Below, in pieces: positions 1-64,000 of a stretch of 64,000 nt of DNA. The notes below the pieces were generated by a model. It saw nothing but the letters and a program-made list of their open reading frames with translations, was not told the DNA's origin and made no database searches. Made by a program: the position numbers and the translations under genes. This DNA comes from Caulobacterales bacterium (GTDB lineage Bacteria; Pseudomonadota; Alphaproteobacteria; Caulobacterales; Caulobacteraceae): positions 62,001 to 126,000 of the forward strand of contig JACPDR010000019.1 in assembly GCA_016183935.1 (NCBI GenBank), given 5' to 3'. Within the stretch, counting starts at the first letter, position 1. Each line of letters starts with the position of its first letter.

Positions 1-102
1 GGCCTCGCCGTCCTCGAGGTCGGGCAGGGCGTTCAGCCGCTCGGGCCGCGACAGGGTCCATAGTTCGATGGCGCCGCGCCGTTCTGTCTGGATCAGGGTC
101 AT
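1..102 (-). CDS. Enoyl-CoA hydratase/isomerase family protein, N-terminal fragment
   Basis: Reading leftwards from an ATG at 102, 34 codons stay open to the window edge. The product begins MTLIQTERRGAIELWTLSRP and continues ERLNALPDL. The pattern of a short beta strand followed by SRPERLNAL is typical of the crotonase fold N-terminus (usually NRPxxxNAL), where CoA esters are hydrated or isomerised. Only the first 34 residues are visible, so the catalytic residues and substrate cannot be judged. The call rests on this short motif alone. Confidence 0.6.
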   Translation of the reverse strand, partial: MTLIQTERRGAIELWTLSRPERLNALPDLEDGEA

Positions 103-172
103 GCGCCAGCAGTGCCGCAATCCGCCGTCCGCGACAATTCCCCATGGCCTCCCGACCGGCTACTGATCCCCG

Positions 173-376
173 ATGCCCGCCACCCCGCCGCCGCCCGGCC
201 CGCCGCGTTCGATCGCCACGCCCTGCGTCAAGGTCTGCATCGTCGACGGCGCCACCGGCCTGTGCCTCGGCTGCTGGCGCACCCTGTCCGAGATCGGCGG
301 CTGGAGCGGCCTCACCGACGCGGAGAGGGCGCGGATCATGGCGGAGCTGCCGGTGCGCGCGAAAGCGCGGGAATAG
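173..376 (+). CDS. DUF1289 domain protein
   Basis: A 67-residue protein with the DUF1289 signature: CVKVC near residue 18, then TGLCLGCWRT and EIGGW, ending in a short helix rich in Ala and Glu. The four conserved cysteines (CxxxC and CxGC) could bind a metal or Fe-S centre, but no function is established for the family and none can be read here. The length is normal for DUF1289. It stands alone, 70 bases before the aspartic protease gene on the same strand. Confidence 0.85.
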   Translation: MPATPPPPGPPRSIATPCVKVCIVDGATGLCLGCWRTLSEIGGWSGLTDAERARIMAELPVRAKARE

Positions 377-444
377 CCTCCCGCCTTAACCCCCCGCCAA
401 CCATCCCTCTTCACCGCATCCCAACCGCCTCGTGCGAAAACCCC

Positions 445-954
445 ATGATGCGGTTCGACCTGTCCTCCGCGGCCGTTATGGCCCTCGCCGTCGCCTCGGC
501 CCTGACCACCGCCTGGGGGATGGATCAGGCCGGCCTGCGCGGCCAGGCCCAGGCCGCCACGCCCGTCCCTTCGACTCCGGCAGCGGGCGCCCCCGCCCAG
601 GTGCTAAAGGCCGCCAACGGCCACTATTGGGCCGACGCCCTGATCGAGGGCCGCGCCGTCCGCGTCATGGTCGACACCGGGGCCAGCGTCGTGGCCCTGA
701 CCCGCGATGACGCCGCCCGCCTCGGCCTCAGGCTCGAGCCCGCCGACTTTTCCGCCACCGTGGTCACCGCCTCCGGCCCGGTCCGCGCCGCCGCGGTCGA
801 GCTTCAGGCCGTCGCCGTCGCCGGCGCCCGGGTCGACCGCGTCGAGGCCCTCGTCGTCGAGGCCGGCCTGCCGCACAGCCTGCTCGGCATGAGCTATCTG
901 GGGCGGCTGTCCTCGTTCAGCGCCACGCCGGCGGGGCTGACGCTCCGGCCGTAG
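445..954 (+). CDS. Retropepsin-like aspartic protease (TIGR02281 type), secreted or membrane-anchored
   Basis: The reading frame stays open upstream to 112, but the likely start is the ATG pair at 445/448, because residues 1-30 then form a hydrophobic N-terminal segment (AAVMALAVASALTTAWG). The catalytic motif VDTGASVVALT lies near residue 75, followed by the second hydrophobic signature around LPHSLLGMSYL, as in single-domain clan AA proteases that act as dimers. The 169-residue length fits the TIGR02281 family. The substrate is unknown; a periplasmic or inner-membrane location is inferred. Confidence 0.82.
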   Translation: MMRFDLSSAAVMALAVASALTTAWGMDQAGLRGQAQAATPVPSTPAAGAPAQVLKAANGHYWADALIEGRAVRVMVDTGASVVALTRDDAARLGLRLEPADFSATVVTASGPVRAAAVELQAVAVAGARVDRVEALVVEAGLPHSLLGMSYLGRLSSFSATPAGLTLRP

Positions 955-1040
955 GCGATTGGTGGTTAGTGGCTAGTGATTGCCGCTTCCCTGTCTGCGG
1001 AAGGGCGGCGTGGACGGCTCCGTCGCACAGGCGGCGGCCA

Positions 1041-1074
1041 GCCACTAACCACTAACCACTAACCACTAGCCACT
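1041..1074. repeat. Tandem heptamer repeat (ACCACTA)
   Basis: Four to five head-to-tail copies of a seven-base unit (A/G)CCACTA, just downstream of the TauE/SafE stop codon. A diverged, oppositely oriented copy lies at about 962-980 (GGTTAGTGGCTAGTG), so the two blocks could pair as an imperfect inverted repeat between the convergent genes ending at 954 and 1078. Function unknown. Confidence 0.7.
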
Positions 1075-1077
1075 CCC

Positions 1078-1902
1078 TCAAACCGCCTTCACCACCACCA
1101 CCACCGCCGTCGCCAGCAGATACAGCGCGAACGCCTTCCTCAGCACGCGCCGGTCCAGCGAATGCGCCAGTTTCGCGCCCCACGGCGCCACCGCCGTGGT
1201 CAGCACCGCCATCACCACCGCGCCCGGGACGTTGACATAGCCCAGCGACAGCGGCGGCCGCCCGACCGCGTCCCAGCCGAACACGACGAAGCCCAGCGTC
1301 GCCGTCGCCCCGATCGCCACCCCGAAGCCCGAGGCCGTCGCCACCGCCTGGTGGATCGGCCGCCCGCACAGGGTCATCAGCATGCCGCCGAAGCTGCCGC
1401 CGCCGATCCCCATCATCGCCGACAGCCCGCCGATCACCGTCCCGAACCCGCGCCGCCCCCAACCCGTCGGCAGATCCGGCCGCAGCACCACCCGCTCGGG
1501 CATCAGCCCCAGCTGCGCCGCCACCCCCGCCAGGCAGACGGCATAGACGATGGCCAGTCCCTCCATGGAGGTCACGCCCGCCACGGCCGCCCCGACCAGC
1601 CCCCCGAACGCCACCCACGGCGTCCAGGTCCTCAGCACCACCTCGTCCACCGCCCCGTGCGTCCGGTGCGCCCTCAGCGACCGCCACGAGGTCGCGACGA
1701 TGGTCAGCAGCGAGGTCCCGATCGCCACGTGCAGATTGCTCTCGCCGCCGACGCCCAGCACCTCGAAGGCGTAGAACACCGCCGGCACGATCACCGTGCC
1801 GCCGCCCACGCCGAACAGCCCGGCGATGACGCCGCCCACCAGCCCGGCGGCGATCAACGCGGCCAGCAGCAACAGGATCTCGGTCAGAGGCAGGGCGGTC
1901 AT
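1078..1902 (-). CDS. Sulfite exporter TauE/SafE family permease
   Basis: A 274-residue polytopic membrane protein with the two half-repeats of the TauE/SafE family: GLVGGVIAGLFGVGGGTVIVP at the N-terminus and GLSAMMGIGGGSFGGMLM in the middle, each a Gly-rich GxGGG loop. About eight hydrophobic segments are visible. The family moves sulfur-containing or organic anions across the inner membrane; the substrate here is not determinable. The ATG at 1902 (MTALPL) is chosen; an ATG 18 bases upstream (MAKASS) is also possible, with GGAGGA directly abutting it. Confidence 0.85.
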   Translation of the reverse strand: MTALPLTEILLLLAALIAAGLVGGVIAGLFGVGGGTVIVPAVFYAFEVLGVGGESNLHVAIGTSLLTIVATSWRSLRAHRTHGAVDEVVLRTWTPWVAFGGLVGAAVAGVTSMEGLAIVYAVCLAGVAAQLGLMPERVVLRPDLPTGWGRRGFGTVIGGLSAMMGIGGGSFGGMLMTLCGRPIHQAVATASGFGVAIGATATLGFVVFGWDAVGRPPLSLGYVNVPGAVVMAVLTTAVAPWGAKLAHSLDRRVLRKAFALYLLATAVVVVVKAV

Positions 1903-2025
1903 GGAGGAAGCCTTAGCCATTCCTCCGCCGCAGGGGGAGAGGGCTCCCTCAAGCCGCCGTCGAGGCAACCTTTCCCTGTCAACCCCCGTTCTCTCCGCTC
2001 GAGGCATTCGCCGGAAAGAACCCCC

Positions 2026-3120
2026 ATGACCGCGACCCACACCCTGTCGGCCCTCGCGGCCGGCGCGCTGGCCCTGTCCGCCGCCGGCGCCGCCCAAGCC
2101 CAGACGCCCTACACCAGCTATCAGTCCGGTCAGGCCGGCGTGCCCTCGTCGTGCCGCAACGTCGAGCAACTGGCCAACGGCTACGTCTCGGCGGAATGCC
2201 AGACCGAGGGCGGCTTCCGCTGGAGCTCGATCCGCAGCGTCGATTGCCGGAGCGCCATCACCAACCGCGACGGCGTGCTGAGCTGCAGCGGCGCCGCCGC
2301 CACCGTCGGACCGCTCTATCCCGACGACTCCTACGGCTCCGGCCAGAGCTATGGGCAGCCCTCCGTGCAGGATCAGCCCGGCGGCGTCTTCGGCGCCATC
2401 CTCGGCGCCCTGTTCGGCGGTCAGACCGCCCAGCCCGACGACGAGGTCCTCGACGAGGACTGGAGCCGGGGCCGTCGGCCCCTCTACCAGCGCCGCGCCG
2501 ATCTCGACGCCCGCATCGACGCCGGCGTCCGCGCCGGCTCGATCAGCCGCACCGAGGCCAGCCGCCTGCGCGACGACTACGAGGTCCTCGTGCAGCTTGA
2601 GACCCGCTACGCCGCCGACGGCCGGATGACCACGACCGAGCGCCGGGACCTGCGCGACCGGTACCGCGCCCTGGCCGAACGCGTCGGCGACGAGCGCCGT
2701 GACGACGACATGGGCTATGGCGACTGGCGTCCGCTGGACGAGCAGCGCGCGGCCTTCTTCGCCCGCGTCGACGTGGGCGTGCGGGACCGCGCCCTGACCC
2801 GCAGCGAGGGAACCCGGCTGCGGGCCGACTTCGACGCCCTGGTCCGGCTCGAGTCCGATTATCGCCGCGACGGCCTGAGCGCCCGCGAGCAGGAAGACCT
2901 GACCGCTCGCCTCGCCGACCTCGACCGCCGCGTCGGCGATGTCGCGTATGACGGCGGCTACGGCTACGACTCCCGCGCGGCCGAGATCGAGGCCCGCATC
3001 GTCGCCGGCGAGCGCAGCGGCCAGATCAGCCGCTCGGAGGCCGCCCGCCTGCGCGACGAGCTGCGCGACCTGACCCGCCGCTGGGCCGACCTCGAGGCCC
3101 GCGTCAGCCTCCGCCGCTAA
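2026..3120 (+). CDS. Secreted protein with Cys-rich N-terminal domain and three helical repeats
   Basis: 364 residues. The ATG at 2026 gives a signal peptide ending AAGAAQAQ. Residues about 40-95 hold a domain with several cysteines (SCRNVEQL, SAECQTEGGFRW, VDCRSA, LSCSG) reminiscent of cyanovirin-like folds, though this is only a guess. Three charged helical repeats follow at about 150-225, 233-306 and 316-364, each with the core ARI(D/V)xGxRxGxIxRxEAxRLRxD. The last repeat is cut short by the stop codon. I do not recognise a named family. Confidence 0.75.
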   Translation: MTATHTLSALAAGALALSAAGAAQAQTPYTSYQSGQAGVPSSCRNVEQLANGYVSAECQTEGGFRWSSIRSVDCRSAITNRDGVLSCSGAAATVGPLYPDDSYGSGQSYGQPSVQDQPGGVFGAILGALFGGQTAQPDDEVLDEDWSRGRRPLYQRRADLDARIDAGVRAGSISRTEASRLRDDYEVLVQLETRYAADGRMTTTERRDLRDRYRALAERVGDERRDDDMGYGDWRPLDEQRAAFFARVDVGVRDRALTRSEGTRLRADFDALVRLESDYRRDGLSAREQEDLTARLADLDRRVGDVAYDGGYGYDSRAAEIEARIVAGERSGQISRSEAARLRDELRDLTRRWADLEARVSLRR

Positions 3121-3248
3121 GGTCTGGCCGGGGGCGGTTCGCCGCCCCCTTGGTCGTCCGGCCCGGCCGCCCATGGCATGGCCGACAGCGCACCGCGACA
3201 ACCGGCCCGCCTTCCGGCTAAGCTTCTGCGCACAGGAGCTTCCGCCGC

Positions 3249-4535
3249 ATGACCGAGCCCGACACCGCCCCCGCCCCCGGCTCCCGCTGGCGCCTGATCG
3301 GTCCCGGTCTCGTCGCGGCCGCCACCGGCGTCGGGGCCGGCGACCTTGTCGCCACCCTGATCGCCGGCTCGATGTTCGGCTACGCCCTGCTCTGGGCGGC
3401 GGTGCTCGGCACGCTGCTGAAGATCTCGCTGGCCGAGGCCGTCGGCCGCTGGGCGCTCGCCTCCGGTCGGACCATCTTCGACGGCTGGTCCAGCCTCGGG
3501 CCCGGCTGGTTCGGCGGCCGTCTCAACTGGGCCAGCGTCTATTTCGGCGTCTATGTGGTGGTCTGGGGCTTCGTCTACGGGGCCACCGCCATGACCGCCT
3601 CGGCCCTGCCGGTGGCGGCGCTGCTGGACGGCACGCCGCTGGCGCTCGATCTCAAGGCCTGGGCCATGATCTTCGGCGTCATCGGCCTGGTGATGGTCTG
3701 GTTCAACCGCTACCCGGTGTTCGAGAAGGTGATGACGGCGCTGGTGGCGGTGATGTTCGTCACCGTCACGGCCCTGGCGGTGATCGTCGCCCCCGACCTG
3801 CCGGCGCTGGCCCGCGGCCTGGCGCCCTCCCTGCCGCCGGGCGCCGCCTACTACACCCTCGGCCTGATCGGCGGGGTAGGGGGCACCATCACCCTGGCCG
3901 CCTACGGTTACTGGATCGGCCAGAAGGGCTGGCGCGGGCCCGCGTGGATGACCGTCATGCGGCTCGACAACCGCGTCGGCTACGCCGTCACCGGCGTCTT
4001 CGTCATCGCCATGCTGATCGTCGGCGCCGAGCTGCTCCATGCCTCCAACATCGCCCTGGCCGGCGGCGAGCGCGGCCTGCTCGACCTCGACGGCGTGCTG
4101 CGCGAGCGCTTCGGCGACGTCGTCGGCGTCCTGTTCCTGATCGGCTTCTTCGCGGCCAGCTTCTCGTCGCTGATCGGGGTGTGGCAGGGGGTCAGCCTGA
4201 TGTTCGCCGACTTCTGGGCCCACCTGCGCGGCCGCTCCGGCGACCCGGCGGCGACGGGCGAGGCCAGCCCCGCCTACCGCGGCTACCTGCTGTGGCTGAC
4301 CTTCCCGCCCATGGCCCTGCTGTTCATGGACCGGCCCTTCGGCCTGATCGTCGCCTACGGCGCGCTCGGCGCCCTGTTCATGCCCTTCCTGGCCCTGACC
4401 CTGATCTGGCTGCTCAACTCGCAGCGCACCCCGGCCGAATGGCGCAGCGGCTGGCTGTCGAACGCCATGCTCGGGGCCGGCGGCCTGCTGTTCTGCGTGC
4501 TGGCGGGGCGGGAGCTGGCCGGCCTGTTCGGCTAG
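3249..4535 (+). CDS. Nramp-family-like membrane transporter (non-canonical metal-site motifs)
   Basis: A 428-residue, roughly 11-helix protein starting MTEPDTAPAPGSRW, with the first helix region GPGLVAAATGVGAGDLVATL. The overall architecture matches Nramp/NRAMP-related transporters of the APC fold. The canonical helix-1 DPGN motif reads GAGD here, and the helix-6 MPH motif is replaced by sequence around TLAAYGYWIGQ. Family membership is therefore likely, but Mn/Fe specificity should not be assumed. The stop codon overlaps that of the convergent alkyltransferase gene at a shared CTAG. Confidence 0.78.
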   Translation: MTEPDTAPAPGSRWRLIGPGLVAAATGVGAGDLVATLIAGSMFGYALLWAAVLGTLLKISLAEAVGRWALASGRTIFDGWSSLGPGWFGGRLNWASVYFGVYVVVWGFVYGATAMTASALPVAALLDGTPLALDLKAWAMIFGVIGLVMVWFNRYPVFEKVMTALVAVMFVTVTALAVIVAPDLPALARGLAPSLPPGAAYYTLGLIGGVGGTITLAAYGYWIGQKGWRGPAWMTVMRLDNRVGYAVTGVFVIAMLIVGAELLHASNIALAGGERGLLDLDGVLRERFGDVVGVLFLIGFFAASFSSLIGVWQGVSLMFADFWAHLRGRSGDPAATGEASPAYRGYLLWLTFPPMALLFMDRPFGLIVAYGALGALFMPFLALTLIWLLNSQRTPAEWRSGWLSNAMLGAGGLLFCVLAGRELAGLFG

Positions 4536-5056
4536 ATCAGCAGCGCGCCCTCGTGGCGCAGCAGCCAGCCCTTGCGCTCCAGCCCGCCGCCGAAGCCGAC
4601 CAGAGCCCCGTCCGCCCCGATCACCCGGTGGCAGGCCAGCACCAGCGGGATGGGGTTGCGGTTCAGCGCCACCCCCGCCGCCTGCGCCGCGCCGGGCTCG
4701 CCCGCGCGCTTCGCCATCTCGCCGTAGCTGATGGTCACGCCCGCCGGCACCCCGGCCAGCGCCCGCCAGACGCGGGCGTGAAAGCCGTCGCCCGCCACCG
4801 CTCCGTCCAGCGACCACGGCGCCCGCGTCAGGGCCTCTCGGTCACCTTCGAAATAGGCGGCGATGGTCCGCGCCAGCGCCGCCGGGACCGCGCCGTCGGC
4901 CAGGGCCGCATCCGGGTATTCCCGCCGCATCGCCTTGACCAATCCGTCGCCGAACGACAGGCCGCGCAGCACGTCCGCGCCGTCGCAGGCCAGGGCCAGC
5001 GGGCCGATCGGGCTGTCCAGCCACGACAGGGTGAGATGGACGGGCGCGTCGCTCAT
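4532..5056 (-). CDS. Methylated-DNA--[protein]-cysteine S-methyltransferase family protein
   Basis: 174 residues. The C-terminal half carries the alkyltransferase core: FHARVWRALAGVPAGVTISYGEMA, then NRNPIPLVLACHRVIGADG and GGLERKGWLL. The acceptor cysteine is present, but the usual PCHR motif reads ACHR. These enzymes remove alkyl groups from O6-alkylguanine by suicide transfer. The start overlaps the stop of the upstream ICL/PEPM gene by ATGA, so the two are probably co-translated. A second, canonical copy lies at 60476. Confidence 0.87.
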   Translation of the reverse strand: MSDAPVHLTLSWLDSPIGPLALACDGADVLRGLSFGDGLVKAMRREYPDAALADGAVPAALARTIAAYFEGDREALTRAPWSLDGAVAGDGFHARVWRALAGVPAGVTISYGEMAKRAGEPGAAQAAGVALNRNPIPLVLACHRVIGADGALVGFGGGLERKGWLLRHEGALLI

Positions 5057-5841
5057 CGGTTCTCCGGCATCAGCGCGTTCAGCTCGCCCCAGCCCAGCGC
5101 CCCGTCCATCAGCGGCGCCGACCGGCCGTCCTTGAGGAAGCCGCGGGTCAGCGCCGCCGCACGGCCCAGCGCCGCTCCGACGATCCCCGATCCCGCGCTC
5201 AGCCGCCGCACGCCCAGCGCCTCCAGCGCCCGCGCATCCGGCAGGCCGGGGAAGGCCAGCAGGTTCAGCGGCGCCTCCGTCGCCTTGACCAGCTCCGCGA
5301 TGCCCGCCTCGTCGACCAGTCCCGGCGCGAACAGCCCGTCCGCGCCCGCCGCCCGGTAGATCGCGCCGCGCCGCGCCGCTTCGGCCACGCGCGTCCCGGC
5401 CGCCCCCACGCCGGCGAGCCACACGTCGCAGCGGGCGTTGATGAACAGCTCCGGTCCCACCGCCGCCCGGATCGCCGCGATCTTGGCCGCCAGCGCCTCC
5501 GGCGAGCCGCCGCCGTCCTCGATATTGATTCCCTGCGCCCCCGCCTCGACCACCGTCCGCGCCGCCGCCGCGACCTCGGCGGGATCGTCGGAATAGCCGC
5601 CCTCGAAATCGACCGAGACCGGCAGCCCCTGCGCCGCCCGCACCACGTCCCGCGTCGCCTGGACGACCCGCTCGACCGGCAAGGCGTCGCCGTCCGGCCA
5701 GCCCAGCGCCCAGGCCACGCCCGCGCTGGTCGTGGCGATCGCCTTCGCCCCCAGCGAGCGCATCAGCGCCGCCGAGCCCCCGTCCCAGGCGTTGGGCAGG
5801 ATCAGCAGGCCGGATCGGTGCAGGTCGCGGAAGGCGGTCAT
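5053..5841 (-). CDS. Isocitrate lyase/phosphoenolpyruvate mutase family protein
   Basis: 262 residues with the ICL/PEPM barrel signatures: PNAWDGGSA near the N-terminus, TTSAGVAW, SVDFEGGYSD, GINIEDGG and FINARCDVW. Family members cleave or rearrange C-C or P-C bonds of 2-hydroxy or oxo acids using Mg2+. The short length and the absence of the isocitrate-lyase KKCGH loop argue for the general PEP mutase-like subgroup, not a glyoxylate-shunt enzyme. It is the first gene of a two-gene unit with the alkyltransferase (4-base overlap). Confidence 0.87.
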   Translation of the reverse strand: MTAFRDLHRSGLLILPNAWDGGSAALMRSLGAKAIATTSAGVAWALGWPDGDALPVERVVQATRDVVRAAQGLPVSVDFEGGYSDDPAEVAAAARTVVEAGAQGINIEDGGGSPEALAAKIAAIRAAVGPELFINARCDVWLAGVGAAGTRVAEAARRGAIYRAAGADGLFAPGLVDEAGIAELVKATEAPLNLLAFPGLPDARALEALGVRRLSAGSGIVGAALGRAAALTRGFLKDGRSAPLMDGALGWGELNALMPENR

Positions 5842-5948
5842 GGGCGTGTCTCCTTGTAAGCCCGGTCATGCCGGGGAGCCGGCCGGCCGTCTCGCGGCTT
5901 TCGGACAGGGACATCGTCCTTCCGCCACCGCCCGACAAGATCTGGCGA

Positions 5949-6734
5949 CTAGTGCGCCGCGTCGGCGGCGGCGTAGGCGGCGATCTGGATCATCCGGTAG
6001 GTCGGCGTGCCATTGATGCAGGCGCCGCCGACCCGCCGCCGCGGCCCGCCCGCCTCGGCCATGTCGGCGATGATGGCCGAACTGTCCTGCGGGCACAGCC
6101 GCCGCCGCGAGCCGTCGATGCGCCGGTTCAGCGGCAGATCGTGCGGCCACCAGTCGGGATCCCAGGCGCGGCAGGGATCGCTCCACGCCGCCTCCATCTG
6201 CGCGGCCTGCCGGGCCGCCAGCCGGCCCTCCTTCGGCGGCCACCAGCGCTCCTCGTCCGTGCGGCCGACGCGTTGTTCGGCGTCCCAGGCCCGGGCTTCG
6301 TCGGCGCTCAGGCCCTGGGGGGACGCCGGGGGCGGGCGTGGCGCGCCCTCGTTGACGCTGTGCCGCCAGAACCACCAGCTGCCGTCCGCCTCGCGCCACA
6401 CCACCGAGCGGTGGTCCGAGCTGTAGCCCCCGCCCGGCGGCATCCGCGCCCGGATCACCACCGGCGCGTCCGCCGGCGGCCGCCGGGCCGCCCATTCGGG
6501 GATGCTCACCACGTCCAGCATGTCCGAGGTCTGCGGGCCGTTCGCCGCGACCGCGCGGGCCCGTTCGCGCTCGAGCGTGCGGAAGTCGACGTCGCGCACC
6601 GCCTCGCACTGGTTTTGAGGCGGACGCTGCGCCGGGGCCGCCCCCGTGGGGGTCTGCGCCCCGGCTCCGCCCGCCGCCGCCGCCGCCTGCAGCAGCCCCA
6701 GCGCGAGCGCCCCCATCCGTGAAACCGCCCGCAT
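5949..6734 (-). CDS. Hypothetical secreted protein
   Basis: 261 residues; the ATG at 6734 gives a signal peptide (GALALGLLQAAAAAGGAGAQ). The mature part is Trp-rich (READGSWWFWRHS, ERWWPPKEG, DPDWWPHDLP) and Pro-rich, with three cysteines after the signal (NQCEAV, RRRLCPQ, GACING). No family recognised. Codon use is typical of the neighbourhood. It diverges from uvrB with about 165 bases between. Confidence 0.7.
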   Translation of the reverse strand: MRAVSRMGALALGLLQAAAAAGGAGAQTPTGAAPAQRPPQNQCEAVRDVDFRTLERERARAVAANGPQTSDMLDVVSIPEWAARRPPADAPVVIRARMPPGGGYSSDHRSVVWREADGSWWFWRHSVNEGAPRPPPASPQGLSADEARAWDAEQRVGRTDEERWWPPKEGRLAARQAAQMEAAWSDPCRAWDPDWWPHDLPLNRRIDGSRRRLCPQDSSAIIADMAEAGGPRRRVGGACINGTPTYRMIQIAAYAAADAAH

Positions 6735-6805
6735 CGCCGTGATCTCCCGTTCCGGCCCAGCTTCACCGAACCGCGAGGCGGCGGCAAGCCGACGGGACCT
6801 GACGC

Positions 6806-6829
6806 CTGCTGACACCCTGCTGTCAGCAG
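6806..6829. promoter_or_regulatory. Perfect 9-bp inverted repeat upstream of uvrB
   Basis: CTGCTGACA and TGTCAGCAG face each other across six bases, about 70 bases before the uvrB start and about 70 bases before the divergent gene. It could be an operator or a small hairpin. It does not match the alphaproteobacterial LexA box (GTTC-N7-GTTC), and no such box was seen here. Confidence 0.45.
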
Positions 6830-6899
6830 CCGCCCGCCGCATCCCCCCGCCGCCCCCGACGTTATGGCGCTGTCGCCTCCCGCCCCCTAGATTGCGTTC

Positions 6900-9242
6900 A
6901 TGGCCCGTTCCCCCAGCAAGTCCGGCAAGCCCGTCCACGTCCCCGGCCAGAGCGCCGGCCTCGCCGAGGCCCCGGCGAAATTCATCTTCGATCCGGCGGT
7001 GAAGTCGAACCGCGCCCCCATGTTCGCCCCCGTCACCGGCCCGCGCCTCCCCCCCGACGAGGCCCCCGGCGCGCCCAGCGACTGGACCCCGCACCGCCCC
7101 GACCGCCCCGACAACCGCAAGCACATCCCCTTCCGGCTGGAGACGAAATACACCCCCGCCGGCGACCAGCCCTCGGCCATCGCCGAACTGGTCGAGACCG
7201 CGAACACCGGCGAACGCGATCAGGTCCTGCTCGGCGTCACCGGCTCCGGCAAGACCTTCACCATGGCCAAGGTCATCGAACAGACCCAGCGCCCGGCCCT
7301 GATCCTCGCCCACAACAAGACCCTCGCCGCCCAGCTCTACAGCGAGTTCAAATCCTTCTTCCCCGACAACGCCGTCGAGTATTTCGTCTCCTACTACGAC
7401 TACTACCAGCCCGAGGCCTACGTCCCGCGCACCGACACCTACATCGAGAAGGACAGTTCGGTGAACGAGCAGATCGACCGGATGCGCCACTCGGCGACGC
7501 GGGCGATCCTGGAGCGGGACGATGTGATCGTGGTCGCCTCGGTCAGCTGTATCTACGGCATCGGCTCGGTCGAGACCTACACCGCCATGACCTTCACCCT
7601 GAAGGTCGGCGACCAGATCGACGAGGCCAAGCTCCGCGCCGACCTGATCGCCCTGCAGTACAAGCGCAACGACGCCGCCTTCGAGCGCGGCATGTTCCGC
7701 AAGCGCGGCGACACGCTCGAGGTCTTCCCCGTCCACATGGAGGACCGCGCCTGGCGCATCCAGCTGTTCGGCGACGAGCTGGAGTCGATCCAGGAGTTCG
7801 ACCCGCTCACGGGCAAGAAGACCGCCGACCTCACCGAGATCACCGTCTACGCCGCCAGCCACTACGTCACCCCGCGCCCCTCGCTGAACCAGGCCATCAC
7901 CGGCATCAAGGCCGAGCTGAAGGAGACGCTCGACTGGATGGTCGAGAACGGCAAGCTGCTGGAGGCCCAGCGCCTCGAACAGCGGGTGCGCTTCGATCTG
8001 GAGATGATGGAGGCCACCGGCTCCTGCGCCGGCATCGAGAACTACTCCCGCTGGCTGACCGGCCGCGCCCCCGGCGAGCCGCCGCCCACCTTCTTCGAAT
8101 ACATCCCCGACAACGCCCTGCTGTTCGTCGACGAGAGCCACGTCACCGTCGGCCAGATCAGCGCCATGTACCGCGGCGACTACCGCCGCAAGTCGACCCT
8201 GGCCGAGTACGGCTTCCGCCTGCCCAGCGCCATCGACAACCGCCCGCTCAAGTTCGACGAATGGGACGCCATGCGCCCCCAGACCGTCTTCGTCAGCGCC
8301 ACCCCCGGCCCGTGGGAGATGGAGCGCACCGGCGGCGTCTTCACCGAACAGGTCATCCGCCCCACCGGCCTGATCGACCCCCCGGTCGAGATCCGCCCGG
8401 TCAGCGGCGACACGCGCAACCAGGTCGACGACGTCATCGACGAGGTCAAGGCCGTCGCCCGCAACGGCTACCGCTCCCTCGTCACGGTGCTGACCAAGAA
8501 GATGGCCGAGGACCTGACCGAATACATGCACGAGCAGGGCGTCCGCGTCCGCTACATGCACTCCGACGTCGACACGCTGGAGCGGATCGAGATCCTGCGC
8601 GACCTGCGCATGGGCGCCTTCGACGTCCTGATCGGCATCAACCTGCTGCGCGAGGGCCTCGACATCCCCGAGTGCGGCCTGGTCGCCATCCTCGACGCCG
8701 ACAAGGAGGGCTTCCTGCGCTCCGAGACCAGCCTGATCCAGACCATCGGCCGCGCCGCCCGCAACGTCGACGGCCGCGTCATCCTCTACGCCGACCGCAT
8801 GACCGGCTCGATGGAGCGCGCCATCGCCGAGACCAACCGCCGCCGCGCCAAACAGGAAGAGTACAACGCCGAACACGGCATCACCCCGGAGTCGGTCAAG
8901 CGCGACATCCGCGAGATCATGGCCAGCCCCTATGAGTCCCGCGCGCTGGATCAGCTGACCGCGCCGGGGGTGAAGGAGGACGCCAAGCCCTTCGTCGGCA
9001 GCAACTTCCAGGCCGCCCTCAAGGACCTCGAAGGCCGCATGCGCAACGCCGCCGCCAACCTCGAGTTCGAGGAGGCCGCCCGTCTGCGCGACGAGATCAA
9101 GCGCATGAAGCTGATGGACCTCGAGTTCGCCAACGAGGTCCTGACGGCCGAGGGGGAGACGGTCGACAAGAGCGCGCCGAAGCGCTGGCGGGCGGACGCG
9201 GCGGCGGAGAAGGCGGAGGCGTTCAGGAAGTCGAGGCTGTAG
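6900..9242 (+). CDS. uvrB: Excinuclease ABC subunit UvrB
   Basis: 780 residues, longer than the usual 660-720 because of about 80 extra N-terminal residues rich in Pro and Arg. From about residue 80 the sequence is unmistakable: [16 protein letters not shown], Walker [11 protein letters not shown], beta-hairpin [15 protein letters not shown] helicase motif, [18 protein letters not shown] and TIGRAARN. The C-terminus has the UVR motif ([15 protein letters not shown]). UvrB verifies DNA damage and recruits UvrC in nucleotide excision repair. The ATG at 6900 is kept; the first 80 residues have the same GC-rich codon use as the rest. Confidence 0.97.
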
Positions 9243-9243
9243 G

Positions 9244-9263
9244 GGCGGGGCGCTAGCCCCGCC
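9244..9263 (+). terminator. uvrB: GC-rich hairpin at the uvrB 3' end
   Basis: GGCGGGGC-GCTA-GCCCCGCC, a perfect 8-bp stem directly after the uvrB stop, followed by only a short TT. A plausible terminator for uvrB. The accessory AAA gene ends 16 bases further on, convergently. Confidence 0.65.
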
Positions 9264-9278
9264 TTCCCGTGACGCATA

Positions 9279-11243
9279 CTAGATGGCGGCTTGAACAGAA
9301 TCGATGTAACTTACAAGACGCTCAAAATCGCCGTCAGCGATGCTCTTGGCATGCGCGTCGGCGCGAAGATCGTTTATGGCGATCATCATGGGTTTTAGTT
9401 CAGAGAATTCGAATCCGAGCCTTTCGGACCAATAATCGGGCTCATGGCCAGTTACGGAGATGATGTCTGAGAAGTAGAGGCGACAGTCTGTCTGCGAGAA
9501 AATTTCTTCGAAGCTGCAATCTACCAGAGCATCCGCGCGATTGCGGTTCAGAAGACCGCGCAATCCGTCTGCGGCTCCCGCGCGACCGTATTTGTCGATC
9601 ATACGTCCTCTGACAATCGCCCGCAGGTCGCGTTCCAACACACCGCGTTTTTTCGCGATAAGGGCCCACCTGTCCTCATCTCTTTTGACTACCCCGCTCA
9701 CCCGCGCGGACATCCTTAGGTAGTCGGACACGAGCTTCATTCTTGGTGTCAAAGCAGTACCGCTTTGCCGGACTAGGCCATAGCCTGTTAGGTGAGCAGC
9801 AAACTTTGGATCAAGGTTAAGAAACTCTTCGACCTTGTCCTCATCGCCAAGCGCGCACCATTCGAGAAGCTGGTACTCATCGGGGAAGCGAGACTTGAGT
9901 GAGGATAGGACGTCGTCAAAAAGCGGCTTAAAGTCGAATGAGCTCACGGCTTGCTGGACATGTTCAACCTCGACCCGAACTGGGCGTCCTTCGAACGGCA
10001 GTTGCTTATGAATGTGGCTCGCCACCTGTCGACTGAGAAACGCATGTCCGCCTAAGGCGCCATAGAGAGCCGCAATGGCCTCTAGAGAAAAGTTCATCCC
10101 CATGAGATCGCCGAGCGACTCGCACATCTGGCGGAGTTCGTGGTCTGTGAATCCTGGAAGATAGTCGACGGATATGTACGCCAAGAGTGGATTGTCGGAT
10201 CCAGCAATCTCGCGGCATTCGGTAATTACTGGATTAGTTCCGGCGACGATGAAACACATGCGATTGGCCATGCGTTGATGGATTGATCGCATTGTTTGCC
10301 AGAACAGCAACGTGTCTTGTCCGTCGCGCCAGTGGCCAATCCCTGTTTGAGGGGAGATGTGTTCCACCTCGTCAAACGCCAGAATAGTCTTGCGCTTTCC
10401 TTGAGAATAAGAATCGGCGAGTGCTTTCTCGAAAGAACGTGCTGCCTCAACGGGCGAAAAGTCGCCTAGCTGAACAGGCGTTATGGCTAAACCCGCAGCT
10501 TTTCGAACCTCAATCGCTACTGCGCGGAGTAGCTCGTTCCAGCGGGCGGATGTCGTACTAGCGCTTTGACAATCGATATGGACGAAGCGGTGGCCGTCGG
10601 TTTTCGCCAGCCTCTCACATGCAAGGAGAATCGAAGTCTTCCCGCTCTTCCGAAGTCCAAAAATGCCGGAGTTTTCGCCGCCGGACATGCGGTCTCTCAT
10701 TGCGGCGAGAAGTTCCGACCTCCCAAAGAAGAAGGTGCTTTCGCGAAGCGGATCGCGCTGAGAGAAGAGGTCGCGAAAGTAATAGTTCTCTCGAGTGGCC
10801 TCGATGATGTTCTTGCAGATATCCCCGTCGCATATATTATCATACGTGAACGGGAGTGTTACGGGGATATCCGGCTCATCGATACAAATCTTCCGTAGCT
10901 TGTCCGTTATTTTCTTGTCTTTAGAAATAAGAATTCGAAAATGACGGTTTACCCGCAAAGAATCAGTAAAGAAGTCAGATATTTTGCCATATGCAGTCAG
11001 CGTGCGCGCTTCGAAATTCTCATAGTCGGCAAAGAGAACAACGAATTCGCGTGCGTTTGGTAGAGCGTGTTCGATCTTATGAGATGGGCGAACTGTTACG
11101 TATGTGTAGCGTGATCCCCCCACAAACTCTTCGCTGCCGGTGGTGACATAGAAGTAGCCTGCCAATGCCGAGACTATATTGCGTTCTGCATGGGTAAAGA
11201 CATCCAGCCTGACGTTCGCATGGATGCCCGGATTCGTAGCCAT
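9279..11243 (-). CDS. AAA/STAND-like P-loop ATPase, probable accessory (defence-type) protein
   Basis: 654 residues in visibly AT-richer DNA with mixed codon use, unlike both neighbours. Residues 1-165 form an unrecognised alpha/beta region (REFVVLFADYENFEAR; FRILISKDKK). A FFFGR lead-in comes at about 171, then Walker A GLRKSGKTS at 196-204, Walker B ILAFDEVEH with D291/E292, and VAGTNP at 333-338. A winged-helix-like region follows. The last 120 residues (LRAIVRGRMIDKYG; YFSDIIS; INDLRADAHAKSI with R627 and H631) resemble the helical Swt1/HEPN type, which I infer with low certainty. The gene stands alone, convergent to uvrB. Precise function unknown. Confidence 0.75.
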   Translation of the reverse strand: MATNPGIHANVRLDVFTHAERNIVSALAGYFYVTTGSEEFVGGSRYTYVTVRPSHKIEHALPNAREFVVLFADYENFEARTLTAYGKISDFFTDSLRVNRHFRILISKDKKITDKLRKICIDEPDIPVTLPFTYDNICDGDICKNIIEATRENYYFRDLFSQRDPLRESTFFFGRSELLAAMRDRMSGGENSGIFGLRKSGKTSILLACERLAKTDGHRFVHIDCQSASTTSARWNELLRAVAIEVRKAAGLAITPVQLGDFSPVEAARSFEKALADSYSQGKRKTILAFDEVEHISPQTGIGHWRDGQDTLLFWQTMRSIHQRMANRMCFIVAGTNPVITECREIAGSDNPLLAYISVDYLPGFTDHELRQMCESLGDLMGMNFSLEAIAALYGALGGHAFLSRQVASHIHKQLPFEGRPVRVEVEHVQQAVSSFDFKPLFDDVLSSLKSRFPDEYQLLEWCALGDEDKVEEFLNLDPKFAAHLTGYGLVRQSGTALTPRMKLVSDYLRMSARVSGVVKRDEDRWALIAKKRGVLERDLRAIVRGRMIDKYGRAGAADGLRGLLNRNRADALVDCSFEEIFSQTDCRLYFSDIISVTGHEPDYWSERLGFEFSELKPMMIAINDLRADAHAKSIADGDFERLVSYIDSVQAAI

Positions 11244-11366
11244 CTTCGTTGCCCCCTGAGTCCGACCCGACGGTATCGAAGTCGCCTTGGACAGCCAAGC
11301 AGCATACCACTCGAGGTTGGTGGCGCCTGTTCATGATTTGCGGCAGGCTTTGCCTTGGAGGGGCAT

Positions 11367-11585
11367 ATGCCGAAGTTCACCATCCTCAGCCGCGTCGACG
11401 CCTACGTCGACTACACCACGGAAGTCGAAGCCGACTCCCTCGAGGAGGCCGTCGACCTGGCCTATGACGGCGACCCCTCGATCAAATGGAAAGAGCAGGG
11501 CGTGGTCGAGTTCGACGCCCGCCATGTCGTGGCCCTCGACGCCAATGGCGACGAGATCGATCGCTACTCGCGCGGCAAGGGCTGA
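11367..11585 (+). CDS. Small hypothetical protein, 72 residues
   Basis: Starts at the ATG in CATATG at 11367, five bases after a strong GGAGGGG ribosome-binding site; an in-frame ATG at 11355 is less well placed. The product (MPKFTILSRVDAYVDYTTEV, then EADSLEEAVDLAYDGDP) looks like a small alpha/beta domain with a helix of the SLEEAVxLA kind. GC-rich codon use matches the core genome, so it probably marks the right edge of the AT-rich insertion. No function assigned. Confidence 0.75.
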   Translation: MPKFTILSRVDAYVDYTTEVEADSLEEAVDLAYDGDPSIKWKEQGVVEFDARHVVALDANGDEIDRYSRGKG

Positions 11586-11614
11586 ACCACCGGCGGTCAG
11601 ACATGCAGGCGCTT

Positions 11615-11812
11615 GTCATCCCGGACACCGCGAAGCGGTGATCCGGGACGCCCGACCGCAGAGCATCATCCTCCCGGAAGCGGCGTGAGCCGCTATCCGG
11701 AAGACAGGTGGGGACCGGGCTCGCCGCTGCCTGGCTCCCGGACAATCGCGCCGCGATTTCCGGGAGCGGGCCTGAGGGCGCACCGTCGTCCCGGCTCTCC
11801 GGCCGGGATGAC
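11615..11812. repeat. Array of four GC-rich hairpins
   Basis: Four successive palindromes at 11615-11649, 11671-11703, 11734-11767 and 11785-11812 share a TCCCGG...CCGGGA core with different loops. They resemble dispersed REP-like elements common in alphaproteobacterial intergenic DNA. They fill most of the gap between the 72-residue gene and the DpnI-like gene. There is no repeat-spacer regularity, so this is not a CRISPR array. Confidence 0.65.
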
Positions 11813-11869
11813 AAGGCGCGGGAATGAGTCCGTCGTGACCCCCGCCCTTCCACCCGCTACGGTGGGTGG

Positions 11870-12664
11870 ATGGGGGACGATACCAGCTCGTGGTGCAGTC
11901 TCGGCTTCGCCGAGCCCAGCGCCGTCTACCGCAGCGGGACCCAGCAGGCGCGTCATCTGACCGAGGGCTGGATGGCCGAGCACGGCTTCTGCCCTGCCTG
12001 TCCGGCCGACCGCCTGCCGCCCCTGCCGAATAACACCCGCGTCGGCGACTTCCGCTGCGCCGACTGCGGCGAGGAATATGAGCTCAAGGCGGGCAAGGGC
12101 CCCATCGCGGGCGTGCTGCCCGCCGGGGCGTGGGGCGCCATGCAGCAGCGGCTGGCGGCCGCCAACAATCCCAGCCTGTTCGTCATGGGCTACGACCGCG
12201 CGGCGCATCGCGTCTGCGACCTCATCGTCGTGCCGCGCCATTTCTTCATCGGGGCCATCATCCGGCCGCGCCCGCCGCTGGGCCCGAACGCCCGCCGCGC
12301 CGGCTGGCAGGGCTGTACCATCCGGCTGAAGGACGTCCCCGCCGCCGGCCGCATCCCGCTGATCCGAGCCGGCGTCCCGGTGCCGCAGGCGGAGGTCCGG
12401 GCGCGGTGGCGGTCGACGTTGTTCCTGCGCGAGACGGCGGCGCCCGCGCGCGGCTGGCTGCTGGCAGTGATGAAGGCGGTCGAGGCGGTCGGCCGGGACG
12501 CGTTCACCCTCGAGGACGTCTACGCCCAGGAGGCGACGCTGGCGGCGCTCTATCCGGGCAACCGCAACGTCCGCCCGAAGATCAGGCAGCAGCTGCAGGT
12601 GCTGCGCGACCGGGGCTGGCTGGCGTTCGGCGAGCGGCGCGGGACGTACCGGCTTACGCTCTGA
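11870..12664 (+). CDS. DpnI-family methyl-directed type II restriction endonuclease
   Basis: 264 residues that match the DpnI layout throughout from memory of that protein: QQARHLTEGW, a zinc-type CPAC (C41, C44) plus CADC (C63, C66), the PD-(D/E)XK site VGDF...EEYELK (D60, E71, K73), NNPSLFVMGY, PNARRAGWQGC, and a C-terminal winged helix (FTLEDVYAQE, KIRQQLQVLRDRGWL). The catalytic residues sit in the same relative spacing as DpnI D53/E64/K66. DpnI cuts G-m6A-TC, so this enzyme is expected to attack Dam-methylated incoming DNA; a host using CcrM (GANTC) would be largely spared. There is no partner methylase, as expected for this class. The start at 11870 comes directly after a GGTGG stretch. 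Confidence 0.92.
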   Translation: MGDDTSSWCSLGFAEPSAVYRSGTQQARHLTEGWMAEHGFCPACPADRLPPLPNNTRVGDFRCADCGEEYELKAGKGPIAGVLPAGAWGAMQQRLAAANNPSLFVMGYDRAAHRVCDLIVVPRHFFIGAIIRPRPPLGPNARRAGWQGCTIRLKDVPAAGRIPLIRAGVPVPQAEVRARWRSTLFLRETAAPARGWLLAVMKAVEAVGRDAFTLEDVYAQEATLAALYPGNRNVRPKIRQQLQVLRDRGWLAFGERRGTYRLTL

Positions 12665-12666
12665 GC

Positions 12667-12835
12667 TTTCGTCATCCTCCGGCAAGGCGCTTCAGCGCCG
12701 CGACCGGGGGACCCAGCGGCGCGCGCAAGCGCGACCCTGCCGGGAGCGCCGCCGCTGAAACAGCCTGCCTGAACAGATCGCCTTCGGCGCCGCTGGGTCC
12801 CCCGGTCTCGCTGCGCTCGCCGGAGGATGACGAAA
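12667..12835. repeat. Large inverted repeat downstream of the DpnI-like gene
   Basis: Outer arms of 16 bases are perfect (12667-12682 and 12820-12835), and inner arms of 20 bases are also perfect (12703-12722 and 12787-12806, around GGGGGACCCAGCGG). The whole could fold into a long cruciform. It begins three bases after the DpnI-like stop codon and may also act as a terminator. Its sequence, a GTCATCCTCCGG type, belongs with the other dispersed intergenic repeats. Confidence 0.7.
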
Positions 12836-12892
12836 GCGGGAAGGGGGCGGCGCATCTGACCCTTCTCCCCTTGCGGGAGAAGGGCGACGCCT

Positions 12893-13417
12893 TCAGTCGC
12901 CCTTCGCCGCCGCTGTCGCCCCGTCCTTCGCCGGGAAGGCGATGTCCCTCGCCGCGCCCACGGCGTCGAGGAAGGTCTCGACCATGCCGCGCATGCGGCC
13001 GCGCGTCATGCCGGCCAGATAGTCCATGCGCCAGACCTTCAGGCGGTTCCCGGTCGCCATGTCGGACAGCCAGACGATGTTGACCTCATGCTCCATGGCC
13101 AGGGCCTCGGCCTCGCTGTCGAACTCGAAATCGACATTCATCATGAGCTCGGCGCAGCGCTTGGCCTCACCCTCGCCGGTGCAGCTCCAGCCCTCGAACT
13201 GGATGTACAGGCCGTCGGGATAGGTCGCCTCGATCCGGTACTCGTCGTCCTTCGTGTGCTCGACCTCGCCGGGCGCGCCGCCGGTCTCGACCACGAGGGC
13301 GCGGACCTCGGGGATGCTCAGGGTCGTCACCGGCTTGTCGGACTGGACCTGCGCCCAGGCCGCGCCGCTGCCGGCCATCAGGGCCATGCCCGCGACCCCG
13401 CCCGCCAGTTTCCGCAT
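12893..13417 (-). CDS. YbjN domain-containing secreted protein
   Basis: 174 residues with a signal peptide (GGVAGMALMAGSGAAWAQ). The mature part has the YbjN-like pattern: SIPEVRALVVETG, YRIEATYPDGLYIQFEGWSC and a helical C-terminal part with NIVWLSDMATGNRLKVWRMD. YbjN folds resemble type III secretion chaperones, but the role of secreted members is unknown. The ATG at 13417 was chosen because it gives the signal peptide. Confidence 0.75.
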   Translation of the reverse strand: MRKLAGGVAGMALMAGSGAAWAQVQSDKPVTTLSIPEVRALVVETGGAPGEVEHTKDDEYRIEATYPDGLYIQFEGWSCTGEGEAKRCAELMMNVDFEFDSEAEALAMEHEVNIVWLSDMATGNRLKVWRMDYLAGMTRGRMRGMVETFLDAVGAARDIAFPAKDGATAAAKGD

Positions 13418-13561
13418 CCGCCCCTCCGCGATTCCCCTGGAGAAGAGATAGCAGAAATGCAGGAGCGGCAGCGGGCCCCCTCCACCCCATCGCTGCACGA
13501 CAGGGAGGAGATGGCGGCGCCACGTCCGATTTTGACGCCCCGGCGCCTTACGCTGCCTGTC

Positions 13562-14107
13562 ATGTACGAGAGACAATCGCCACGCCTCCGCTCCGACGAC
13601 ACCTGGGCCGAAGTCCGCCGGGCGTGGGAGCGGGGAGAGACCGGGGCGTCGCTGGCGCGGCGCTATGACGTGGGGCTGGCCAACCTGTGGCGGCGACGGG
13701 CCTCGGAGGGATGGGAGCGGCGGCGGGAGAAGGATCCGGCGCCCGAGCCGCTGGAGGGGTGGGACCGGTATGCGGAGCGCAAGCGGGACGAGTTCGAGCT
13801 ACGGGTGGCGGAGGCCCGGGCGGTGGCGGTGAAGCTGGCGGAGGCCATGCAGGGCGCGCCGCTGGGGCTGGTCCCGCTGTGGCACATGGGGTTCGTGCTG
13901 GCGTGGCGGGCGGAGCATCTGACGCCGGAGACGGCGGCGCGCGACCGGGAATGGGTCAGCCGGTACGGCTGGGCCGGGGAGATGTGGGACGCGACGGGGC
14001 GGATGATGTCGGCGCCGTGGGTGGACGGCGTGATCCTGCACGCGAACCGGGCGGCGTGGCGCGAGGACGCCGGGCTGCCGGACGGGGTGGCGGAGGATTA
14101 TCCATAG
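13562..14107 (+). CDS. Hypothetical protein with HTH-like N-terminus
   Basis: 181 residues starting MYERQSPRLRSDDTWAEVRR. Residues about 15-60 (AWERGETGASLARRYDVGLANLWRRRASEGW) look like a helix-turn-helix of the kind seen in small terminase subunits and transposase N-termini. The remainder is helical and Trp-rich. No phage genes surround it, so the HTH may be regulatory. No family recognised with confidence. Confidence 0.65.
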   Translation: MYERQSPRLRSDDTWAEVRRAWERGETGASLARRYDVGLANLWRRRASEGWERRREKDPAPEPLEGWDRYAERKRDEFELRVAEARAVAVKLAEAMQGAPLGLVPLWHMGFVLAWRAEHLTPETAARDREWVSRYGWAGEMWDATGRMMSAPWVDGVILHANRAAWREDAGLPDGVAEDYP

Positions 14108-14195
14108 GGCGGCGACGGCGGAGAAAGCCGGGAACTTGGCCCCCCGCGCCCGGTTGCCTTGGCGACCCTCAACCCGGCGCAAGGAACCCCCGCCC

Positions 14196-14786
14196 ATGTC
14201 CGTCATCGACAAGGTTCTCGGCAAGCTCACCCCGTTGCCCGAACAGGCCCGCATCGAGGCCTCCGCCAACGCCCGCGCCATCGCCAGCCACGGCGGCTGG
14301 CTGTGGCAGGTGCTTGATCACCACGACGCGATCCGCGCCCGCTTCGCCGCCTGCCATCAGGCCGAGACGGCCGAGGACCGGGTCGCGGCCATGCGCGAGC
14401 TGGGGGCGATCCTCAACGCCCACGCCATGGCCGAGGAGGTGGTGCTCTATCCGGCGTTGGCCCAGGCCGGCGAGAAGATGCACGCCGGCCACGCCTACCA
14501 CGAGCAGACCGCCGCCAAGATGCAGATGGCCGAGTGGGAGACCATCGCCCCCTCGACCCCCGAGTGGAAGGACAAGCTCAAGCATATCGAGGGCGCGGTC
14601 CTGACCCACATGTACGAGGAGGAATCGAGCTGGTTCCTGCACCTCAAGGACAAGGCCGACCGCCAGGACCGGCTCGCCGACCGCTACCGCGAGGAGTTCG
14701 AACGCTGCGGCGGCGGCCTCTCGACCGACCGGGGCGACCGCCCGGCCGCCGGTCCGGCTTCGACCCTGATGAGCCCGATCGACTGA
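14196..14786 (+). CDS. Hemerythrin HHE domain-containing protein
   Basis: 196 residues. Histidine and glutamate residues with HHE spacing are visible: VLDHHDAIR near residue 40, NAHAMAEEVVLYP at about 75, HAYHEQTAAK at about 95, and THMYEEESSWF at about 133. HHE proteins bind a di-iron centre and sense or store O2 or NO. A small membrane-anchored ORF follows 10 bases after the stop and is probably in the same operon. Confidence 0.85.
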   Translation: MSVIDKVLGKLTPLPEQARIEASANARAIASHGGWLWQVLDHHDAIRARFAACHQAETAEDRVAAMRELGAILNAHAMAEEVVLYPALAQAGEKMHAGHAYHEQTAAKMQMAEWETIAPSTPEWKDKLKHIEGAVLTHMYEEESSWFLHLKDKADRQDRLADRYREEFERCGGGLSTDRGDRPAAGPASTLMSPID

Positions 14787-14796
14787 GGATGTGCCG

Positions 14797-14988
14797 ATGA
14801 CCCAGACCCCGCTGCAGGAACAGGAGGCGGCCGGGACGATGGCCGCCTCGGCCGACCTCGAGGAACTCGACCCGACCGCCGGGGTGGTGCGGGAGCGACC
14901 GCGCGGCCTGCACGTCGCCGGCGCCTGGGCCGCCGCCGCCCTGCTTCCGGCCGCGGCCATGATGCTGTTGCGGAGGCGCCGACGCTGA
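14797..14988 (+). CDS. Small membrane protein, 63 residues
   Basis: Begins MTQTPLQEQEAAG at 14797 (a GTG at 14791 is in frame), with one hydrophobic segment (AGAWAAAALLPAAAMMLL) and a basic tail RRRRR, suggesting a single-pass tail-anchored protein. It sits immediately downstream of the hemerythrin gene and ends 63 bases before the transporter gene. Function unknown. Confidence 0.55.
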   Translation: MTQTPLQEQEAAGTMAASADLEELDPTAGVVRERPRGLHVAGAWAAAALLPAAAMMLLRRRRR

Positions 14989-15051
14989 TGACGCTGCGGG
15001 GGGCGATCAGGGGAGGAGACGAAGGGCGCGAGGTCGGCCTATACGGCGCTC

Positions 15052-15981
15052 ATGCTCTCGCCCCGCGCCGCCGCCCTCGCTGTCCTGGTCGTCTCCGCCG
15101 CCGTGCTGGGGCTGGCCCCGATCCTGGTGCGGCTGGCCGACGCGGGCCCGGCGGCGGCGGCCTTCTGGCGGCTGGCCTTCGCCGTGCCGCTGCTGCTGGT
15201 GCTGACCGCCCGGCCCCGCTCGCTTGGCGGCGGCGGCGGGGGGACGGGGCGGCCCACGAAATGGATGGCGCTGGCGGCGCTGTTCTTCGTGCTCGACCTC
15301 AGCTTCTGGCACTACGGCATCGCCTTCACCTCGGTGGCCAACGCCACGGTGCTGACCAATCTGACGCCGGTGGTGGTGACCCTGGTCGCCTGGGTCCTGT
15401 TCCGCGAGCGGCCGCGGGCCCTGTTCGTGCTGGCCCTGGCGCTGGCGCTGGGCGGGGCCTTCGCCATGTCGGCGGGGGCGGACGGGCGGCAGGGCGCGAA
15501 CCCCCGGCTCGGCGACGCCTTCGCCGCCGTCACGGCGCTCTGGTACGCGGGCTATTTCCTCGTGGTGAAGCACGCGCGGGGCGCGGCCTCGGCCGGGCGG
15601 GTCATGCTGTGGTCGACGGCGCTGGGCGCGCCGCTGCTGCTGGCGGTGTCGCTGGCGCTGGGCGAGCCGCTGGTGCCGGGCTCGGCGGCGGGCTGGGCGG
15701 CCTGCGCGGCCATGGGGCTGATGCATGTGATCGGGCAGGGCGGGGTGGCGTGGTCGCTGGGCCGGCTGCCGGCGGCCCTGACCGCCGTGACCGTGCTGAT
15801 CCAGCCGGTCGTCGCGGCCCTGCTCGGCTGGTGGCTGTTCGCCGAGACCATGACCGCGATCCAGCTGACGGGCGGCGCGGCCCTGCTGGGAGGGGTGCTG
15901 CTGGCGCAGTGGTCGTCGCTCAAAAAGACGCCCGGCCGCGTCGGGTCGGGAGGTCCCGAAGGGCCGACGATCGCGGCCTGA
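15052..15981 (+). CDS. DMT superfamily (EamA) transporter
   Basis: 309 residues, about ten hydrophobic helices in two EamA halves: LGLAPILVRLADAGPAAAAFWR near the start, VANATVLTNLTPVVVTL in the first half, and GRLPAALTAVTVLIQPVVAALLGW in the second. These are inner-membrane drug/metabolite exporters; the substrate is not predictable. The ATG at 15052 (MLSPRAAAL) is the first good start of the frame. Confidence 0.85.
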   Translation: MLSPRAAALAVLVVSAAVLGLAPILVRLADAGPAAAAFWRLAFAVPLLLVLTARPRSLGGGGGGTGRPTKWMALAALFFVLDLSFWHYGIAFTSVANATVLTNLTPVVVTLVAWVLFRERPRALFVLALALALGGAFAMSAGADGRQGANPRLGDAFAAVTALWYAGYFLVVKHARGAASAGRVMLWSTALGAPLLLAVSLALGEPLVPGSAAGWAACAAMGLMHVIGQGGVAWSLGRLPAALTAVTVLIQPVVAALLGWWLFAETMTAIQLTGGAALLGGVLLAQWSSLKKTPGRVGSGGPEGPTIAA

Positions 15982-15985
15982 AACA

Positions 15986-16016
15986 AGAAAGGCGCGGAGG
16001 CCGTGGCCGCCGCGCC
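15986..16016 (-). terminator. Rho-independent terminator of the cold shock gene
   Basis: The stem GGCGCGG/CCGCGCC (15991-15997 with 16010-16016) also contains an inner GGCC/GGCC pairing. On the minus strand it is followed by TTTCTTGTTT, a good U-rich tail. It lies 28 bases beyond the cold shock stop codon, between two convergent genes. Confidence 0.72.
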
Positions 16017-16043
16017 CGTCTCATAGATTGGAGGTGGGTCAGC

Positions 16044-16247
16044 TCAGAGGAGCTTGAGGTCCACCGCCGAGGTCTTGCCGCGCTGGGATTCCAGCTCGTA
16101 TTCGACCTTGGCGTTTTCATCGAGGCCTTGCAGGCCCGCCTTCTGGACGGCGGTGATGTGGACGAACACGTCCTGGCCGCCGCCGTCGGGTTGAATGAAG
16201 CCGAAGCCCTTGGTGGGGTTGAACCACTTGACCGTGCCGGTCGCCAT
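16044..16247 (-). CDS. Cold shock protein (CspA family)
   Basis: 67 residues comprising one cold shock domain: [20 protein letters not shown] contains both RNP motifs (KGFGFI and VFVHI). The end is [15 protein letters not shown]. The protein is an RNA chaperone binding single-stranded nucleic acid. About 190 bases of gene-free sequence lie upstream, typical of csp genes with long leaders. Normal length. Confidence 0.95.
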
Positions 16248-16441
16248 GTCTGCGTCTCCGTGAACGCGCTTTCCAGGCAGACGCCCCTTCCGGGAGCGCC
16301 CGTCAGCCCATCTGGACGAGCTCATTCAGCGAAGGAGCGAGCACGGGTGTGGACGCCGCGCGAAATCCGGACTGCGGCGACTTTGTCTCGCGCAAAGCGG
16401 GGCCGGTCAACCGCAAACCGAATCGCGCGGCCCGGAACGGC

Positions 16442-17203
16442 TCAGGCGCACAGGCCGCGCGGCGCCCCGTCCAGATGCAGGTGGTCGGCGTGGGCCTCGT
16501 TGTAGTCGGGGGTCAGAACGGTCGAGAACACCCGGCAGGCCCCGTTGCGGATGCGCTTCAGGAACGCCCGCCCCTCCCGGCCCCGCCGGCCCTCGCCGGC
16601 CCAGTCCCCGGCCACCGACACGGTCCTGCCGTCCGCCAGCGTCACCCCGGCGATGTCCAGCGCATTGGCCCGCGCGTGCTCGGACGGCCGCACCGAGACG
16701 TCGGTCTGGCCATAGATGCGCCGGCACGAATAGGAGCCGTAGTTCTCGACCCGCGCGACCCGCGATCCCAATGTCGCCATGGCCGCCGGCTGCAGCACCT
16801 GGCGGTCCCAGATGATGTAGCGCACCGCCAGCGGGCACTGCATGACCAGGCCGCCGGGGGCCAGCGGCGTCACCGCCCCGCCGGTGATCCTGACCGCCCC
16901 GCGCACCACGCAGAAGCCGCCGTCGTCGCGGTCCGGGGCCCGCTCGACGGTGACGCCCGCCTCGCGCAGCACCTGGATGCAGGCGTCGGTGACGGCCTTG
17001 ACCTCCTCGGCGGCGGCGGTGCGGGTCAGTTCGAAATCGGCCACCTTGGCGGCCGTCGCCTGGCCGATCGGATGGCTCAGATCCAGCGGCTTCCACGGCA
17101 GGTCCTGGTGCGGCGCGAAGGCGTTGAGCAGGGCGAAGGCCGCGCACAGCCCCAGACCGGCCTCCCACAGCAGGTTCCAGAAATCGGCGAGATCGCGATC
17201 CAT
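16442..17203 (-). CDS. Extensin-like family protein
   Basis: 253 residues. One N-terminal hydrophobic segment (LLWEAGLGLCAAFALLNAFA) probably anchors it. The C-terminal Extensin-like_C pattern includes CVVRGAVRI, MQCPLAVRYIIWDRQVL, GSYSCRRIYG, SEHARANALDIAGVTL and the HADHLHLD end. The conserved His and Asp residues resemble those of peptidase-like cell-wall enzymes. It lies 7 bases downstream of the serine hydrolase on the same strand, so probably in one operon acting on the envelope. Confidence 0.85.
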   Translation of the reverse strand: MDRDLADFWNLLWEAGLGLCAAFALLNAFAPHQDLPWKPLDLSHPIGQATAAKVADFELTRTAAAEEVKAVTDACIQVLREAGVTVERAPDRDDGGFCVVRGAVRITGGAVTPLAPGGLVMQCPLAVRYIIWDRQVLQPAAMATLGSRVARVENYGSYSCRRIYGQTDVSVRPSEHARANALDIAGVTLADGRTVSVAGDWAGEGRRGREGRAFLKRIRNGACRVFSTVLTPDYNEAHADHLHLDGAPRGLCA

Positions 17204-17210
17204 GCCGGGC

Positions 17211-18311
17211 TCAGTCCGCCGGCGCCGCAGCCAGCCGCCGGACCAGGGCGCGGACCGCCGGCGCGCCGCGCGTCGACTCGTTGGTCAGGGCGACGTAGCC
17301 GACGCCTCCCGCCGGATCGAGCAGGGCGATGGCCTGCCACAGGGTGTTGGAGCCCTCGTGGAGGAGGACCGGACCGTCGGCCCACTCCATCTGCTCGACG
17401 GCCCACCCCAGCGCATAGGCGCGGCCCGCGCCTGCCCCGGGCGTGCCCAGGGTCTCGATGGTGGCCCGGCTCAGCACATCGTCGCCCCCCGTCAGGAACA
17501 GGCCCAGGAACCTGGCGTAGTCGGGCAGGCTCATGTGCACCGTTCCGGCCGGTCCCATCAGCCGCGGATTGTCGGGCTTGAGGGCGGGGTCGAGCGGCGT
17601 CATCACGCCGGCCAGGGTCTGGTGACCCCACGGCTGGTCGCCTTCGGGCGCGCCGAAACCGCCGGTGGTGATGCCCAGCGGCTCGAACAGCTCGGCCGTC
17701 ATCGCCGCCTCCCACGACCCGCGGGTGATCCGCTCGATGGCCGCGCCGGCGAGGATGTAATTTATGTTGGCGTAGGCGTAGGTCCCGACCATCCCGCCCG
17801 GCCCGGCGGCCAGCGCCGCACGCACCCGATCCAGCCGTTGCTCGATGATCGGCCGCGGATCGTCGCGCGCGGCGACCCGAAGATCGCGCGGCAACAGGTC
17901 GTCGTCGCGCAGGCCGGCGTGATGCGACATCAGTTGCTCGACCGTCACCCCTTCCCAGGCAGGGTGGGCGGCGATCTCCGGGAAGATGTCGATCATCGGC
18001 CGGCCCCAACGGGTCAGACCGTGCTCGACCAGCCGGCCATAGACCGCCGCCGTCATGGCCTTGGTGTTCGAGCCGAGGTGCCAGCGGTCCGCGAGGGTGG
18101 CCGCGTCGGAGGAGCCGGCCCGCCGCACCCCGCGTACGCCCGACCAGCGGAGGCCGTCGCGACCGACGATCCCCGCCGCCAGCGCGGGCGGGGCGTGCTC
18201 TGCGAAGACGGCGTCCAGCACCGCGTCGGGCGTCTCTTGCGCGCGGGCCGGTCGGGCCAGGCCCATGACCGCCGCCGCCCCGATCACGCTCATCGCCGTC
18301 CGTCGGTCCAT
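17211..18311 (-). CDS. Serine hydrolase of the beta-lactamase/DD-peptidase fold
   Basis: 366 residues with a Tat-like signal (MDRRTAMSVIGAAAVMGLARPARAQ). The active-site SxxK motif is LGSNTKAMTA near residue 82, and the second motif YANINY lies at about 185. The late motif region includes HEGSNTLWQ. Class C beta-lactamase-like family proteins hydrolyse peptides or esters in the periplasm; true antibiotic resistance cannot be inferred. It is followed closely by the extensin-like gene. Confidence 0.87.
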   Translation of the reverse strand: MDRRTAMSVIGAAAVMGLARPARAQETPDAVLDAVFAEHAPPALAAGIVGRDGLRWSGVRGVRRAGSSDAATLADRWHLGSNTKAMTAAVYGRLVEHGLTRWGRPMIDIFPEIAAHPAWEGVTVEQLMSHHAGLRDDDLLPRDLRVAARDDPRPIIEQRLDRVRAALAAGPGGMVGTYAYANINYILAGAAIERITRGSWEAAMTAELFEPLGITTGGFGAPEGDQPWGHQTLAGVMTPLDPALKPDNPRLMGPAGTVHMSLPDYARFLGLFLTGGDDVLSRATIETLGTPGAGAGRAYALGWAVEQMEWADGPVLLHEGSNTLWQAIALLDPAGGVGYVALTNESTRGAPAVRALVRRLAAAPAD

Positions 18312-18378
18312 GGGTTCGCTCCCGCGCCGCTGCTCGAACAGGCTTGCCCGACCCGGGCGGCGGCCTCAAGGTCCCGGC

Positions 18379-19128
18379 ATGGGAAAGAAGAACGACGCCT
18401 ACGAGAAGGAACTGGTGAAGCTGCAGGTCCTGCTGGTCGACACCCAGGCTTGGGCGATCGAGACCGGCCAGCGGGTCCTCATCGTGTTCGAGGGCCGCGA
18501 CGCCGCCGGCAAGGACGGGGCGATCAAGCGGGTCACCGAATACATGGCCCCGCGCCAGACCCGGGTCGTGGCGCTGCCCAAGCCGACCGAGCGCGAGACC
18601 AGCCAGTGGTATTTCCAGCGGTACGCGCCCTATCTGCCCGCGGCGGGCGAAACGGTGATCTTCAACCGCTCCTGGTACAATCGGGCCGGGGTGGAGCCCG
18701 TGATGGGGTTCTGTACGCCGGAGCAGCACGCGACGTTTCTCAAGGAAGCGCCGCGGTTCGAGGACATGCTGGTCGACGAGGGGATATTGCTGATCAAGCT
18801 GTGGCTCGACATCTCCCGGGAAGAACAGGCCGAACGGCTGGCCGAGCGCGTCGATGATCCCCTCAAGCGGTTCAAAACGTCGTCGCTCGACGCCGAGGGG
18901 CAGAAGCGCTGGGACGCCTATTCGGCGGCCCGGGATCGCATGCTGGCCGAGACCGACACCGGTTCCGCGCCGTGGACGGTGGTCTCGACCGACCACAAGA
19001 AGACCGCCCGGCTCAACATCATCCGCCACATCCTGCGCCGCATCGGCGGTCCGGGCGCGAAGGCCGAGGCGCCCGATCCCGAGGTGATCTTCCCGGCCTC
19101 GAAGGCGGCGGGCCGTCTGGCCGCCTAG
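18379..19128 (+). CDS. ppk2: Polyphosphate kinase 2 family protein
   Basis: 249 residues with the PPK2 core: Walker A FEGRDAAGKDGAIKRV, KPTERETSQWYFQRY, NRSWYNRAGVEPVMGF and KLWLDISREEQAERL. PPK2 enzymes use polyphosphate to phosphorylate nucleotides or the reverse. The start MGKKNDAYEKEL at 18379 is the normal N-terminus of short single-domain members. Its stop TAG lies inside a CTAG that also supplies the stop of the convergent GluQ-RS gene. Confidence 0.93.
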   Translation: MGKKNDAYEKELVKLQVLLVDTQAWAIETGQRVLIVFEGRDAAGKDGAIKRVTEYMAPRQTRVVALPKPTERETSQWYFQRYAPYLPAAGETVIFNRSWYNRAGVEPVMGFCTPEQHATFLKEAPRFEDMLVDEGILLIKLWLDISREEQAERLAERVDDPLKRFKTSSLDAEGQKRWDAYSAARDRMLAETDTGSAPWTVVSTDHKKTARLNIIRHILRRIGGPGAKAEAPDPEVIFPASKAAGRLAA

Positions 19129-19973
19129 AAGCCCAGTTCCGCCCGCAGCGTCACCGGGTTGACGCCTTCGGCCTTCAACTGCGCCAGCGTCATCGACTGG
19201 TCCCGCTTGGCGAACCGCCGGCCGTCCTCGCCGGTCAGCAGCCGGTGGTGGCGATAGACCGGCGTCGGCCACCCCATCAGCGCCTGCAGCAGCACCTGCA
19301 CGTGCGCCGCCTCGAACAGGTCCCGGCCACGGATCACATGGGTGACGCCCTGCAGGTCGTCGTCATTGGTGACCGCGACGTGATAGGCGGCCCCGGCGTC
19401 CTTGCGCGCCACCACGACATCGCCCGCGGTTTCAGGCCTGGCCCGGATCAACCCGCGTTCGCCGGCGGGGCCTTCGCCCTCCTCGACGAAGGCCAGCGCC
19501 TCCCAGGCCCGCCCGCCGAGCGCCTCGCGCGCGCGGTCAAGCGACAGCCGCCAGGCGAACGGCCGTCCCTCGGCCAGCAGGACGGCCTCCTCGTCGGCCG
19601 GATGCGGCCCCGGACGGACCGCTTCGGCGGGGCCGTGCGGCGCGTCGCCGATGGCGTCGAGGATTTCCTTACGGGTGCGGAAACAGCGGTACAGCAGGCC
19701 TCGCCGGTCCAGCACGTCCACCACGCCGGCGTAGTCGGTCAGATGGTCCGATTGCCGCCGCACCGGTTGCTCCCAGTCCAGGCCCAGCCAGGCCAGGTCC
19801 TCGAGAATGCCGGCTTCGAATTCGGGTCGGCAGCGGGTCGGATCGATGTCCTCGATGCGCACGAGGAATCGGCCGCCCGCGGCCCTGGCCGCACCCCACG
19901 CCGTCAGGGCGGAGAAGGCGTGGCCCTTGTGCAGCCGGCCGGTGGGCGAGGGAGCGAAGCGGGTGACGAACAT
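19125..19973 (-). CDS. gluQRS: Glutamyl-Q tRNA(Asp) synthetase
   Basis: 282 residues resembling the GluRS catalytic domain without an anticodon-binding domain. FVTRFAPSPTGRLHKGHAFSA carries the HIGH-type motif as HKGH; VRIEDIDPTRC and the KMSKS-like FAKRDQSMTL follow. The enzyme attaches glutamate to queuosine in tRNA-Asp. The ATG at 19973 was chosen, since the family begins a few residues before RFAPSPTG; an earlier ATG at 20006 would add 11 residues. Confidence 0.92.
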   Translation of the reverse strand: MFVTRFAPSPTGRLHKGHAFSALTAWGAARAAGGRFLVRIEDIDPTRCRPEFEAGILEDLAWLGLDWEQPVRRQSDHLTDYAGVVDVLDRRGLLYRCFRTRKEILDAIGDAPHGPAEAVRPGPHPADEEAVLLAEGRPFAWRLSLDRAREALGGRAWEALAFVEEGEGPAGERGLIRARPETAGDVVVARKDAGAAYHVAVTNDDDLQGVTHVIRGRDLFEAAHVQVLLQALMGWPTPVYRHHRLLTGEDGRRFAKRDQSMTLAQLKAEGVNPVTLRAELGF

Positions 19974-20049
19974 CGGAGCAGGATAGCGGGAACCGGACGC
20001 GATCACATCCGGCGCTTGTGACGTCCGAAGCCGCCGCTAGGGTCGCCGT

Positions 20050-20706
20050 ATGCAGACACCCTACTGGCTGGACGATATCGACGCGGCGCGGCGGACCATC
20101 GTCGAACTCGACCCCTCGCTGGCGCGCGCCCATGCCCAGACCCCGGCCTTCGAGTGGCGACGCCGCATCGGCGGGTTCGAGGGCCTGTTTCACATGATCG
20201 TCGATCAGCAGGTCTCGCTCGCCTCGGCCGCCGCGATCTGGGCGCGCGTCGAGGCGGGCCTGGGCGGAGAGGTGACGCCGGACCGCGTGCTGGCCACGGA
20301 CATCGAAACGCTGCGCAGCTTTGGCCTGTCGATCCAGAAGGCGACCTATGGGCACGAGATCGCTCTGGCCCATGTCGAAGGCCGGATCGATTTCGATCAC
20401 CTCGAGCGGCTTTCGGACGAGGAGGCGATCGCCCGGCTTGTGGCGATCAAGGGCGTCGGCAAGTGGACGGCCGAGACCTTCCTGATGTTCTGCGAAGGGC
20501 GCCGGGACGTCTTCCCCGCCGGCGACATCGCGCTGCAGGAGGCGATGCGTTGGGCCGACGGCGCGGCGCTGCGTCCGCGCGAGAAGGAGGCCTATCTCCG
20601 CGCCGAAGCCTGGCGGCCCCATCGCAGCATTGCGGCGCATCTGCTCTGGGGATGGTATGGAGCGGTCAAGCGTGGCGAGATCGCGCTGGAGGAGCCGTAT
20701 CCGTGA
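20050..20706 (+). CDS. DNA-3-methyladenine glycosylase (AlkA-like, HhH-GPD)
   Basis: 218 residues. Visible: FHMIVDQQVSLASAAAIW, the helix-hairpin-helix LVAIKGVGKWTAETFLMF at about 135-152, and the catalytic-Asp region VFPAGDIALQEAMRW at about 158-172. The short form lacks the AlkA N-terminal domain. The enzyme would excise alkylated bases. The next gene begins with GTG overlapping this stop (GTGA), so they are translationally coupled. Confidence 0.9.
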   Translation: MQTPYWLDDIDAARRTIVELDPSLARAHAQTPAFEWRRRIGGFEGLFHMIVDQQVSLASAAAIWARVEAGLGGEVTPDRVLATDIETLRSFGLSIQKATYGHEIALAHVEGRIDFDHLERLSDEEAIARLVAIKGVGKWTAETFLMFCEGRRDVFPAGDIALQEAMRWADGAALRPREKEAYLRAEAWRPHRSIAAHLLWGWYGAVKRGEIALEEPYP

Positions 20707-21359
20707 TCGACGCCCCGACGCTCGAGGCTCTCAGCGAGCCGATCCTGCCGTCCCTCTACGTGCTCGACTACGCCGGCGTCGCCGTGTTCGGCGCGACCGG
20801 CGCCCTGGCCGCCGCGCGAGAGAAGCATGATCTGGTCACCCTGGCCTTCTTCGCGGCGATCACCGGCGTCGGCGGCGGCACCTTGCGCGACCTCCTGATC
20901 GATGCGCCGGTCTTCTGGGTGCAGGACTGGCGCTACATCGCCATCTGCCTGATCGCGACGCTGGTTGTCTGGTTCCTCGGCCAGAGAGCGTGGCGTTTCC
21001 GGGCCCTGCTGTGGCTCGACGCGATCGGCCTCGCCGCCTACGGCGTTCTCGGCGCGGCCAAGACCGAGGCGTTGGGCGGGGCGCCGCTGCTCTGCATCGT
21101 CATGGGCGCCCTGACGGCCTGCTTCGGAGGCGTCGTGCGCGATCTGCTGGCGGGCCAGCCATCCATCCTGTTGCGGCGCGAGATCACCGTCACCGCGGCC
21201 CTGGTGGCGGCCACCGCCTATGTCGCGTTGAAAGCCCTCGGCCTGTCCAATCTGGGCGCCGCCCTGATCGCCGCCCCGTGCGGTTTCGCCCTGCGCGCCG
21301 GCGCCCTGACCTGGGGCTGGAGCCTGCCGTCCTTCCCCGGGAGCACGGCGCGCGGCTGA
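20703..21359 (+). CDS. Trimeric intracellular cation channel (TRIC)/UPF0126 family protein
   Basis: 218 residues starting at GTG 20703. Two repeated three-helix units typical of UPF0126 appear: LDYAGVAVFGATGALAAAR with GVGGGTLRDLLI, then LDAIGLAAYGVLGAAK with ACFGGVVRDLLAG. Each has the Gly-rich GGxxRD motif. Bacterial members form trimeric K+-permeable channels. Coupled by a 4-base overlap to the glycosylase gene, with no obvious functional link. Confidence 0.9.
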   Translation: MIDAPTLEALSEPILPSLYVLDYAGVAVFGATGALAAAREKHDLVTLAFFAAITGVGGGTLRDLLIDAPVFWVQDWRYIAICLIATLVVWFLGQRAWRFRALLWLDAIGLAAYGVLGAAKTEALGGAPLLCIVMGALTACFGGVVRDLLAGQPSILLRREITVTAALVAATAYVALKALGLSNLGAALIAAPCGFALRAGALTWGWSLPSFPGSTARG

Positions 21360-21492
21360 GCGTTGTAAAACCCTCATCGCCGCGTCATCGCCAAGCTGTC
21401 GAATCAGGCGTAGATTCGGGGCATAGCCAGGGAAGGAGACGTGTCTTCAGTCCGGTCGCGTCAATAAGCCTCGTCCACACGGCGAGGGCCTG

Positions 21493-22053
21493 ATGCAGGT
21501 CCTGAGCCGTCCCCCGTCCGGCTGGCCCGCGCTGGTGCTCAACGCTGACTTCCGGCCGCTGTCCTATTATCCGCTGTCGATCTGGCCGTGGGAGGAGGTG
21601 GTCAAGGCGGTGTACCAGGACCGCGTCGACGTGGTCTCGACCTATGACAAGGTCGTCCGCAGCCCCTCGATGGAGATCGTCCTGCCCAGCGTGATCGCGC
21701 TGAAGAACTACGTCGATCAGGACCGACAGCCCGCCTTCACCCGCTTCAACGTCTTCCTGCGCGACGGCTTCGCCTGCCAGTACTGCAACGCGACGACCGA
21801 ACTGACCTTCGACCATGTCATCCCGCGCAGCCGGGGCGGACGCACGACCTGGGAGAACATTGTCGCCGCCTGCAGCCCCTGCAATCTGAGGAAGGGTGGG
21901 CGCACGCCCCAGCAGGCCGGCATGCCGATGCGCCGCGCGCCGCACCGGCCCAGCGCCTGGCAACTGCAGGAGTTCGGCCGCCGCTTCCCGCCGCACTACC
22001 TGCACCAGAGCTGGCTCGACTACCTCTACTGGGACATCGAGCTCGAGCCCTGA
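21493..22053 (+). CDS. HNH endonuclease family protein
   Basis: 186 residues. Residues about 85-140 carry the HNH site: CQYCN, LTFDHVIPRSRGGRTTWENIVAAC and SPCNLRKGGRTP, with two CxxC zinc pairs. The N-terminus (LVLNADFRPLSYYPLSIWPWE) is typical of the widespread chromosomal HNH family linked to general DNA metabolism in alphaproteobacteria, not of homing enzymes. Its biological role is not established. Confidence 0.9.
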   Translation: MQVLSRPPSGWPALVLNADFRPLSYYPLSIWPWEEVVKAVYQDRVDVVSTYDKVVRSPSMEIVLPSVIALKNYVDQDRQPAFTRFNVFLRDGFACQYCNATTELTFDHVIPRSRGGRTTWENIVAACSPCNLRKGGRTPQQAGMPMRRAPHRPSAWQLQEFGRRFPPHYLHQSWLDYLYWDIELEP

Positions 22054-22178
22054 TCCGCCGAGCTCGACGGCGGCAGGCGTCGCGGTTCGGCGACCGTTGG
22101 TTAACCGGAAGATGGGCGGGAAGGGGAACCGAACACGCTCAATCCGGTTTGCGATCGGGGCCAATCGAGAGAGATATC

Positions 22179-22403
22179 ATGAAGAAGACGCTTGCCGCCC
22201 TCGCCGCCGGATCACTGCTGATCGCGGGTCAGGCCGCCGCCACCAGCCAAAGCGCGACCGCCCGCGTTGGAGACCGCGTAGGGGCGGAAGCCGGGAGTTC
22301 CAGCGAATTCCTCGGCATTCCCGTGATCGGTCTCCTCGCGATCGCCGGCGTGATCGCCGCCGCGGTCGTGGTCGTTTCGGACGACGATTCCGAGAGCGAC
22401 TGA
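22179..22403 (+). CDS. Small secreted/membrane protein, 74 residues (paralogue of 32838-33062)
   Basis: MKKTLAALAAGSLLIAGQAA forms a signal peptide. Then come ARVGDRVGAEAG...SSEF, a hydrophobic helix (IGLLAIAGVIAAAVVVV) and an acidic tail SDDDSESD. The copy at 32838-33062 has the same length and the same order of motifs. A GGTTAACC sequence, similar to a CtrA half-site, lies about 80 bases upstream. Function unknown. Confidence 0.75.
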   Translation: MKKTLAALAAGSLLIAGQAAATSQSATARVGDRVGAEAGSSSEFLGIPVIGLLAIAGVIAAAVVVVSDDDSESD

Positions 22404-22458
22404 TTTCCCCTCCCCCTGACCGATTGACGAAACCATGGGGCCGGCGCAGTCCGGCCCC

Positions 22459-23235
22459 ATGAAAGTTCGTGTCCGCGCCGACCTCGTCTATCGCTTCGAT
22501 CCGCCGACCGATGCGATCTACAAGATCCAGGTCGCGCACTGGCCCGGCCAGACCATCCTCGACGAACGCCTGACCACCTCCCCACTCGTCGACTTCGTCG
22601 AGGACCGGGACGAGGAGTTCGGGGCGCGAACGCTGCGCGCCCATCTGTCTGGCGACGTGGCCCTGACCTACGAGGCGCTGGTCGACAACGGCACATTGAA
22701 GGGCCTGCCTCCGGTCACGATCCAGCACGACTGGGGCGACCTGCCGGCCGAGGTGCTGACCTATCTCTGGCCGAGCCGCTACTGCCCTTCGGACCAGTTC
22801 GGGCGCTTTGTAGAGCGGACCTTCGGCGGCGCCGTCGGCGGCGACCGGGTGCTGAAGATCCTCGACTGGATCAAGGCCGAAATCGACTACGAGCCGGGCG
22901 CGTCAGACAGCGAAACCACCGCGGCGCGCACCTTCATCGACCGCGCCGGCGTGTGCCGCGATTTCACCCATATGGGCATCACCCTGTGCCGCGCCTCGGG
23001 CATCCCGGCCCGGGCGGTCAGCGCCTACGCGCATCAGCTAACGCCGCCGGACTTCCACGCCATCTTCGAGGTCTGGCTGTCCGACGGCTGGTGGCTGGTC
23101 GATCCGACCGGGCTTGCGCCGGTCGAAGGGCTGGTGCGGATCGCCTGCGGCCGCGACGCCGCCGACATCGCCTTCCTGACCACCCAGGGCGCCTGCCGGC
23201 TGGTGCGCCAATCGGTGACGGCCGAGGCGGTCTAG
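22459..23235 (+). CDS. Transglutaminase-like cysteine protease family protein
   Basis: 258 residues. The catalytic triad is readable: Cys in RAGVCRDFTHMGI, His in DFHAIFEVWL and Asp in LVDPTGLAPV. The N-terminal half is the beta-rich domain usual in this family (transglutaminase-like, N-terminal region). It is probably cytoplasmic, as no signal peptide is seen. Its stop shares a CTAG with the convergent M1 peptidase gene. Confidence 0.9.
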   Translation: MKVRVRADLVYRFDPPTDAIYKIQVAHWPGQTILDERLTTSPLVDFVEDRDEEFGARTLRAHLSGDVALTYEALVDNGTLKGLPPVTIQHDWGDLPAEVLTYLWPSRYCPSDQFGRFVERTFGGAVGGDRVLKILDWIKAEIDYEPGASDSETTAARTFIDRAGVCRDFTHMGITLCRASGIPARAVSAYAHQLTPPDFHAIFEVWLSDGWWLVDPTGLAPVEGLVRIACGRDAADIAFLTTQGACRLVRQSVTAEAV

Positions 23236-24986
23236 TCGCCGCCGCCGGCCGCCTTCCACGCCTCGATGAACTCCAGCCGGCGCAGCACCTTGTTGTCCGG
23301 GTCGATCAGCACGTGCGCGCTCGCCGGGGCCGCGATCCGGCCGCGCCCGCCGGTCATCGGCACGACATGCCGCTCGCCGTCGACTTCCACCTCGACCGGC
23401 ATCGGGAAGACGCCGCCGTCTCCGGTCACCCATTCCAGCGCCAGCTCGCCGTTCGTCCGCGTCTGGCGCAGGTCGGGCAGGGCGGCCTGGTACAGATAGC
23501 CCTGGAAGAACCAGGTCAGGTCGCGCCCGCTCTCCTCGTTGACGATGGCGAGGAATTCGTCGGTCGTGCCGTAGCGGGGACGGAACTCTCCGGGCCTCGG
23601 CGTCGCCGTGCCGTAGACCAGCCGCGTCACCGAGCGGAAGAAGGCCTCGTCGCCGATCAGCATGCGCAGGCTGTGCGCGATCTGCGAGCCCTTGTTGTAG
23701 ATGTCGAGACCGGGCCCGGTGTCGCCCTGGTAGACCTCGTCCTCGGACTTCTCCTCGCCGGAAACCACCGGGAATTTGTTGATCAGCCCGCGCCGCTGGT
23801 CCAGCAGCGACGCCTCCATGAAGCGCTCGCCGTTCAGCCAGCGGTCGTAGAGCGGCTGCATATAGCTGCCGAGCCCCTCGTGCAGCCACATGTCGTCGGC
23901 GTTGCGGTTGGTCAGCTGGTTGCCGAACCACTCGTGCGACAGCTCATGGTGCAGGAGCCAGTCGAAGCCGCGGCCGTCCAGCTTGTACCCGTTGCCGTAG
24001 GCGTTGATGGTCTGGTGCTCCATGCCGAGGTGCGGCGTCTCGACGACGCCCATCTTCTCGTCGCCGAACGGGTAGGGGCCGACGGTCGCCTCGTAGAAGT
24101 CGAGCATGGGCGCGATCTCGTCGAACAGCGCCCGCGCCTTGGCCGGATCGTCCGACTTCAAATGCCAGTACTGGATCGGATAGCGGTTGCCGAAGCGGCT
24201 CTCGTAGGTGTCGGCGATCTCCGCGTACGGGCCGATGTTGAGGGCGATGGCGTAGGTGTTGGGGTGGGCCGCCGACCAGTTCCAGGTCGTCCAGCCGTCG
24301 CCATGATCGACCGCGCCGAGGAACTCGCCGTTCGAGGGGGCCGACAGATTGGACGGCACGGTGATGTGCAGGTCGACCCGGCCCGGCTCGGCCAGCGGAT
24401 GGTCGATGCACGGCCAGAAGATGTCGCAGCCCTCGGGCTGGACCGCGGTGGCGATCCACGGCTCGCCCGAAGGGGCGGTCGACCAGACGAAGCCGCCGTC
24501 CCACGGCGCGTTGGGCGCGACGCGGGGCTGTCCGGCGTAGGCGATGCGCAGCTGCGCCGTCTCGCCGATGGCGAGGGGCTCGGCCAGCTCGACGGTCATC
24601 CGGCCCTCCGGATTGGACCAGCGGTCGGCGGGAACCGGCACGCCGTCCACCGCGACCTCGGAGACGGTCAGCAGGGTGTCCAGCTCGACCACCAGCCGGT
24701 CGACCGGCGCGGTGGCGGTGAAGTCCAGCAGGGCGACGGCGTCGATGGCCTTCTCGTCCGGCAGGACCCGGATCGACAGGTCGGCCTTGTCGAAGGTGAC
24801 CGCCAGCTGCTCGGGCGCCCGCGGCTGGTCGGTGCCGAGGGTGAAGGCGGTGGATTCGCGCACCGGCGCCTGGGCGGGCTCCGTCTGGGCCGCGGCCGGC
24901 TCCACGGAGGCGGCCGTGGTGGCGCAGGCGGCGAGCGCGACGAGGGAAGCGCCCATCAGGGCGGCGCGACAAGCGATCAGGGACAC
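23232..24986 (-). CDS. M1 family metallopeptidase lipoprotein
   Basis: 584 residues. The N-terminus has a lipobox (LVALAACATT, Cys21), so it is probably an outer- or inner-membrane lipoprotein. The zinc site is HHELSHEWFGNQ followed by the third ligand in WLHEGLGSYM; the substrate-binding motif is GMEHQTINAYGNG. M1 enzymes cleave N-terminal residues from peptides. It lacks the long C-terminal ERAP domain, consistent with short bacterial secreted members. Confidence 0.93.
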   Translation of the reverse strand: MSLIACRAALMGASLVALAACATTAASVEPAAAQTEPAQAPVRESTAFTLGTDQPRAPEQLAVTFDKADLSIRVLPDEKAIDAVALLDFTATAPVDRLVVELDTLLTVSEVAVDGVPVPADRWSNPEGRMTVELAEPLAIGETAQLRIAYAGQPRVAPNAPWDGGFVWSTAPSGEPWIATAVQPEGCDIFWPCIDHPLAEPGRVDLHITVPSNLSAPSNGEFLGAVDHGDGWTTWNWSAAHPNTYAIALNIGPYAEIADTYESRFGNRYPIQYWHLKSDDPAKARALFDEIAPMLDFYEATVGPYPFGDEKMGVVETPHLGMEHQTINAYGNGYKLDGRGFDWLLHHELSHEWFGNQLTNRNADDMWLHEGLGSYMQPLYDRWLNGERFMEASLLDQRRGLINKFPVVSGEEKSEDEVYQGDTGPGLDIYNKGSQIAHSLRMLIGDEAFFRSVTRLVYGTATPRPGEFRPRYGTTDEFLAIVNEESGRDLTWFFQGYLYQAALPDLRQTRTNGELALEWVTGDGGVFPMPVEVEVDGERHVVPMTGGRGRIAAPASAHVLIDPDNKVLRRLEFIEAWKAAGGGD

Positions 24987-25081
24987 GGACGACTCCCGGC
25001 AGTGGACCGGATCAACCTAAAGCCCGTCACCGCTTGTGCAACTGGAAGCTTGGGCGTGCGGCGCCCTTCCCACGCGCAAAG

Positions 25082-25106
25082 AAAAAGGCCGGTGTTTCCA
25101 CCGGCC
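25082..25106 (-). terminator. rpmB: Rho-independent terminator of rpmB
   Basis: The perfect stem GGCCGGTG/CACCGGCC with loop TTTC (25087-25106) is followed on the minus strand by TTTTTC. It lies 27 bases after the rpmB stop, in the classic position. Confidence 0.9.
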
Positions 25107-25132
25107 CCTTCAGATCGTGATGGCGTCGCCGG

Positions 25133-25429
25133 TCAGGCGGCGGCTTGCTCGGCCAGCTTGGCCTTGACCTGGCGCTTGATGCGCTGGGCCGCCACCGACA
25201 GCTGCTCGTCGCGGGCCTTGACGATGAACGGGTCCAGGCCGCCCTTGTAGTCGAGGGTGCGCAGGGCGGCGTTCGAGATCCGCAGGCTGAACGACTGGCC
25301 CAGGGCCTCCGAAGCGACCTTGACCGTCTTCAGCGACGGCAGGAAGCGGCGCTTGGTCTTGACGTTCGAGTGGCTCACGCTGTGGCCGACCATCGGGCCG
25401 ATACCGGTGAGTTCGCAGCGACGCGACAT
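25133..25429 (-). CDS. rpmB: 50S ribosomal protein L28
   Basis: 98 residues starting MSRRCELTGIGPMVGHSVSH, the standard L28 N-terminus, followed by NVKTKRRFLPSLK and a basic C-terminus. It is a structural component of the large ribosomal subunit. Length is normal for alphaproteobacteria. A single-gene unit with its own terminator. Confidence 0.97.
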   Translation of the reverse strand: MSRRCELTGIGPMVGHSVSHSNVKTKRRFLPSLKTVKVASEALGQSFSLRISNAALRTLDYKGGLDPFIVKARDEQLSVAAQRIKRQVKAKLAEQAAA

Positions 25430-25639
25430 CTGACTATCCTTCGGAGCGGTCCACAATACGAAGCGGACGCATGAAACAGGTGCGCGCGGGAGGTCATCCC
25501 GCGCGAGAGGGGGGCGTATAGAGGAGGAAACGGCGTCCCGTCAAGACTCGGCGGGCGCAACGGGGCCGTTCAGCCGCCGTTCAAATCCCGCCATATATCC
25601 CCATTAGTCATGAGATCGATGTTCAACCCCGGGACCGCC

Positions 25640-26110
25640 ATGAAGTCTTCCCTCGTTCGTGTCGCCGCCACGGCCGCGCCCGTGATCGCCGGCGCCCTGT
25701 TGCTCGCCGCGCCCGCCACCCCGCAGGCGTCCATGGCGCCGCAGTCCAGCGCCGATACCGTGCTGCCCGGCTACTGGGAGTACACCACCAGCGCCGTGGG
25801 GGTCCGCGACACCGAGACCAAATGCGTCCGCCCCAGCGAGATCAATCGCTTCTTCGGCGGCCTGTCGACCCGCCGCTGGCAGTGCGTCTATCCGGTGCGC
25901 CAGGTCGGCGGCGGCAACGCCCGCTTCGAGGGGACCTGCACCGACCGCAAGGGCCGGCGCGTCAATGTCCGCCTGAACGGCACCTACCAGCAGGAGAGCT
26001 TCACCTTCCGAGGCGGAGCCCAGCTGGCGCGCGGCACGCCTTACCTGCCGGCCAGCATCACCGCCCGCCGTCTGGCGGCCCAGTGCCCGGCCAACGCCGA
26101 GTATTTCTGA
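25640..26110 (+). CDS. DUF3617 domain-containing secreted protein
   Basis: 156 residues from the ATG at 25640, which gives the signal peptide KSSLVRVAATAAPVIAGALL. The body has the DUF3617 pattern: LPGYWEYTTSA, TKCVRPSEINRFF, WQCVYPVRQV and FEGTCTDRKGR, with conserved Cys residues and a beta-rich layout. An in-frame ATG at 25610 would add 10 residues. Function of the family is unknown; it is likely periplasmic. Confidence 0.75.
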   Translation: MKSSLVRVAATAAPVIAGALLLAAPATPQASMAPQSSADTVLPGYWEYTTSAVGVRDTETKCVRPSEINRFFGGLSTRRWQCVYPVRQVGGGNARFEGTCTDRKGRRVNVRLNGTYQQESFTFRGGAQLARGTPYLPASITARRLAAQCPANAEYF

Positions 26111-26123
26111 CCCCCGGGAGCGC

Positions 26124-26552
26124 TCAGCCTGTCCCGGAGCAGACGATAAGCCTCGCCCTGCGGTTAAGCGGCTGGGAGGCGCCCGGCGCCTCGCGTGCGG
26201 GCTGTGCATCATCGGCGCCGCCCACAATGAAGGTCCACGGAGCCGGCGAGCCGTCCTCGCTTTCGCGGAGGCTTTCAAGCCGCTCCCGGATCGCGCCGGC
26301 GCGTTCCTCATCCAGCGAAACGAGCCCCTGCGTCCCTTCGGCGCCGTCGATATGACCGACGACGGTCGCCGACACCCCGGACCAGCCGGCCTGGCGGGCC
26401 ATGCCATAGATCGCATCGACGCTCTGGAGCGCCGCGTTGTTCAGGTTGGCGCGCCCGGACTCGAAATAGATTTCCGCCACGCGGCAGTCAGGCGCCTGAT
26501 GCGGGGCGCCCGACAGGGCGGTCGCCGCGGCGACTGCAATCAAGGTCAGCAT
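26124..26552 (-). CDS. OmpA-like domain secreted protein
   Basis: 142 residues with a short hydrophobic start (MLTLIAVAAATALSGA). It carries the OmpA_C pattern: IYFESGRANLNNAAL, VVGHIDGAEGTQG, SLDEERAGAIRERLE and PLNRRARLIVC. Such domains bind peptidoglycan, but here the usual NxxLSxxRA is changed to VSLDEERA. It lies on the strand opposite to the DUF3617 gene (convergent, 13 bases apart). Confidence 0.72.
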   Translation of the reverse strand: MLTLIAVAAATALSGAPHQAPDCRVAEIYFESGRANLNNAALQSVDAIYGMARQAGWSGVSATVVGHIDGAEGTQGLVSLDEERAGAIRERLESLRESEDGSPAPWTFIVGGADDAQPAREAPGASQPLNRRARLIVCSGTG

Positions 26553-26586
26553 GGATCACGTCCTCCCGTCCGCGACCCTGGATAGC

Positions 26587-26612
26587 AAAACGCCCGCCGT
26601 AAAGGCGGGCGT
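26587..26612 (-). terminator. cdnL: Rho-independent terminator of cdnL
   Basis: ACGCCCGCC-GTAAA-GGCGGGCGT stem at 26590-26612, followed on the minus strand by TTTTGC. It lies 28 bases after the cdnL stop codon. The same ACGCCCGCC stem type terminates ctrA at 53241. Confidence 0.88.
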
Positions 26613-26639
26613 TCCGGATCGTCAGACGGCGTCAGCCGA

Positions 26640-27191
26640 TCAGGCGGCTTCGGCTTCCTCGGCCGCTTCGGCGGCGGCGATGACGGCCTTCTTGGCGCTC
26701 AGCGACTTGCCGAGCAGCTCGACGGCGGCGTCCTTGTCGATGCGGTTGGCGGCGGCGACTTCGCGGGCCATCCGGTCGAGCGCCGATTCATAGAGCTGGC
26801 GCTCCGAATAGGACTGCTCCGGCTGGCTGTCGGCGCGGTGCAGGTCGCGGACCACCTCGGCGATCGAGATCAGGTCGCCCGAGTTGATCTTGGCTTCGTA
26901 TTCCTGCGCGCGGCGCGACCACATGGTGCGCTTGATGCGGGCGCGGCCCTTCAGCGTGGTCAGCGCCTTGGAGACGACGTCGTCGGCGGCCAGCGAACGC
27001 AGGCCGGCGGTCTTGGCCTTCTTGGTCGGAACCCGCAGGGTCATCTTCTCGTGATCGAAGGTCACCACATAGACCTCCAGAGACATGCCCGCGACTTCCT
27101 GGGTCTCGACGGCCGCAACCTTGCCGACGCCGTGCGCCGGATAGACGACCGCGTCGCCAACCTTGAATTCCAGACCAGTCTTGTTCGTCAT
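26640..27191 (-). CDS. cdnL: CarD/CdnL-family RNA polymerase-binding regulator
   Basis: 183 residues. The N-terminal Tudor-like RNAP-interaction domain is clear: FKVGDAVVYPAHGVGKV, LEVYVVTFDHEKMTLRVP. The helical C-terminal domain includes KRTMWSRRAQEYEAKINSG and EVVRDLHRADSQPEQSYSERQLYESALDR in separate stretches. CdnL stabilises open complexes at many promoters, including rRNA ones. The chosen ATG at 27191 is the normal start; an Ala/Glu-rich C-terminal tail follows the conserved part. Confidence 0.93.
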   Translation of the reverse strand: MTNKTGLEFKVGDAVVYPAHGVGKVAAVETQEVAGMSLEVYVVTFDHEKMTLRVPTKKAKTAGLRSLAADDVVSKALTTLKGRARIKRTMWSRRAQEYEAKINSGDLISIAEVVRDLHRADSQPEQSYSERQLYESALDRMAREVAAANRIDKDAAVELLGKSLSAKKAVIAAAEAAEEAEAA

Positions 27192-27444
27192 GTCATTCCT
27201 TTCCCGGCGCGAAGGGCGGGCGAAACGAAAGCGCGGAAACGACAGCACCTCGTCCGGCGGCCGAAGGCCGTCGGCGCGAAATGTCAGTCGTCAAAACGGA
27301 AACGGATCACCAAACCTCTGGCCGATCCCGCCTGCGTGGGCGGGATTCTGTCGCAAACTCGGGCGGCGCGAAGAAATCGCAGACCGCCCGACCCAATGAC
27401 AGGAACCTATCACAAATCTGCGGAATTTCAAAATGTCCACAGCG

Positions 27445-28194
27445 TCAGTGTAACGAACCCTGTAAATCCTCTCCGTTTCGTGACAGCGCGCCGTGGACCG
27501 TCCAGGCCACCCCCGTCAGGGCGAAGGCCAGGGCGCATGCGACCCACTCGCTCCGGTCGCCCGGCGCCGCCAGCAGCCGGGGCAGATGCACCAGCATGAT
27601 CCACGAGGCGAACATGGCGCCGACCAGCGCCGAGGCCGTTTTCGCCAGCACGCCGCTGACCAGCGCCAGACCGGCGGCGATGTTCGCGGCCCCCGTGACC
27701 CATGGCCAAAGCGCCCGGCCGGGCATCCACTCCGGGATCATTCCGGCGATGGCGTCGAGGTACATCCAGTGCACCGCGCCGAACACGAGCAGCATCAGAC
27801 CGACCGCCATCCGCGCCGCCAGCACGAAGTCCTTCCGGCCGGGCGCGGCGATCAGCATGGCCGCGGCGATCAGCCCCAGCACCTCCATCGCCGAGACCCA
27901 GCGCACCGCGTCGCCGGGCGTCGCGGCCAGCCCCGGCGCGTGGATGAACAGCAGCCCGGTCAACAATCCCCAGAGCACCAGCGCTGTCGGCCGGGCGCTC
28001 CGGCTCCACGCCAGCCCGGCCCCGCCTACCAACAACGCCGCGCCGTTCAGCCAAATCCCCCACTGCGGAGCCTCGAAAGGCTGCAGCCCGTCGATAGCGT
28101 GGTTGAAATACAGACTGACCAGACCGAATCCGGCCAGCCCCGTCGCCAGCATCAGCCGCCCCGGCAGCCGCACCGAACCCCCGACATCGCGCAT
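27445..28194 (-). CDS. DoxX-like integral membrane protein
   Basis: 249 residues with seven or eight hydrophobic segments. The middle-to-C-terminal part (MLLVFGAVHWMYLDAIAGMIP, WVTGAANIAAGLAL) has the DoxX/SURF4-like four-helix pattern; the first half adds three further helices. Function of such proteins is poorly known (redox- or thiosulfate-linked in some). It is the next gene upstream of cdnL, about 250 bases away. Confidence 0.7.
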   Translation of the reverse strand: MRDVGGSVRLPGRLMLATGLAGFGLVSLYFNHAIDGLQPFEAPQWGIWLNGAALLVGGAGLAWSRSARPTALVLWGLLTGLLFIHAPGLAATPGDAVRWVSAMEVLGLIAAAMLIAAPGRKDFVLAARMAVGLMLLVFGAVHWMYLDAIAGMIPEWMPGRALWPWVTGAANIAAGLALVSGVLAKTASALVGAMFASWIMLVHLPRLLAAPGDRSEWVACALAFALTGVAWTVHGALSRNGEDLQGSLH

Positions 28195-28253
28195 GGACCG
28201 TCCTCCCCCGCGCAGCAGACCACGCGGCTCCGGTCAGCGCAAAGGAACGGCGA

Positions 28254-28595
28254 TCAGGAACCCTTGCCGGGCTCGGGCGAGAAGTATTTCTCGAACTTCT
28301 CCGTCTCGCGCTCGAACTGTTCGGCGTCGGCGGGGGGCGTGCCCTTGACGGTGATGTTCGGCCAGACCTTGGCGTATTCGGCGTTGACCATCAGCCATTT
28401 GCCGTCCGGCTCGTCCTCGGTGTCGGGCTTGATGGCGTCGACCGGGCATTCCGGTTCGCAGACGCCGCAGTCGATGCACTCGTCCGGCGCGATGACGAGG
28501 AAATTCTCGCCCTCATAGAAGCAGTCGACGGGGCAGACCTCGACGCAGTCCATGAACTTACATTTCACGCAGGCGTCGGTGACGATGTAGGTCAT
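28254..28595 (-). CDS. fdxA: Ferredoxin FdxA (7Fe-8S)
   Basis: 113 residues. The cluster ligands are visible: [19 protein letters not shown] and [18 protein letters not shown], the pattern of a 3Fe-4S plus 4Fe-4S ferredoxin with an extended C-terminal helix ([20 protein letters not shown]). It carries electrons in the cytoplasm. Its place between an S4 protein/helicase unit and cdnL on the same strand is a familiar alphaproteobacterial neighbourhood, here interrupted by a YceI gene and the DoxX-like gene. Confidence 0.96.
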
Positions 28596-28774
28596 TGGGC
28601 GGGAGGCGATCGCGCGGTTGGTGGGGACGGGCTGCGCAGATGACCCCGGCGGCGGACGCTGTCAACTCGGTGAGCGGTCGTGACGCATCGGCGGGGGGCT
28701 TGCCGCGAGCGCCGGGCGCTCTATCTGTATCAGATGCGATTGCAGATCGCCCCATCGTCACAGGATTTCACAGA

Positions 28775-29398
28775 ATGCGTCTTGCCTCCCGCACCGTCAT
28801 CGCCGCCGCCGCCTCTCTCAGCCTCCTGGCCGGCGGCGCGGTCGTCGCCCAGGCCGCCCTGACCCAGGCCCCCGCCGAGGTCCAGGCCGGGACCTACAAG
28901 CTCGACCCCGACCACGGAAAGGTCACCTGGTCGGTCGATCACCTGGGCTTCTCGACCTATGTCGGCCAATTCGTGAACGCGCGGGCGGACCTGACCCTGG
29001 ACCCCGCCAACCCCTCCGCCTCGACGCTGACGGCGACCATTCCGCTGACCGAGGTCGACACCAATTCGGACGGCCTCGACGCCCACCTGCAGACAGCCGA
29101 CTTCTTCGACACCGCCAACCATCCGGTGGCCACCTTCGTGTCGCGCTCGGTCACCATCGAGGCGGACGACCCGTCGGAAGCCGTCGTGGTCGGCGACCTG
29201 ACCCTGCGCGGCGTGACCCGTCCGGTGACCATGGAGGTCGAGTTCAACCAGGCCGGTCCGTCGATGGGCGGCGCCTACCGGGCCGGCTTCGACGGCGAGG
29301 CGACCATCAAGCGCTCGGACTTCGGCGTCGACTACGCCCTGCCGGTGCTGGGCGACGAGGTGACCCTGCACATCGAGGGCGAGTTCATCCGCCAATAG
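28775..29398 (+). CDS. YceI family periplasmic protein
   Basis: 207 residues with a signal peptide (AAAASLSLLAGGAVVAQA). YceI motifs: GTYKLDPDHGKVTWSVDHLG, SASTLTATIPLTEVDTN, LQTADFFDTANHPVATF, TLRGVTRPVTM and IKRSDFGVDYALP. The family forms a lipocalin-like barrel that binds isoprenoid-type lipids. The ATG at 28775 is preferred to the far-upstream start since it begins the signal peptide. Its last 14 bases overlap the convergent S4 gene. Confidence 0.92.
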   Translation: MRLASRTVIAAAASLSLLAGGAVVAQAALTQAPAEVQAGTYKLDPDHGKVTWSVDHLGFSTYVGQFVNARADLTLDPANPSASTLTATIPLTEVDTNSDGLDAHLQTADFFDTANHPVATFVSRSVTIEADDPSEAVVVGDLTLRGVTRPVTMEVEFNQAGPSMGGAYRAGFDGEATIKRSDFGVDYALPVLGDEVTLHIEGEFIRQ

Positions 29399-29681
29399 GC
29401 GGTTCACGCTCCACGGCCGAATACAGGGCGCGGGCCTCCTCGGGCGGCCCGCGCCGTTCGCCCAGCCCCTCCACCGTCAGGTCGACCAGGCGGCCGCCGA
29501 GGGCGAACACCAGGCCGTCGCCGACGTGAACGCTGCGGCTGGGCTTGTCGAGCCGGGTCTGCACGCCGTTGTGGGTCAGCCGCACCGCGCCGCGTTCGAC
29601 CATGGCGGCGGCCAGCGAGCGGCTCTTCGCGAACCGCGCCCGCCACAACCAAACATCGATGCGGCAACTGGTTTCGCTCAC
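29385..29681 (-). CDS. S4 domain RNA-binding protein (Hsp15-like)
   Basis: 98 residues from a GTG start at 29681. The S4 domain is evident: CRIDVWLWRARFAKSRSLAAAMVERGAVRLTHNGV in consecutive stretches, followed by RLDKPSRSVHVGDGLVF. It probably binds rRNA or stalled 50S subunits like Hsp15. The GTG overlaps the TGA of the upstream helicase gene (GTGA), which implies coupling. Confidence 0.9.
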   Translation of the reverse strand: MSETSCRIDVWLWRARFAKSRSLAAAMVERGAVRLTHNGVQTRLDKPSRSVHVGDGLVFALGGRLVDLTVEGLGERRGPPEEARALYSAVEREPPIGG

Positions 29682-32155
29682 TTGGCGGTCCGCTTGCGAG
29701 GCCGCTTCCGGCGGGCCGGCGCGGCGGGCGCGGTCAGCACCGAAAGCGCCGCGAACGGCGAGTCCTTCACCGGTCGCGCGCCGTGCGCCGGCCGGTCCGG
29801 CTGCTGCGCCCGGGTCGATTTCAGCGCCCCCGCCAGCGCCCTGGCCTGCTCCAGCGTGAGGCCCAGTTCGGCCAGGTCCGTCTCGCCCAGCACGCCCTTG
29901 TTCCGCGCCCGCCGTTCGGCCAGCGATTCCAGCATCTCCACGCCGGCCGCGACCCGTCCGACCGCGCGCAGCCCGAAGGCGGACAGTAGTCGCGCCGAGG
30001 GTGGTGTCTCGGGCAGGGCGGTCAGCGCCGACACGGCCGGACGGAACGGCTCGCCCGCCACGAACGCCTGGGCCACGCCGGGGCCGCGTCCCTTCAGCAG
30101 CGCCGGCAGCCACACCGAATACGCGCCCAACCGCACGCCGAAGCTCTTCAATGTGCGCCGTTCGACCTGGCTCAGCGCCGTGAGGTCGCGCTCGACGTCG
30201 CGCCGGTCGATCACCCCGCCGGCCTCGACCAGGCGGAAGGCGATGCCCCGCGGCAGGCCCTTCAGCGCGCCGCTCTCGACCGCCGTCTTCAGCCGCCGCA
30301 ACGCCCGCAACGCCCGCCCGGCCTCGCTCGCCAGCCACGCCTCCAGCCGCCGCTGCGCCCGCTCGCGCGCCGCGACCGGGCCCAGTTCGCCCAGCAGCCG
30401 CACCCGCGGCGCGAACCAGTCGCCGCCCGCGACCTGTCCTGCCTGCGCCCCGCGCCACAGCACCGCCCCGTCCGGCGTCACCGCGAATGCCTCGTCCGTG
30501 TCCGCAGCCAGCCGGCCCAGCCGCCGCGCGATCTCGGGCGTCACCGCCTGCCGGGCGGCGTGGCGCAGCGCCTTGTTCTCCAGCGCGCTGGCCCCCCTGT
30601 CGATCTGGAAGTCGACGCCGGTCAGCCGGCCGACCGCATGGCCCTCGACCACCACCGAGCCGTCCGCGTCGACGTCGGCGACCGCGTCCTCGCGTACGTT
30701 CAGGGCCCGCATCAGGGCGGTGGTGCGCCGGTCCACGAACCGCGCCGTCAGCCGCTCGTGCAGCACGTCCGACAGCCGCTCCTCCAGCGCCTTGGTGCGG
30801 TCGCGCCAGCCTTGCGCCCGATCCAGCCAGTCGGGCCGGTTGGCGATATAACTCAGCGTCCGCACCCCGCTCAGCCGCGCCGACAGCTGGTCAATCTGGC
30901 CGTCGTCCCGGTCGAGGTCGGCGAAGCGCGGCGCGATCCAGTCGTCCGTCAGCCGCCCGCGCCGGCCGGTCAGGGCCTCGAAGATGTCCTTCGCCAGCCG
31001 CGCGTGTTCGTCGAGCGTGGTCTTCTGGAAATCCGGCAGCTGGCAGGCTTCCCACAGCCGCATGATCGCGCCGCGCGATCGCCCGATCCGCGCCACCTCC
31101 TCGTCCTTTATCAGCCGCCGCAGCAGGGTCTCGTCCAGCGCCGGCTGGGTCAGGCTCAGCCCGCGCACCCCCGGCGCGACGGTCAGCGAGCGCAGCAGGT
31201 CGGGCAGGGTGTCGAAGTCCAGCCGGGCGTTGCGCCACTCGGCCGCCTCGACCGGATCGAACCGGTGCTCGACCACCTGCTCGACCAGGTCGGGGTCCAG
31301 CTCGATGGCCTCGCCGGTGACGCCGAAGGTGCCGTCCCGCAGATGCCGTCCGGCCCGGCCGGCGATCTGGCCGATCTCGTGGGCGTGCAGCCAGCGGGTC
31401 CGCCGCCCGTCGAACTTCCTCAGGCCGGCGAAGGCGACGTGGTCGACCTCCATGTTCAGCCCCATGCCGATGGCGTCGGTGGCGACCAGGAAGTCGACCT
31501 CGCCTGACTGGAACAGCTCGACCTGGGCGTTGCGGGTGCGCGGACTCAGCGAGCCCATGACCACCGCCGCCCCGCCGCGCTGGCGCCGGATCAGCTCCGC
31601 GATGGCGTAGACCTGCTCGGTGCTGAAGGCGACGATGGCGCTGCGCCGGGGCAGGCGGGTCAGCTTCTTCGACCCGGCGTAGCTCAAGGTCGAGAGCCGC
31701 TCGCGCTGGACGATCTCGACGTCGGGCACCAGCGACCGCATCAGCGGCGCCATCGTCCCGGCTCCAAGGAACATGGTCTCGAACCGGCCGCGGGCGTGCA
31801 GCAGCCGCTGGGTGAAGACGTGGCCGCGCTCGGGGTCGGCGACCAGCTGGATCTCGTCGACGGCCAGGAACTCGACCTGGCGCTCCATCGGCATGGCCTC
31901 GACGGTGCAGACGAAATAGTGGGCCCGCGGCGGGACGATCTTTTCCTCGCCGGTGACCAGGGCCACCGCCGCCGCCCCGCGCCGCTTGACGATACGGTCG
32001 TAGATCTCGCGCGCCAGCAGCCGCAGCGGCAGGCCGATCATGCCCGAGGCGTGACCCAGCATCCGCTCGACCGCCAGATGGGTCTTGCCGGTGTTTGTGG
32101 GCCCCAGCACCGCGACGACGCGCGAGGGGGCCAGGCCGGTGGCGCGGTCGCTCAT
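29678..32155 (-). CDS. SUV3-like DExH RNA helicase
   Basis: 825 residues. Walker A LGPTNTGKTHLAVERML lies at the extreme N-terminus, then TGEEKIVPP, DEIQLVADPERGHVFTQ (motif II as DEIQ), GSLSPRTRNAQVELFQ, LVATDAIGMGLNM and QIAGRAGRH (motif VI). The DEIQ box and TGEE motif are hallmarks of the SUV3 (mitochondrial degradosome) family, which unwinds RNA in a 3'-5' direction. The C-terminus is long, Arg/Lys-rich and ends PARRKRPRKRTAK, probably RNA binding. It forms a unit with the S4 gene. Confidence 0.93.
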   Translation of the reverse strand: MSDRATGLAPSRVVAVLGPTNTGKTHLAVERMLGHASGMIGLPLRLLAREIYDRIVKRRGAAAVALVTGEEKIVPPRAHYFVCTVEAMPMERQVEFLAVDEIQLVADPERGHVFTQRLLHARGRFETMFLGAGTMAPLMRSLVPDVEIVQRERLSTLSYAGSKKLTRLPRRSAIVAFSTEQVYAIAELIRRQRGGAAVVMGSLSPRTRNAQVELFQSGEVDFLVATDAIGMGLNMEVDHVAFAGLRKFDGRRTRWLHAHEIGQIAGRAGRHLRDGTFGVTGEAIELDPDLVEQVVEHRFDPVEAAEWRNARLDFDTLPDLLRSLTVAPGVRGLSLTQPALDETLLRRLIKDEEVARIGRSRGAIMRLWEACQLPDFQKTTLDEHARLAKDIFEALTGRRGRLTDDWIAPRFADLDRDDGQIDQLSARLSGVRTLSYIANRPDWLDRAQGWRDRTKALEERLSDVLHERLTARFVDRRTTALMRALNVREDAVADVDADGSVVVEGHAVGRLTGVDFQIDRGASALENKALRHAARQAVTPEIARRLGRLAADTDEAFAVTPDGAVLWRGAQAGQVAGGDWFAPRVRLLGELGPVAARERAQRRLEAWLASEAGRALRALRRLKTAVESGALKGLPRGIAFRLVEAGGVIDRRDVERDLTALSQVERRTLKSFGVRLGAYSVWLPALLKGRGPGVAQAFVAGEPFRPAVSALTALPETPPSARLLSAFGLRAVGRVAAGVEMLESLAERRARNKGVLGETDLAELGLTLEQARALAGALKSTRAQQPDRPAHGARPVKDSPFAALSVLTAPAAPARRKRPRKRTAK

Positions 32156-32452
32156 GAGACTGAAAAGGTGGCTGTTCCGGCGCGGTTCCTCAAGCGGGGC
32201 AAAGACGATTCCCGACCTGTAAACGGCAAAGCTGCAGAAGGCGGAACAGGGGCGAAACGAATCAGGACCGAATCACCGACACGGCCCGATTCGGGGTTTG
32301 TTCCCCACAAGATATTGTATCTTAAGATGGATTAACCACAACTGTGGAGCCATGTCCGACGACGCCGGCGCGACCGTTGGGGCCAGGCGGGGAATTTCCC
32401 TCCGCCGACCCGCTTCCCCCGCGCGCTGCGACCCGCTAGGTCAGCCCACGAT
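32156..32452. other. Intergenic region upstream of the helicase gene and tRNA-Arg
   Basis: About 300 bases without a gene. The middle part (32300-32345) is AT-rich for this genome and includes ATTGTATCTTAAGATGG and GATTAACCACAACTGTGG. The latter contains a TTAACCA resembling a CtrA half-site. A 36-codon ORF at 32352 runs into the tRNA and is probably spurious. Likely holds the promoters of the helicase gene and the tRNA. Confidence 0.5.
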
Positions 32453-32529
32453 GGCCCCGTAGCTCAGCTGCATAGAGCAAGGCTTTCCTAAAGCCGAGGT
32501 CGCAGGTTGGAGTCCTGCCGGGGTCGCCA
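32453..32529 (+). tRNA. tRNA-Arg (anticodon CCT)
   Basis: A 77-base cloverleaf with encoded CCA. Acceptor GGCCCCG pairs with CGGGGTC (one G-T), D stem GCTC/GAGC, anticodon loop TTCCTAA (CCT), T stem GCAGG/CCTGC. Two positions are unusual: the D loop reads AGCTGCATA, giving C at position 19 instead of the near-universal G, and the T loop reads TTGGAGT, giving G at position 56 instead of C. The two changes would keep a Watson-Crick tertiary pair in swapped orientation. A27-G43 in the anticodon stem is mismatched. Confidence 0.95.
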
Positions 32530-32577
32530 TCCACATGCCTGCTGCAGGGGCGCGGCGTCGCCGCGCGCCCCCCTCGG

Positions 32578-32703
32578 TCAATAGCCCGGCCACTTTCGGA
32601 AATGGCAGTTCTTGCACGTCATCATCCCGGGGTGGCTGCGGCTTTCCACGAAGCGATGGGCATGTCCCGGATGCCTCAGCAATCGATAGACCAGTTCGCG
32701 CAT
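32578..32703 (-). CDS. Small ORF, 41 residues, with CxxC motif
   Basis: An ATG at 32703 sits six bases after AGGGGA, a good ribosome-binding site. The product runs MRELVYRLLRHPGHAHRFVE and ends with TCKNCHFRKWPGY. It is basic, His-rich, with one CxxC pair that might bind a metal. It lies just downstream of tRNA-Arg, on the opposite strand. No family recognised; it might be a real small protein or chance. Confidence 0.45.
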   Translation of the reverse strand: MRELVYRLLRHPGHAHRFVESRSHPGMMTCKNCHFRKWPGY

Positions 32704-32837
32704 TTCGGTCCCCTGAAGCTTGCGCCCGACGCGACACAACGCGGCGGCGCGGTTTGGGTTCCGGCACGGCGATTAACTATGGAAGAAGAGGCGAAAACGC
32801 CCCCGTCGCCGGAGCGACGAGGACGTTGCGAAGGCGA

Positions 32838-33062
32838 TCAGTCGCTCTCGCCCTCGTCGTTGACTTCAGTGACGAACCAGAACCCGAGAGCGGCCGCCGC
32901 CACGAAGATCAGCCCCGCTGGTACCCCGCCCGAGAATTCGCTCGCCTCACCCGACGCGGCGCCCAGCCGGTCGGCCACCCTGGGCGCCGCCGCCGTCTGT
33001 GCGAGGGCCTGGCTGCCCACGAGGGCCAGGCCCGCGATCACCGCTGCTATGGTCTTCTTCAT
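32838..33062 (-). CDS. Small secreted/membrane protein, 74 residues (paralogue of 22179-22403)
   Basis: MKKTIAAVIAGLALVGSQALAQ is a signal peptide. It is followed by PRVADRLGAASGEASEF, a hydrophobic stretch (AGLIFVAAAALGFWFV) and the acidic end NDEGESD. The length and motif order equal those of the gene at 22179: the RVxDRxGA block, SEF before the helix, and ESD at the C-terminus. Function unknown. Confidence 0.75.
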   Translation of the reverse strand: MKKTIAAVIAGLALVGSQALAQTAAAPRVADRLGAASGEASEFSGGVPAGLIFVAAAALGFWFVTEVNDEGESD

Positions 33063-33162
33063 GGTTTGGTCTCCCGTCGCGCCCGATTAGCGCCCACGTG
33101 TGAACCGTTGCGGCGGCGCAATGTTCCGCCCCCGCTCGCGGACGGGCGTTTGGGCCCCCGGC

Positions 33163-33570
33163 TCAGCGCCAGCGCGAGCCCTCGCCGTGCTTGCCGATGC
33201 TCTCGAACTCCGGCGGCGCGGCCTTGTGGACGTACTGTTCGGACACCAGCCAGCCCTTCAGGGGCCGCAGCACGCCGAGGCAGGCGACGACCAGCAGGGG
33301 CATGGTCACCACCATGTGGACCCAGATGGGCGGATGGACCCCGAACTCGAACCACATGAACAGGGCCATGCCGACCACCCCGACGAAGCTCATGCCGAAG
33401 AAGGCGGGGCCGTCGGCCGGCTCGGCGAAGCCGTAGTCGAGCCCGCAGGCCGGGCAGGACTCGCGGATGGTCAGATACCCCTTCAGCAACGGCCCCTCGC
33501 CGCAGCGCGGGCAGCGGCAGCGGAGGCCGGTCGAGAGGGTCTTGAGGTGCGGATGCTCGGGCGTGGTCAC
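33163..33570 (-). CDS. DUF983 domain-containing membrane protein
   Basis: 135 residues from a GTG at 33570, which has AGGA at a suitable distance; an ATG at 33636 is in frame but lacks a ribosome-binding site. The zinc-ribbon CRCPRCGEGPLLKGYLTI with CPACGLDYGF near the start and two hydrophobic helices (GMSFVGVVGMALFMWF; MVVTMPLLVVACLGVL) define DUF983. Function unknown. It diverges from the CinA gene. Confidence 0.88.
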   Translation of the reverse strand: MTTPEHPHLKTLSTGLRCRCPRCGEGPLLKGYLTIRESCPACGLDYGFAEPADGPAFFGMSFVGVVGMALFMWFEFGVHPPIWVHMVVTMPLLVVACLGVLRPLKGWLVSEQYVHKAAPPEFESIGKHGEGSRWR

Positions 33571-33678
33571 GGCGGTGTCCTGACGGGAGAGGCTCCAGAT
33601 GTCGGCTTCGGGGGAGGGCGGGGCAAGCGGCCGCATTGTCGCGGGGAACGCGGTGGCGAGCGTGGCCGTTGCGGGATC

Positions 33679-34191
33679 ATGACGGAAACCCTGAGCCCCG
33701 CCCTGCCGAACGACGTCGAGGCGTCGATCGACCGGGTGCTGAAGATCGCCAGCGACCGCGACGTCACCCTGGCCACGGCGGAGAGCTGCACCGGCGGCCT
33801 GATCGCCTCGGTGCTGACCGACGTCGAGGGCCGGTCGCACGTCTTCGAGCGCGGCTATGTGGTCTACACCGACGACGCCAAGGCCGAGGAGATCGCCGTG
33901 CCGCTGCGGCTGATCGAGCAGAACGGCGCGGTGTCCGAGCCGGTGGCCCGGGCTATGGCTGAGGGGGCCCTGAGGGCCTCGGGCGCCGCCGTAGCCGTCT
34001 CGGTGACCGGGTTCGCCGGTGCAGCCGGCCCGGACGACGAGCCGGGGCTGGTCCATTTCGCCGTCGCCGCGCTCGGCGCGCCGACCGAGCACGAGGAGCA
34101 TCATTTCGGCGACATCGGCCGCGGCCCGGTCCGGCTGGAGTGCCTGCGCGTCGCGCTGCGGATGATGGAACGGGCGGTCACCAACCGTTAA
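33679..34191 (+). CDS. CinA C-terminal domain protein (nicotinamide-nucleotide amidase-like)
   Basis: 170 residues. The signature TLATAESCTGGLIASVLTDV is followed by GYVVYTDDAKAE, NGAVSEPVARAMAEGAL and VSVTGFAGAAGPDDEPG, the usual order in PncC/CinA_C. This domain deamidates NMN to NaMN in pyridine nucleotide recycling. The stand-alone length is normal. The final VTNR precedes a stop next to a TTAACC sequence. Confidence 0.9.
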   Translation: MTETLSPALPNDVEASIDRVLKIASDRDVTLATAESCTGGLIASVLTDVEGRSHVFERGYVVYTDDAKAEEIAVPLRLIEQNGAVSEPVARAMAEGALRASGAAVAVSVTGFAGAAGPDDEPGLVHFAVAALGAPTEHEEHHFGDIGRGPVRLECLRVALRMMERAVTNR

Positions 34192-34228
34192 CCGCGTTGA
34201 AAGGCCGCTCGCGCAAGGGTGCGCGCGC

Positions 34229-37099
34229 ATGTCCGGCGCCTCGTCAAAACGCATCCTGCGAACCACCGTCGCCGCCGCCGCGGCCGGCGCGGTCCTCTTC
34301 GCGCCCCTCGCGCCCCTGGCCCAGGAGGCGGACGCCGCGCTGGATCCCGTCACCATCCGCATCGGCGCGACGGCGGACTTCACCCGCATCGAGTTCGCCG
34401 GCGTGGTCGGATCCCGCGCCCGGGTGCGGCGCGAGGGCGACCGGGTCATCGTCCGCATCGGCTCCACCGCCGCGCCCGACGTCTCGCGCCTCAGGGTCGA
34501 TCCGCCGAAAGGCGTCGCGAAGGTCGAGACCCGCGCCGTCCAGGGCGCCACCGAACTGGTTCTGACCCTCGCGGCCGGGGCGGGGATGCGCTCGGGCAGC
34601 GCCGACGGGGCGGTTTATCTCAATCTGTACGCCGAGGCCCCCGACGCCCCGGCCGGTTCGGCCGCTCCGACCGTGCCGGTGACGGCCCAGGCCTCGTCCG
34701 GCAAGGTCAGCCTGGCCTTCCGCTGGCCACGCGCGGTCGGCGCCGCCGTCTTCCGGCGGGGGGAGGCGGTGTGGATCGTGTTCGACACGCCGGCGCGACT
34801 CGACATGTCCGGCGCGACGGCGCTCGGCCCCGCCTCGGATGTCCACTGGACCGCCGGGCCCGGCCACGTCGCCGTCCGCGTCGCGGCCCCGAACGGCGGC
34901 CCGGTGTCGGCAAGCGCCGACGGCTCGACCTGGACGGTGACCATCGGCGGCGAACCGGTGGCGGTCGAGGGCGTCCGCGTCGATCGGGACGACACCGGTA
35001 AGCCCGCCCTCGTCGCGCGCATGGCCGGCGCCACCAAGGCCGTCTGGCTGACCGATCCGCTGGTCGGCGACCGCTTCGCCGCCGTCACCGCCCTGGCCCC
35101 CGGCAAGGGGTTCGCCGACCGCCGCAAGACGGTGGACCTGGCCCTGCTGCCCACGGCCCATGGCCTGGCGGTCGCGACCGCCGCCACAGATCTCGCCATC
35201 CACGCCGACGGAGACCTCGTCACTCTCAGCCGGCCCGGCGGCCTGACCCTGTCGCCGCCGTCCGCCGGACTGACCGCCGCGCCCGCCGCAGGCGGCGCCC
35301 CGGTCCGCGCCCGCTACCCCGGTCTGATCCTCGGCGAATGGGCCGAGGTCGGCCACGCCGGCTTCCCGGCCCGCCACCGTCAGCTCCAGAACGCCGCCGC
35401 CGTCGAGGCCATGGCCGCGGGCGAGGACCCCCGCGCCCCGGTCGAGGCCCGCCTCGCCCTGGCCCGCTTCCTGGTCGGTTCCGGCCTCGGCTACGAGGCC
35501 GTCGGCGTGCTCAACGCCATCGTCGCCCAGGCCCCGAACATGGGCGGCGAGCCCGAGCTGCGCGGCCTGCGCGGCGCCGCCCGCGCCTCCATCGGCCGCT
35601 TCGAGGAGGCCCAGGGCGATTTCGCCTCGGCCGCCGTGGCCGGCGATCCCGCCTCGGCCGTCTGGCGCGGGTACATGGCTTCGGCCCGGGGCGACCACGT
35701 CGCCGCCCGCCAGGCCTTCGCCGCCGGAGCCAAGGCGGTCGACGCCTTCCCGGCCCTCTGGCGCGCGCGCTTCGGCGCCGCCCACGCCCTGTCGGCGCTG
35801 GAGACCGGGGACCTCGACGCCGCCCGCGCCCTGCTGACCTACAGTTTCAGCCAGAACGCGCCCGCCGCCGACCAGTTGGCGGCCCGCCTCGTCCAGGCCC
35901 GGCTGTTCGAAATGGACGGGCAGTCGGACCGCGCCCTGGCGGTCTACACCGCGATCAGCCGCGCGCCGCTCGAGGCGGTCGCCGTGCCCGCCAAGCTCGG
36001 CGTGGTCCGCCTGTCGCTGGCCAAGGGGGCGATGAAGGCCGACGCCGCCGCCGTCGCGCTCGAGGGCCTGCGCTGGCGCTGGCGCGGCGACGCCACCGAA
36101 CTGGCCGTGATCCGCCAGCTGGGCCAGCTCTACCTGTCGCAGGGCCTGTATCGCGAGGCCCTGACCGCCCTGAAGGGGGCCGGGCCAGGGCTGCACCGTC
36201 TCGAGGGCGCCTCGGACATCCAGGCCGACCTCGGCGCCGCCTTCCGCATGCTGTTCCTCGAGGGCGGGGCCGACGGGCTGCAGCCGGTGCAGGCGCTGGG
36301 CCTGTTCTACGACTTCCGGGAACTGACCCCGATCGGGGCCGACGGCGATGAGATGGTCCGCCGCCTGGCCCGTCGCCTGGTCGACGTCGACCTGCTCGAC
36401 CAGGCCGCCGAGCTGCTCAAATACCAGGTCGACAACCGGCTGGACGGCGTGGCCAAGGCCCAGGTCGCCACCGATCTGGCCACCGTCTATCTGATGGACC
36501 GCCAGCCCGAGGCCGCGCTGCAGGCCATCTGGACCTCGCGCACCACCCTGCTGCCCAGCGCCCTTAACGCCGAGCGCCGCGCGCTGGAGGCCCGGGCGCT
36601 GGCCGGCCTCGGCCGCTACGACCACGCCCTGGAGGTGCTCGGCTCCGATTCCAGCGCCGAGGCGCGCGACGTCCGGGCCGAGGTGCTGTGGAAGCAGGAG
36701 AAATGGACCGCCGCCGCCGCCCTCTACGAGGCGCGCCTCGGCGACCGCTTCAAGGACCCGACCGCCCTGACAGCGGACGAGGAGGCCCGGCTGGTCCGCG
36801 CCGGCGTGGGTTATTCGCTGGGCCGGGACGCGGCCGCCCTGACGCGCCTGTCGCGCAACTATCGTCCCTTCGTCGCCGGGGCGCGGGCGCGGCCGGCCCT
36901 GTCGATCGCCCTGGACACGGGCGCGGGCGAGGGCCCCTCCGCCGGCGACTTCGCCGCCCTGACCGCCTCGGCCGACACCTTCGCCGGCTGGGTTTCAACC
37001 ATGAAGGCCGAGCTCAGACGGAAAACGGGCGGAGACCGACCCGCGGCCCCCGCCCGTCCTCAAGCTGCAGCGGCGGCCCCTGCGGGACCCGCCGCCTGA
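34229..37099 (+). CDS. Large secreted helical-repeat (TPR-like) protein
   Basis: 956 residues. A signal peptide (TTVAAAAAGAVLFAPLAPLA) leads to a beta-rich region (residues about 40-320) with AMIN-like repeats such as TIRIGATADFTRIEFAG and ADGAVYLNLYAEAP. From about residue 380 to 900 there are repeated helical pairs rich in Ala and Leu (for example ARFLVGSGLGYEAVGVLNAI, QLGQLYLSQGLYREALTAL), as in TPR proteins. The tail is Ala/Pro-rich. It lies beside the flagellar genes, but a flagellar role is only a guess from position. Confidence 0.72.
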   Translation: MSGASSKRILRTTVAAAAAGAVLFAPLAPLAQEADAALDPVTIRIGATADFTRIEFAGVVGSRARVRREGDRVIVRIGSTAAPDVSRLRVDPPKGVAKVETRAVQGATELVLTLAAGAGMRSGSADGAVYLNLYAEAPDAPAGSAAPTVPVTAQASSGKVSLAFRWPRAVGAAVFRRGEAVWIVFDTPARLDMSGATALGPASDVHWTAGPGHVAVRVAAPNGGPVSASADGSTWTVTIGGEPVAVEGVRVDRDDTGKPALVARMAGATKAVWLTDPLVGDRFAAVTALAPGKGFADRRKTVDLALLPTAHGLAVATAATDLAIHADGDLVTLSRPGGLTLSPPSAGLTAAPAAGGAPVRARYPGLILGEWAEVGHAGFPARHRQLQNAAAVEAMAAGEDPRAPVEARLALARFLVGSGLGYEAVGVLNAIVAQAPNMGGEPELRGLRGAARASIGRFEEAQGDFASAAVAGDPASAVWRGYMASARGDHVAARQAFAAGAKAVDAFPALWRARFGAAHALSALETGDLDAARALLTYSFSQNAPAADQLAARLVQARLFEMDGQSDRALAVYTAISRAPLEAVAVPAKLGVVRLSLAKGAMKADAAAVALEGLRWRWRGDATELAVIRQLGQLYLSQGLYREALTALKGAGPGLHRLEGASDIQADLGAAFRMLFLEGGADGLQPVQALGLFYDFRELTPIGADGDEMVRRLARRLVDVDLLDQAAELLKYQVDNRLDGVAKAQVATDLATVYLMDRQPEAALQAIWTSRTTLLPSALNAERRALEARALAGLGRYDHALEVLGSDSSAEARDVRAEVLWKQEKWTAAAALYEARLGDRFKDPTALTADEEARLVRAGVGYSLGRDAAALTRLSRNYRPFVAGARARPALSIALDTGAGEGPSAGDFAALTASADTFAGWVSTMKAELRRKTGGDRPAAPARPQAAAAAPAGPAA

Positions 37100-37111
37100 C
37101 CTCGTAAGGTC

Positions 37112-37390
37112 TTACTTGTTGACCGCGTCCTTGAGCGGCTTCGACACGCGGAAGCGCACGGCCTTGGAGGCGGCGATCTTGATCGTCGCGCCGGTGGCCG
37201 GGTTGCGGCCTTCGCGGGCGGCGCGGGCGGCGGTGTCGAACACGCCGAGGTTCGAGATGCGAACATCGCCGCCGGCGGTCAGCGACTTCTGGATGTTCTC
37301 GACGATCGCGGTCAGCACCTTGCCGGCGTCGGCTTGCGAGACGCCCGCGTCCTTGGCGGCGGCGGCGATGAGTTCGGCTTGAGTGGTCAT
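37112..37390 (-). CDS. HU family DNA-binding protein
   Basis: 92 residues: MTTQAELIAAAAKDAGVSQ at the start, VRISNLGVFDTAARAAREGRNPATG in the DNA-binding arm (the GRNPxTG motif) and KAVRFRVSKPLKDAVNK at the end. HU bends DNA and compacts the nucleoid. Normal length. Convergent to the TPR-like gene, with 12 bases between stop codons. Confidence 0.95.
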   Translation of the reverse strand: MTTQAELIAAAAKDAGVSQADAGKVLTAIVENIQKSLTAGGDVRISNLGVFDTAARAAREGRNPATGATIKIAASKAVRFRVSKPLKDAVNK

Positions 37391-37510
37391 TTGGGTCGTT
37401 TCCCGATTGAAGCTCGCCCCCCGATTCAAGGGCGATGACGAACGGATTGACGCCGCTTTTTCTTCCCTTGGCAAGCGACTTTGCCGTTCAAACCCCCACG
37501 GGGTGGGGAT

Positions 37511-38335
37511 TTATCCGCTACCGGACGCTCGTTGGAAGCTCTCCACGAGGCTCCCGGCGACCAGTCTCCAGCCGTCCACGAGCACGAAAAAGATCAGCTT
37601 GAACGGTAGTGAAATCACCACCGGAGGCAGCATCATCATACCCATGGACATGAGCACGCTGGCGACCACCAGATCGATCACAAGGAACGGAACGAAAAGG
37701 AGAAATCCGATTTCGAAGGCCCGCTTCAACTCGCTGATCATGAAGGCCGGCGTGACCACCCTGAGAGGGAGGTCGGCGAGGGGTGTGGCGGCCTCCACAT
37801 TGGACAGCCGGGTGAACAGCGCCAGGTCGTCCCGGTCCACCTGGCCGAGCATGAAAGTCTTCACAGGTTCCGAGGCCGCGTCGAAGGCCTGGGGCAGCTC
37901 CATCTGCTGGTCCAGCAGGGGTCGGATGCCCGAATCATAGGCGTCCTGCCATGTCGGAGCCATGACGATGGCGCTCAGAAACAGGGCCAGCGACACCAGA
38001 ACGGCGTTGGGCGGGGCCTGCTGCATGCCCAGGGCGGTGCGCAGCAGCGACAGCACCACGACGATGCGCACGAAGCTGGTGGTCATGATCACGATCGACG
38101 GGGCCAACGACAGCACGGTCATCAGCCCGACCAGCTGCACGACCCGCTCGGTCAGGCCCGAGCCGGTGCCCAGATCGATATTGATCGCAGCCCCGGGGCC
38201 GCCCGCCGCCGCCACATCCTGCGCCAGCGCCGCCAGCGGCCACACCAGGCACAGGGCCGTGGTCATCAGCGACAGCAGCGCCGCCCGCTTCAGTTCGGCG
38301 CGAGAGGGCAGGACGAAAACATCCCTGAGGGTCAC
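37511..38335 (-). CDS. fliP: Flagellar export apparatus protein FliP
   Basis: 274 residues from GTG at 38335. A signal-like N-terminus (LCLVWPLAALAQ) is followed by the FliP signatures SIVIMTTSFVRIVVVLSLLRTALG, PPNAVLVSLALFL, TPAFMISELKRAFEIGFLLFVPFLVIDLVV and SMGMMMLPPVVISLPFKL. FliP forms the export gate core with FliQ and FliR. The start overlaps the fliO stop (GTGA), so the two are coupled. Confidence 0.97.
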   Translation of the reverse strand: MTLRDVFVLPSRAELKRAALLSLMTTALCLVWPLAALAQDVAAAGGPGAAINIDLGTGSGLTERVVQLVGLMTVLSLAPSIVIMTTSFVRIVVVLSLLRTALGMQQAPPNAVLVSLALFLSAIVMAPTWQDAYDSGIRPLLDQQMELPQAFDAASEPVKTFMLGQVDRDDLALFTRLSNVEAATPLADLPLRVVTPAFMISELKRAFEIGFLLFVPFLVIDLVVASVLMSMGMMMLPPVVISLPFKLIFFVLVDGWRLVAGSLVESFQRASGSG

Positions 38336-38631
38336 GTATCCGCTCCCGTGCCCGCCCCAGAGCCGGCCCTTGGGCCGCGCGGCTCGATCAGCTCCCGGCC
38401 CTCGCCGAGGATCAGCAGCCTCTCCTCGTCGTCGATCCTGACCAGCACCAGCCGCCGCGCGGGGTCCAGCACCAGGGTTTCGACGACGGTCATCCGCCGT
38501 TCGCCGCGTTCGGCGCTCAGCTTGGCCATCAGTTGCGGCGCGTAGCGGCGCGCCGCCCAGGCGGCCAGGCCGATGATGCCGAGAGTGAAGGCCAGGGCGA
38601 ACAGCGCCCTCAGCAGATCGAGAAAATTCAT
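38332..38631 (-). CDS. fliO: Flagellar protein FliO
   Basis: 99 residues: one membrane helix (LFALAFTLGIIGLAAWAA) followed by a small cytoplasmic beta domain (MTVVETLVLDPARRLVLVRIDDEERLLIL in parts) typical of FliO, which helps assemble the FliP ring. Its C-terminal tail is Gly/Ala-rich. Upstream is the divergent promoter region shared with flgB. Confidence 0.88.
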   Translation of the reverse strand: MNFLDLLRALFALAFTLGIIGLAAWAARRYAPQLMAKLSAERGERRMTVVETLVLDPARRLVLVRIDDEERLLILGEGRELIEPRGPRAGSGAGTGADT

Positions 38632-38681
38632 GCGACAGCCCCGCCGGCGAAGCATGTCCGGCGCCCGAGCCTTCGGCGATC

Positions 38682-38720
38682 ATGGTTAACGACGCGTTGA
38701 GATAACCTGCCATTAACCAT
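38682..38720. promoter_or_regulatory. Two opposed CtrA-box-like sites between fliO and flgB
   Basis: ATGGTTAA at 38682-38689 and TTAACCAT at 38713-38720 are exact reverse complements, each matching the CtrA half-site TTAACCAT. They lie in the 163-base region between the divergent fliO-fliP and flgB-flgC-fliE operons, the right place for cell-cycle control of class II flagellar genes as known in Caulobacter. The regulatory role is inferred. Confidence 0.65.
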
Positions 38721-38794
38721 GCAGGCGGCAGTTTCTGCCCATCCGAGCGTGGGCGACCCGCGCCCACTGACTTCGCGGAGAGGAGCAGACGCCC

Positions 38795-39196
38795 GTGTCC
38801 ATCACCGACCTGCCTCTGCTCAGCCAGATCAAGGGCCGCCTCTCCTGGTTGGACGAGCGCCAGCGCGTCATCGCCGAGAACGTCGCCAACGCAGACACCC
38901 CGGGCTACGTCGGCCGCGATCTGAACCAGCCGACGGACTTCGCCGCGGCCCTGCGCGGCGGTCCGCTGTCAATGACCCGCACCAGCGCGATGCACATCGC
39001 CCCCGCCGGACCCGTGGCGCGCTTCGAGGCGAAGTCCTCGCCGGACTCCGAGACCACCCTCGACGGCAATTCGGTCGTGGTCGAGGAACAGATGCTGAAG
39101 ATGGCCGAGAGCCGCATGGCCTACGACGCCGCCATCGGCCTCTACCAGAAGTCCATGCAGATGCTGCGTCTGGCCGCCAAGCCGCCCGGCCGCTGA
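38795..39196 (+). CDS. flgB: Flagellar basal-body rod protein FlgB
   Basis: 133 residues from GTG at 38795, with AGGAG eight bases upstream. The rod signature RQRVIAENVANADTPGYVGRDL is near the N-terminus, with a C-terminal helix (EEQMLKMAESRMAYDAAIGLYQKSMQML in parts). FlgB is a proximal rod subunit exported through the flagellar type III system. First gene of flgB-flgC-fliE. Confidence 0.95.
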   Translation: MSITDLPLLSQIKGRLSWLDERQRVIAENVANADTPGYVGRDLNQPTDFAAALRGGPLSMTRTSAMHIAPAGPVARFEAKSSPDSETTLDGNSVVVEEQMLKMAESRMAYDAAIGLYQKSMQMLRLAAKPPGR

Positions 39197-39209
39197 GGAA
39201 CCATAGCCG

Positions 39210-39629
39210 ATGACCGATCCCGTCCCGCCCCGAAACAGCGCCATGGCCGTCGCCGCCAGTGCGCTCAAGGCCCAGCAGTCGCGCATGCGGGTCATCGCCG
39301 AGAACATCGCCAACGCCCAATCCACGGCGCAGGTGGCGGGCGGCGAGCCCTACCGCCGCCAGATCCCGGTCTTCCAGGCCCGCGAGATCGACGGCGCCAC
39401 CGGCGTCACCCTGGCCGAGGTCCGGCCGGACATGGGCGACTTCCGCTCCGAATACGATCCGTCCCATCCGGCCGCCAACGCCGAGGGCTACGTCCTGCGC
39501 CCCAACGTCGACACCCTGGTCGAGGCCATGGACATGCGCGAGGCCCAGCGCGCCTACGAAGCCAACCTGAACGTCATCGAGACGGCGCGGTCCATGGACA
39601 ACCGCACCCTCGACCTCCTGAAGCGATAG
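39210..39629 (+). CDS. flgC: Flagellar basal-body rod protein FlgC
   Basis: 139 residues with QQSRMRVIAENIANAQST, the YRRQIPVFQ strand, DPSHPAANAEGYVLRPNVD and the C-terminal MREAQRAYEANLNVIETA typical of FlgC. Proximal rod subunit. It begins 13 bases after flgB and is followed 10 bases later by fliE. Confidence 0.95.
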   Translation: MTDPVPPRNSAMAVAASALKAQQSRMRVIAENIANAQSTAQVAGGEPYRRQIPVFQAREIDGATGVTLAEVRPDMGDFRSEYDPSHPAANAEGYVLRPNVDTLVEAMDMREAQRAYEANLNVIETARSMDNRTLDLLKR

Positions 39630-39639
39630 AGGCTGAACG

Positions 39640-39939
39640 ATGAACCCCTTGATGGCGGCCAAGGCCTATGCGTCGGTTCAGGGCGGGGCCATGCCCACCG
39701 CCCCCGCGGCCCCTTCGGCCCAGTCCGGCTTCGCCGATCTGCTCAGCAACGTCATGGGCGACATGACCCAGACCTCAAAGGCCGCCGAGACCCAGATGAC
39801 CGCCATGGTCCAGGGGCAGGGCAGCCTGATCGACGTGGTCACCGCCGTCTCCTCGGCCGAGGCCTCGCTCGAAACCGTCATGGCCGTCCGCGACCAGGTC
39901 ATCTCCGCCTATCAGGAGATCATGCGGATGCCGATCTGA
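39640..39939 (+). CDS. fliE: Flagellar hook-basal body complex protein FliE
   Basis: 99 residues. The C-terminal half ([38 protein letters not shown] in pieces) matches FliE, which links the MS ring and the rod. Length normal. Last gene of the operon; the next gene is an unrelated amidohydrolase. Confidence 0.93.
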
Positions 39940-40030
39940 CGGCCGAGCGGGTTACGGCGATTTCATCGTCGCCGCCGCATCCGTCGCGCGGGGACCGGGC
40001 CTCTTGAGAGGACAACCGACCGGAGCCCTC

Positions 40031-41356
40031 ATGTCCCGCCTGACCCTCGTCGTCGCCGCCGCCCTGCTCGCCGCCGCCTGCCTGCCGACCGCCGCCGCCG
40101 CCGCCCAGCGGGGCCCCCAGCCGGTCACCGTGGTCAGGGCCGGAAACCTCTTCGACTCCGAGGCCGGTCGCATGGTCGGCCCGCGTGACATTCTGATCCG
40201 GGGAGATCGCGTCGCCGAGGTCGGGGAGGGGCTGGCGATCCCCGACGGCGCGAGCGTGCTCGACCTGTCCCGCTGCTCGGTCCTGCCCGGACTGATCGAC
40301 GCGCATACCCATCTGCTGCTGGAGCAGCGACACGGCGAGGGCCTGTCCGCCACCACCGCCCGCGACCAGGGGGTGCAGGGCGACGTCCACCGCGCGCTCG
40401 CCGGCGCCGGCCGCGCCCGCGACTATCTGCGGGCCGGCTTCACCTCGGTCCGTGACCTCGGCAACTCCGGCCGTCATCTCGATCTGATGCTCGAGCGCGG
40501 CATCAACGATGGCCTCGTGCCGGGGCCGCGCATCTACGGCTCGGGTCCGGGCCTGGCCCCGGCCGGCGGTCAGCTGGAGCCGATGCCGACGGACCCGCAC
40601 CATCTCGTCGACGCCGAATACCGCATCGTCACCAGCCCCGACGACGCCCGCGCCGCCGTGCGCGACGCCGTCGCCCGCGGCGCCGACGTCATCAAGATAT
40701 TCCCCGAGGCCACGCCCCAGCGCACCCGCCTGTCCGTGGCCGAGATGACGGCGATCGTCTCCGAGGCCAAACGTCACCACATCCCGGTCGCCGCCCACGC
40801 CACCTCGGACCAGGCCGTCCGCGAGGCCGTCGAGGCGGGCGTCACCTCGATCGAGCACGCCTATCAGATCTCCGACGCGACCCTCCGCCTGATGGCGGAA
40901 CGGGGCGTCTGGCTGGTGCCGACCGATCCGTCGCTGGAGATGGCGCTGGAGTTCACCTCCAGCTGGCCGCGGCAGCCGCCGCGCGAGGAGGTCGAGCGTC
41001 ACCTTCAGGACGGCCGCGACCGGCTGATGCGGGCACACCGTCTCGGCGTCCGCATCGCCCTCGGCTCCGACCTCTATTTCCCCTATGCGCCGGGCCGGGG
41101 CGCGGGCTCCCGTGGGACCATGGACGGCTATGTCGAGGCCGGCCTGACGCCCGCGCAGGCGCTTCAGTCCGCGACCTGGGAGGCCGGCCGGTTGCTCGGC
41201 GACGACGGCCTCGGCGTCCTGAAGCCGCGCGCCTGGGCCGATCTGGTCGCCGTCGAGGGCGATCCGACCCAGGGCCTGTCGCCCCTGCGCGCGCCGCGAC
41301 TGGTCATGAAGGGCGGGCGTGTCGAGGCGGGCGAGGCGTCCGCCTGCGCGGGCTGA
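40031..41356 (+). CDS. Secreted metal-dependent amidohydrolase
   Basis: 441 residues with a signal peptide (LVVAAALLAAACLPTAAAAA). Amidohydrolase motifs: SVLPGLIDAHTHLLLE (metal-binding HTH), VIKIFPEATP (the carboxylated Lys region), VAAHATSDQAVREAV, SIEHAYQI, and ALGSDLYFPY with the last Asp. It resembles the imidazolonepropionase-like or prolidase-type subgroup. The substrate cannot be told. The ATG at 40031 gives the signal peptide. Confidence 0.9.
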   Translation: MSRLTLVVAAALLAAACLPTAAAAAQRGPQPVTVVRAGNLFDSEAGRMVGPRDILIRGDRVAEVGEGLAIPDGASVLDLSRCSVLPGLIDAHTHLLLEQRHGEGLSATTARDQGVQGDVHRALAGAGRARDYLRAGFTSVRDLGNSGRHLDLMLERGINDGLVPGPRIYGSGPGLAPAGGQLEPMPTDPHHLVDAEYRIVTSPDDARAAVRDAVARGADVIKIFPEATPQRTRLSVAEMTAIVSEAKRHHIPVAAHATSDQAVREAVEAGVTSIEHAYQISDATLRLMAERGVWLVPTDPSLEMALEFTSSWPRQPPREEVERHLQDGRDRLMRAHRLGVRIALGSDLYFPYAPGRGAGSRGTMDGYVEAGLTPAQALQSATWEAGRLLGDDGLGVLKPRAWADLVAVEGDPTQGLSPLRAPRLVMKGGRVEAGEASACAG

Positions 41357-41412
41357 GCGGGAACACCTCCGCGGCGCGGACGCTATACTTCCCACAGCTC
41401 CGGAGGGCCGCC

Positions 41413-41796
41413 ATGCTCAAGGACCGCAACTCGTCCGCCATCGTCGCCGTCAGCGACCTCGACCGCGCCCGCGCCTTCTACGAGGACACCCTCGGCCTGA
41501 CCCGTGTTCAGGGCGGCGAGGAAGACGGCGTGCTCGGCTTCCGCACCGGCGACACCCATCTGACCGTCTACAAGTCCGACTACGCCGGGACCAACGAGGC
41601 CAACGCCGTCTCCTGGGAGATGAAGGGCGACCTGGTCGAGACAGTGAAGGATCTCAAGGGGAAAGGCGTGACCTTCGAACACTATCCGGACATGGGCCTG
41701 ACGCTGAACGGCGACATCCACGAGGCCGGACCGATGAAGCTGGTTTGGTTCAAGGACCCCGACGGCAACATCCTGCATCTGATAGAGGGGATGTAA
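41413..41796 (+). CDS. VOC family (glyoxalase/bleomycin resistance fold) protein
   Basis: 127 residues with a paired beta-alpha-beta-beta-beta layout: IVAVSDLDRARAFYEDTLGL at the N-terminus, and FKDPDGNILHLIEGM at the end, where the Glu is the usual metal ligand. Family members include glyoxalases, dioxygenases and antibiotic-binding proteins; the exact role is unknown. A good GGAGGG site lies upstream. Confidence 0.88.
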   Translation: MLKDRNSSAIVAVSDLDRARAFYEDTLGLTRVQGGEEDGVLGFRTGDTHLTVYKSDYAGTNEANAVSWEMKGDLVETVKDLKGKGVTFEHYPDMGLTLNGDIHEAGPMKLVWFKDPDGNILHLIEGM

Positions 41797-41810
41797 GGCC
41801 CACCTCCCAA

Positions 41811-41938
41811 CGCCGTCATCCTCGGGCTTGACCCGAGGATCAGACCATCCGGTGCTCAGTAGCCGAACTGCAGCCACCACCTACGGGGCCGTCTCGGTCG
41901 CACAGCTTGGGCGCAACGTCTGATCCTCGGATGACGGG
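41811..41938. repeat. Dispersed palindromic repeat (GTCATCCTCGGG type), paired arms
   Basis: The left arm at 41812-41842 contains its own hairpin CCTCGGG-CTTGA-CCCGAGG, followed by ATCAGACCATCCGGTGCTC. A right arm at 41919-41938 (TCTGATCCTCGG...ATGACGG) is a shortened reverse complement. The same element occurs at 48003-48139 with complete arms and as a single arm at 53290. Confidence 0.8.
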
Positions 41939-41971
41939 CAGAGGGCGGGTGCGCGACCGCCGCCGAAGCGC

Positions 41972-43120
41972 TCAGCCCTCCAGCGACACCACCGGCTGGG
42001 TCACCCCGCCCGGCCGGCGCGAGCGGCCCTTCAGCCAGCTGCGGATGCGCGTCTGGATCGGGTTGTCGATCACGAAGTGGAAGGCCCAGGCGAAGGCGAA
42101 GGCCGCGATCACGCCGCCGACCCACAGCGCCCACTGCGCCCCGACCGGCAGGGCGAGGCGGGCGATGGCCACATTGGCCACCCCGAACCAGGCGATCCGC
42201 ACCACCTCGTTGGTGATGAACATCGAGAACGACACCTGCGCGGCCTTCTCGACCCATTTCGAGGGCCGCGGCGTCGGCGTCGCGCCGGCCGCCAGGATGA
42301 TCACCGAGATGCAGGCCAGCGAGACCAGGGCGTGCTTGTCGAAATACTGCACGAAGGCGAGCAGCAGCGCCGCGCCGATCCCGCCCCAGCCGGCCAGCTT
42401 CGGGCTGATCCAGACCTTCTGCGCGAACCAGGCCAGCGCCACGCCGAGGCCGAACAGGGGCAGGGCGCGGATAAAGCCGTAGCCCATCGGCATCTGGTAG
42501 ATCGGGTAGCCGAACAGGCTCCAGGACAGCTGGTTGGCCGCCAGGTAGCCGCCGACGCCCAGCGCCAGCACGCTCCACGGCCCCAGCCGCATGACGCCCT
42601 TCAACAGCCACGGGAAGACGAGGTAGCAGCCGATCAGGGCCGAGATCGACCAGCTCGGCGCGTTCCAGCCATAGCCGCCGGGCACCCCGAACGCCTGCGT
42701 CAGGCTCAGCTGCGCCCACAGCTGGTCCCAGCGGAACCACTCGGGGGCCCGCGGTGAAAAGCCCATCGCCCCGCCGACGACGATCAGCGCCACCAGACCG
42801 AGGCCCATCAGCAGATGCGCGGGCAGCACCCGCAGATAGCGCTTGAGGAAGAAGCCGCCCGCCGACATCCGGCCCGCCGCCACCGACGCGCCGTAGACCC
42901 GCATCAGCACATAGCCGCTGTCGATCAGGAAGAAGTTGGTCAGCAGGAAGCCGCCCCGCTCGAACACCGGATGCAGGCCCTCGGCCAGCGCCACCGGCCC
43001 CGCGCCCTGGAAGTGATGCAGGATGATCAGCCCGGCCACGATGAAACGCAGCGCGTCGAGCCAGCCTCCCCGAACGATGGGAAGTGTCTCATTCCGGGTC
43101 GAAATCGCCGTCCACGCCAT
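41972..43120 (-). CDS. Acyltransferase 3 family membrane protein
   Basis: 382 residues with about ten membrane helices. The acyltransferase-3 start is typical: WLDALRFIVAGLIILHHFQG with the His, then FLIDSGYVLMRVYG, KRYLRVLPAHLLMGLGLV and a middle APSWSISALIGCYLVFPWLL. Such proteins O-acylate sugars or peptides at the inner membrane, often for surface polysaccharides. No glycan cluster surrounds it. Confidence 0.88.
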   Translation of the reverse strand: MAWTAISTRNETLPIVRGGWLDALRFIVAGLIILHHFQGAGPVALAEGLHPVFERGGFLLTNFFLIDSGYVLMRVYGASVAAGRMSAGGFFLKRYLRVLPAHLLMGLGLVALIVVGGAMGFSPRAPEWFRWDQLWAQLSLTQAFGVPGGYGWNAPSWSISALIGCYLVFPWLLKGVMRLGPWSVLALGVGGYLAANQLSWSLFGYPIYQMPMGYGFIRALPLFGLGVALAWFAQKVWISPKLAGWGGIGAALLLAFVQYFDKHALVSLACISVIILAAGATPTPRPSKWVEKAAQVSFSMFITNEVVRIAWFGVANVAIARLALPVGAQWALWVGGVIAAFAFAWAFHFVIDNPIQTRIRSWLKGRSRRPGGVTQPVVSLEG

Positions 43121-43180
43121 CGGAATGGCCTCCTTCGAGGCGAATTCCGCAAGGACCGGGCCGCGGCTATCCGGCCGGGA

Positions 43181-43756
43181 TCACCCCCTGACCAGCCGCA
43201 AGAATTCCTCGCGCGTCCGCGCGTCGTCGCGGATCACGCCGCTCAGATGGCTGGTGGTCAGGCTCGAGCCGGCGGTGTTGACGCCGCGCAGGGTCATGCA
43301 GCTGTGCTCGGCCTCGACCACCACGCCCACGCCCTGCGGACGCAGCACCTCCTGGATGGCCCGGGCGATCTCGGAGGTCATCTTTTCCTGGATCTGCAGC
43401 CGACGGGCGAAGCCGTGCACCACCCGCGCCAGCTTGGAGATGCCGACCACCCGGTCCGTCGGCAGATAGCCGACGTGGGCCCGGCCCACCACCGGCAGCA
43501 TGTGGTGCTCGCAGAAGCTGACGAAGCGGATATCCTTCAGCACCACCAGTTCGTCGTATCCGCCGACCTCCTCGAAGGTTCGCTCGAGGTACTCCCGCGG
43601 ATCGACCTCGTAGCCGGCGTACAGCTCGCGATAGCTGCGCGCCACCCGCGCCGGCGTATCCAGCACGCCCTCGCGGTCGGGGTCGTCGCCGGCCCAGCGG
43701 ATCAGGGTGCGCACGGCGGCTTCGGCTTCGGACTGGGTGACGGTTTCATCGGTCAT
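43181..43756 (-). CDS. folE: GTP cyclohydrolase I
   Basis: 191 residues. Zinc and catalytic signatures are visible: [41 protein letters not shown] and HSCMTLRGV. It converts GTP to dihydroneopterin triphosphate, the first step of tetrahydrofolate synthesis. Normal length for the homodecameric type IA enzyme. It reads away from the fliQ promoter. Confidence 0.96.
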
Positions 43757-43803
43757 GCCCCCGCTTTACGCCGGGCGGGGGGATTTGATCCAGCGCCGTT
43801 CCG

Positions 43804-43821
43804 CTAACGCCCCGTTAACCA
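43804..43821 (+). promoter_or_regulatory. CtrA-box-like element upstream of fliQ
   Basis: CTAACGCCCCGTTAACCA at 43804-43821 contains TAAC and TTAACC halves about 64 bases before the fliQ start. The arrangement resembles the CtrA-controlled fliQ promoter of Caulobacter. Assignment is by pattern only. Confidence 0.6.
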
Positions 43822-43884
43822 CAGTCCCGGCATTTTCTGCCCAGTACGGTCCCTCGGGGCCAGGGGCGTAACCCGGGGCGTGGA

Positions 43885-44148
43885 ATGAACGGTGCGGAAG
43901 TTCTGGACGTGGGCCGCGACGCCCTGTGGCTGACCATCCAGCTGTGCGCGCCCGTCCTGATCGTCGGCCTCGTTGTCGGCGTGGTCATCGGCCTGTTCCA
44001 GGCCCTGACCCAGATCCAGGAACAGACCCTGATCTACGCGCCCAAGATCATCGCCATCTTCATCTCCCTGCTGCTGTTCCTGCCGCTGATGGGCACCCTG
44101 CTGGGCGGCTTCATGCGGACCATCGCCGTGCGCATCGCCGGCATGTGA
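43885..44148 (+). CDS. fliQ: Flagellar export apparatus protein FliQ
   Basis: 87 residues with two membrane helices: LWLTIQLCAPVLIVGLVVGVVIGLFQALTQIQEQTL and FISLLLFLPLMGTLLGGFM, each in parts. FliQ packs around the FliP-FliR gate. Length is standard. First gene of fliQ-fliR-flhB. Confidence 0.96.
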   Translation: MNGAEVLDVGRDALWLTIQLCAPVLIVGLVVGVVIGLFQALTQIQEQTLIYAPKIIAIFISLLLFLPLMGTLLGGFMRTIAVRIAGM

Positions 44149-44156
44149 CCTGACGG

Positions 44157-44927
44157 TTGGAACCCTACGCCACAGCCGACCAGGTCTGGCAGGGGGCCAT
44201 GATCTTCGCGCGTCTCGGCGCGGTGCTGCTGATGCTGCCCGGCGTGGGCGAGAGCTATGTGCCGCCACGCATCCGCCTGTCGCTGGCCCTCGTCATGTCG
44301 CTGGCCCTCTGGCCGGTGGTGTCGGGCAGCCTGCCGGGGCTGCCGGCGACGCTGGGCGGCATGGCCGGGTGGATCATCCGCGAGGTCCTCGTCGGCATCG
44401 CCATCGGGGCCCTGCTGCGGATGTTCCTGACCGCCCTGGCCACCGCCGGCGAGGTGGTGGCGCTGCAGACCACCCTGGCCTTCGCCCAGACCGCCAACCC
44501 GACCCAGGCCGCGCCCGGGAGCACCATCTCGGCCTTCCTGATGATCCTCGGCATCACCCTGATCTTCGCCACCAACACCCATCACCTGTTCATCGCCGGA
44601 CTGGTCGGCTCGTATGAGCTGATTGCCCCGGCCCGGCCGCTGGTCACCGGCGACTTCGCCAGCATGGCCGTCCGCACCGTCGGCGACGCCTTCATGCTGG
44701 GCATCCAGCTGTCGGCGCCGGTGCTGGTCTTCGCCATCATCTTCAACCTGGCGTCCGGCCTGGTCGGCCGGGTCATGCCGGCCTTCCAGGTCTATTTCGC
44801 CGCCGCCCCGCTCAGCATCATCCTGGGCCTGTCGGTCTTCGCCCTCAGCCTCGGCGTGATGGGGACGGTCTTCATCGACCGCTACCGCGACCTGGCCCGG
44901 ATCTTCGCGGGGAGCGCCGGTGGCTGA
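44157..44927 (+). CDS. fliR: Flagellar export apparatus protein FliR
   Basis: 256 residues from a TTG at 44157, eight bases after the fliQ stop; a later ATG (44199 region, MIFARLG) would shorten the first helix. Signatures: MLPGVGESYVPPRIRLSLAL, REVLVGIAIGALLRMFLTA, AGEVVALQTTLAFAQTANP and GIQLSAPVLVFAIIFNLASGLVGRVMPAF in parts. Component of the export gate. Confidence 0.94.
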   Translation: MEPYATADQVWQGAMIFARLGAVLLMLPGVGESYVPPRIRLSLALVMSLALWPVVSGSLPGLPATLGGMAGWIIREVLVGIAIGALLRMFLTALATAGEVVALQTTLAFAQTANPTQAAPGSTISAFLMILGITLIFATNTHHLFIAGLVGSYELIAPARPLVTGDFASMAVRTVGDAFMLGIQLSAPVLVFAIIFNLASGLVGRVMPAFQVYFAAAPLSIILGLSVFALSLGVMGTVFIDRYRDLARIFAGSAGG

Positions 44928-45990
44928 CGCGCCCGATCCCGAGTCGAAGACAGAAGAGGCCACCCCGCGAAAACTCGCGGACGCCCGCAAGAAGGGCGAC
45001 GTCGCCAAATCGCCCGACGTCGCCTCGGCCCTGTCGCTGATGGGGGCCGCCGCGGTGATCCTGATGTCCGGCGGCTGGTTCGCCACCTCGATCGCCGAGC
45101 AGCTGGTTCCCTTCCTCGCCTCGCCCCACGCCATGATGGGCGGCCTCGACGCCGGCGCCGGGGTGGAGATCGGCGCCCAGGCGCTGTGGGCCATCGCCCC
45201 CTTCCTCGGCGCCGTCATGCTGGCCACCATCCTCGGCGGCGCGGGCGGCAACCTGGCCCAGTCCGGGCTGATCTTCACCGGCGAGAAGATCAAGCCCGAC
45301 TGGTCCAAGGTCAGCCCGCTGAAGGGCTTCCAGCGCATCTTCGGCCCCGACGGCCTGGTCCAGTTCGTCAAGACCCTGCTCAAGCTGATCGCGGTCGGCG
45401 TGATCTGCTGGCTGGTGCTCAAGCCCCATGTCCGCGAGCTCGAGAACCTGGCCGCGATGCCGCCGGTCCTGATCCTGCCCTTCGCCCGCGACCTCGCCAT
45501 CGCCCTGATGGTCTCGGCGCTGGTCTTTCTCGGCTTCACCGCCGGCGCCGACTACCTGTGGCAGCGCTTCCGCTTCGCCGAGCGGATGAAGATGTCCAAG
45601 GAAGAACTGAAGGAGGACTACAAGCAGTCCGAGGGCGACCCGCACGTGAAGGCCAAGCTGAAGCAGATCCGGGCCCAGCGCAGCCGCCAGCGGATGATGC
45701 AGAACGTGCCCAAGGCCACGGTCATCGTCACCAACCCCACCCACTATTCGGTGGCCCTGCGCTACGACACGGGCGACGCCGCTCCGGTCTGCGTCGCCAA
45801 GGGCGTCGACGCCCTGGCCCTGCGCATCCGCGAGGTGGCCCGCGAGCACTCGGTGCCGATCGTCGAGAACGTACCCCTGGCCCGCGCCCTCTACGCCGCC
45901 GTCGACGTCGACGAGACCATCCCGCGCGAGCATTTCGAGGCCGCCGCCAAGGTCATCGGCTTCGTCATGCAGCGACGCCCACGCCGCTGA
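44920..45990 (+). CDS. flhB: Flagellar export apparatus protein FlhB
   Basis: 356 residues from GTG at 44920, overlapping fliR by 8 bases. The N-terminus ESKTEEATPRKLADARKKGD and four membrane helices precede the cytoplasmic domain with the autocleavage motif TNPTHYSVALRYD. FlhB is the substrate-specificity switch of the flagellar export gate. Its last 26 bases overlap the convergent HxlR gene. Confidence 0.97.
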   Translation: MADAPDPESKTEEATPRKLADARKKGDVAKSPDVASALSLMGAAAVILMSGGWFATSIAEQLVPFLASPHAMMGGLDAGAGVEIGAQALWAIAPFLGAVMLATILGGAGGNLAQSGLIFTGEKIKPDWSKVSPLKGFQRIFGPDGLVQFVKTLLKLIAVGVICWLVLKPHVRELENLAAMPPVLILPFARDLAIALMVSALVFLGFTAGADYLWQRFRFAERMKMSKEELKEDYKQSEGDPHVKAKLKQIRAQRSRQRMMQNVPKATVIVTNPTHYSVALRYDTGDAAPVCVAKGVDALALRIREVAREHSVPIVENVPLARALYAAVDVDETIPREHFEAAAKVIGFVMQRRPRR

Positions 45991-46678
45991 CGACGTTGGC
46001 CGCGTACGGCGCGAACGGGCTCAGGCCCAGCCACGCCTGCATGTTCGCCGCCAGCAGCTCGTCCCCGGTCAGGATCATCCGCTCGTCGTCCAGCGCGCGT
46101 CGCACGGTGTCATGGCCCATCCAGATCGCCGTCATGGTCCGCAGGTCGACGCTGACATACAGGTCGACGTCGAAGCCCGGATCGGTCGAACACAGGTCCG
46201 CGCCGGTTTCGGGATCGACGATCAGCCAGAAATTCCGCTGGTTGGCCGGCAGGTCGGAATAGAGAAACTGGATCACGCTGCGACGCCGCGGCATGGGCGT
46301 GGTGTCCAGGCTGCGATGCATGTCCCACATCAGCAGCGGCGCATCGAGGTGCCGCAGCGACAGCTCCGGCTGGACGCAACGCTGTCCCCAGATTCCGAAC
46401 GCCTCGACGATCGGGGCCAGTTCGCGGCCCGCCTCGGTCAGCCGGTATTCGGGTGGACCCGACGCCGTGGTCACCCGCGCCACCACCCCCGCCCCCTGCA
46501 GGTCCCGGAGCCGTTGCGACAGCAGGGCCGGGGACATTCTCGGCACGCCGCGCCTCAGGTCGTTGAACCGCGTCGATCCGGCGACCAGTTCGCGCAGCAG
46601 CACGATGGTCCACCGCGTACACAACACCTCGGCCGCCATGGCGACCGGACAGAACTGCCGATAGCTTCCCTGCGCCAT
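45965..46678 (-). CDS. HxlR-type winged-helix regulator with C-terminal SCP2-like domain
   Basis: 237 residues. Start at 46678, five bases after GGAGG; an in-frame ATG lies at 46690. Residues about 10-100 are an HxlR winged helix: CPVAMAAEVLCTRWTIVLLREL, FNDLRRGVPRMSPALLSQRLRDL. The remaining 130 residues (NFWLIVDPETGADLC, DVDLYVSVDLRTMTAIWMG, ALDDERMILTGDELLAANM) look like an SCP2-type ligand-binding domain. This suggests ligand-controlled transcription. A palindrome lies upstream. Confidence 0.85.
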   Translation of the reverse strand: MAQGSYRQFCPVAMAAEVLCTRWTIVLLRELVAGSTRFNDLRRGVPRMSPALLSQRLRDLQGAGVVARVTTASGPPEYRLTEAGRELAPIVEAFGIWGQRCVQPELSLRHLDAPLLMWDMHRSLDTTPMPRRRSVIQFLYSDLPANQRNFWLIVDPETGADLCSTDPGFDVDLYVSVDLRTMTAIWMGHDTVRRALDDERMILTGDELLAANMQAWLGLSPFAPYAANVVSGVGVAA

Positions 46679-46712
46679 CGCATCCTCCATGGAAGAGGCG
46701 CAGAATACGCCC

Positions 46713-46769
46713 GTTCAGGAGACACGGACAGTTCAGTTTATGTAGCGCGCGGATTCAGTTCCTGAACTG
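46713..46769. promoter_or_regulatory. CAGTTC repeats between the HxlR gene and acyl-CoA dehydrogenase gene
   Basis: CAGTTC-CT-GAACTG at 46756-46769 is an inverted repeat of 6 bases per arm. A further CAGTTCAGTTT half-copy lies at about 46729-46739. Placed in the divergent region, this is a candidate operator for the HxlR regulator acting on itself and the dehydrogenase gene. Confidence 0.45.
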
Positions 46770-46832
46770 GAGGCGGCGGGCCAACGCCGTCACACCATTG
46801 TCCTCACACGGACCAGACGAGGGTGTTTTCCG

Positions 46833-47978
46833 ATGTCCACTTCCCCTGTCACCGCCCTGGAGCCGGCCCCGATCGACTGGCTGGCCCGCGCCGACGCCGT
46901 CGCCGGACTGCTGGCTGACAATGCGGCGCGCCACGACACCGACGACAGCTTCGTCGCCGAAAACTATGCGCGGCTGAAGGACGAGGGCTTTTTCTCCGCC
47001 CACGTGCCCGCCGAACTGGGCGGCGGCGGAGCGGACTACGCCGAACTGGCCGCGGTCATCCGACGCCTCGGCTCCACCTGCGGCTCGACCGCCCTGACCT
47101 ACTCGATGCACTCCCACCTGGTCGCCGTCGCGGCGTGGCGCTGGAAGCATCAGAACGCCCCCACCGACGGCCTGCTGAAGCGGGTCGCGGCCGAGGACCT
47201 GGTGCTGGTCTCGAGCGGCGGCACGGACTGGCTTAACAGCGCCGGAACCGCCACCCCCGTCGAAGGCGGCTTCCGGATCACCGCCCGCAAGATCTTCTCC
47301 AGCGGCTGCCTCGCCGGCGACCTGTTGATGACGAGCGCCGTCTACGACGACCCCGAGGCCGGGCCGACCGTGCTCCACTTCGCCGTGCCCTTCGCCGCCG
47401 AGGGCGTCGCCATCCGCGAGACCTGGCGGGTCATGGGCATGCGCGGCACGGGCTCGCACGACGTCGAGCTCAACGAGGTCTTCGTTCCGGACGCCGCCAT
47501 CGCCGGACGCCGGCCCAAGGGCAAATGGCACCCGCTGTTCCACGCTATCAGCCTGCTGGCTTTCCCGCTGATCTACTCGGCCTATGTCGGCGTGGCCGAG
47601 GGCGCCCGCGCCAAGGCGCTCGAGGTCGCCCGTCGCCGTCCCGCCGATGAATGCCTGGTCCAACTGGTGGGCGAGATGGAGAACGCCTTCGCCGCCGCCG
47701 AGGACGCGCTCGACCGCATGATCCGCCTCGCCGAAACCGCCACGCCCGGGCCGGAGACCACCAGTCGGGCCATGATCGGCCGCACCCTCGTCGCCGGGGC
47801 GGCCATCCGCACGGTCGAACTGGCCCTCGAGGTCGCCGGCGGCGCCGCCTTCCACCGCGACCTCGGCCTCGAGCGCGCCTTCCGCGACGTGCAGGGCGCC
47901 CGCTTCCACCCGCTGCAGCAGAAGCCTCAGCTCCGCTACACCGGCCGGCTTGCGCTGGGACTGGACATCGACGGCTGA
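46833..47978 (+). CDS. Acyl-CoA dehydrogenase family protein
   Basis: 381 residues. Family pattern: HVPAELGGGGADYAELAAVIRRLGSTCGSTAL in parts, an FAD-binding middle (GGFRITARKIFSSGC), GMRGTGSHDVELNEVFVPD and a helical C-terminus ending VAGGAAFHRDLGLERAFRDVQGARFHPLQQK in parts. Closest in feel to acyl-CoA dehydrogenases of the dibenzothiophene-desulfurisation/alkylation-response subfamily. Substrate not determined. It is divergent from the HxlR gene and possibly regulated by it. Confidence 0.87.
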   Translation: MSTSPVTALEPAPIDWLARADAVAGLLADNAARHDTDDSFVAENYARLKDEGFFSAHVPAELGGGGADYAELAAVIRRLGSTCGSTALTYSMHSHLVAVAAWRWKHQNAPTDGLLKRVAAEDLVLVSSGGTDWLNSAGTATPVEGGFRITARKIFSSGCLAGDLLMTSAVYDDPEAGPTVLHFAVPFAAEGVAIRETWRVMGMRGTGSHDVELNEVFVPDAAIAGRRPKGKWHPLFHAISLLAFPLIYSAYVGVAEGARAKALEVARRRPADECLVQLVGEMENAFAAAEDALDRMIRLAETATPGPETTSRAMIGRTLVAGAAIRTVELALEVAGGAAFHRDLGLERAFRDVQGARFHPLQQKPQLRYTGRLALGLDIDG

Positions 47979-48002
47979 GCCCTTCGAGCCCCACTTTCAA
48001 TA

Positions 48003-48139
48003 CCGTCATCCTCGGGCTTGACCCGAGGATCAGATCGTCCGGTGCTCGGTGGTCGACAGGCGGTCACACGCGCCGGGCCGTCCCCGCCACACAGCGTGGC
48101 CCCACGTCTGATCCTCGGGTCAAGCCCGAGGATGACGGC
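48003..48139. repeat. Dispersed palindromic repeat (GTCATCCTCGGG type), complete paired arms
   Basis: Two arms of 32 bases, 48003-48034 and 48107-48138, are perfect reverse complements and each contains the hairpin CCTCGGG-CTTGA-CCCGAGG. The 72-base interior includes GGTGCTCGGTGGTCGACAGG, similar to the interior of the 41811 copy. It lies between convergent genes and may act as a transcription barrier. Confidence 0.85.
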
Positions 48140-48162
48140 GAAGGGAGAGGGACGACGAAGCC

Positions 48163-49857
48163 CTACGCCCCGCCCGCCACGGGCATGGGAATGATCTCGG
48201 CGCCGCCCTCCGGCGCCGTTCGCGCCGCCTGCGCCACCGGCAGGCGCACGGTCACCGCCGTGCCCTCGCCCAGGGTGCTTTCGATGCTCATCCGGCCGCC
48301 GTGCAGTTCGGCGAAGGCGCGCACCAGCGACAGCCCGAGGCCCGTGCCCTGCTGCCGCTGCTCGATCGCACCCGCCTGTTCGAACGGGCGGCCCAGCCGC
48401 TGCGCGTCCTCCGGCGCGATACCGACCCCTGTGTCGGCCACCACGATCTCCAGATAGGGGCCGATGGCCTCCACAGTGACGGTGACCGTCCCGCCGGCCG
48501 GGGTGAATTTCACACCGTTGGACAGCAGGTTCAGAGCGATCTGCTTCACCGCCCGCTTGTCCGCCGAGACCTCGACGGGTTCGTCCGGCAGCACGCCGGT
48601 CAGGAACACGCCCTTCTCCTCGGCGGTGACCCGCACCAGGGCGATGGCGGCCGAGACCAGTTCGCGGGCGTCGAACCGCTCCACGGTCAGGACATAGCGC
48701 TCCGCTTCGATCTTCGACACGTCGAGCACGTCGTTGATCAACTCCAGAAGGTGGCCGCCCGCCTCGTGGATGTTGTCCACATAGGCGGCGTAGCGGTCCG
48801 GCATCGGCCCGAACAGCCGCTGGCGCATGATGTCCGAGAAGCCGAGCACGGCGTTCAGCGGCGTCCTCAGCTCATGGCTCATATTGGCCAGGAAGCGGCT
48901 CTTGCCGGCCTCGCGCGCCTCGGCCTCGGCGCGCGCCGTCTCCAGCCCCAGCTCGTGGGCGTACTGGCTGGTGCCGTCGAACGCCTGGGCGATCAGGCGC
49001 GGCGAGAGCCGGTCCGGGCCGTCCAGCCGCCGCAGGACCAGCTGCACCCGCCGGTCCAGCGCCACTCTCGGCGCGAAGGTGGCGGATGCGTCGAGGCCCT
49101 GGAGGGCCCGCTCGATGGCGGCCAACAGGCGGGGCCGGTCGGGCGCGTGCACCGCCGCGACCAGGCCGTGCTCGAACAGCGGATCGACGGGCAGGGCGGG
49201 CGGCGGCGCGCCGTAGGCGGCCACCACGCGGCCCGACCGTTCCAGCACCAGCGTGAGTCCCGGCTGCGCCGCCAGCAGCCATCCGACCTTGGCGGCCTCG
49301 CTTTCGGCCGTGACCAGTCGTCTCTCGCGGTCGCGCCACGACAGGCGGACGGCCAGCGCCGCCGCCCCCGCCGTCAGCACCGCCGAGATCTCGGCCAGGG
49401 CGAGCACGCTCGGCGGCGGACCCGCGAGCCAGGCCGAGAACAGGCCGGTCAGCGCCGCTGCGCCGACTCCGAGCGCGCCCGCCTGCACCGGACGCACGCC
49501 GCCCAGCGCCAGGCCCGCCGTCAGCGGCAGGAAGACGAAGCCGGCCAACGGGCCGGTCAGCCCCCCGGTCAGGCCCGCCGCCACCATGGCCGCCAGCCCC
49601 CACAGCCCGACCAGCGTCATCCGTTCCCGCGGGCCGTCGCGCTGCAGCAGGCTCAGGCCGGTCACGCCCGGCACGATCATGGCCAGCACGCCGTAGAAGA
49701 CCGGTCCCTCGATTCCGCCCAGCCAGCGGCCGCCGAGGGCCAGCAGCGCCGCGGCCACGGCCCAGCCGGCGTGCCAGGCGGCCAGCGCCGGACGATCACC
49801 CTGCGGCGCGCGGCCGGTCGGCGTCTCCGGGGCGGCGATGTCGGCGGACGGGGTCAA
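48163..49857 (-). CDS. Membrane sensor histidine kinase (DivJ/PleC-like)
   Basis: 564 residues. About six membrane helices in residues 25-175 are followed by a PAS-like region (residues about 200-300), then the HisKA motif NMSHELRTPLNAVLGFSDIM with His about 337, N box LLSNGVKFTPAGG, and ATP-lid motifs DTGVGIAPED and GTGLGLSLV. The FGPMPDRYAAYVDNIHEAGGHLL stretch after the H box (in parts) is typical of DivJ/PleC relatives in Caulobacterales, and the six-helix N-terminus suggests DivJ. The exact orthology needs a tree. Confidence 0.88.
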   Translation of the reverse strand: MTPSADIAAPETPTGRAPQGDRPALAAWHAGWAVAAALLALGGRWLGGIEGPVFYGVLAMIVPGVTGLSLLQRDGPRERMTLVGLWGLAAMVAAGLTGGLTGPLAGFVFLPLTAGLALGGVRPVQAGALGVGAAALTGLFSAWLAGPPPSVLALAEISAVLTAGAAALAVRLSWRDRERRLVTAESEAAKVGWLLAAQPGLTLVLERSGRVVAAYGAPPPALPVDPLFEHGLVAAVHAPDRPRLLAAIERALQGLDASATFAPRVALDRRVQLVLRRLDGPDRLSPRLIAQAFDGTSQYAHELGLETARAEAEAREAGKSRFLANMSHELRTPLNAVLGFSDIMRQRLFGPMPDRYAAYVDNIHEAGGHLLELINDVLDVSKIEAERYVLTVERFDARELVSAAIALVRVTAEEKGVFLTGVLPDEPVEVSADKRAVKQIALNLLSNGVKFTPAGGTVTVTVEAIGPYLEIVVADTGVGIAPEDAQRLGRPFEQAGAIEQRQQGTGLGLSLVRAFAELHGGRMSIESTLGEGTAVTVRLPVAQAARTAPEGGAEIIPMPVAGGA

Positions 49858-50030
49858 GGGGGAAATCGGACCGGGTTGAGGACGGGCGAGTGGCCGGAAA
49901 GTCTAGCCCCTCGGGCGAGTCGTCCAAAGCGCGCACCCGCCAGAGGGGAGCATCCCACGGTCGAAACGGCGGTTTCCCGGACGCCGGGGCGGTGTTGTGG
50001 TCAGCCCCCCGGCGGCTTATCTGCCCCTCG

Positions 50031-50468
50031 ATGCCTCACGACCTTCCCGCCGCCGCCTCGATTGAGGCCACCCTCGCCGAACTGGTCGAGGAGTTCGACC
50101 TCCTCGGCGACTGGGAGGGGCGGATCGAGTACGTCATCGAGCTCGGCAAGGATCTGGCGCCCCTGCCGGACGCGGATCGCGTCGAGGGCAACAAGGTGCC
50201 GGGCTGCGCCGCCCAGGTCTGGCTGGCGGTGCGGCGCGAGGATGGACGGCTGCAGTTCCTCGCCGACAGCGACAGCGCCCTGTCCAAGGGCAATATCGCC
50301 CTGCTGCTCCGGCTCTACTCCAACCGGACGCCGGCCGAGATCCTCGCCTTCGACGCGCGCGCCGCCCTCGACCGCCTGGGCCTGCCCTCGGCGCTTACGC
50401 GTCAGCGGGCCAACGGGCTCAACGCCATGGTCGGCCGCATCCGCGAGGCCGCCCTGGCCGCCGCCTGA
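50031..50468 (+). CDS. sufE: SufE family Fe-S assembly protein
   Basis: 145 residues. SufE signatures: DLLGDWEGRIEYVIELGK, the sulfur-acceptor Cys in NKVPGCAAQVWLAV, and the later SKGNIALLLRLYSNRTPAEIL. SufE takes persulfide from SufS. Normal length; no suf operon genes are nearby. The ATG at 50031 matches the conserved start. Confidence 0.93.
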   Translation: MPHDLPAAASIEATLAELVEEFDLLGDWEGRIEYVIELGKDLAPLPDADRVEGNKVPGCAAQVWLAVRREDGRLQFLADSDSALSKGNIALLLRLYSNRTPAEILAFDARAALDRLGLPSALTRQRANGLNAMVGRIREAALAAA

Positions 50469-50471
50469 CCG

Positions 50472-51008
50472 TCAGTAGTAGGAGCCGCGCGCCGCCAGCA
50501 CTGGCGGGTGGCCCGACCGTTCGCTCACGTCGATCCGGAGGGCGACCTCCTCCGGATGGACCGTGTGGCGATCCCAGCGCCAGGGATCGCCGGGCGGCTG
50601 GGACCACAGCGGGTTGCCGCGTACGATCAGTCCGGCGACCTGCGCCAGCTGGCGTGCGCTGGCCTGGTTCGACCAGACGCCGCAGGTGACCGAATAGACG
50701 TCGGCGTCACCCTCGGTGACCGTGCCCTCCTCGATCCGCAGGCGCCAGCGGCCGTCCTTCGAGACCATCTCGACCTCGGAGGCCCACTCGTCCAGCGGCG
50801 CGTTGTCTCCGACCGGGCGGCGGAACTCCATGTCGCGGGCGGCGCGGATCGCGCTCTCGAACGACTTGGCCCGACTGGCGTAGGGCAGGCAGACCCGCGC
50901 CATCGCCAGGCCCGGGAAGATGTCCTGGGCGCCGGCCGGCGTCGCCGCCGACGAGATCGCGGAAACAGCGGCGAGGGCCGCAAGCGCGACAGACTTCACA
51001 ACCAACAC
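50472..51008 (-). CDS. Hypothetical secreted protein
   Basis: 178 residues from a GTG at 51008 with GGGGG a few bases upstream; a second GTG at 50999 is also possible. A signal peptide (SVALAALAAVSAISSAATPAGAQ) precedes a mature region with IFPGLAMARVCLPYASRAKSFESAI and SVTCGVWSN, an even two cysteines. No family recognised. It lies 3 bases from the convergent sufE stop. Confidence 0.65.
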   Translation of the reverse strand: MLVVKSVALAALAAVSAISSAATPAGAQDIFPGLAMARVCLPYASRAKSFESAIRAARDMEFRRPVGDNAPLDEWASEVEMVSKDGRWRLRIEEGTVTEGDADVYSVTCGVWSNQASARQLAQVAGLIVRGNPLWSQPPGDPWRWDRHTVHPEEVALRIDVSERSGHPPVLAARGSYY

Positions 51009-51155
51009 TAGACCCCCGGGGGCGGCCGATCCGCGGCTCTGCCCATGACAGGGCCGCGCTCCCTGCGGAGGCGCGGCCTGAGACAAACCCTAGGGCCGAA
51101 GCCGGCCCCGGCAAAGTTACGAGCCTGTAACGTGCCGCCGGCCCCGCTCCGTCGC

Positions 51156-51869
51156 TCAACCGATGCGATAGTGCGCCGCCAGCGCGCGCAGGCCCGCCTT
51201 CAGCACCGCCTTGCCCGCCCGCCGGCGCAGACCCAGCCCCTGCTCGGCGGCCTGCAGGGCGCTGGCCTGGATGCAGACCGCCTCGACCATCCGCCGGGCC
51301 CCGCCGCAGGCCGCCAGCGCCGCCTCGACCCGCCGCGCCGCGGCCAAAGCCCGGTCGCCCGGTTCCGCACGGACCGCCGAGCCGCCGCCGGCGCGGGGCA
51401 GGGCGTCCCAGCGCATGGTCAGCGAGGGGCCGGCCAGGGCGATCTCGGCGTCGGCCGCCAGCCGCTCGGCCGCGGCGCGTTCGGCCCGTTCGATCCACGG
51501 CCGCCCCGCCGCGTCTCGCCGCCCCGACAGCCAGGCGATGGGCGACGGGGCGAGGTTGGCCCGATGCGACTGCATCCGGCCGCTCCGGTCCATCACCGTC
51601 CGCACCCCCTCGACCAGACCCGGCCGCCCCGCCGCCGGCGCTCCGGTCTCCGGCCCGGCCGCACGCCGGGCGACCCAGCCGCCGCCGGGTCGCGCGCTCA
51701 GGCCCGGGTCGGCGACCAGGCTTCGGAAGCCCGCCTCGTCCACCGCCATCAGCACACGCGACCGCCGGTCCGCGCCCACGCGCAGGGCGTAGCCGCCGTC
51801 GGGCGTCGCCTCGATCCAGCCGTGCGGCCGCGCCAGCAGCCGCCGGGCCCGGCCCGCCTCGCCGCTCAT
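51156..51869 (-). CDS. DUF6456 domain-containing protein
   Basis: 237 residues. Middle region: NLAPSPIAWLSGRRDAAGRPWIERAERAAAERLAADAEIALAGPSLTMRW (in parts) is the DUF6456 pattern (SPxxWLxxRxD followed by GERLRxD). The C-terminus is Arg/Ala-rich and helical (ALQAAEQGLGLRRRAGKAVLKAGLRALAAHY in parts). Function unknown. Its start overlaps the upstream DnaA-domain-like gene by ATGA, so the two are probably one functional unit divergent from ctrA. Confidence 0.78.
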   Translation of the reverse strand: MSGEAGRARRLLARPHGWIEATPDGGYALRVGADRRSRVLMAVDEAGFRSLVADPGLSARPGGGWVARRAAGPETGAPAAGRPGLVEGVRTVMDRSGRMQSHRANLAPSPIAWLSGRRDAAGRPWIERAERAAAERLAADAEIALAGPSLTMRWDALPRAGGGSAVRAEPGDRALAAARRVEAALAACGGARRMVEAVCIQASALQAAEQGLGLRRRAGKAVLKAGLRALAAHYRIG

Positions 51870-52222
51870 GCCGTCAGCTCGCACGCCGGCGCCTCCAGCA
51901 CGTCCTTCACGCACCGCTCCAGCCGGTCCAGCAGATCGTCGAAGGCGCTCCGGTCGCGTCCGTCCTCGGCCCAGCGGCAGGCCGCCGCCGCCGTCGCCCG
52001 GTTCAGCCCGAAGGCGTGCCCGACCCGATCCATCGGCCAGCCGAACGTCACATAGGCCAGATACATGGCCAGCCAGCGCGCCCGGCAGGCCTTGCCCTCC
52101 AGCCGCCGCCGGCTCTCCAGCCGTTCCTTGGGCACGCCCGTGGAGGCGGCGACCAGCTGCAGCGCCAGCCCCGCCTTGATCCTGTCCTCCTGCCGCACCG
52201 GCACCTGATATGCTTGGTCCAC
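51866..52222 (-). CDS. DnaA domain IV-like (Bac_DnaA_C) DNA-binding protein
   Basis: 118 residues from GTG at 52222, with GGGAGA a few bases upstream. The core CRARWLAMYLAYVTFGWPMDRVGHAFGLNRATAAAACRWAED (read in parts) matches the DnaA domain IV helix-turn-helix, where domain IV has RxIAMYLxRE...GxxFGxRDHTTVxHAxxKI. No ATPase domain is present. It may compete with DnaA or bind DnaA-box-like sites. Coupled to the DUF6456 gene and divergent from ctrA. Confidence 0.75.
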   Translation of the reverse strand: MDQAYQVPVRQEDRIKAGLALQLVAASTGVPKERLESRRRLEGKACRARWLAMYLAYVTFGWPMDRVGHAFGLNRATAAAACRWAEDGRDRSAFDDLLDRLERCVKDVLEAPACELTA

Positions 52223-52327
52223 CTGATCTCTCCCATCCTCCGGACCGCCCGCGCGGGGCGGCGTCCGTGATAGGAATATATGTCTATGATCCGTCGAAAT
52301 CGGACGCATCCGCGGGGTCGCAGCGGC

Positions 52328-52442
52328 GAATCGTTAAAAATCACGTTGTCTTGACTCGGGACTCTCGACGGCGATTCGCAAATCAGCCTACGATTCGCTA
52401 TCGAGCGGTCGTTAACCCTTCTTAAGGTTTTCGGCGGTTAAC
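52328..52442 (+). promoter_or_regulatory. ctrA: ctrA upstream region with five GANTC sites and TTAA motifs
   Basis: Five GANTC sequences lie at 52328, 52353, 52360, 52373 and 52392, all within 69 bases. TTAA motifs are at 52412-52415, 52422-52425 and 52438-52442 (GTTAAC), 70-100 bases before the ctrA start. In Caulobacter the ctrA P1 promoter is controlled by CcrM methylation of GANTC, and CtrA itself acts at TTAA-type sites. The density here is well above chance for a high-GC genome. Confidence 0.75.
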
Positions 52443-52509
52443 GTTCGAACAAGGTTACCGGAAACGGAGCCGTTACATTTACGGCCAAGCTTTGCCTGGA
52501 GGGGCATCA

Positions 52510-53217
<708 letters not shown>

Positions 53218-53240
53218 TCGGGCGACAACCGAACAAGACA

Positions 53241-53272
53241 ACGCCCGCCGGATCGCTCCGGCGGGCGTTTTC
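53241..53272 (+). terminator. ctrA: Rho-independent terminator of ctrA
   Basis: The stem ACGCCCGCCGGA/TCCGGCGGGCGT with loop TCGC at 53241-53268 is followed by TTTTC, 24 bases after the ctrA stop. A second hairpin of nearly identical sequence (ACGCCCGCCG...CGGCGGGCGT) lies at 53436-53464, just beyond the rhlE-like stop, and may end the convergent transcript. Confidence 0.92.
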
Positions 53273-53289
53273 GTGACTCCCACATCACC

Positions 53290-53329
53290 ACCGTCATCCT
53301 CGGGCTTTGACCCGGGGATCAGACCATCC
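53290..53329. repeat. Single arm of the GTCATCCTCGGG-type dispersed repeat
   Basis: The arm matches the left arms at 41812 and 48003 with one extra T in the loop (CCTCGGG-CTTTGA-CCCGGGG) and continues ATCAGACCATCC. No inverted partner is seen nearby. It lies in the gap between the convergent ctrA and rhlE-like genes. Confidence 0.75.
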
Positions 53330-53488
53330 GCCGCACGGTCTCAGCCGAAGCGCGCGCTTCTTTACCGCGCCTGCCTTTGCGCCTGACCCCTGTGGCAAGC
53401 CCCAAAGGGGACGGATGAAGAGAGGTGAATACGACAACGCCCGCCGAATCTCTCCGGCGGGCGTCATGACGTTCAGAAAGCCGGAGGC

Positions 53489-54997
53489 CTAGGCCTTGGC
53501 GTAACCCTGTCCGCCGTTCGACGGACGCCGGCGCCGGGGGCGGCGCTTGATCTCGCCGTCCGGCTTGGCCGCCACGGCCACGCCGCCGCCGTTGCGCGGG
53601 TCGTTGTGGGCCTGACGCGGCCGTTCGCCGGCCATCGGGTCATAGGCCCGCTCCGGCGTCGGGCGCACGTCGCGGCCCGGACCGGCCTTGCGGACGCGGT
53701 GCGGCTGCCCGCCGCCCTCCAGCTTGACGCCGTCGCGGCGCGGATTGCGGTTGCGTCCCGGGCCGCGGCCGCCCCGGCCGTCACGCTCCTCGCGCTCCGG
53801 CATGGTCGCCTTCTTGCCGACGCCGGCCGCCATGATCGAGGCGTCCAGCTGGCCCAGCTGCTTGTCGTTGCGGCGGTCGATGGCCGGGATTTTCTGGCGC
53901 GTGACCTTCTCGATGTCGCGCAGCAGCTTCATCTCGTCGCCGGCCACGAAGCTGATCGCCGTGCCGTCGGCGCCGGCGCGGGCCGTCCGGCCGATGCGGT
54001 GCACATAGGCTTCCGGCACGAACGGCAGCTCGAAGTTGACCACGTGCGAGACGCCGTCGACGTCGATGCCGCGCGCGGCGATGTCGGTCGCCACCAGCAC
54101 CCGCAGCTTGCCCGCCTTGAAGGCGGCCAGGGTGCGCTCGCGCTGCGGCTGGCTCTTGTTGCCGTGGATGGCCCCCGCCTCGACGCCGCCGGCTTCCAGA
54201 TAGGCGGCCACCTTGTCGGCGCCGTGCTTGGTCTTGGTGAAGACCAGGCAGCGGGTGAAGGTCGGGTCCGAGAACATCTCAGTCAGCAGGGCGCGCTTGC
54301 GGCCTTGTTCGATGTGGATCACCGACTGGTTGATGCGCTGCACGGTGGTCGCCTGCGGCGTCACCTGGACCTTGACCGGGTCCTTGAGCAGTTCGCCCGC
54401 CAGCTTGCCGATCTCGGTCGGCATGGTGGCCGAGAAGAACAGGTTCTGGCGCTTGGCCGGAATGCGGCTGACGATCTGGCGGATCGGCTTGACGAAGCCG
54501 AGGTCCAGCATCTGGTCGGCCTCGTCCAGCACGAAGATCTCGGTGCGGCTCAGGTCCAGCGTCTTCTGCTGCATGTGGTCCAGCAGGCGGCCGGGGGTGG
54601 CCACCAGCACGTCGAGGCCCTGTTGCAGGGCGCGCTCCTGCGGTCCGTACTTCACGCCGCCGAAGATCACGGCGACGCGGAAGCCGAGGTGTTTGCCGTA
54701 GGTCTTGAAGCTCTCGGCGATCTGGCTGGCCAGTTCGCGCGTCGGCGACAGAATCAGCACCCGCGAGGTGCGGGGCACCGGCGGGGTGCGGTTGGCGGCC
54801 AGGCGATGCAGGATCGGCAGGGCGAAGGCCGCGGTCTTGCCGGTGCCGGTCTGGGCGATGCCCAGCAGGTCCTTGCCGGCCATCACGTCGGGGATGGCCT
54901 GCTGCTGGATCGGGGTCGGCGTCGTATAGCCTTCCGAGGCCAGCGCCTGGAGGAGGGCCGGATTCAGGCCCATGGTGTCGAAGGTCTTGTTGCTCAC
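53489..54997 (-). CDS. DEAD-box RNA helicase (RhlE-like)
   Basis: 502 residues from GTG at 54997 (VSNKTFDTMGL). Helicase motifs in order: Q motif PTPIQQQAIP, Walker A AQTGTGKTAAFALPI, PTRELASQI, VATPGRLLDHM, DEAD in FVLDEADQMLDLG, SATMP, LVATDIAARGIDV and HRIGRTARAG. The C-terminal 110 residues are basic and Arg/Gly/Pro-rich (GRGGRGPGRNRNPRRDG), as in RhlE and CsdA relatives that handle RNA in the cold. Length and tail suit RhlE. Confidence 0.93.
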   Translation of the reverse strand: MSNKTFDTMGLNPALLQALASEGYTTPTPIQQQAIPDVMAGKDLLGIAQTGTGKTAAFALPILHRLAANRTPPVPRTSRVLILSPTRELASQIAESFKTYGKHLGFRVAVIFGGVKYGPQERALQQGLDVLVATPGRLLDHMQQKTLDLSRTEIFVLDEADQMLDLGFVKPIRQIVSRIPAKRQNLFFSATMPTEIGKLAGELLKDPVKVQVTPQATTVQRINQSVIHIEQGRKRALLTEMFSDPTFTRCLVFTKTKHGADKVAAYLEAGGVEAGAIHGNKSQPQRERTLAAFKAGKLRVLVATDIAARGIDVDGVSHVVNFELPFVPEAYVHRIGRTARAGADGTAISFVAGDEMKLLRDIEKVTRQKIPAIDRRNDKQLGQLDASIMAAGVGKKATMPEREERDGRGGRGPGRNRNPRRDGVKLEGGGQPHRVRKAGPGRDVRPTPERAYDPMAGERPRQAHNDPRNGGGVAVAAKPDGEIKRRPRRRRPSNGGQGYAKA

Positions 54998-55678
54998 GTG
55001 GAATGTTCTTTCGCGTATGCGGCGACGCGCAACAGGCCTCATGGCCGTAAGGCTGGCGCCGCCAGTCCCGATGGGATGTCAGCGTGACATCGTCGGGGTG
55101 GATCGGGCGCCGCCCCGCGTGTCCGGGCAGCGAATGAATCTTGAGGGCCGGCCGCTGCTACAGTCAGGTCTTCGGTTCGGAAGACCCACACGCGCTGGAG
55201 CGCACCGGTAATCGCAATTGTGCGACGCAGCGTAAGTGGCCTTTCAATGCGGCCAAGTCAAGGCGTGGGGGTTAATCGCCGCCGCCTGTCTCCTCCCTGT
55301 CGCGAGGCGATGGGGAGGGGAACCGCAAAGCGGTGGGGGGGCCATGACGCTGCGCTGGCAATCCGCGGAATTATAGTCTGATAGCGCGGAAAGTCTCCCG
55401 CGTTTCCAGACGTATCGCCTTATCCCGAACCAATCTTCCCGCTTGGGGAAACGGCGGGCGCACAATGCCGCCCGTCCTGTCGCCCGACAGACGCTGGTCT
55501 TTGACAATCACATCCGCCGCTGCACCCCGGGAGCGCGTCGCAAATGCACTCTTCGGACGCTTCGGACGGCTTTTTTGAGTTTTCCCCGGGTAAAAGTCGC
55601 CCTCTGCTGCATCGCAAAAATCCCGCTCGACTTCCCCGAGGTCATCACGGAATGTTACAGCCCGCTCAGGAGACGCCC
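54998..55678. other. Long gene-free region between the DEAD helicase and glcB genes
   Basis: About 680 bases with no supported ORF. It holds likely leaders of both divergent genes. Visible items: a hairpin CCTCCC...GCGAGGCGATGGGGAGG at 55292-55318 of repeat type, a small CCGC-AAA-GCGG hairpin at 55323-55333, and a run of T (CGGCTTTTTTGAG) at about 55566-55578 that could end a short transcript before glcB. A regulatory RNA is possible but not shown. Confidence 0.5.
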
Positions 55679-57781
55679 ATGCCGACGACGCCGCGCGCCG
55701 GGCTGCAGGTCGCCCACGACCTCGCCGCCTTCATCGAGACCGAGGTCCTGCCCGGCCTCGACCTCGACGCGAACGCTTTCTGGGCCGGCGCCGCCGACGT
55801 CTTCGCCCGCTTCGCCCCGGAGAACCGCCGGCTGCTGGCCGTCCGCGACGGGCTGCAGGCCCGCATCGACGCCTGGTACGCCGAACGCCGCGGCCAGCGG
55901 TATGACGTCGCCGCCGCCACGGCCTTCCTGCGCGAGATCGGCTATCTCGCCCCGGGGCCCGGCCCCTTCGGCGTCGGCACGCGCAATGTCGACCCCGAGG
56001 TCGCCAGCCTCGCCGGGCCCCAGCTGGTCGTGCCCATCCTCAACGCCCGTTTCGTGCTCAACGCCGCCAACGCCCGCTGGGGCAGTCTCTACGACGCCCT
56101 CTACGGCACGGACGCGCTCGGCGACCTGCCCCGGGGCGGCGGCTACGACTCCGAACGCGGCGCCCGCGTCGTCGCCCGCGCCAAGGCCTTCCTCGACGAG
56201 GTCGTGCCGCTGGCGGAGGGCCGCTGGGCCGACCTGACTGATCCGCACAACGGCATCGCCATCCGCGAGCCCGGCCAGTACGTCGGCCACACGGACCGCT
56301 CGCGCCTCTTCCGCCATCACGGCCTGCACATCGAGGTCGTGTTCGATCCGGACCACCCGATCGGCCGCACCGACCCGGCCGGCATTTCGGACGTCGTGAT
56401 CGAGGCAGCCCTGTCGACCATCGTCGATCTCGAGGACTCGGTCGCCGCGGTCGACGCCGCCGACAAGGTCGCCGCGTACCGGAATTGGCTCGGCCTGATG
56501 AAGGGCGACCTGGCCGAAACCTTCGACAAGGGCGGCGAACGCCTGACCCGCACCCTCGCCCCCGACCGCACCTTCGACGCCCCCGACGGTTCGACGGTCA
56601 CCCTGCCGGGCCGCGCGCTGCTGTTCGTCCGTAACGTCGGCCACCTGATGACCACCCCGGCCATCTGCCTGCCCGACGGCTCGGAGGCCCCCGAAGGCGT
56701 CCTCGACGCCATCGTCACCTCGCTGATCGCGATGCACGACCTGAAAGGGCAGGGGCGGTTCCGCAACAGCCGCGCCGGCTCGGTCTACATCGTCAAACCC
56801 AAGATGCACGGCCCCGACGAGTGCGCCTTCACCGACGCACTGTTCGACGCCGTCGAGGACCTGCTGGGCCTGCCGGGCCACACCCTCAAGGTCGGCGTCA
56901 TGGACGAGGAACGGCGCACCTCGGCCAACCTCGCCGCCTGCATCCACGCGGTGAAGGATCGGATCGTCTTCATCAACACCGGCTTCCTCGACCGCACCGG
57001 CGACGAGATCCACACGGCGATGCGGGCCGGCCCCGTGGTGCGCAAGGGCGACATCAAGTCATCGGACTGGATCGCCGCCTATGAAGCCCGCAACGTCGCC
57101 ATCGGCCTCGCCTGCGGCCTCGACGGCAAGGCCCAGATCGGCAAGGGCATGTGGGCCGCGCCCGACCGCATGGCCGAGATGCTCGACCAGAAGGCGGCCC
57201 ATCCGAAGACCGGCGCCAACACGGCCTGGGTGCCCAGCCCGACCGCCGCCACCCTGCACGCGCTGCACTACCACCAGACCGACGTCTTCGCCCTGCGCGA
57301 CGCCATCGCCGCCCGCCCGGTCCCCGGCCTCGACGCCCTGCTGACCCCGCCGCTGGCGCAGGGCCGAAACTGGTCGGAACAGGAGATCGCCGAGGAGCTC
57401 GACAACAACGCCCAGGGCCTGCTCGGCTACGTCGTCCGCTGGATCGACCAGGGCGTCGGCTGCTCCAAGGTGCCCGACATCCACGACGTCGGCCTGATGG
57501 AGGACCGCGCCACCCTGCGCATCTCATCCCAGCACATGGCCAACTGGTTGCTGCACGGCGTCTGCACCGCTGAACAGGTCGACGCCGCATTGCTGCGCAT
57601 GGCCGCGAGGGTCGACGCCCAGAACGCCGCCGACCCGCTCTACCGTCCCATGGCCCCGGACCCCGCCGCCAGCCTCGCCTTCCAGGCCGCCCGGGCGCTG
57701 GTGTTCGAGGGCGCCGCCCAGCCCAACGGCTACACCGAGCCGCTCCTCCACGCCTTCCGTCGCCGCGCGAAGGGCGGCTGA
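55679..57781 (+). CDS. glcB: Malate synthase G
   Basis: 700 residues from ATG 55679 with CAGGAG upstream (the frame is open from 55544). Signatures of the G isoform: [30 protein letters not shown] in parts, the RNVGHLM strand, [46 protein letters not shown] and the SCKVPD-like [21 protein letters not shown]. It condenses glyoxylate and acetyl-CoA to malate. Slightly shorter than the usual 720. Confidence 0.97.
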
Positions 57782-57804
57782 AACCCACCTGTGACGAACG
57801 CCGG

Positions 57805-57841
57805 TTGACAGCCTCATACAGTATGCGCCATACACTGTATG
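57805..57841 (+). promoter_or_regulatory. Promoter and nested palindrome upstream of padR-like gene
   Basis: TTGACA at 57805-57810 (-35) is followed by the inverted repeat CATACAGT (57815-57822) and ACTGTATG (57834-57841). Inside lies a second repeat GTATG-CGC-CATAC. The palindromes cover the -10 position (about CATACA to TACACT), the pattern expected of an autorepressing PadR operator. Confidence 0.7.
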
Positions 57842-57872
57842 ACACACACTATGTGGCGGACAGGGAAGCGGC

Positions 57873-58202
57873 ATGAGCGTCGATCCGGACCTCTTTGAAT
57901 CCATGCGGCTGGAACTGCGGCGCGGCTCGCTGGTGCTGGCCGTGCTCGCCTGCCTCAGGACCGAGCGCTACGGCTACACCCTGCGCCAGGCCCTGGCCGC
58001 CGACGGGCTGGAGATGGAGGAATCGACCCTCTACCCGCTGCTGCGCCGGCTCGAGAGCCAGGGGCTGCTCGATAGCGAATGGCGCGAGGAGGAGAAGCGG
58101 AAGAAGCGCTTCTACGTCCTGTCCGCCGCCGGAACCGAAATGCTGGCCGCCCTGGCCGACGAATGGCGGGGCATCAACGCCTCGCTCGACAAGCTGCTCT
58201 GA
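57873..58202 (+). CDS. PadR family transcriptional regulator
   Basis: 109 residues. The PadR winged helix is clear: LRRGSLVLAVLACLRTERYGYTL, then MEESTLYPLLRRLESQGLL and EKRKKRFYVLSAAG. It binds DNA as a dimer and usually represses its own operon. Followed 12 bases later by the HAAS-domain membrane protein gene. Confidence 0.93.
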   Translation: MSVDPDLFESMRLELRRGSLVLAVLACLRTERYGYTLRQALAADGLEMEESTLYPLLRRLESQGLLDSEWREEEKRKKRFYVLSAAGTEMLAALADEWRGINASLDKLL

Positions 58203-58214
58203 GGGGAAACCGAG

Positions 58215-59333
58215 ATGGACCTGATCGATCGCTACCTGAACGCCGTCGCCGCCCAGCTGCCGCAGGACGAGCGCGCCGACATCATCGCCGAACTGCGCGA
58301 CCTGATCCTCAGCCGCTTCGAGGCGAAGGAAGAAGAGCTGGGCCGCGCCCTGACCGATGACGAGAAGGAGGCCATCCTGCACGAGATCGGCCATCCGCTG
58401 GTCGTGGCCGCCCGCTACCGCAAGGGGCCGGACGCGCTGATCGGGCCCGAACTGTTCCCCTACTGGCTGTTCGCCGTGAAGGCCGGCCTGCTGCTCATGC
58501 TGGCGGTTCAGGCGATCGTCCTGTTCGTCAATCTGCTCAGCGGCCCGGCCGACGCCGGCCAGTCGATCGGCCAGGCCGTCAACGGCTTCATCAGCTCCGG
58601 CCTGACCCTGGTCGGCATCGTCACCGTGATCGGGGCGGTGATGGAGCATGTCGGCTATCGACCGGGCTGGATGAGCAAATGGCGGGTCAGCGAACTGTCG
58701 GCGTTCGGCCTGTCCGACCCCGCGACCTGGGGCGCGGCCATGGGCGGAACCCGGGCGGCGAAGGCGACGTGGACGCCGCGGGTCCAGCCGCTGCGCTGGC
58801 CGGGCGGAGAACACCTGTTCTCGTTTCTCGCCGTCGGCCTCTTCGTGCTCTGGTGGATCGGCGTGGTCCAGTTCCCGGGCCTGGTGCATGTCGGTCTGGG
58901 GGACGAAGAGGCGACCGTGACCGGCGCGCCGATCTGGACGACGCTGTTCGGCGCCATCCTGCTCTACGCCGTGGCCCAGATGGCCGTCGATCTGGCCAGC
59001 CTGGCCCGGCCCCAGGCCGTGCGGATGCGCTCCGCGGCCCAGGTGGTGATCGCCGGCGCCGGCCTGTGGCTGACGTGGACGATCTTCGAGGCCGGCCATT
59101 GGTTCACCCTGACGCGTGACGGCGAAGAGGCGCGGATCGCGGGCGATTGGGTCATGCTGGACTTCGACACGCTGAGGACGCTGGGCGACGGCGCGCGAGA
59201 TCTGGTCGGCGTGGCCAGCACCCTGTCGGTGATCATGGTCTGGGTGCTGGCGATCTCGGCGATCAGCCTGGTGTTCAAGATCGTCGCCAACCTGTGGCGG
59301 CTGGCCCAGCCGAACCCGCGGCCGGCCGCCTGA
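58215..59333 (+). CDS. Membrane protein with HAAS domain (PadR partner)
   Basis: 372 residues. The first 75 (MDLIDRYLNAVAAQLPQDERADIIAELRDLILSRFE in parts, GHPLVVAARYRKGPDALIGPELFPYW in parts) are the HAAS domain common next to PadR genes. At least five membrane helices follow, including YWLFAVKAGLLLMLAVQAIVLFVNLL in parts. The role of such PadR/HAAS pairs is unclear; a sensory or anti-sigma-like function has been suggested for relatives. Confidence 0.82.
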   Translation: MDLIDRYLNAVAAQLPQDERADIIAELRDLILSRFEAKEEELGRALTDDEKEAILHEIGHPLVVAARYRKGPDALIGPELFPYWLFAVKAGLLLMLAVQAIVLFVNLLSGPADAGQSIGQAVNGFISSGLTLVGIVTVIGAVMEHVGYRPGWMSKWRVSELSAFGLSDPATWGAAMGGTRAAKATWTPRVQPLRWPGGEHLFSFLAVGLFVLWWIGVVQFPGLVHVGLGDEEATVTGAPIWTTLFGAILLYAVAQMAVDLASLARPQAVRMRSAAQVVIAGAGLWLTWTIFEAGHWFTLTRDGEEARIAGDWVMLDFDTLRTLGDGARDLVGVASTLSVIMVWVLAISAISLVFKIVANLWRLAQPNPRPAA

Positions 59334-59391
59334 CCACGCCCGTGTCCGAAAACCGCGAGACTCCGGCGGCGCGAGGGCCCATCTTGCCGCC

Positions 59392-60495
59392 ATGGAAAAC
59401 GCTCGCGAACTCGATCAGGAGGCCTGCTACCGCGCGGTGCTGACGCGGGACGCGCGCTTCGACGGCCGCTTCTTCGGCTGCGTCAAGACCACGGGCATCT
59501 ACTGCCGCCCGGTCTGCCCGGCGCGGACGCCGAAGCGGGAGAACATGGTCTTCGTCGCCTCCGCCGCCGCGGCCGAGGAGGCCGGCTTCCGCGCCTGTCT
59601 GCGCTGCCGGCCCGAAACGGCGCCGGACATGGGCGCCTGGCGCGGCACCTCCAACACGGTCAGCCGGGCCCTGGCCCTGATCGAGGCCGGGGCGCTGGAC
59701 GAAGGCGACGTGGACGGGCTGGCCGGCCGCCTCGGCGTCGGCGAGCGCCACCTGCGCCGCCTGTTCCGCCAGCATCTCGGCGCCGCCCCGGTCAGCGTGG
59801 CCCAGACCCGCCGGGTGCTGCTGGCCAAGGCGCTGATCCACCAGACCGACCTGTCGATGGCGCAGGTGGCGCTGGCCTCCGGCTTCGGCAGCGTGAGGCG
59901 TTTCAACGAGACTTTCCAGGCCCTGTACGACCGCCCGCCCTCGGCGCTGCGCCGGCGCGGCGAGAGGGTCCACGAGGGCGGCGTCCGCCTGAGCCTGTCC
60001 TACCGCACCCCCTACGACTGGGACGCCATGTTCGCGGCCCTGTCGGCGCGGGGCGACACGGTCGAGGGCCGGACATGGTCGCGGGTGCTGACGACAGAGA
60101 TCGACGGCGCTGACGGCTCCGTCTCGGTCGAGCCCGCGGAACCGGGACGCGTCTCGGTCTGCGTCGAAGCCGTCGACCTGAAGGCCCTGCCCGGCGTGCT
60201 GGCCCGGGTGCGGCGGGTGTTCGACCTGTCGGCCGATCCCGACGCCATCGGCCGCGACCTGTCGGCCGACCCGGCCCTGGCGCCGCTGCTCGCGGAACGG
60301 CCCGGCCTGAGACTTCCGGGCGACTGGATAGACGACGGCGCCGAGCCGCCGAACGACCGCCTCGACGATGAAATCCTCGCCCCGCGCGCCGAGTCCTGGC
60401 GGCCGTGGCGAGCCTATGGCGCCCTGCACCTGGCCATGGCCGGGATCACGGGCGCGGACCTGATGGAGAGAGACGATGCGAAACGCGCAGCCTGA
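59392..60495 (+). CDS. Ada-type regulator fused to a reduced AlkA-like region
   Basis: 367 residues. Residues 25-80 form the Ada zinc domain with Cys38, Cys42, Cys69 and Cys72 (TTGIYCRPVCPARTPKRE; CLRCRPE). Residues about 85-185 are an AraC helix-turn-helix (LAGRLGVGERHLRRLFRQHLG). Residues about 195-308 match the AlkA N-terminal domain up to RPGLRLPGDW. The HhH-GPD core should follow but is absent: after about 28 linker-like residues the protein ends with the AlkA-like WRPWRAYGALHLAMAG. The fold and glycosylase activity are probably lost, leaving a methyl-sensing regulator. It overlaps the next gene by 20 bases. Confidence 0.85.
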   Translation: MENARELDQEACYRAVLTRDARFDGRFFGCVKTTGIYCRPVCPARTPKRENMVFVASAAAAEEAGFRACLRCRPETAPDMGAWRGTSNTVSRALALIEAGALDEGDVDGLAGRLGVGERHLRRLFRQHLGAAPVSVAQTRRVLLAKALIHQTDLSMAQVALASGFGSVRRFNETFQALYDRPPSALRRRGERVHEGGVRLSLSYRTPYDWDAMFAALSARGDTVEGRTWSRVLTTEIDGADGSVSVEPAEPGRVSVCVEAVDLKALPGVLARVRRVFDLSADPDAIGRDLSADPALAPLLAERPGLRLPGDWIDDGAEPPNDRLDDEILAPRAESWRPWRAYGALHLAMAGITGADLMERDDAKRAA

Positions 60496-61000
60496 AACCC
60501 TGACCCTCGACAGGATCGCCACCCCGACGGGCGAAGTCCTGCTGGTCGTCGACGCCGACGGCGCCGTGCGCGCGCTCGACTTCGCCGGCTACGAGGACCG
60601 CATGAGGCGCCTGCTGCGCCGTCACTGGGGCGAGGCCGAACTGGTCGAAGGCCGCGCGCCGGGGGCGATCCGCTCGGCGGTCGAGGCCTGGTTCGGCGGC
60701 GACCTGACCGCCCTCGACGGCCTGAAGGTCAGGACCAACGGCACCGACTTCCAGCACGCCGTCTGGGCCGCCCTGCGCGCCATTCCGGCGGGCGAGACGC
60801 GCACCTATGGCCAGCTGGCGGCGGCGATCGGCTCGCCGAAGGCCGTGCGCGCGGCGGGCCTCGCCAACGGCCAGAACCCCATCGCCGTCATCGTGCCCTG
60901 CCACCGGGTGATCGGCGCTGACGGGGCCCTGACCGGCTACGCCGGCGGGCTCGAACGCAAGCGATGGCTTCTGGCCCACGAGGGCGCGCGGGCGGCCTGA
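60476..61000 (+). CDS. ogt: Methylated-DNA--[protein]-cysteine S-methyltransferase (Ogt-like)
   Basis: 174 residues. The canonical acceptor motif VIVPCHRVIGADG is present, with FQHAVWAALRAIPAGETRTYGQLA before it and GGLERKRWLL after. It repairs O6-methylguanine. It starts within the 3' end of the Ada-type gene, giving coupling; together the two genes supply the regulator and the transferase functions found in one chain in classical Ada. Confidence 0.93.
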   Translation: MRNAQPETLTLDRIATPTGEVLLVVDADGAVRALDFAGYEDRMRRLLRRHWGEAELVEGRAPGAIRSAVEAWFGGDLTALDGLKVRTNGTDFQHAVWAALRAIPAGETRTYGQLAAAIGSPKAVRAAGLANGQNPIAVIVPCHRVIGADGALTGYAGGLERKRWLLAHEGARAA

Positions 61001-61006
61001 GCCGGG

Positions 61007-61552
61007 TCAGCTCCGCGCCAGATCGTTCCAGTAGCCCGTCCACGCCACCGACTGGGCCGACGAGACGCGTGTCGCCATGCAGATCGTGTAATCCGGCGGC
61101 GCGGCGGCTGGCTGGCAATCCCAGCCTTCGACCCCGTCGGGCTGCTCGCGCACGACGGCGCCGAGGATCATGCCGTCGTCGATGATCAGGGAGACGTCCG
61201 ACCCCCTGTCCGCCCCGGGCTGCGACCACCAGGCGCACATCCGCTCGAACGGCATTCCGTCCATCTCTTCCGACCCGAGGCAGTCGGCCGGACGGAAGCG
61301 GGCCAGGACGGCGCGGCCTTGCGCCGTGTCCGCTTCGAGCCCCGCGGGATGGGCGGCGAGAACGGACAGGATTTCGGCGCGGACACCGTCGGCGTCGGGC
61401 GCGGCCTCCGTCCCGGCGGCGGGGGCGGCGGCGGGCCTGGCCACGGCCGGGGCCTGGGGCGGCTCGACGGGAGCCTGGGGCCGATCGCCTGTCTCTCCGC
61501 AGGCCATCAACGCGAGGGGGCCGATCAGCGGTGCGAGGGTGGGCCAGCGCAT
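61007..61552 (-). CDS. Hypothetical lipoprotein
   Basis: 181 residues. A lipobox ([10 protein letters not shown]) lies at the start, followed by a Pro/Ala-rich linker ([23 protein letters not shown] in parts). The globular part includes cysteines in [27 protein letters not shown] and YTICMAT. Four conserved-looking cysteines might form disulfides. No family recognised. Probably membrane-anchored in the periplasm. Confidence 0.65.
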
Positions 61553-61644
61553 GACGTCGTCCTCCTGTGGCGCCCTGAGTCAATCCGCGACGGCCGTCCG
61601 GGTTGCGCTTGTGTTTTTCCCACGCGCGACTACATTCATTCCGA

Positions 61645-61667
61645 CTTATGCTAATTTTGAGCATAAG
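61645..61667 (+). promoter_or_regulatory. nadA: Palindromic operator upstream of nadA
   Basis: CTTATGCT-AATTTTG-AGCATAAG, a perfect 8-bp inverted repeat 19 bases before the nadA start and next to the ribosome-binding site. The position suits a repressor that blocks transcription of NAD synthesis. It could be a NadQ-type site of alphaproteobacteria, but I cannot confirm the consensus. Confidence 0.6.
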
Positions 61668-61685
61668 TGCCGCGAGGAGGCGGAT

Positions 61686-62765
61686 ATGGCTGACGGCGCG
61701 TTCGGATTGTCAAAGGAACTGGAGCGGGCGACCGCCCCGGTCTGGGCCAAGGTCAAGGACCACGTCACGCCCATCGAGTGGCCGGCCCAGGCCGCGCTGA
61801 TCCATGAGATCAACCAACTGAAGCGCGAGCGTGACGCGGTCATCCTGGCGCACAACTACATGACGCCGGAAATCTTCCACGGCGTCGGCGACTACGTCGG
61901 CGACAGCCTCGGGCTGGCGAAGGAGGCGGCGAAGTCGAAGGCGAAGGTGATCGTCCAGGCGGGCGTGCACTTCATGGCCGCGACCTCGAAGATCGTGTCG
62001 CCCGAAAAGACCGTGCTGATCCCCGACCTGCGCGCCGGCTGTTCGCTGGCCGCCTCGATCACCGGCGCGGACGTGCGGCTGATCAAGCAGCGCTATCCGG
62101 GCCTGCCGGTGGTCACCTACGTCAACACCACGGCCGACGTGAAGGCCGAGACCGACATCTGCTGCACCAGCGCCAACGCCGTGCAGGTGGTCGAATGGGC
62201 GGCGCGGGAGTGGGGCGTCGACCGTGTCATCCTGATCCCGGACGAATACCTGGCCCGCAACGTGGCGGCTCAGACCACCGTCGGCATCATCGCCTGGAAG
62301 GGTCGCTGCGAGGTGCATGAGCGCTTCACCGCCCAGGACATCGCCGACATGCGCGCGGCCTATCCGGGCGCGGAAATCCTCGCCCACCCCGAATGCCCGG
62401 AGGATGTGCTGGCGGCGGCCGACTTCGCGGGCTCGACGGCCGCGATGATCGACCATGTCACGGCCCGCAAGCCGAAGCAGGTGGTGATGATCACCGAATG
62501 CTCGATGGCCTCCAACGTCGCGGGCGACCTGCCCGGCGTGCAGTTCATCGGCCCCTGCAACCTGTGCCCGCACATGAAGCGGATCACGCTGGAGAACATC
62601 CGGGACTGCCTCGTCAACATGCAGTTCGAGGTGACGGTGCCGGAAGAGATCGCCGAACGCGCGCGGCTGGCGGTGCAGCGGATGGTCGACCTGCCGCCGC
62701 CGGCGATCCCGGCCCGCTACGATCTGGTCAAGGCGCGCCACCATGTGGCGGTGGAGCTGATCTGA
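61686..62765 (+). CDS. nadA: Quinolinate synthase NadA
   Basis: 359 residues. Signatures: [35 protein letters not shown] (in parts), [53 protein letters not shown] and [13 protein letters not shown], giving the three cysteines of the 4Fe-4S cluster. It condenses iminoaspartate with DHAP to quinolinate. A GAGGAGG site precedes the ATG at 61686. nadB and nadC are not next to it; instead two small ORFs follow. Confidence 0.97.
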
Positions 62766-63055
62766 TGCTGAACAAGGGGCAGGTCTGGCGGCAGATCGCC
62801 GCCCGGCTGAAGCCGGGAGCTGTGGTCCGGACGTGGTCTGACCGAGATGGCCTGGGACCGGAGTTCAGGATCGACCTGATCACCGATTCCGCTGTGCTAA
62901 TCACGCCTCTTTCAACAGGCAAGCAACGGCGCCTTGTGCAGGGGTCGTTCGATGAAGTGGTGGACTACCGGAATTCAGGCAGCGCGAGATCGGGCCTGCT
63001 CACCCGAAACTCATCCTATTCGCTGGGCGTCTTGAAGCATTTGGAGCTGATCTGA
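62765..63055 (+). CDS. Small hypothetical protein, 96 residues
   Basis: Starts at the ATG in TGATG that ends nadA (one-base overlap). The product ([56 protein letters not shown]) has a compact, possibly beta-rich fold. Codon use is somewhat less GC-biased than nadA (for example GATCTGATGC, CATCCTATTCGC). No family recognised, and no link to NAD synthesis is evident. Confidence 0.65.
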   Translation: MLNKGQVWRQIAARLKPGAVVRTWSDRDGLGPEFRIDLITDSAVLITPLSTGKQRRLVQGSFDEVVDYRNSGSARSGLLTRNSSYSLGVLKHLELI

Positions 63056-63168
63056 TGCACTACGTTCCGCCCGTCCGCGCCGTCGCCACGGTCGACCGGA
63101 AGACCCTGCGGCTTCTCGCCGTCCTGGCCTTGTGGCTCAGGTCGGAAAAGGCCACCTCACGGGCATGA
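63055..63168 (+). CDS. Very small ORF, 37 residues, translationally coupled
   Basis: ATG 63055 overlaps the upstream TGA by one base, and its own TGA overlaps the ATG of the site-2 protease gene (ATGA). The product is basic (MHYVPPVRAVATVDRKTLR; LRSEKATSRA). It may be a real small protein or just an upstream reading frame that couples translation. Confidence 0.4.
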   Translation: MHYVPPVRAVATVDRKTLRLLAVLALWLRSEKATSRA

Positions 63169-64000
63169 CCGAAACCAACGCCCCCCGCCCGCCGGGTCCC
63201 TGGGACCCGCGCCCCGAGGACGTCGCCACGGCCGCGGCCCCGACCGCCGCCGATCCCGTCCGCGCCGCCGAACCGCCGCTGGACAAGGGTCAGAACCCGG
63301 TCTGGGCCGTCCTCTCGACGCTGCTTCTGGGCGGCTTCATCTGGTTCGTGTCGGGGAGCTGGGTGATCGCCGTCGCCGCGATCTGGGGCCTGCTGGTGCA
63401 CGAATACGGCCACGTGCTGGCCATGAACCGTCTCGGCATGGGCCCGGCGAAGATCTACATCATCCCGTTCCTCGGCGGTGTGGCCAAGAGCCAGCGCCTG
63501 CCGCAGAGCGAATGGCACGGCGTGCTCGTCTCCCTGGCCGGTCCGGCGTTCGGCCTGCTGGCGGCCATTCCGTTCTTCGCCCTGTTCGTCGGCACGGGGC
63601 AGGGGCTGTGGCTCCTCGGAGCCGCGGTCATCGCCCTGATCAACCTGGTCAACCTCGCTCCGGCGCCGCCGCTCGACGGCTCCAAGGCGCTTGGGCCGGT
63701 GTTGGCGCACATTCACCCGATGCTTGAGCGCCTGGCCATGATCGCCATGGGCGTACTGGTGGTCTGGTGGGGCTTCACCACCGGACGGTGGGTTCTCGCC
63801 GCCTTCCTGGCGATCGCCCTGATCGGCCATCTGCGACGCGGCGCATGGCGTCCCGACGGCCGGCCGCTCAGCCGGCGCGAGTCCGTGTTCAGCGTGGGCC
63901 TGTTCCTGACCACCGCGGCCGCCTGCGCGGGGGTCGGCGTCGCCGCCCTGATGCCGCTGGCGGAAGGCTCCCTGCCCAACGCCATGACCATCGCGGGCAG
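63165..64000 (+). CDS. Site-2 protease family membrane metalloprotease, partial
   Basis: Open from ATG 63165 to the window end (at least 278 residues). A Pro/Ala-rich N-terminus precedes a helix (WAVLSTLLLGGFIWFV) and the zinc motif LLVHEYGHVLAMNRLG. The third-ligand region LVNLAPAPPLDGSKALGPVL is the NPxxDG motif of site-2 proteases (here APAPPLDG). These cleave within membranes. The C-terminus is not in the window. Coupled to the 37-residue ORF. Confidence 0.9.
   Translation, partial: MTETNAPRPPGPWDPRPEDVATAAAPTAADPVRAAEPPLDKGQNPVWAVLSTLLLGGFIWFVSGSWVIAVAAIWGLLVHEYGHVLAMNRLGMGPAKIYIIPFLGGVAKSQRLPQSEWHGVLVSLAGPAFGLLAAIPFFALFVGTGQGLWLLGAAVIALINLVNLAPAPPLDGSKALGPVLAHIHPMLERLAMIAMGVLVVWWGFTTGRWVLAAFLAIALIGHLRRGAWRPDGRPLSRRESVFSVGLFLTTAAACAGVGVAALMPLAEGSLPNAMTIAG

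Follow-up and report, generated by a model that had tools for sequence, protein, structure and literature searches.

What does an AT-rich gene behind uvrB in a Caulobacterales bacterium encode, and is its product part of an anti-phage defence? We addressed this question in a window of 64,000 nucleotides (the whole stretch of DNA analysed), which belongs to a genome assembly of 2.93 Mb in 55 contigs. The gene and the two edges of the site it occupies are listed here with their coordinates in the window.

6900..9242, (+) strand: uvrB, conserved, which bounds the variable site on the left, as defined by DNA similarity to relatives
9279..11243, (-) strand: defence-candidate gene, 654 aa (P0001), from the ORF list and its translation; relatives found
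11367..11585, (+) strand: small conserved gene (MPKFTILSRVDAYVDY...), the site's other edge in relatives G014 and G022

An AT-rich gene in a variable site

The candidate gene, 9279-11243 (-), is a single intact open reading frame of 654 codons with an ATG start and no internal stops. It is convergent with uvrB, the two stop codons lying 36 bp apart, and the small gene at 11367-11585 (+) is divergent from its start. A first-pass annotation of this DNA had described an AT-richer gene inserted behind uvrB, and the composition, foreign-looking indeed, bears this out: with a GC content of 0.523 and a GC3 of 0.57, it is the AT-richest among the coding-like ORFs of the window, for which GC3 is 0.891 +/- 0.068 (mean and SD of 53 script-called ORFs with coding-like periodicity, the candidate gene included). 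The 1-kb GC profile reaches its minimum, 0.514, at this gene, and its values outside the gene are at least 0.622. That no integrase or transposase lies next to it also holds, as inspection by eye of the ORFs at positions 5000-16000 revealed none. A search for flanking repeats marking an insertion yielded just three short imperfect direct pairs, none of them convincing.

Within the host's genus, the 3' side of uvrB (positions 9243-11366 in the window; loci L038-L057, L077 and L078) holds cargo that is low in GC and highly variable from genome to genome. From the 24 genus members searched, 22 flanks were measured (G006 gave no match, and G007 lies near a contig end). DNA similarity stops no more than 18 bp from window position 9245 in 18 of 20 relatives, and the 2 kb after uvrB have a mean GC of 0.550 in these 20 (17/20 below 0.63), compared with 0.686 for the control flank of ctrA (1/19 below 0.63) and 0.674 for that of folE (1/17 below 0.63). 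The ctrA control was usable in 19 of the 20 genomes (the contig ends in G003) and folE in 17, with G004, G016 and G017, which matched only about 70%, excluded; the window itself has what we take to be a ctrA-like gene. Genome pairs sharing at least 150 bp of flank number 2/190 for uvrB versus 32/171 for ctrA and 80/136 for folE. Two further uvrB flanks were read: that of G005 has a GC of 0.384 and, by eye, an ATPase gene, and that of G023 is ordinary, at 0.672. This makes 18 low-GC flanks among 22 relatives.

The cargo of this site is often defence-like. PADLOC matched 11 of the 17 loci at 1e-5 (one to three proteins per locus; the ordinary-looking L044, L045 and L047 left out), a count for these uvrB loci alone that includes general ATPase, methylase and dGTPase models; at the same threshold, L038, L039, L049, L051, L053 and L055 gave no match. 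According to Pfam and PADLOC, the occupants comprise HEC-01A/B; PDC-M71B with a kinase; DUF4145/PD-T7-4; NACHT/PDC-S60; a C5 methylase with Vsr; a D12 methylase with a DndB/DpdB-like protein; an HD/dGTPase-like protein (two genomes); and AAA_21 ATPase, HNH, HSDR_N, HATPase and DUF6236 proteins. In one relative, an RT-Toprim reverse transcriptase lies behind uvrB (L041:2190-3959; PADLOC 1e-215). G003 carries an ATPase gene between uvrB and the gene that adjoins uvrB in G001 and G023 (by eye), as a simple insertion would produce. The 2-3 kb read at each of the uvrB-site loci contained no recognisable integrase; an IS5-like transposase was seen by eye in the ordinary-GC flank of G009 (L047).

The core defence hotspots of Pseudomonas aeruginosa (PMC10250203) would likewise pair a constant chromosomal border with interchangeable defence cargo, in another genus and beside another flanking gene. 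With a different foreign, often defence-like gene behind uvrB in most relatives of the genus, this site invites searches for further systems.

Three-part architecture of the protein

The protein is divided into three parts, which are listed below with their motifs.

9282..9683, (-) strand: residues 521-654, supported as a Swt1-like HEPN domain (hhalign probability 96.35; helical in the model)
9348..9365, (-) strand: HEPN motif R627-A-D-A-H631-A632 (Rx3H), with R, A, H and A invariant in 18/18 rows of alignment A5
9684..10772, (-) strand: residues 158-520, predicted STAND-type P-loop ATPase (Pfam AAA_35, 1.6e-9; VIA fold search)
10368..10385, (-) strand: Walker B ILAFDE (in ILAFDEVEH), residues 287-292, with D291 and E292 invariant in alignment A2
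10632..10658, (-) strand: Walker A GLRKSGKTS, residues 196-204, with GxxxxGK[TS] in 25/25 homologues
10773..11243, (-) strand: N-terminal domain, residues 1-157, likely a restriction-endonuclease-like fold (model, fold searches, conservation)

Conservation was assessed in three alignments: A2 with 16 sequences (without L005, L006, L008, L011, L019-L021, L024 and L025), A3 with 14 members, and A5 with 18 rows, which are the Rx3H proteins, L005 and L008 included. Motifs were tabulated for 25 proteins, that of the window and those of 24 relatives, after trimming L019, L024 and L025 of their N-terminal extensions.

The earlier assignment of the central part to a STAND/AAA ATPase with the motifs GLRKSGKTS and AFDEVEH stands: both motifs are present, and in the AlphaFold2 model of the whole protein (14 aligned sequences; mean pLDDT 86.5) the predicted ATPase fold matches 2qen (VIA Z 21.5, rmsd 4.5, 323 aligned), CED-4 (Z 19.6, rmsd 4.0, 297 aligned) and plant NLRs (Z 15 to 18), a search that scarcely probes residues 1-157 and 521-654. 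Among the 50 matches listed for BFVD, most are clamp-loader-like and other ATPases. STAND NTPases carry a GxP-type motif. It reads GGHP in 14 of the 16 rows of A2, and the window protein and L002 have GGHA. The modelled structure thus supports the identification of residues 158-520 as a STAND ATPase. Searching the PDB by sequence returned nothing useful with the whole protein or with the N-terminal or C-terminal profile.

The N-terminal domain had been left unassigned, with a structure prediction proposed for it. Residues 1-163, modelled alone, fold with a pLDDT of 88.2, and among the 50 VIA matches listed, all with Z below 8, 19 are nuclease-type or XisH-like, 18 are the RNA polymerase subunit RPB5, 10 are acetyl-CoA carboxylase and 3 are others. 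The best nuclease-type matches are EndoMS (Z 7.4), EcoT38I (6.4) and BspD6I (6.3), and the best Foldseek E-value is 0.018. Nuclease and RPB5 chains share the restriction-endonuclease-like fold, which makes this fold likely, not proven, for residues 1-157 despite the weakness of the individual matches. A likeness to TIR domains was dropped because the strand order differs and the fold lists show other folds. Five residues, T34, P53, E66, R80 and R97, are invariant in 14/14 sequences. The catalytic D and (D/E)xK signature is not conserved, however: E66 is present in all 14 sequences, but the position two residues after it holds V, L, I, P or A and never K, and in the preceding strand no column is acidic in at least 9 of the 14. 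Since the cutting residues are absent, this domain more probably binds nucleic acid or a phage protein.

For the C-terminal part, the first-pass annotation had pointed to a helical, HEPN-like end with R627 and H631. A profile-profile match and the invariance of both residues uphold this likeness; the spacing of the motif, Rx3H, is not the canonical one. Nine HEPN_Swt1 domains above the cutoff, from 9 of 200 genomes, were aligned as a reference. When this reference was compared with the aligned C-terminal parts of 16 members of the family, hhalign gave a probability of 96.35 and a score of 57.3 over 113 columns (its E-values are pairwise, for one pair, and uncalibrated for a database). The control scores were 10.9 for the reversed profile, 15.0 for the best of 60 column shuffles (0.65%), 11.0 for the N-terminal part and 13.1 for the ATPase part, with all nulls below 1%. 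The probability was 90.35% after removing the motif and everything downstream, 96.7% without L010, L013, L014 and L016, and 44% with the window and Leaf363 proteins alone. The HMM search that had been proposed for HEPN found little with single sequences: of ten C-terminal pieces, L013 alone matched Pfam HEPN_Swt1 (PF18731), with an E-value of 0.0016 and 19.1 bits, below the cutoff of 27.5, and the nine others, including those of the window protein, L020 and L021, had no match to it. Taken at the level of sequence profiles, the assignment of residues 521-654 to a Swt1-like HEPN domain is supported.

All 16 sequences of A2 share R627, A630, H631 and A632, and R533 and E537, in an earlier helix, are also invariant in A5. 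The form R-x-[DE]-A-H-A (Rx3H) occurs in 18 of the 22 proteins that keep the domain, the window protein among them. Rx4H was found by eye near the corresponding place in L011, L019, L020 and L021, with an overlapping Rx3H in L020, and the RRYEAH of L022 and L023 is readable either way; L006, L024 and L025 lack the domain. As stated in the part of PMC3710099 that deals with it, the motif of the HEPN superfamily is Rx4-6H, partly conserved in Swt1-like members. The window protein has no canonical Rx4-6H at this place, its Rx3H being one residue shorter, so RNase activity is not assured, and the family raises the question of whether a HEPN domain with a shortened Rx3H motif cuts RNA.

Relatives on plasmids, satellites and viral contigs

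Relatives of the gene are sparse: with its own genome counted each time, they occur in 1 of 61 near genomes (its own), 3 of 385 genomes of the class and 4 of 398 of the phylum. The nearest homologue, 72% identical, belongs to Brevundimonas sp. Leaf363 and lies directly behind lepA, not uvrB; this lepA, named by eye, has an 87% identical stretch in the host genome. Together with the ctrA-like gene of the window, this suggests that the host probably belongs to Brevundimonas or lies close to it. In five genomes from the class and phylum searches, the gene is lower in GC than its surroundings in every case (gene/surroundings 0.387/0.624, 0.327/0.520, 0.483/0.619, 0.459/0.609 and 0.334/0.421). Relatives were found in Pseudomonadota and Deinococcota, with a HEPN-less one in Cyanobacteriota. 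A tree of 25 proteins, with good support for 14 of its 22 inner branches and with long-branch warnings, joins the window and Leaf363 proteins (100/100) within a family whose other copies come from plasmids, satellites, prophages and chromosomes. For the relatives, a simple script called the ORFs, and their names were given by eye except where a family search is mentioned.

Among plasmid records, 21 match by tblastn at less than 60% identity, 16 of them from Klebsiella and 18 predicted to be conjugative; in 15 records the match spans 80% or more of the query. Relatives were found on 14 viral contigs, to which a second viral scan added no locus, and a tblastn search of 50,697 phage records gave no match. 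For 12 of these contigs (L020 and L025 left out), the gene context was read. PHROGs confirmed integrase pieces beside the relative in L018 and, within a few kb of it, genes for tail proteins (L014 and L012), for replication (L013, L015 and L016) and for a primase (L017). The family phrog_6841, which has no function assigned, is matched by 4 of the 14 members of A3 and not by the window protein. L013:4649-13461 and L024:3992-13241 have flanking genes in common, and a shared position near the replication genes is filled by a different superfamily member in each.

Five carriers were found among 5,426 complete E. coli genomes, with DNA about 94% identical to the Klebsiella relative, a count made by DNA similarity to the Klebsiella gene in which more distant relatives would be missed. 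In each of the five, a P4-like element at tRNA-Sec carries the relative between int, the integrase gene, and psu, the polarity-suppression gene, with no other annotated cargo there apart from IS elements. One element has an IS21 between the relative and psu, and one has IS copies within int and psu. In two of the five, the relative is annotated as two pieces (L059:13001-15004 and L071:4501-6503) and may be decaying there. The P4 int-psu locus is a reservoir of antiviral systems, as described in the sections of PMC9122126 that concern it; the window copy is chromosomal and lies outside any P4. Neither of the two findings that the first-pass annotation had named as counting against it, a predicted C-terminal fold unrelated to HEPN and no enrichment of homologues in defence neighbourhoods, arose: seen locus by locus, homologues do reside in such neighbourhoods, at the P4 int-psu locus (5/5), on viral contigs and at the uvrB site.

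A candidate anti-phage receptor and its alternatives

We consider it probable that the gene encodes a self-contained, one-protein anti-phage receptor in which a STAND switch is combined with a HEPN RNase. At rest, the STAND ATPase would be kept inactive. During infection, the N-terminal domain, with its fold devoid of cutting residues, would take up the trigger; the ATPase would then swap its nucleotide and oligomerise, drawing the C-terminal Swt1-like HEPN domains into dimers that could cut RNA (tRNA or mRNA), and growth would stop before phage release. The computation itself establishes the gene, its three parts, the STAND fold, the HEPN profile match, the invariant R/H motif and the presence of relatives in a described antiviral hotspot and in other mobile elements; the trigger, oligomerisation, RNase activity and abortive outcome are proposed from the ways in which STAND and HEPN proteins are known to work. 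Because a repeat sensor is absent (the eight Pfam matches that the window protein gives at E <= 10 include no repeat family), which part senses is a guess.

More tentatively, and as a possibility that we put at somewhat short of even, the order of a STAND protein may be reversed here, with an inactivated endonuclease-fold sensor in front, the STAND switch in the middle and a HEPN RNase with a shortened R-x-[DE]-A-H-A at the back, carried as a lone gene in P4 satellites, prophages, plasmids and a uvrB hotspot without a visible integrase.

STAND proteins usually have their effector in front, and a classical arrangement would make the endonuclease-like N-terminal domain the effector, working through a non-standard active site, and turn the C-terminal HEPN into a module that binds or senses RNA without cutting it. 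STAND proteins of the hotspot that begin with an Mrr_cat or BpuSI_N nuclease domain, reported in PMC9122126, would fit such an order, as would the invariance of E66, R80 and R97 and the unusual spacing of the HEPN motif; we nevertheless regard it as unlikely, given that the residue two positions after E66 is never K, that the preceding strand lacks a widely acidic column and that the C-terminal R/H motif is invariant in 18/18 sequences. The gene could also be unrelated to defence, acting in addiction, in replicon maintenance or as some other selfish single gene of plasmids, satellites and prophages. Relatives on conjugative and other plasmids agree with this, as does a HEPN-less one on a Nostoc plasmid near a ParB-like gene; yet the loci read contain no constant partner gene, in 5/5 cases the P4 antiviral hotspot holds the relative as its sole annotated cargo apart from IS elements, and the other occupants of the uvrB site are largely defence-like, which makes a non-defence role quite improbable. 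That the C-terminal helices resemble HEPN merely by chance, as helical bundles may, would accord with the lack of a Pfam HEPN call in the window protein and in the L020 and L021 pieces and with the empty PDB search, but it is highly improbable in view of the hhalign match, which largely survives removal of the motif, and of the PF18731 match of L013.

The favoured reading, a STAND switch with a HEPN effector, belongs to a known kind of protein. Where the first-pass annotation spoke of an undescribed system, Table 1 of PMC3710099 (2013) already contains, in the portion that concerns these proteins, Swt1-like HEPN domains fused to STAND-ATPase, TPR and S1 (Npun_F6454, MED222_16016 and Desac_1927), and novelty in this sense must be given up. 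Like the window protein, these fusions combine a Swt1-like HEPN and a STAND ATPase in one chain; unlike them, as far as their description in that table allows the comparison, it has no TPR or S1 by Pfam. With the STAND/NLR-like and Avs proteins of P4 hotspots, as described in part of PMC9122126, it shares the STAND ATPase and the single gene, and its E. coli relatives the same satellite locus, but it differs in lacking a C-terminal repeat sensor, in its C-terminal HEPN and in a nuclease-like front without the catalytic motif. HEPN is likewise the suspected or required effector in Tha of S. aureus prophages (PMC11087260) and in the CBS-HEPN protein DS-11 (PMC13092281), a likeness by domain alone, the regulatory parts described in these sources being other than those of the window protein. 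PARIS (AriAB) was rejected, as AAA_15/AAA_21 and DUF4435 are absent from the Pfam matches of the window protein.

Among the papers listed from the open-licence PMC literature, we recognised none on this protein or on the uvrB site; the supplementary tables of PMC9122126 may include the E. coli copy. PADLOC 2023 gave a single weak match for the window protein, to mad8 (0.0037, residues 174-245, over the P-loop), and weak matches for members of A3 to mad8 (6/14), PDC-S01 (4/14, best 6.1e-5), PDC-M34B (4 and 2) and PDC-S27 (1), so PADLOC may contain a candidate that is loosely related. The gene is a testable single-gene defence candidate, not firmly recognised by PADLOC 2023.

Two variations on the architecture were seen among the relatives. 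In the HEPN-less L024:6942-10819 and L006:7362-10507, a second gene follows with a short overlap (a P-loop was seen by eye in L024), and this partner possibly represents a two-gene form in which the effector has moved to the second protein. A cold-shock domain is present in 1 of the 14 members of A3 (Pfam CSD, 2.8e-8), assigned by eye to L019:7749-10058, and a cold-shock-type domain was seen by eye at the N-terminus of L024:6942-9230. These N-terminal domains of L019 and L024 are reminiscent of the S1/OB fusions mentioned in the part of PMC3710099 on such proteins.
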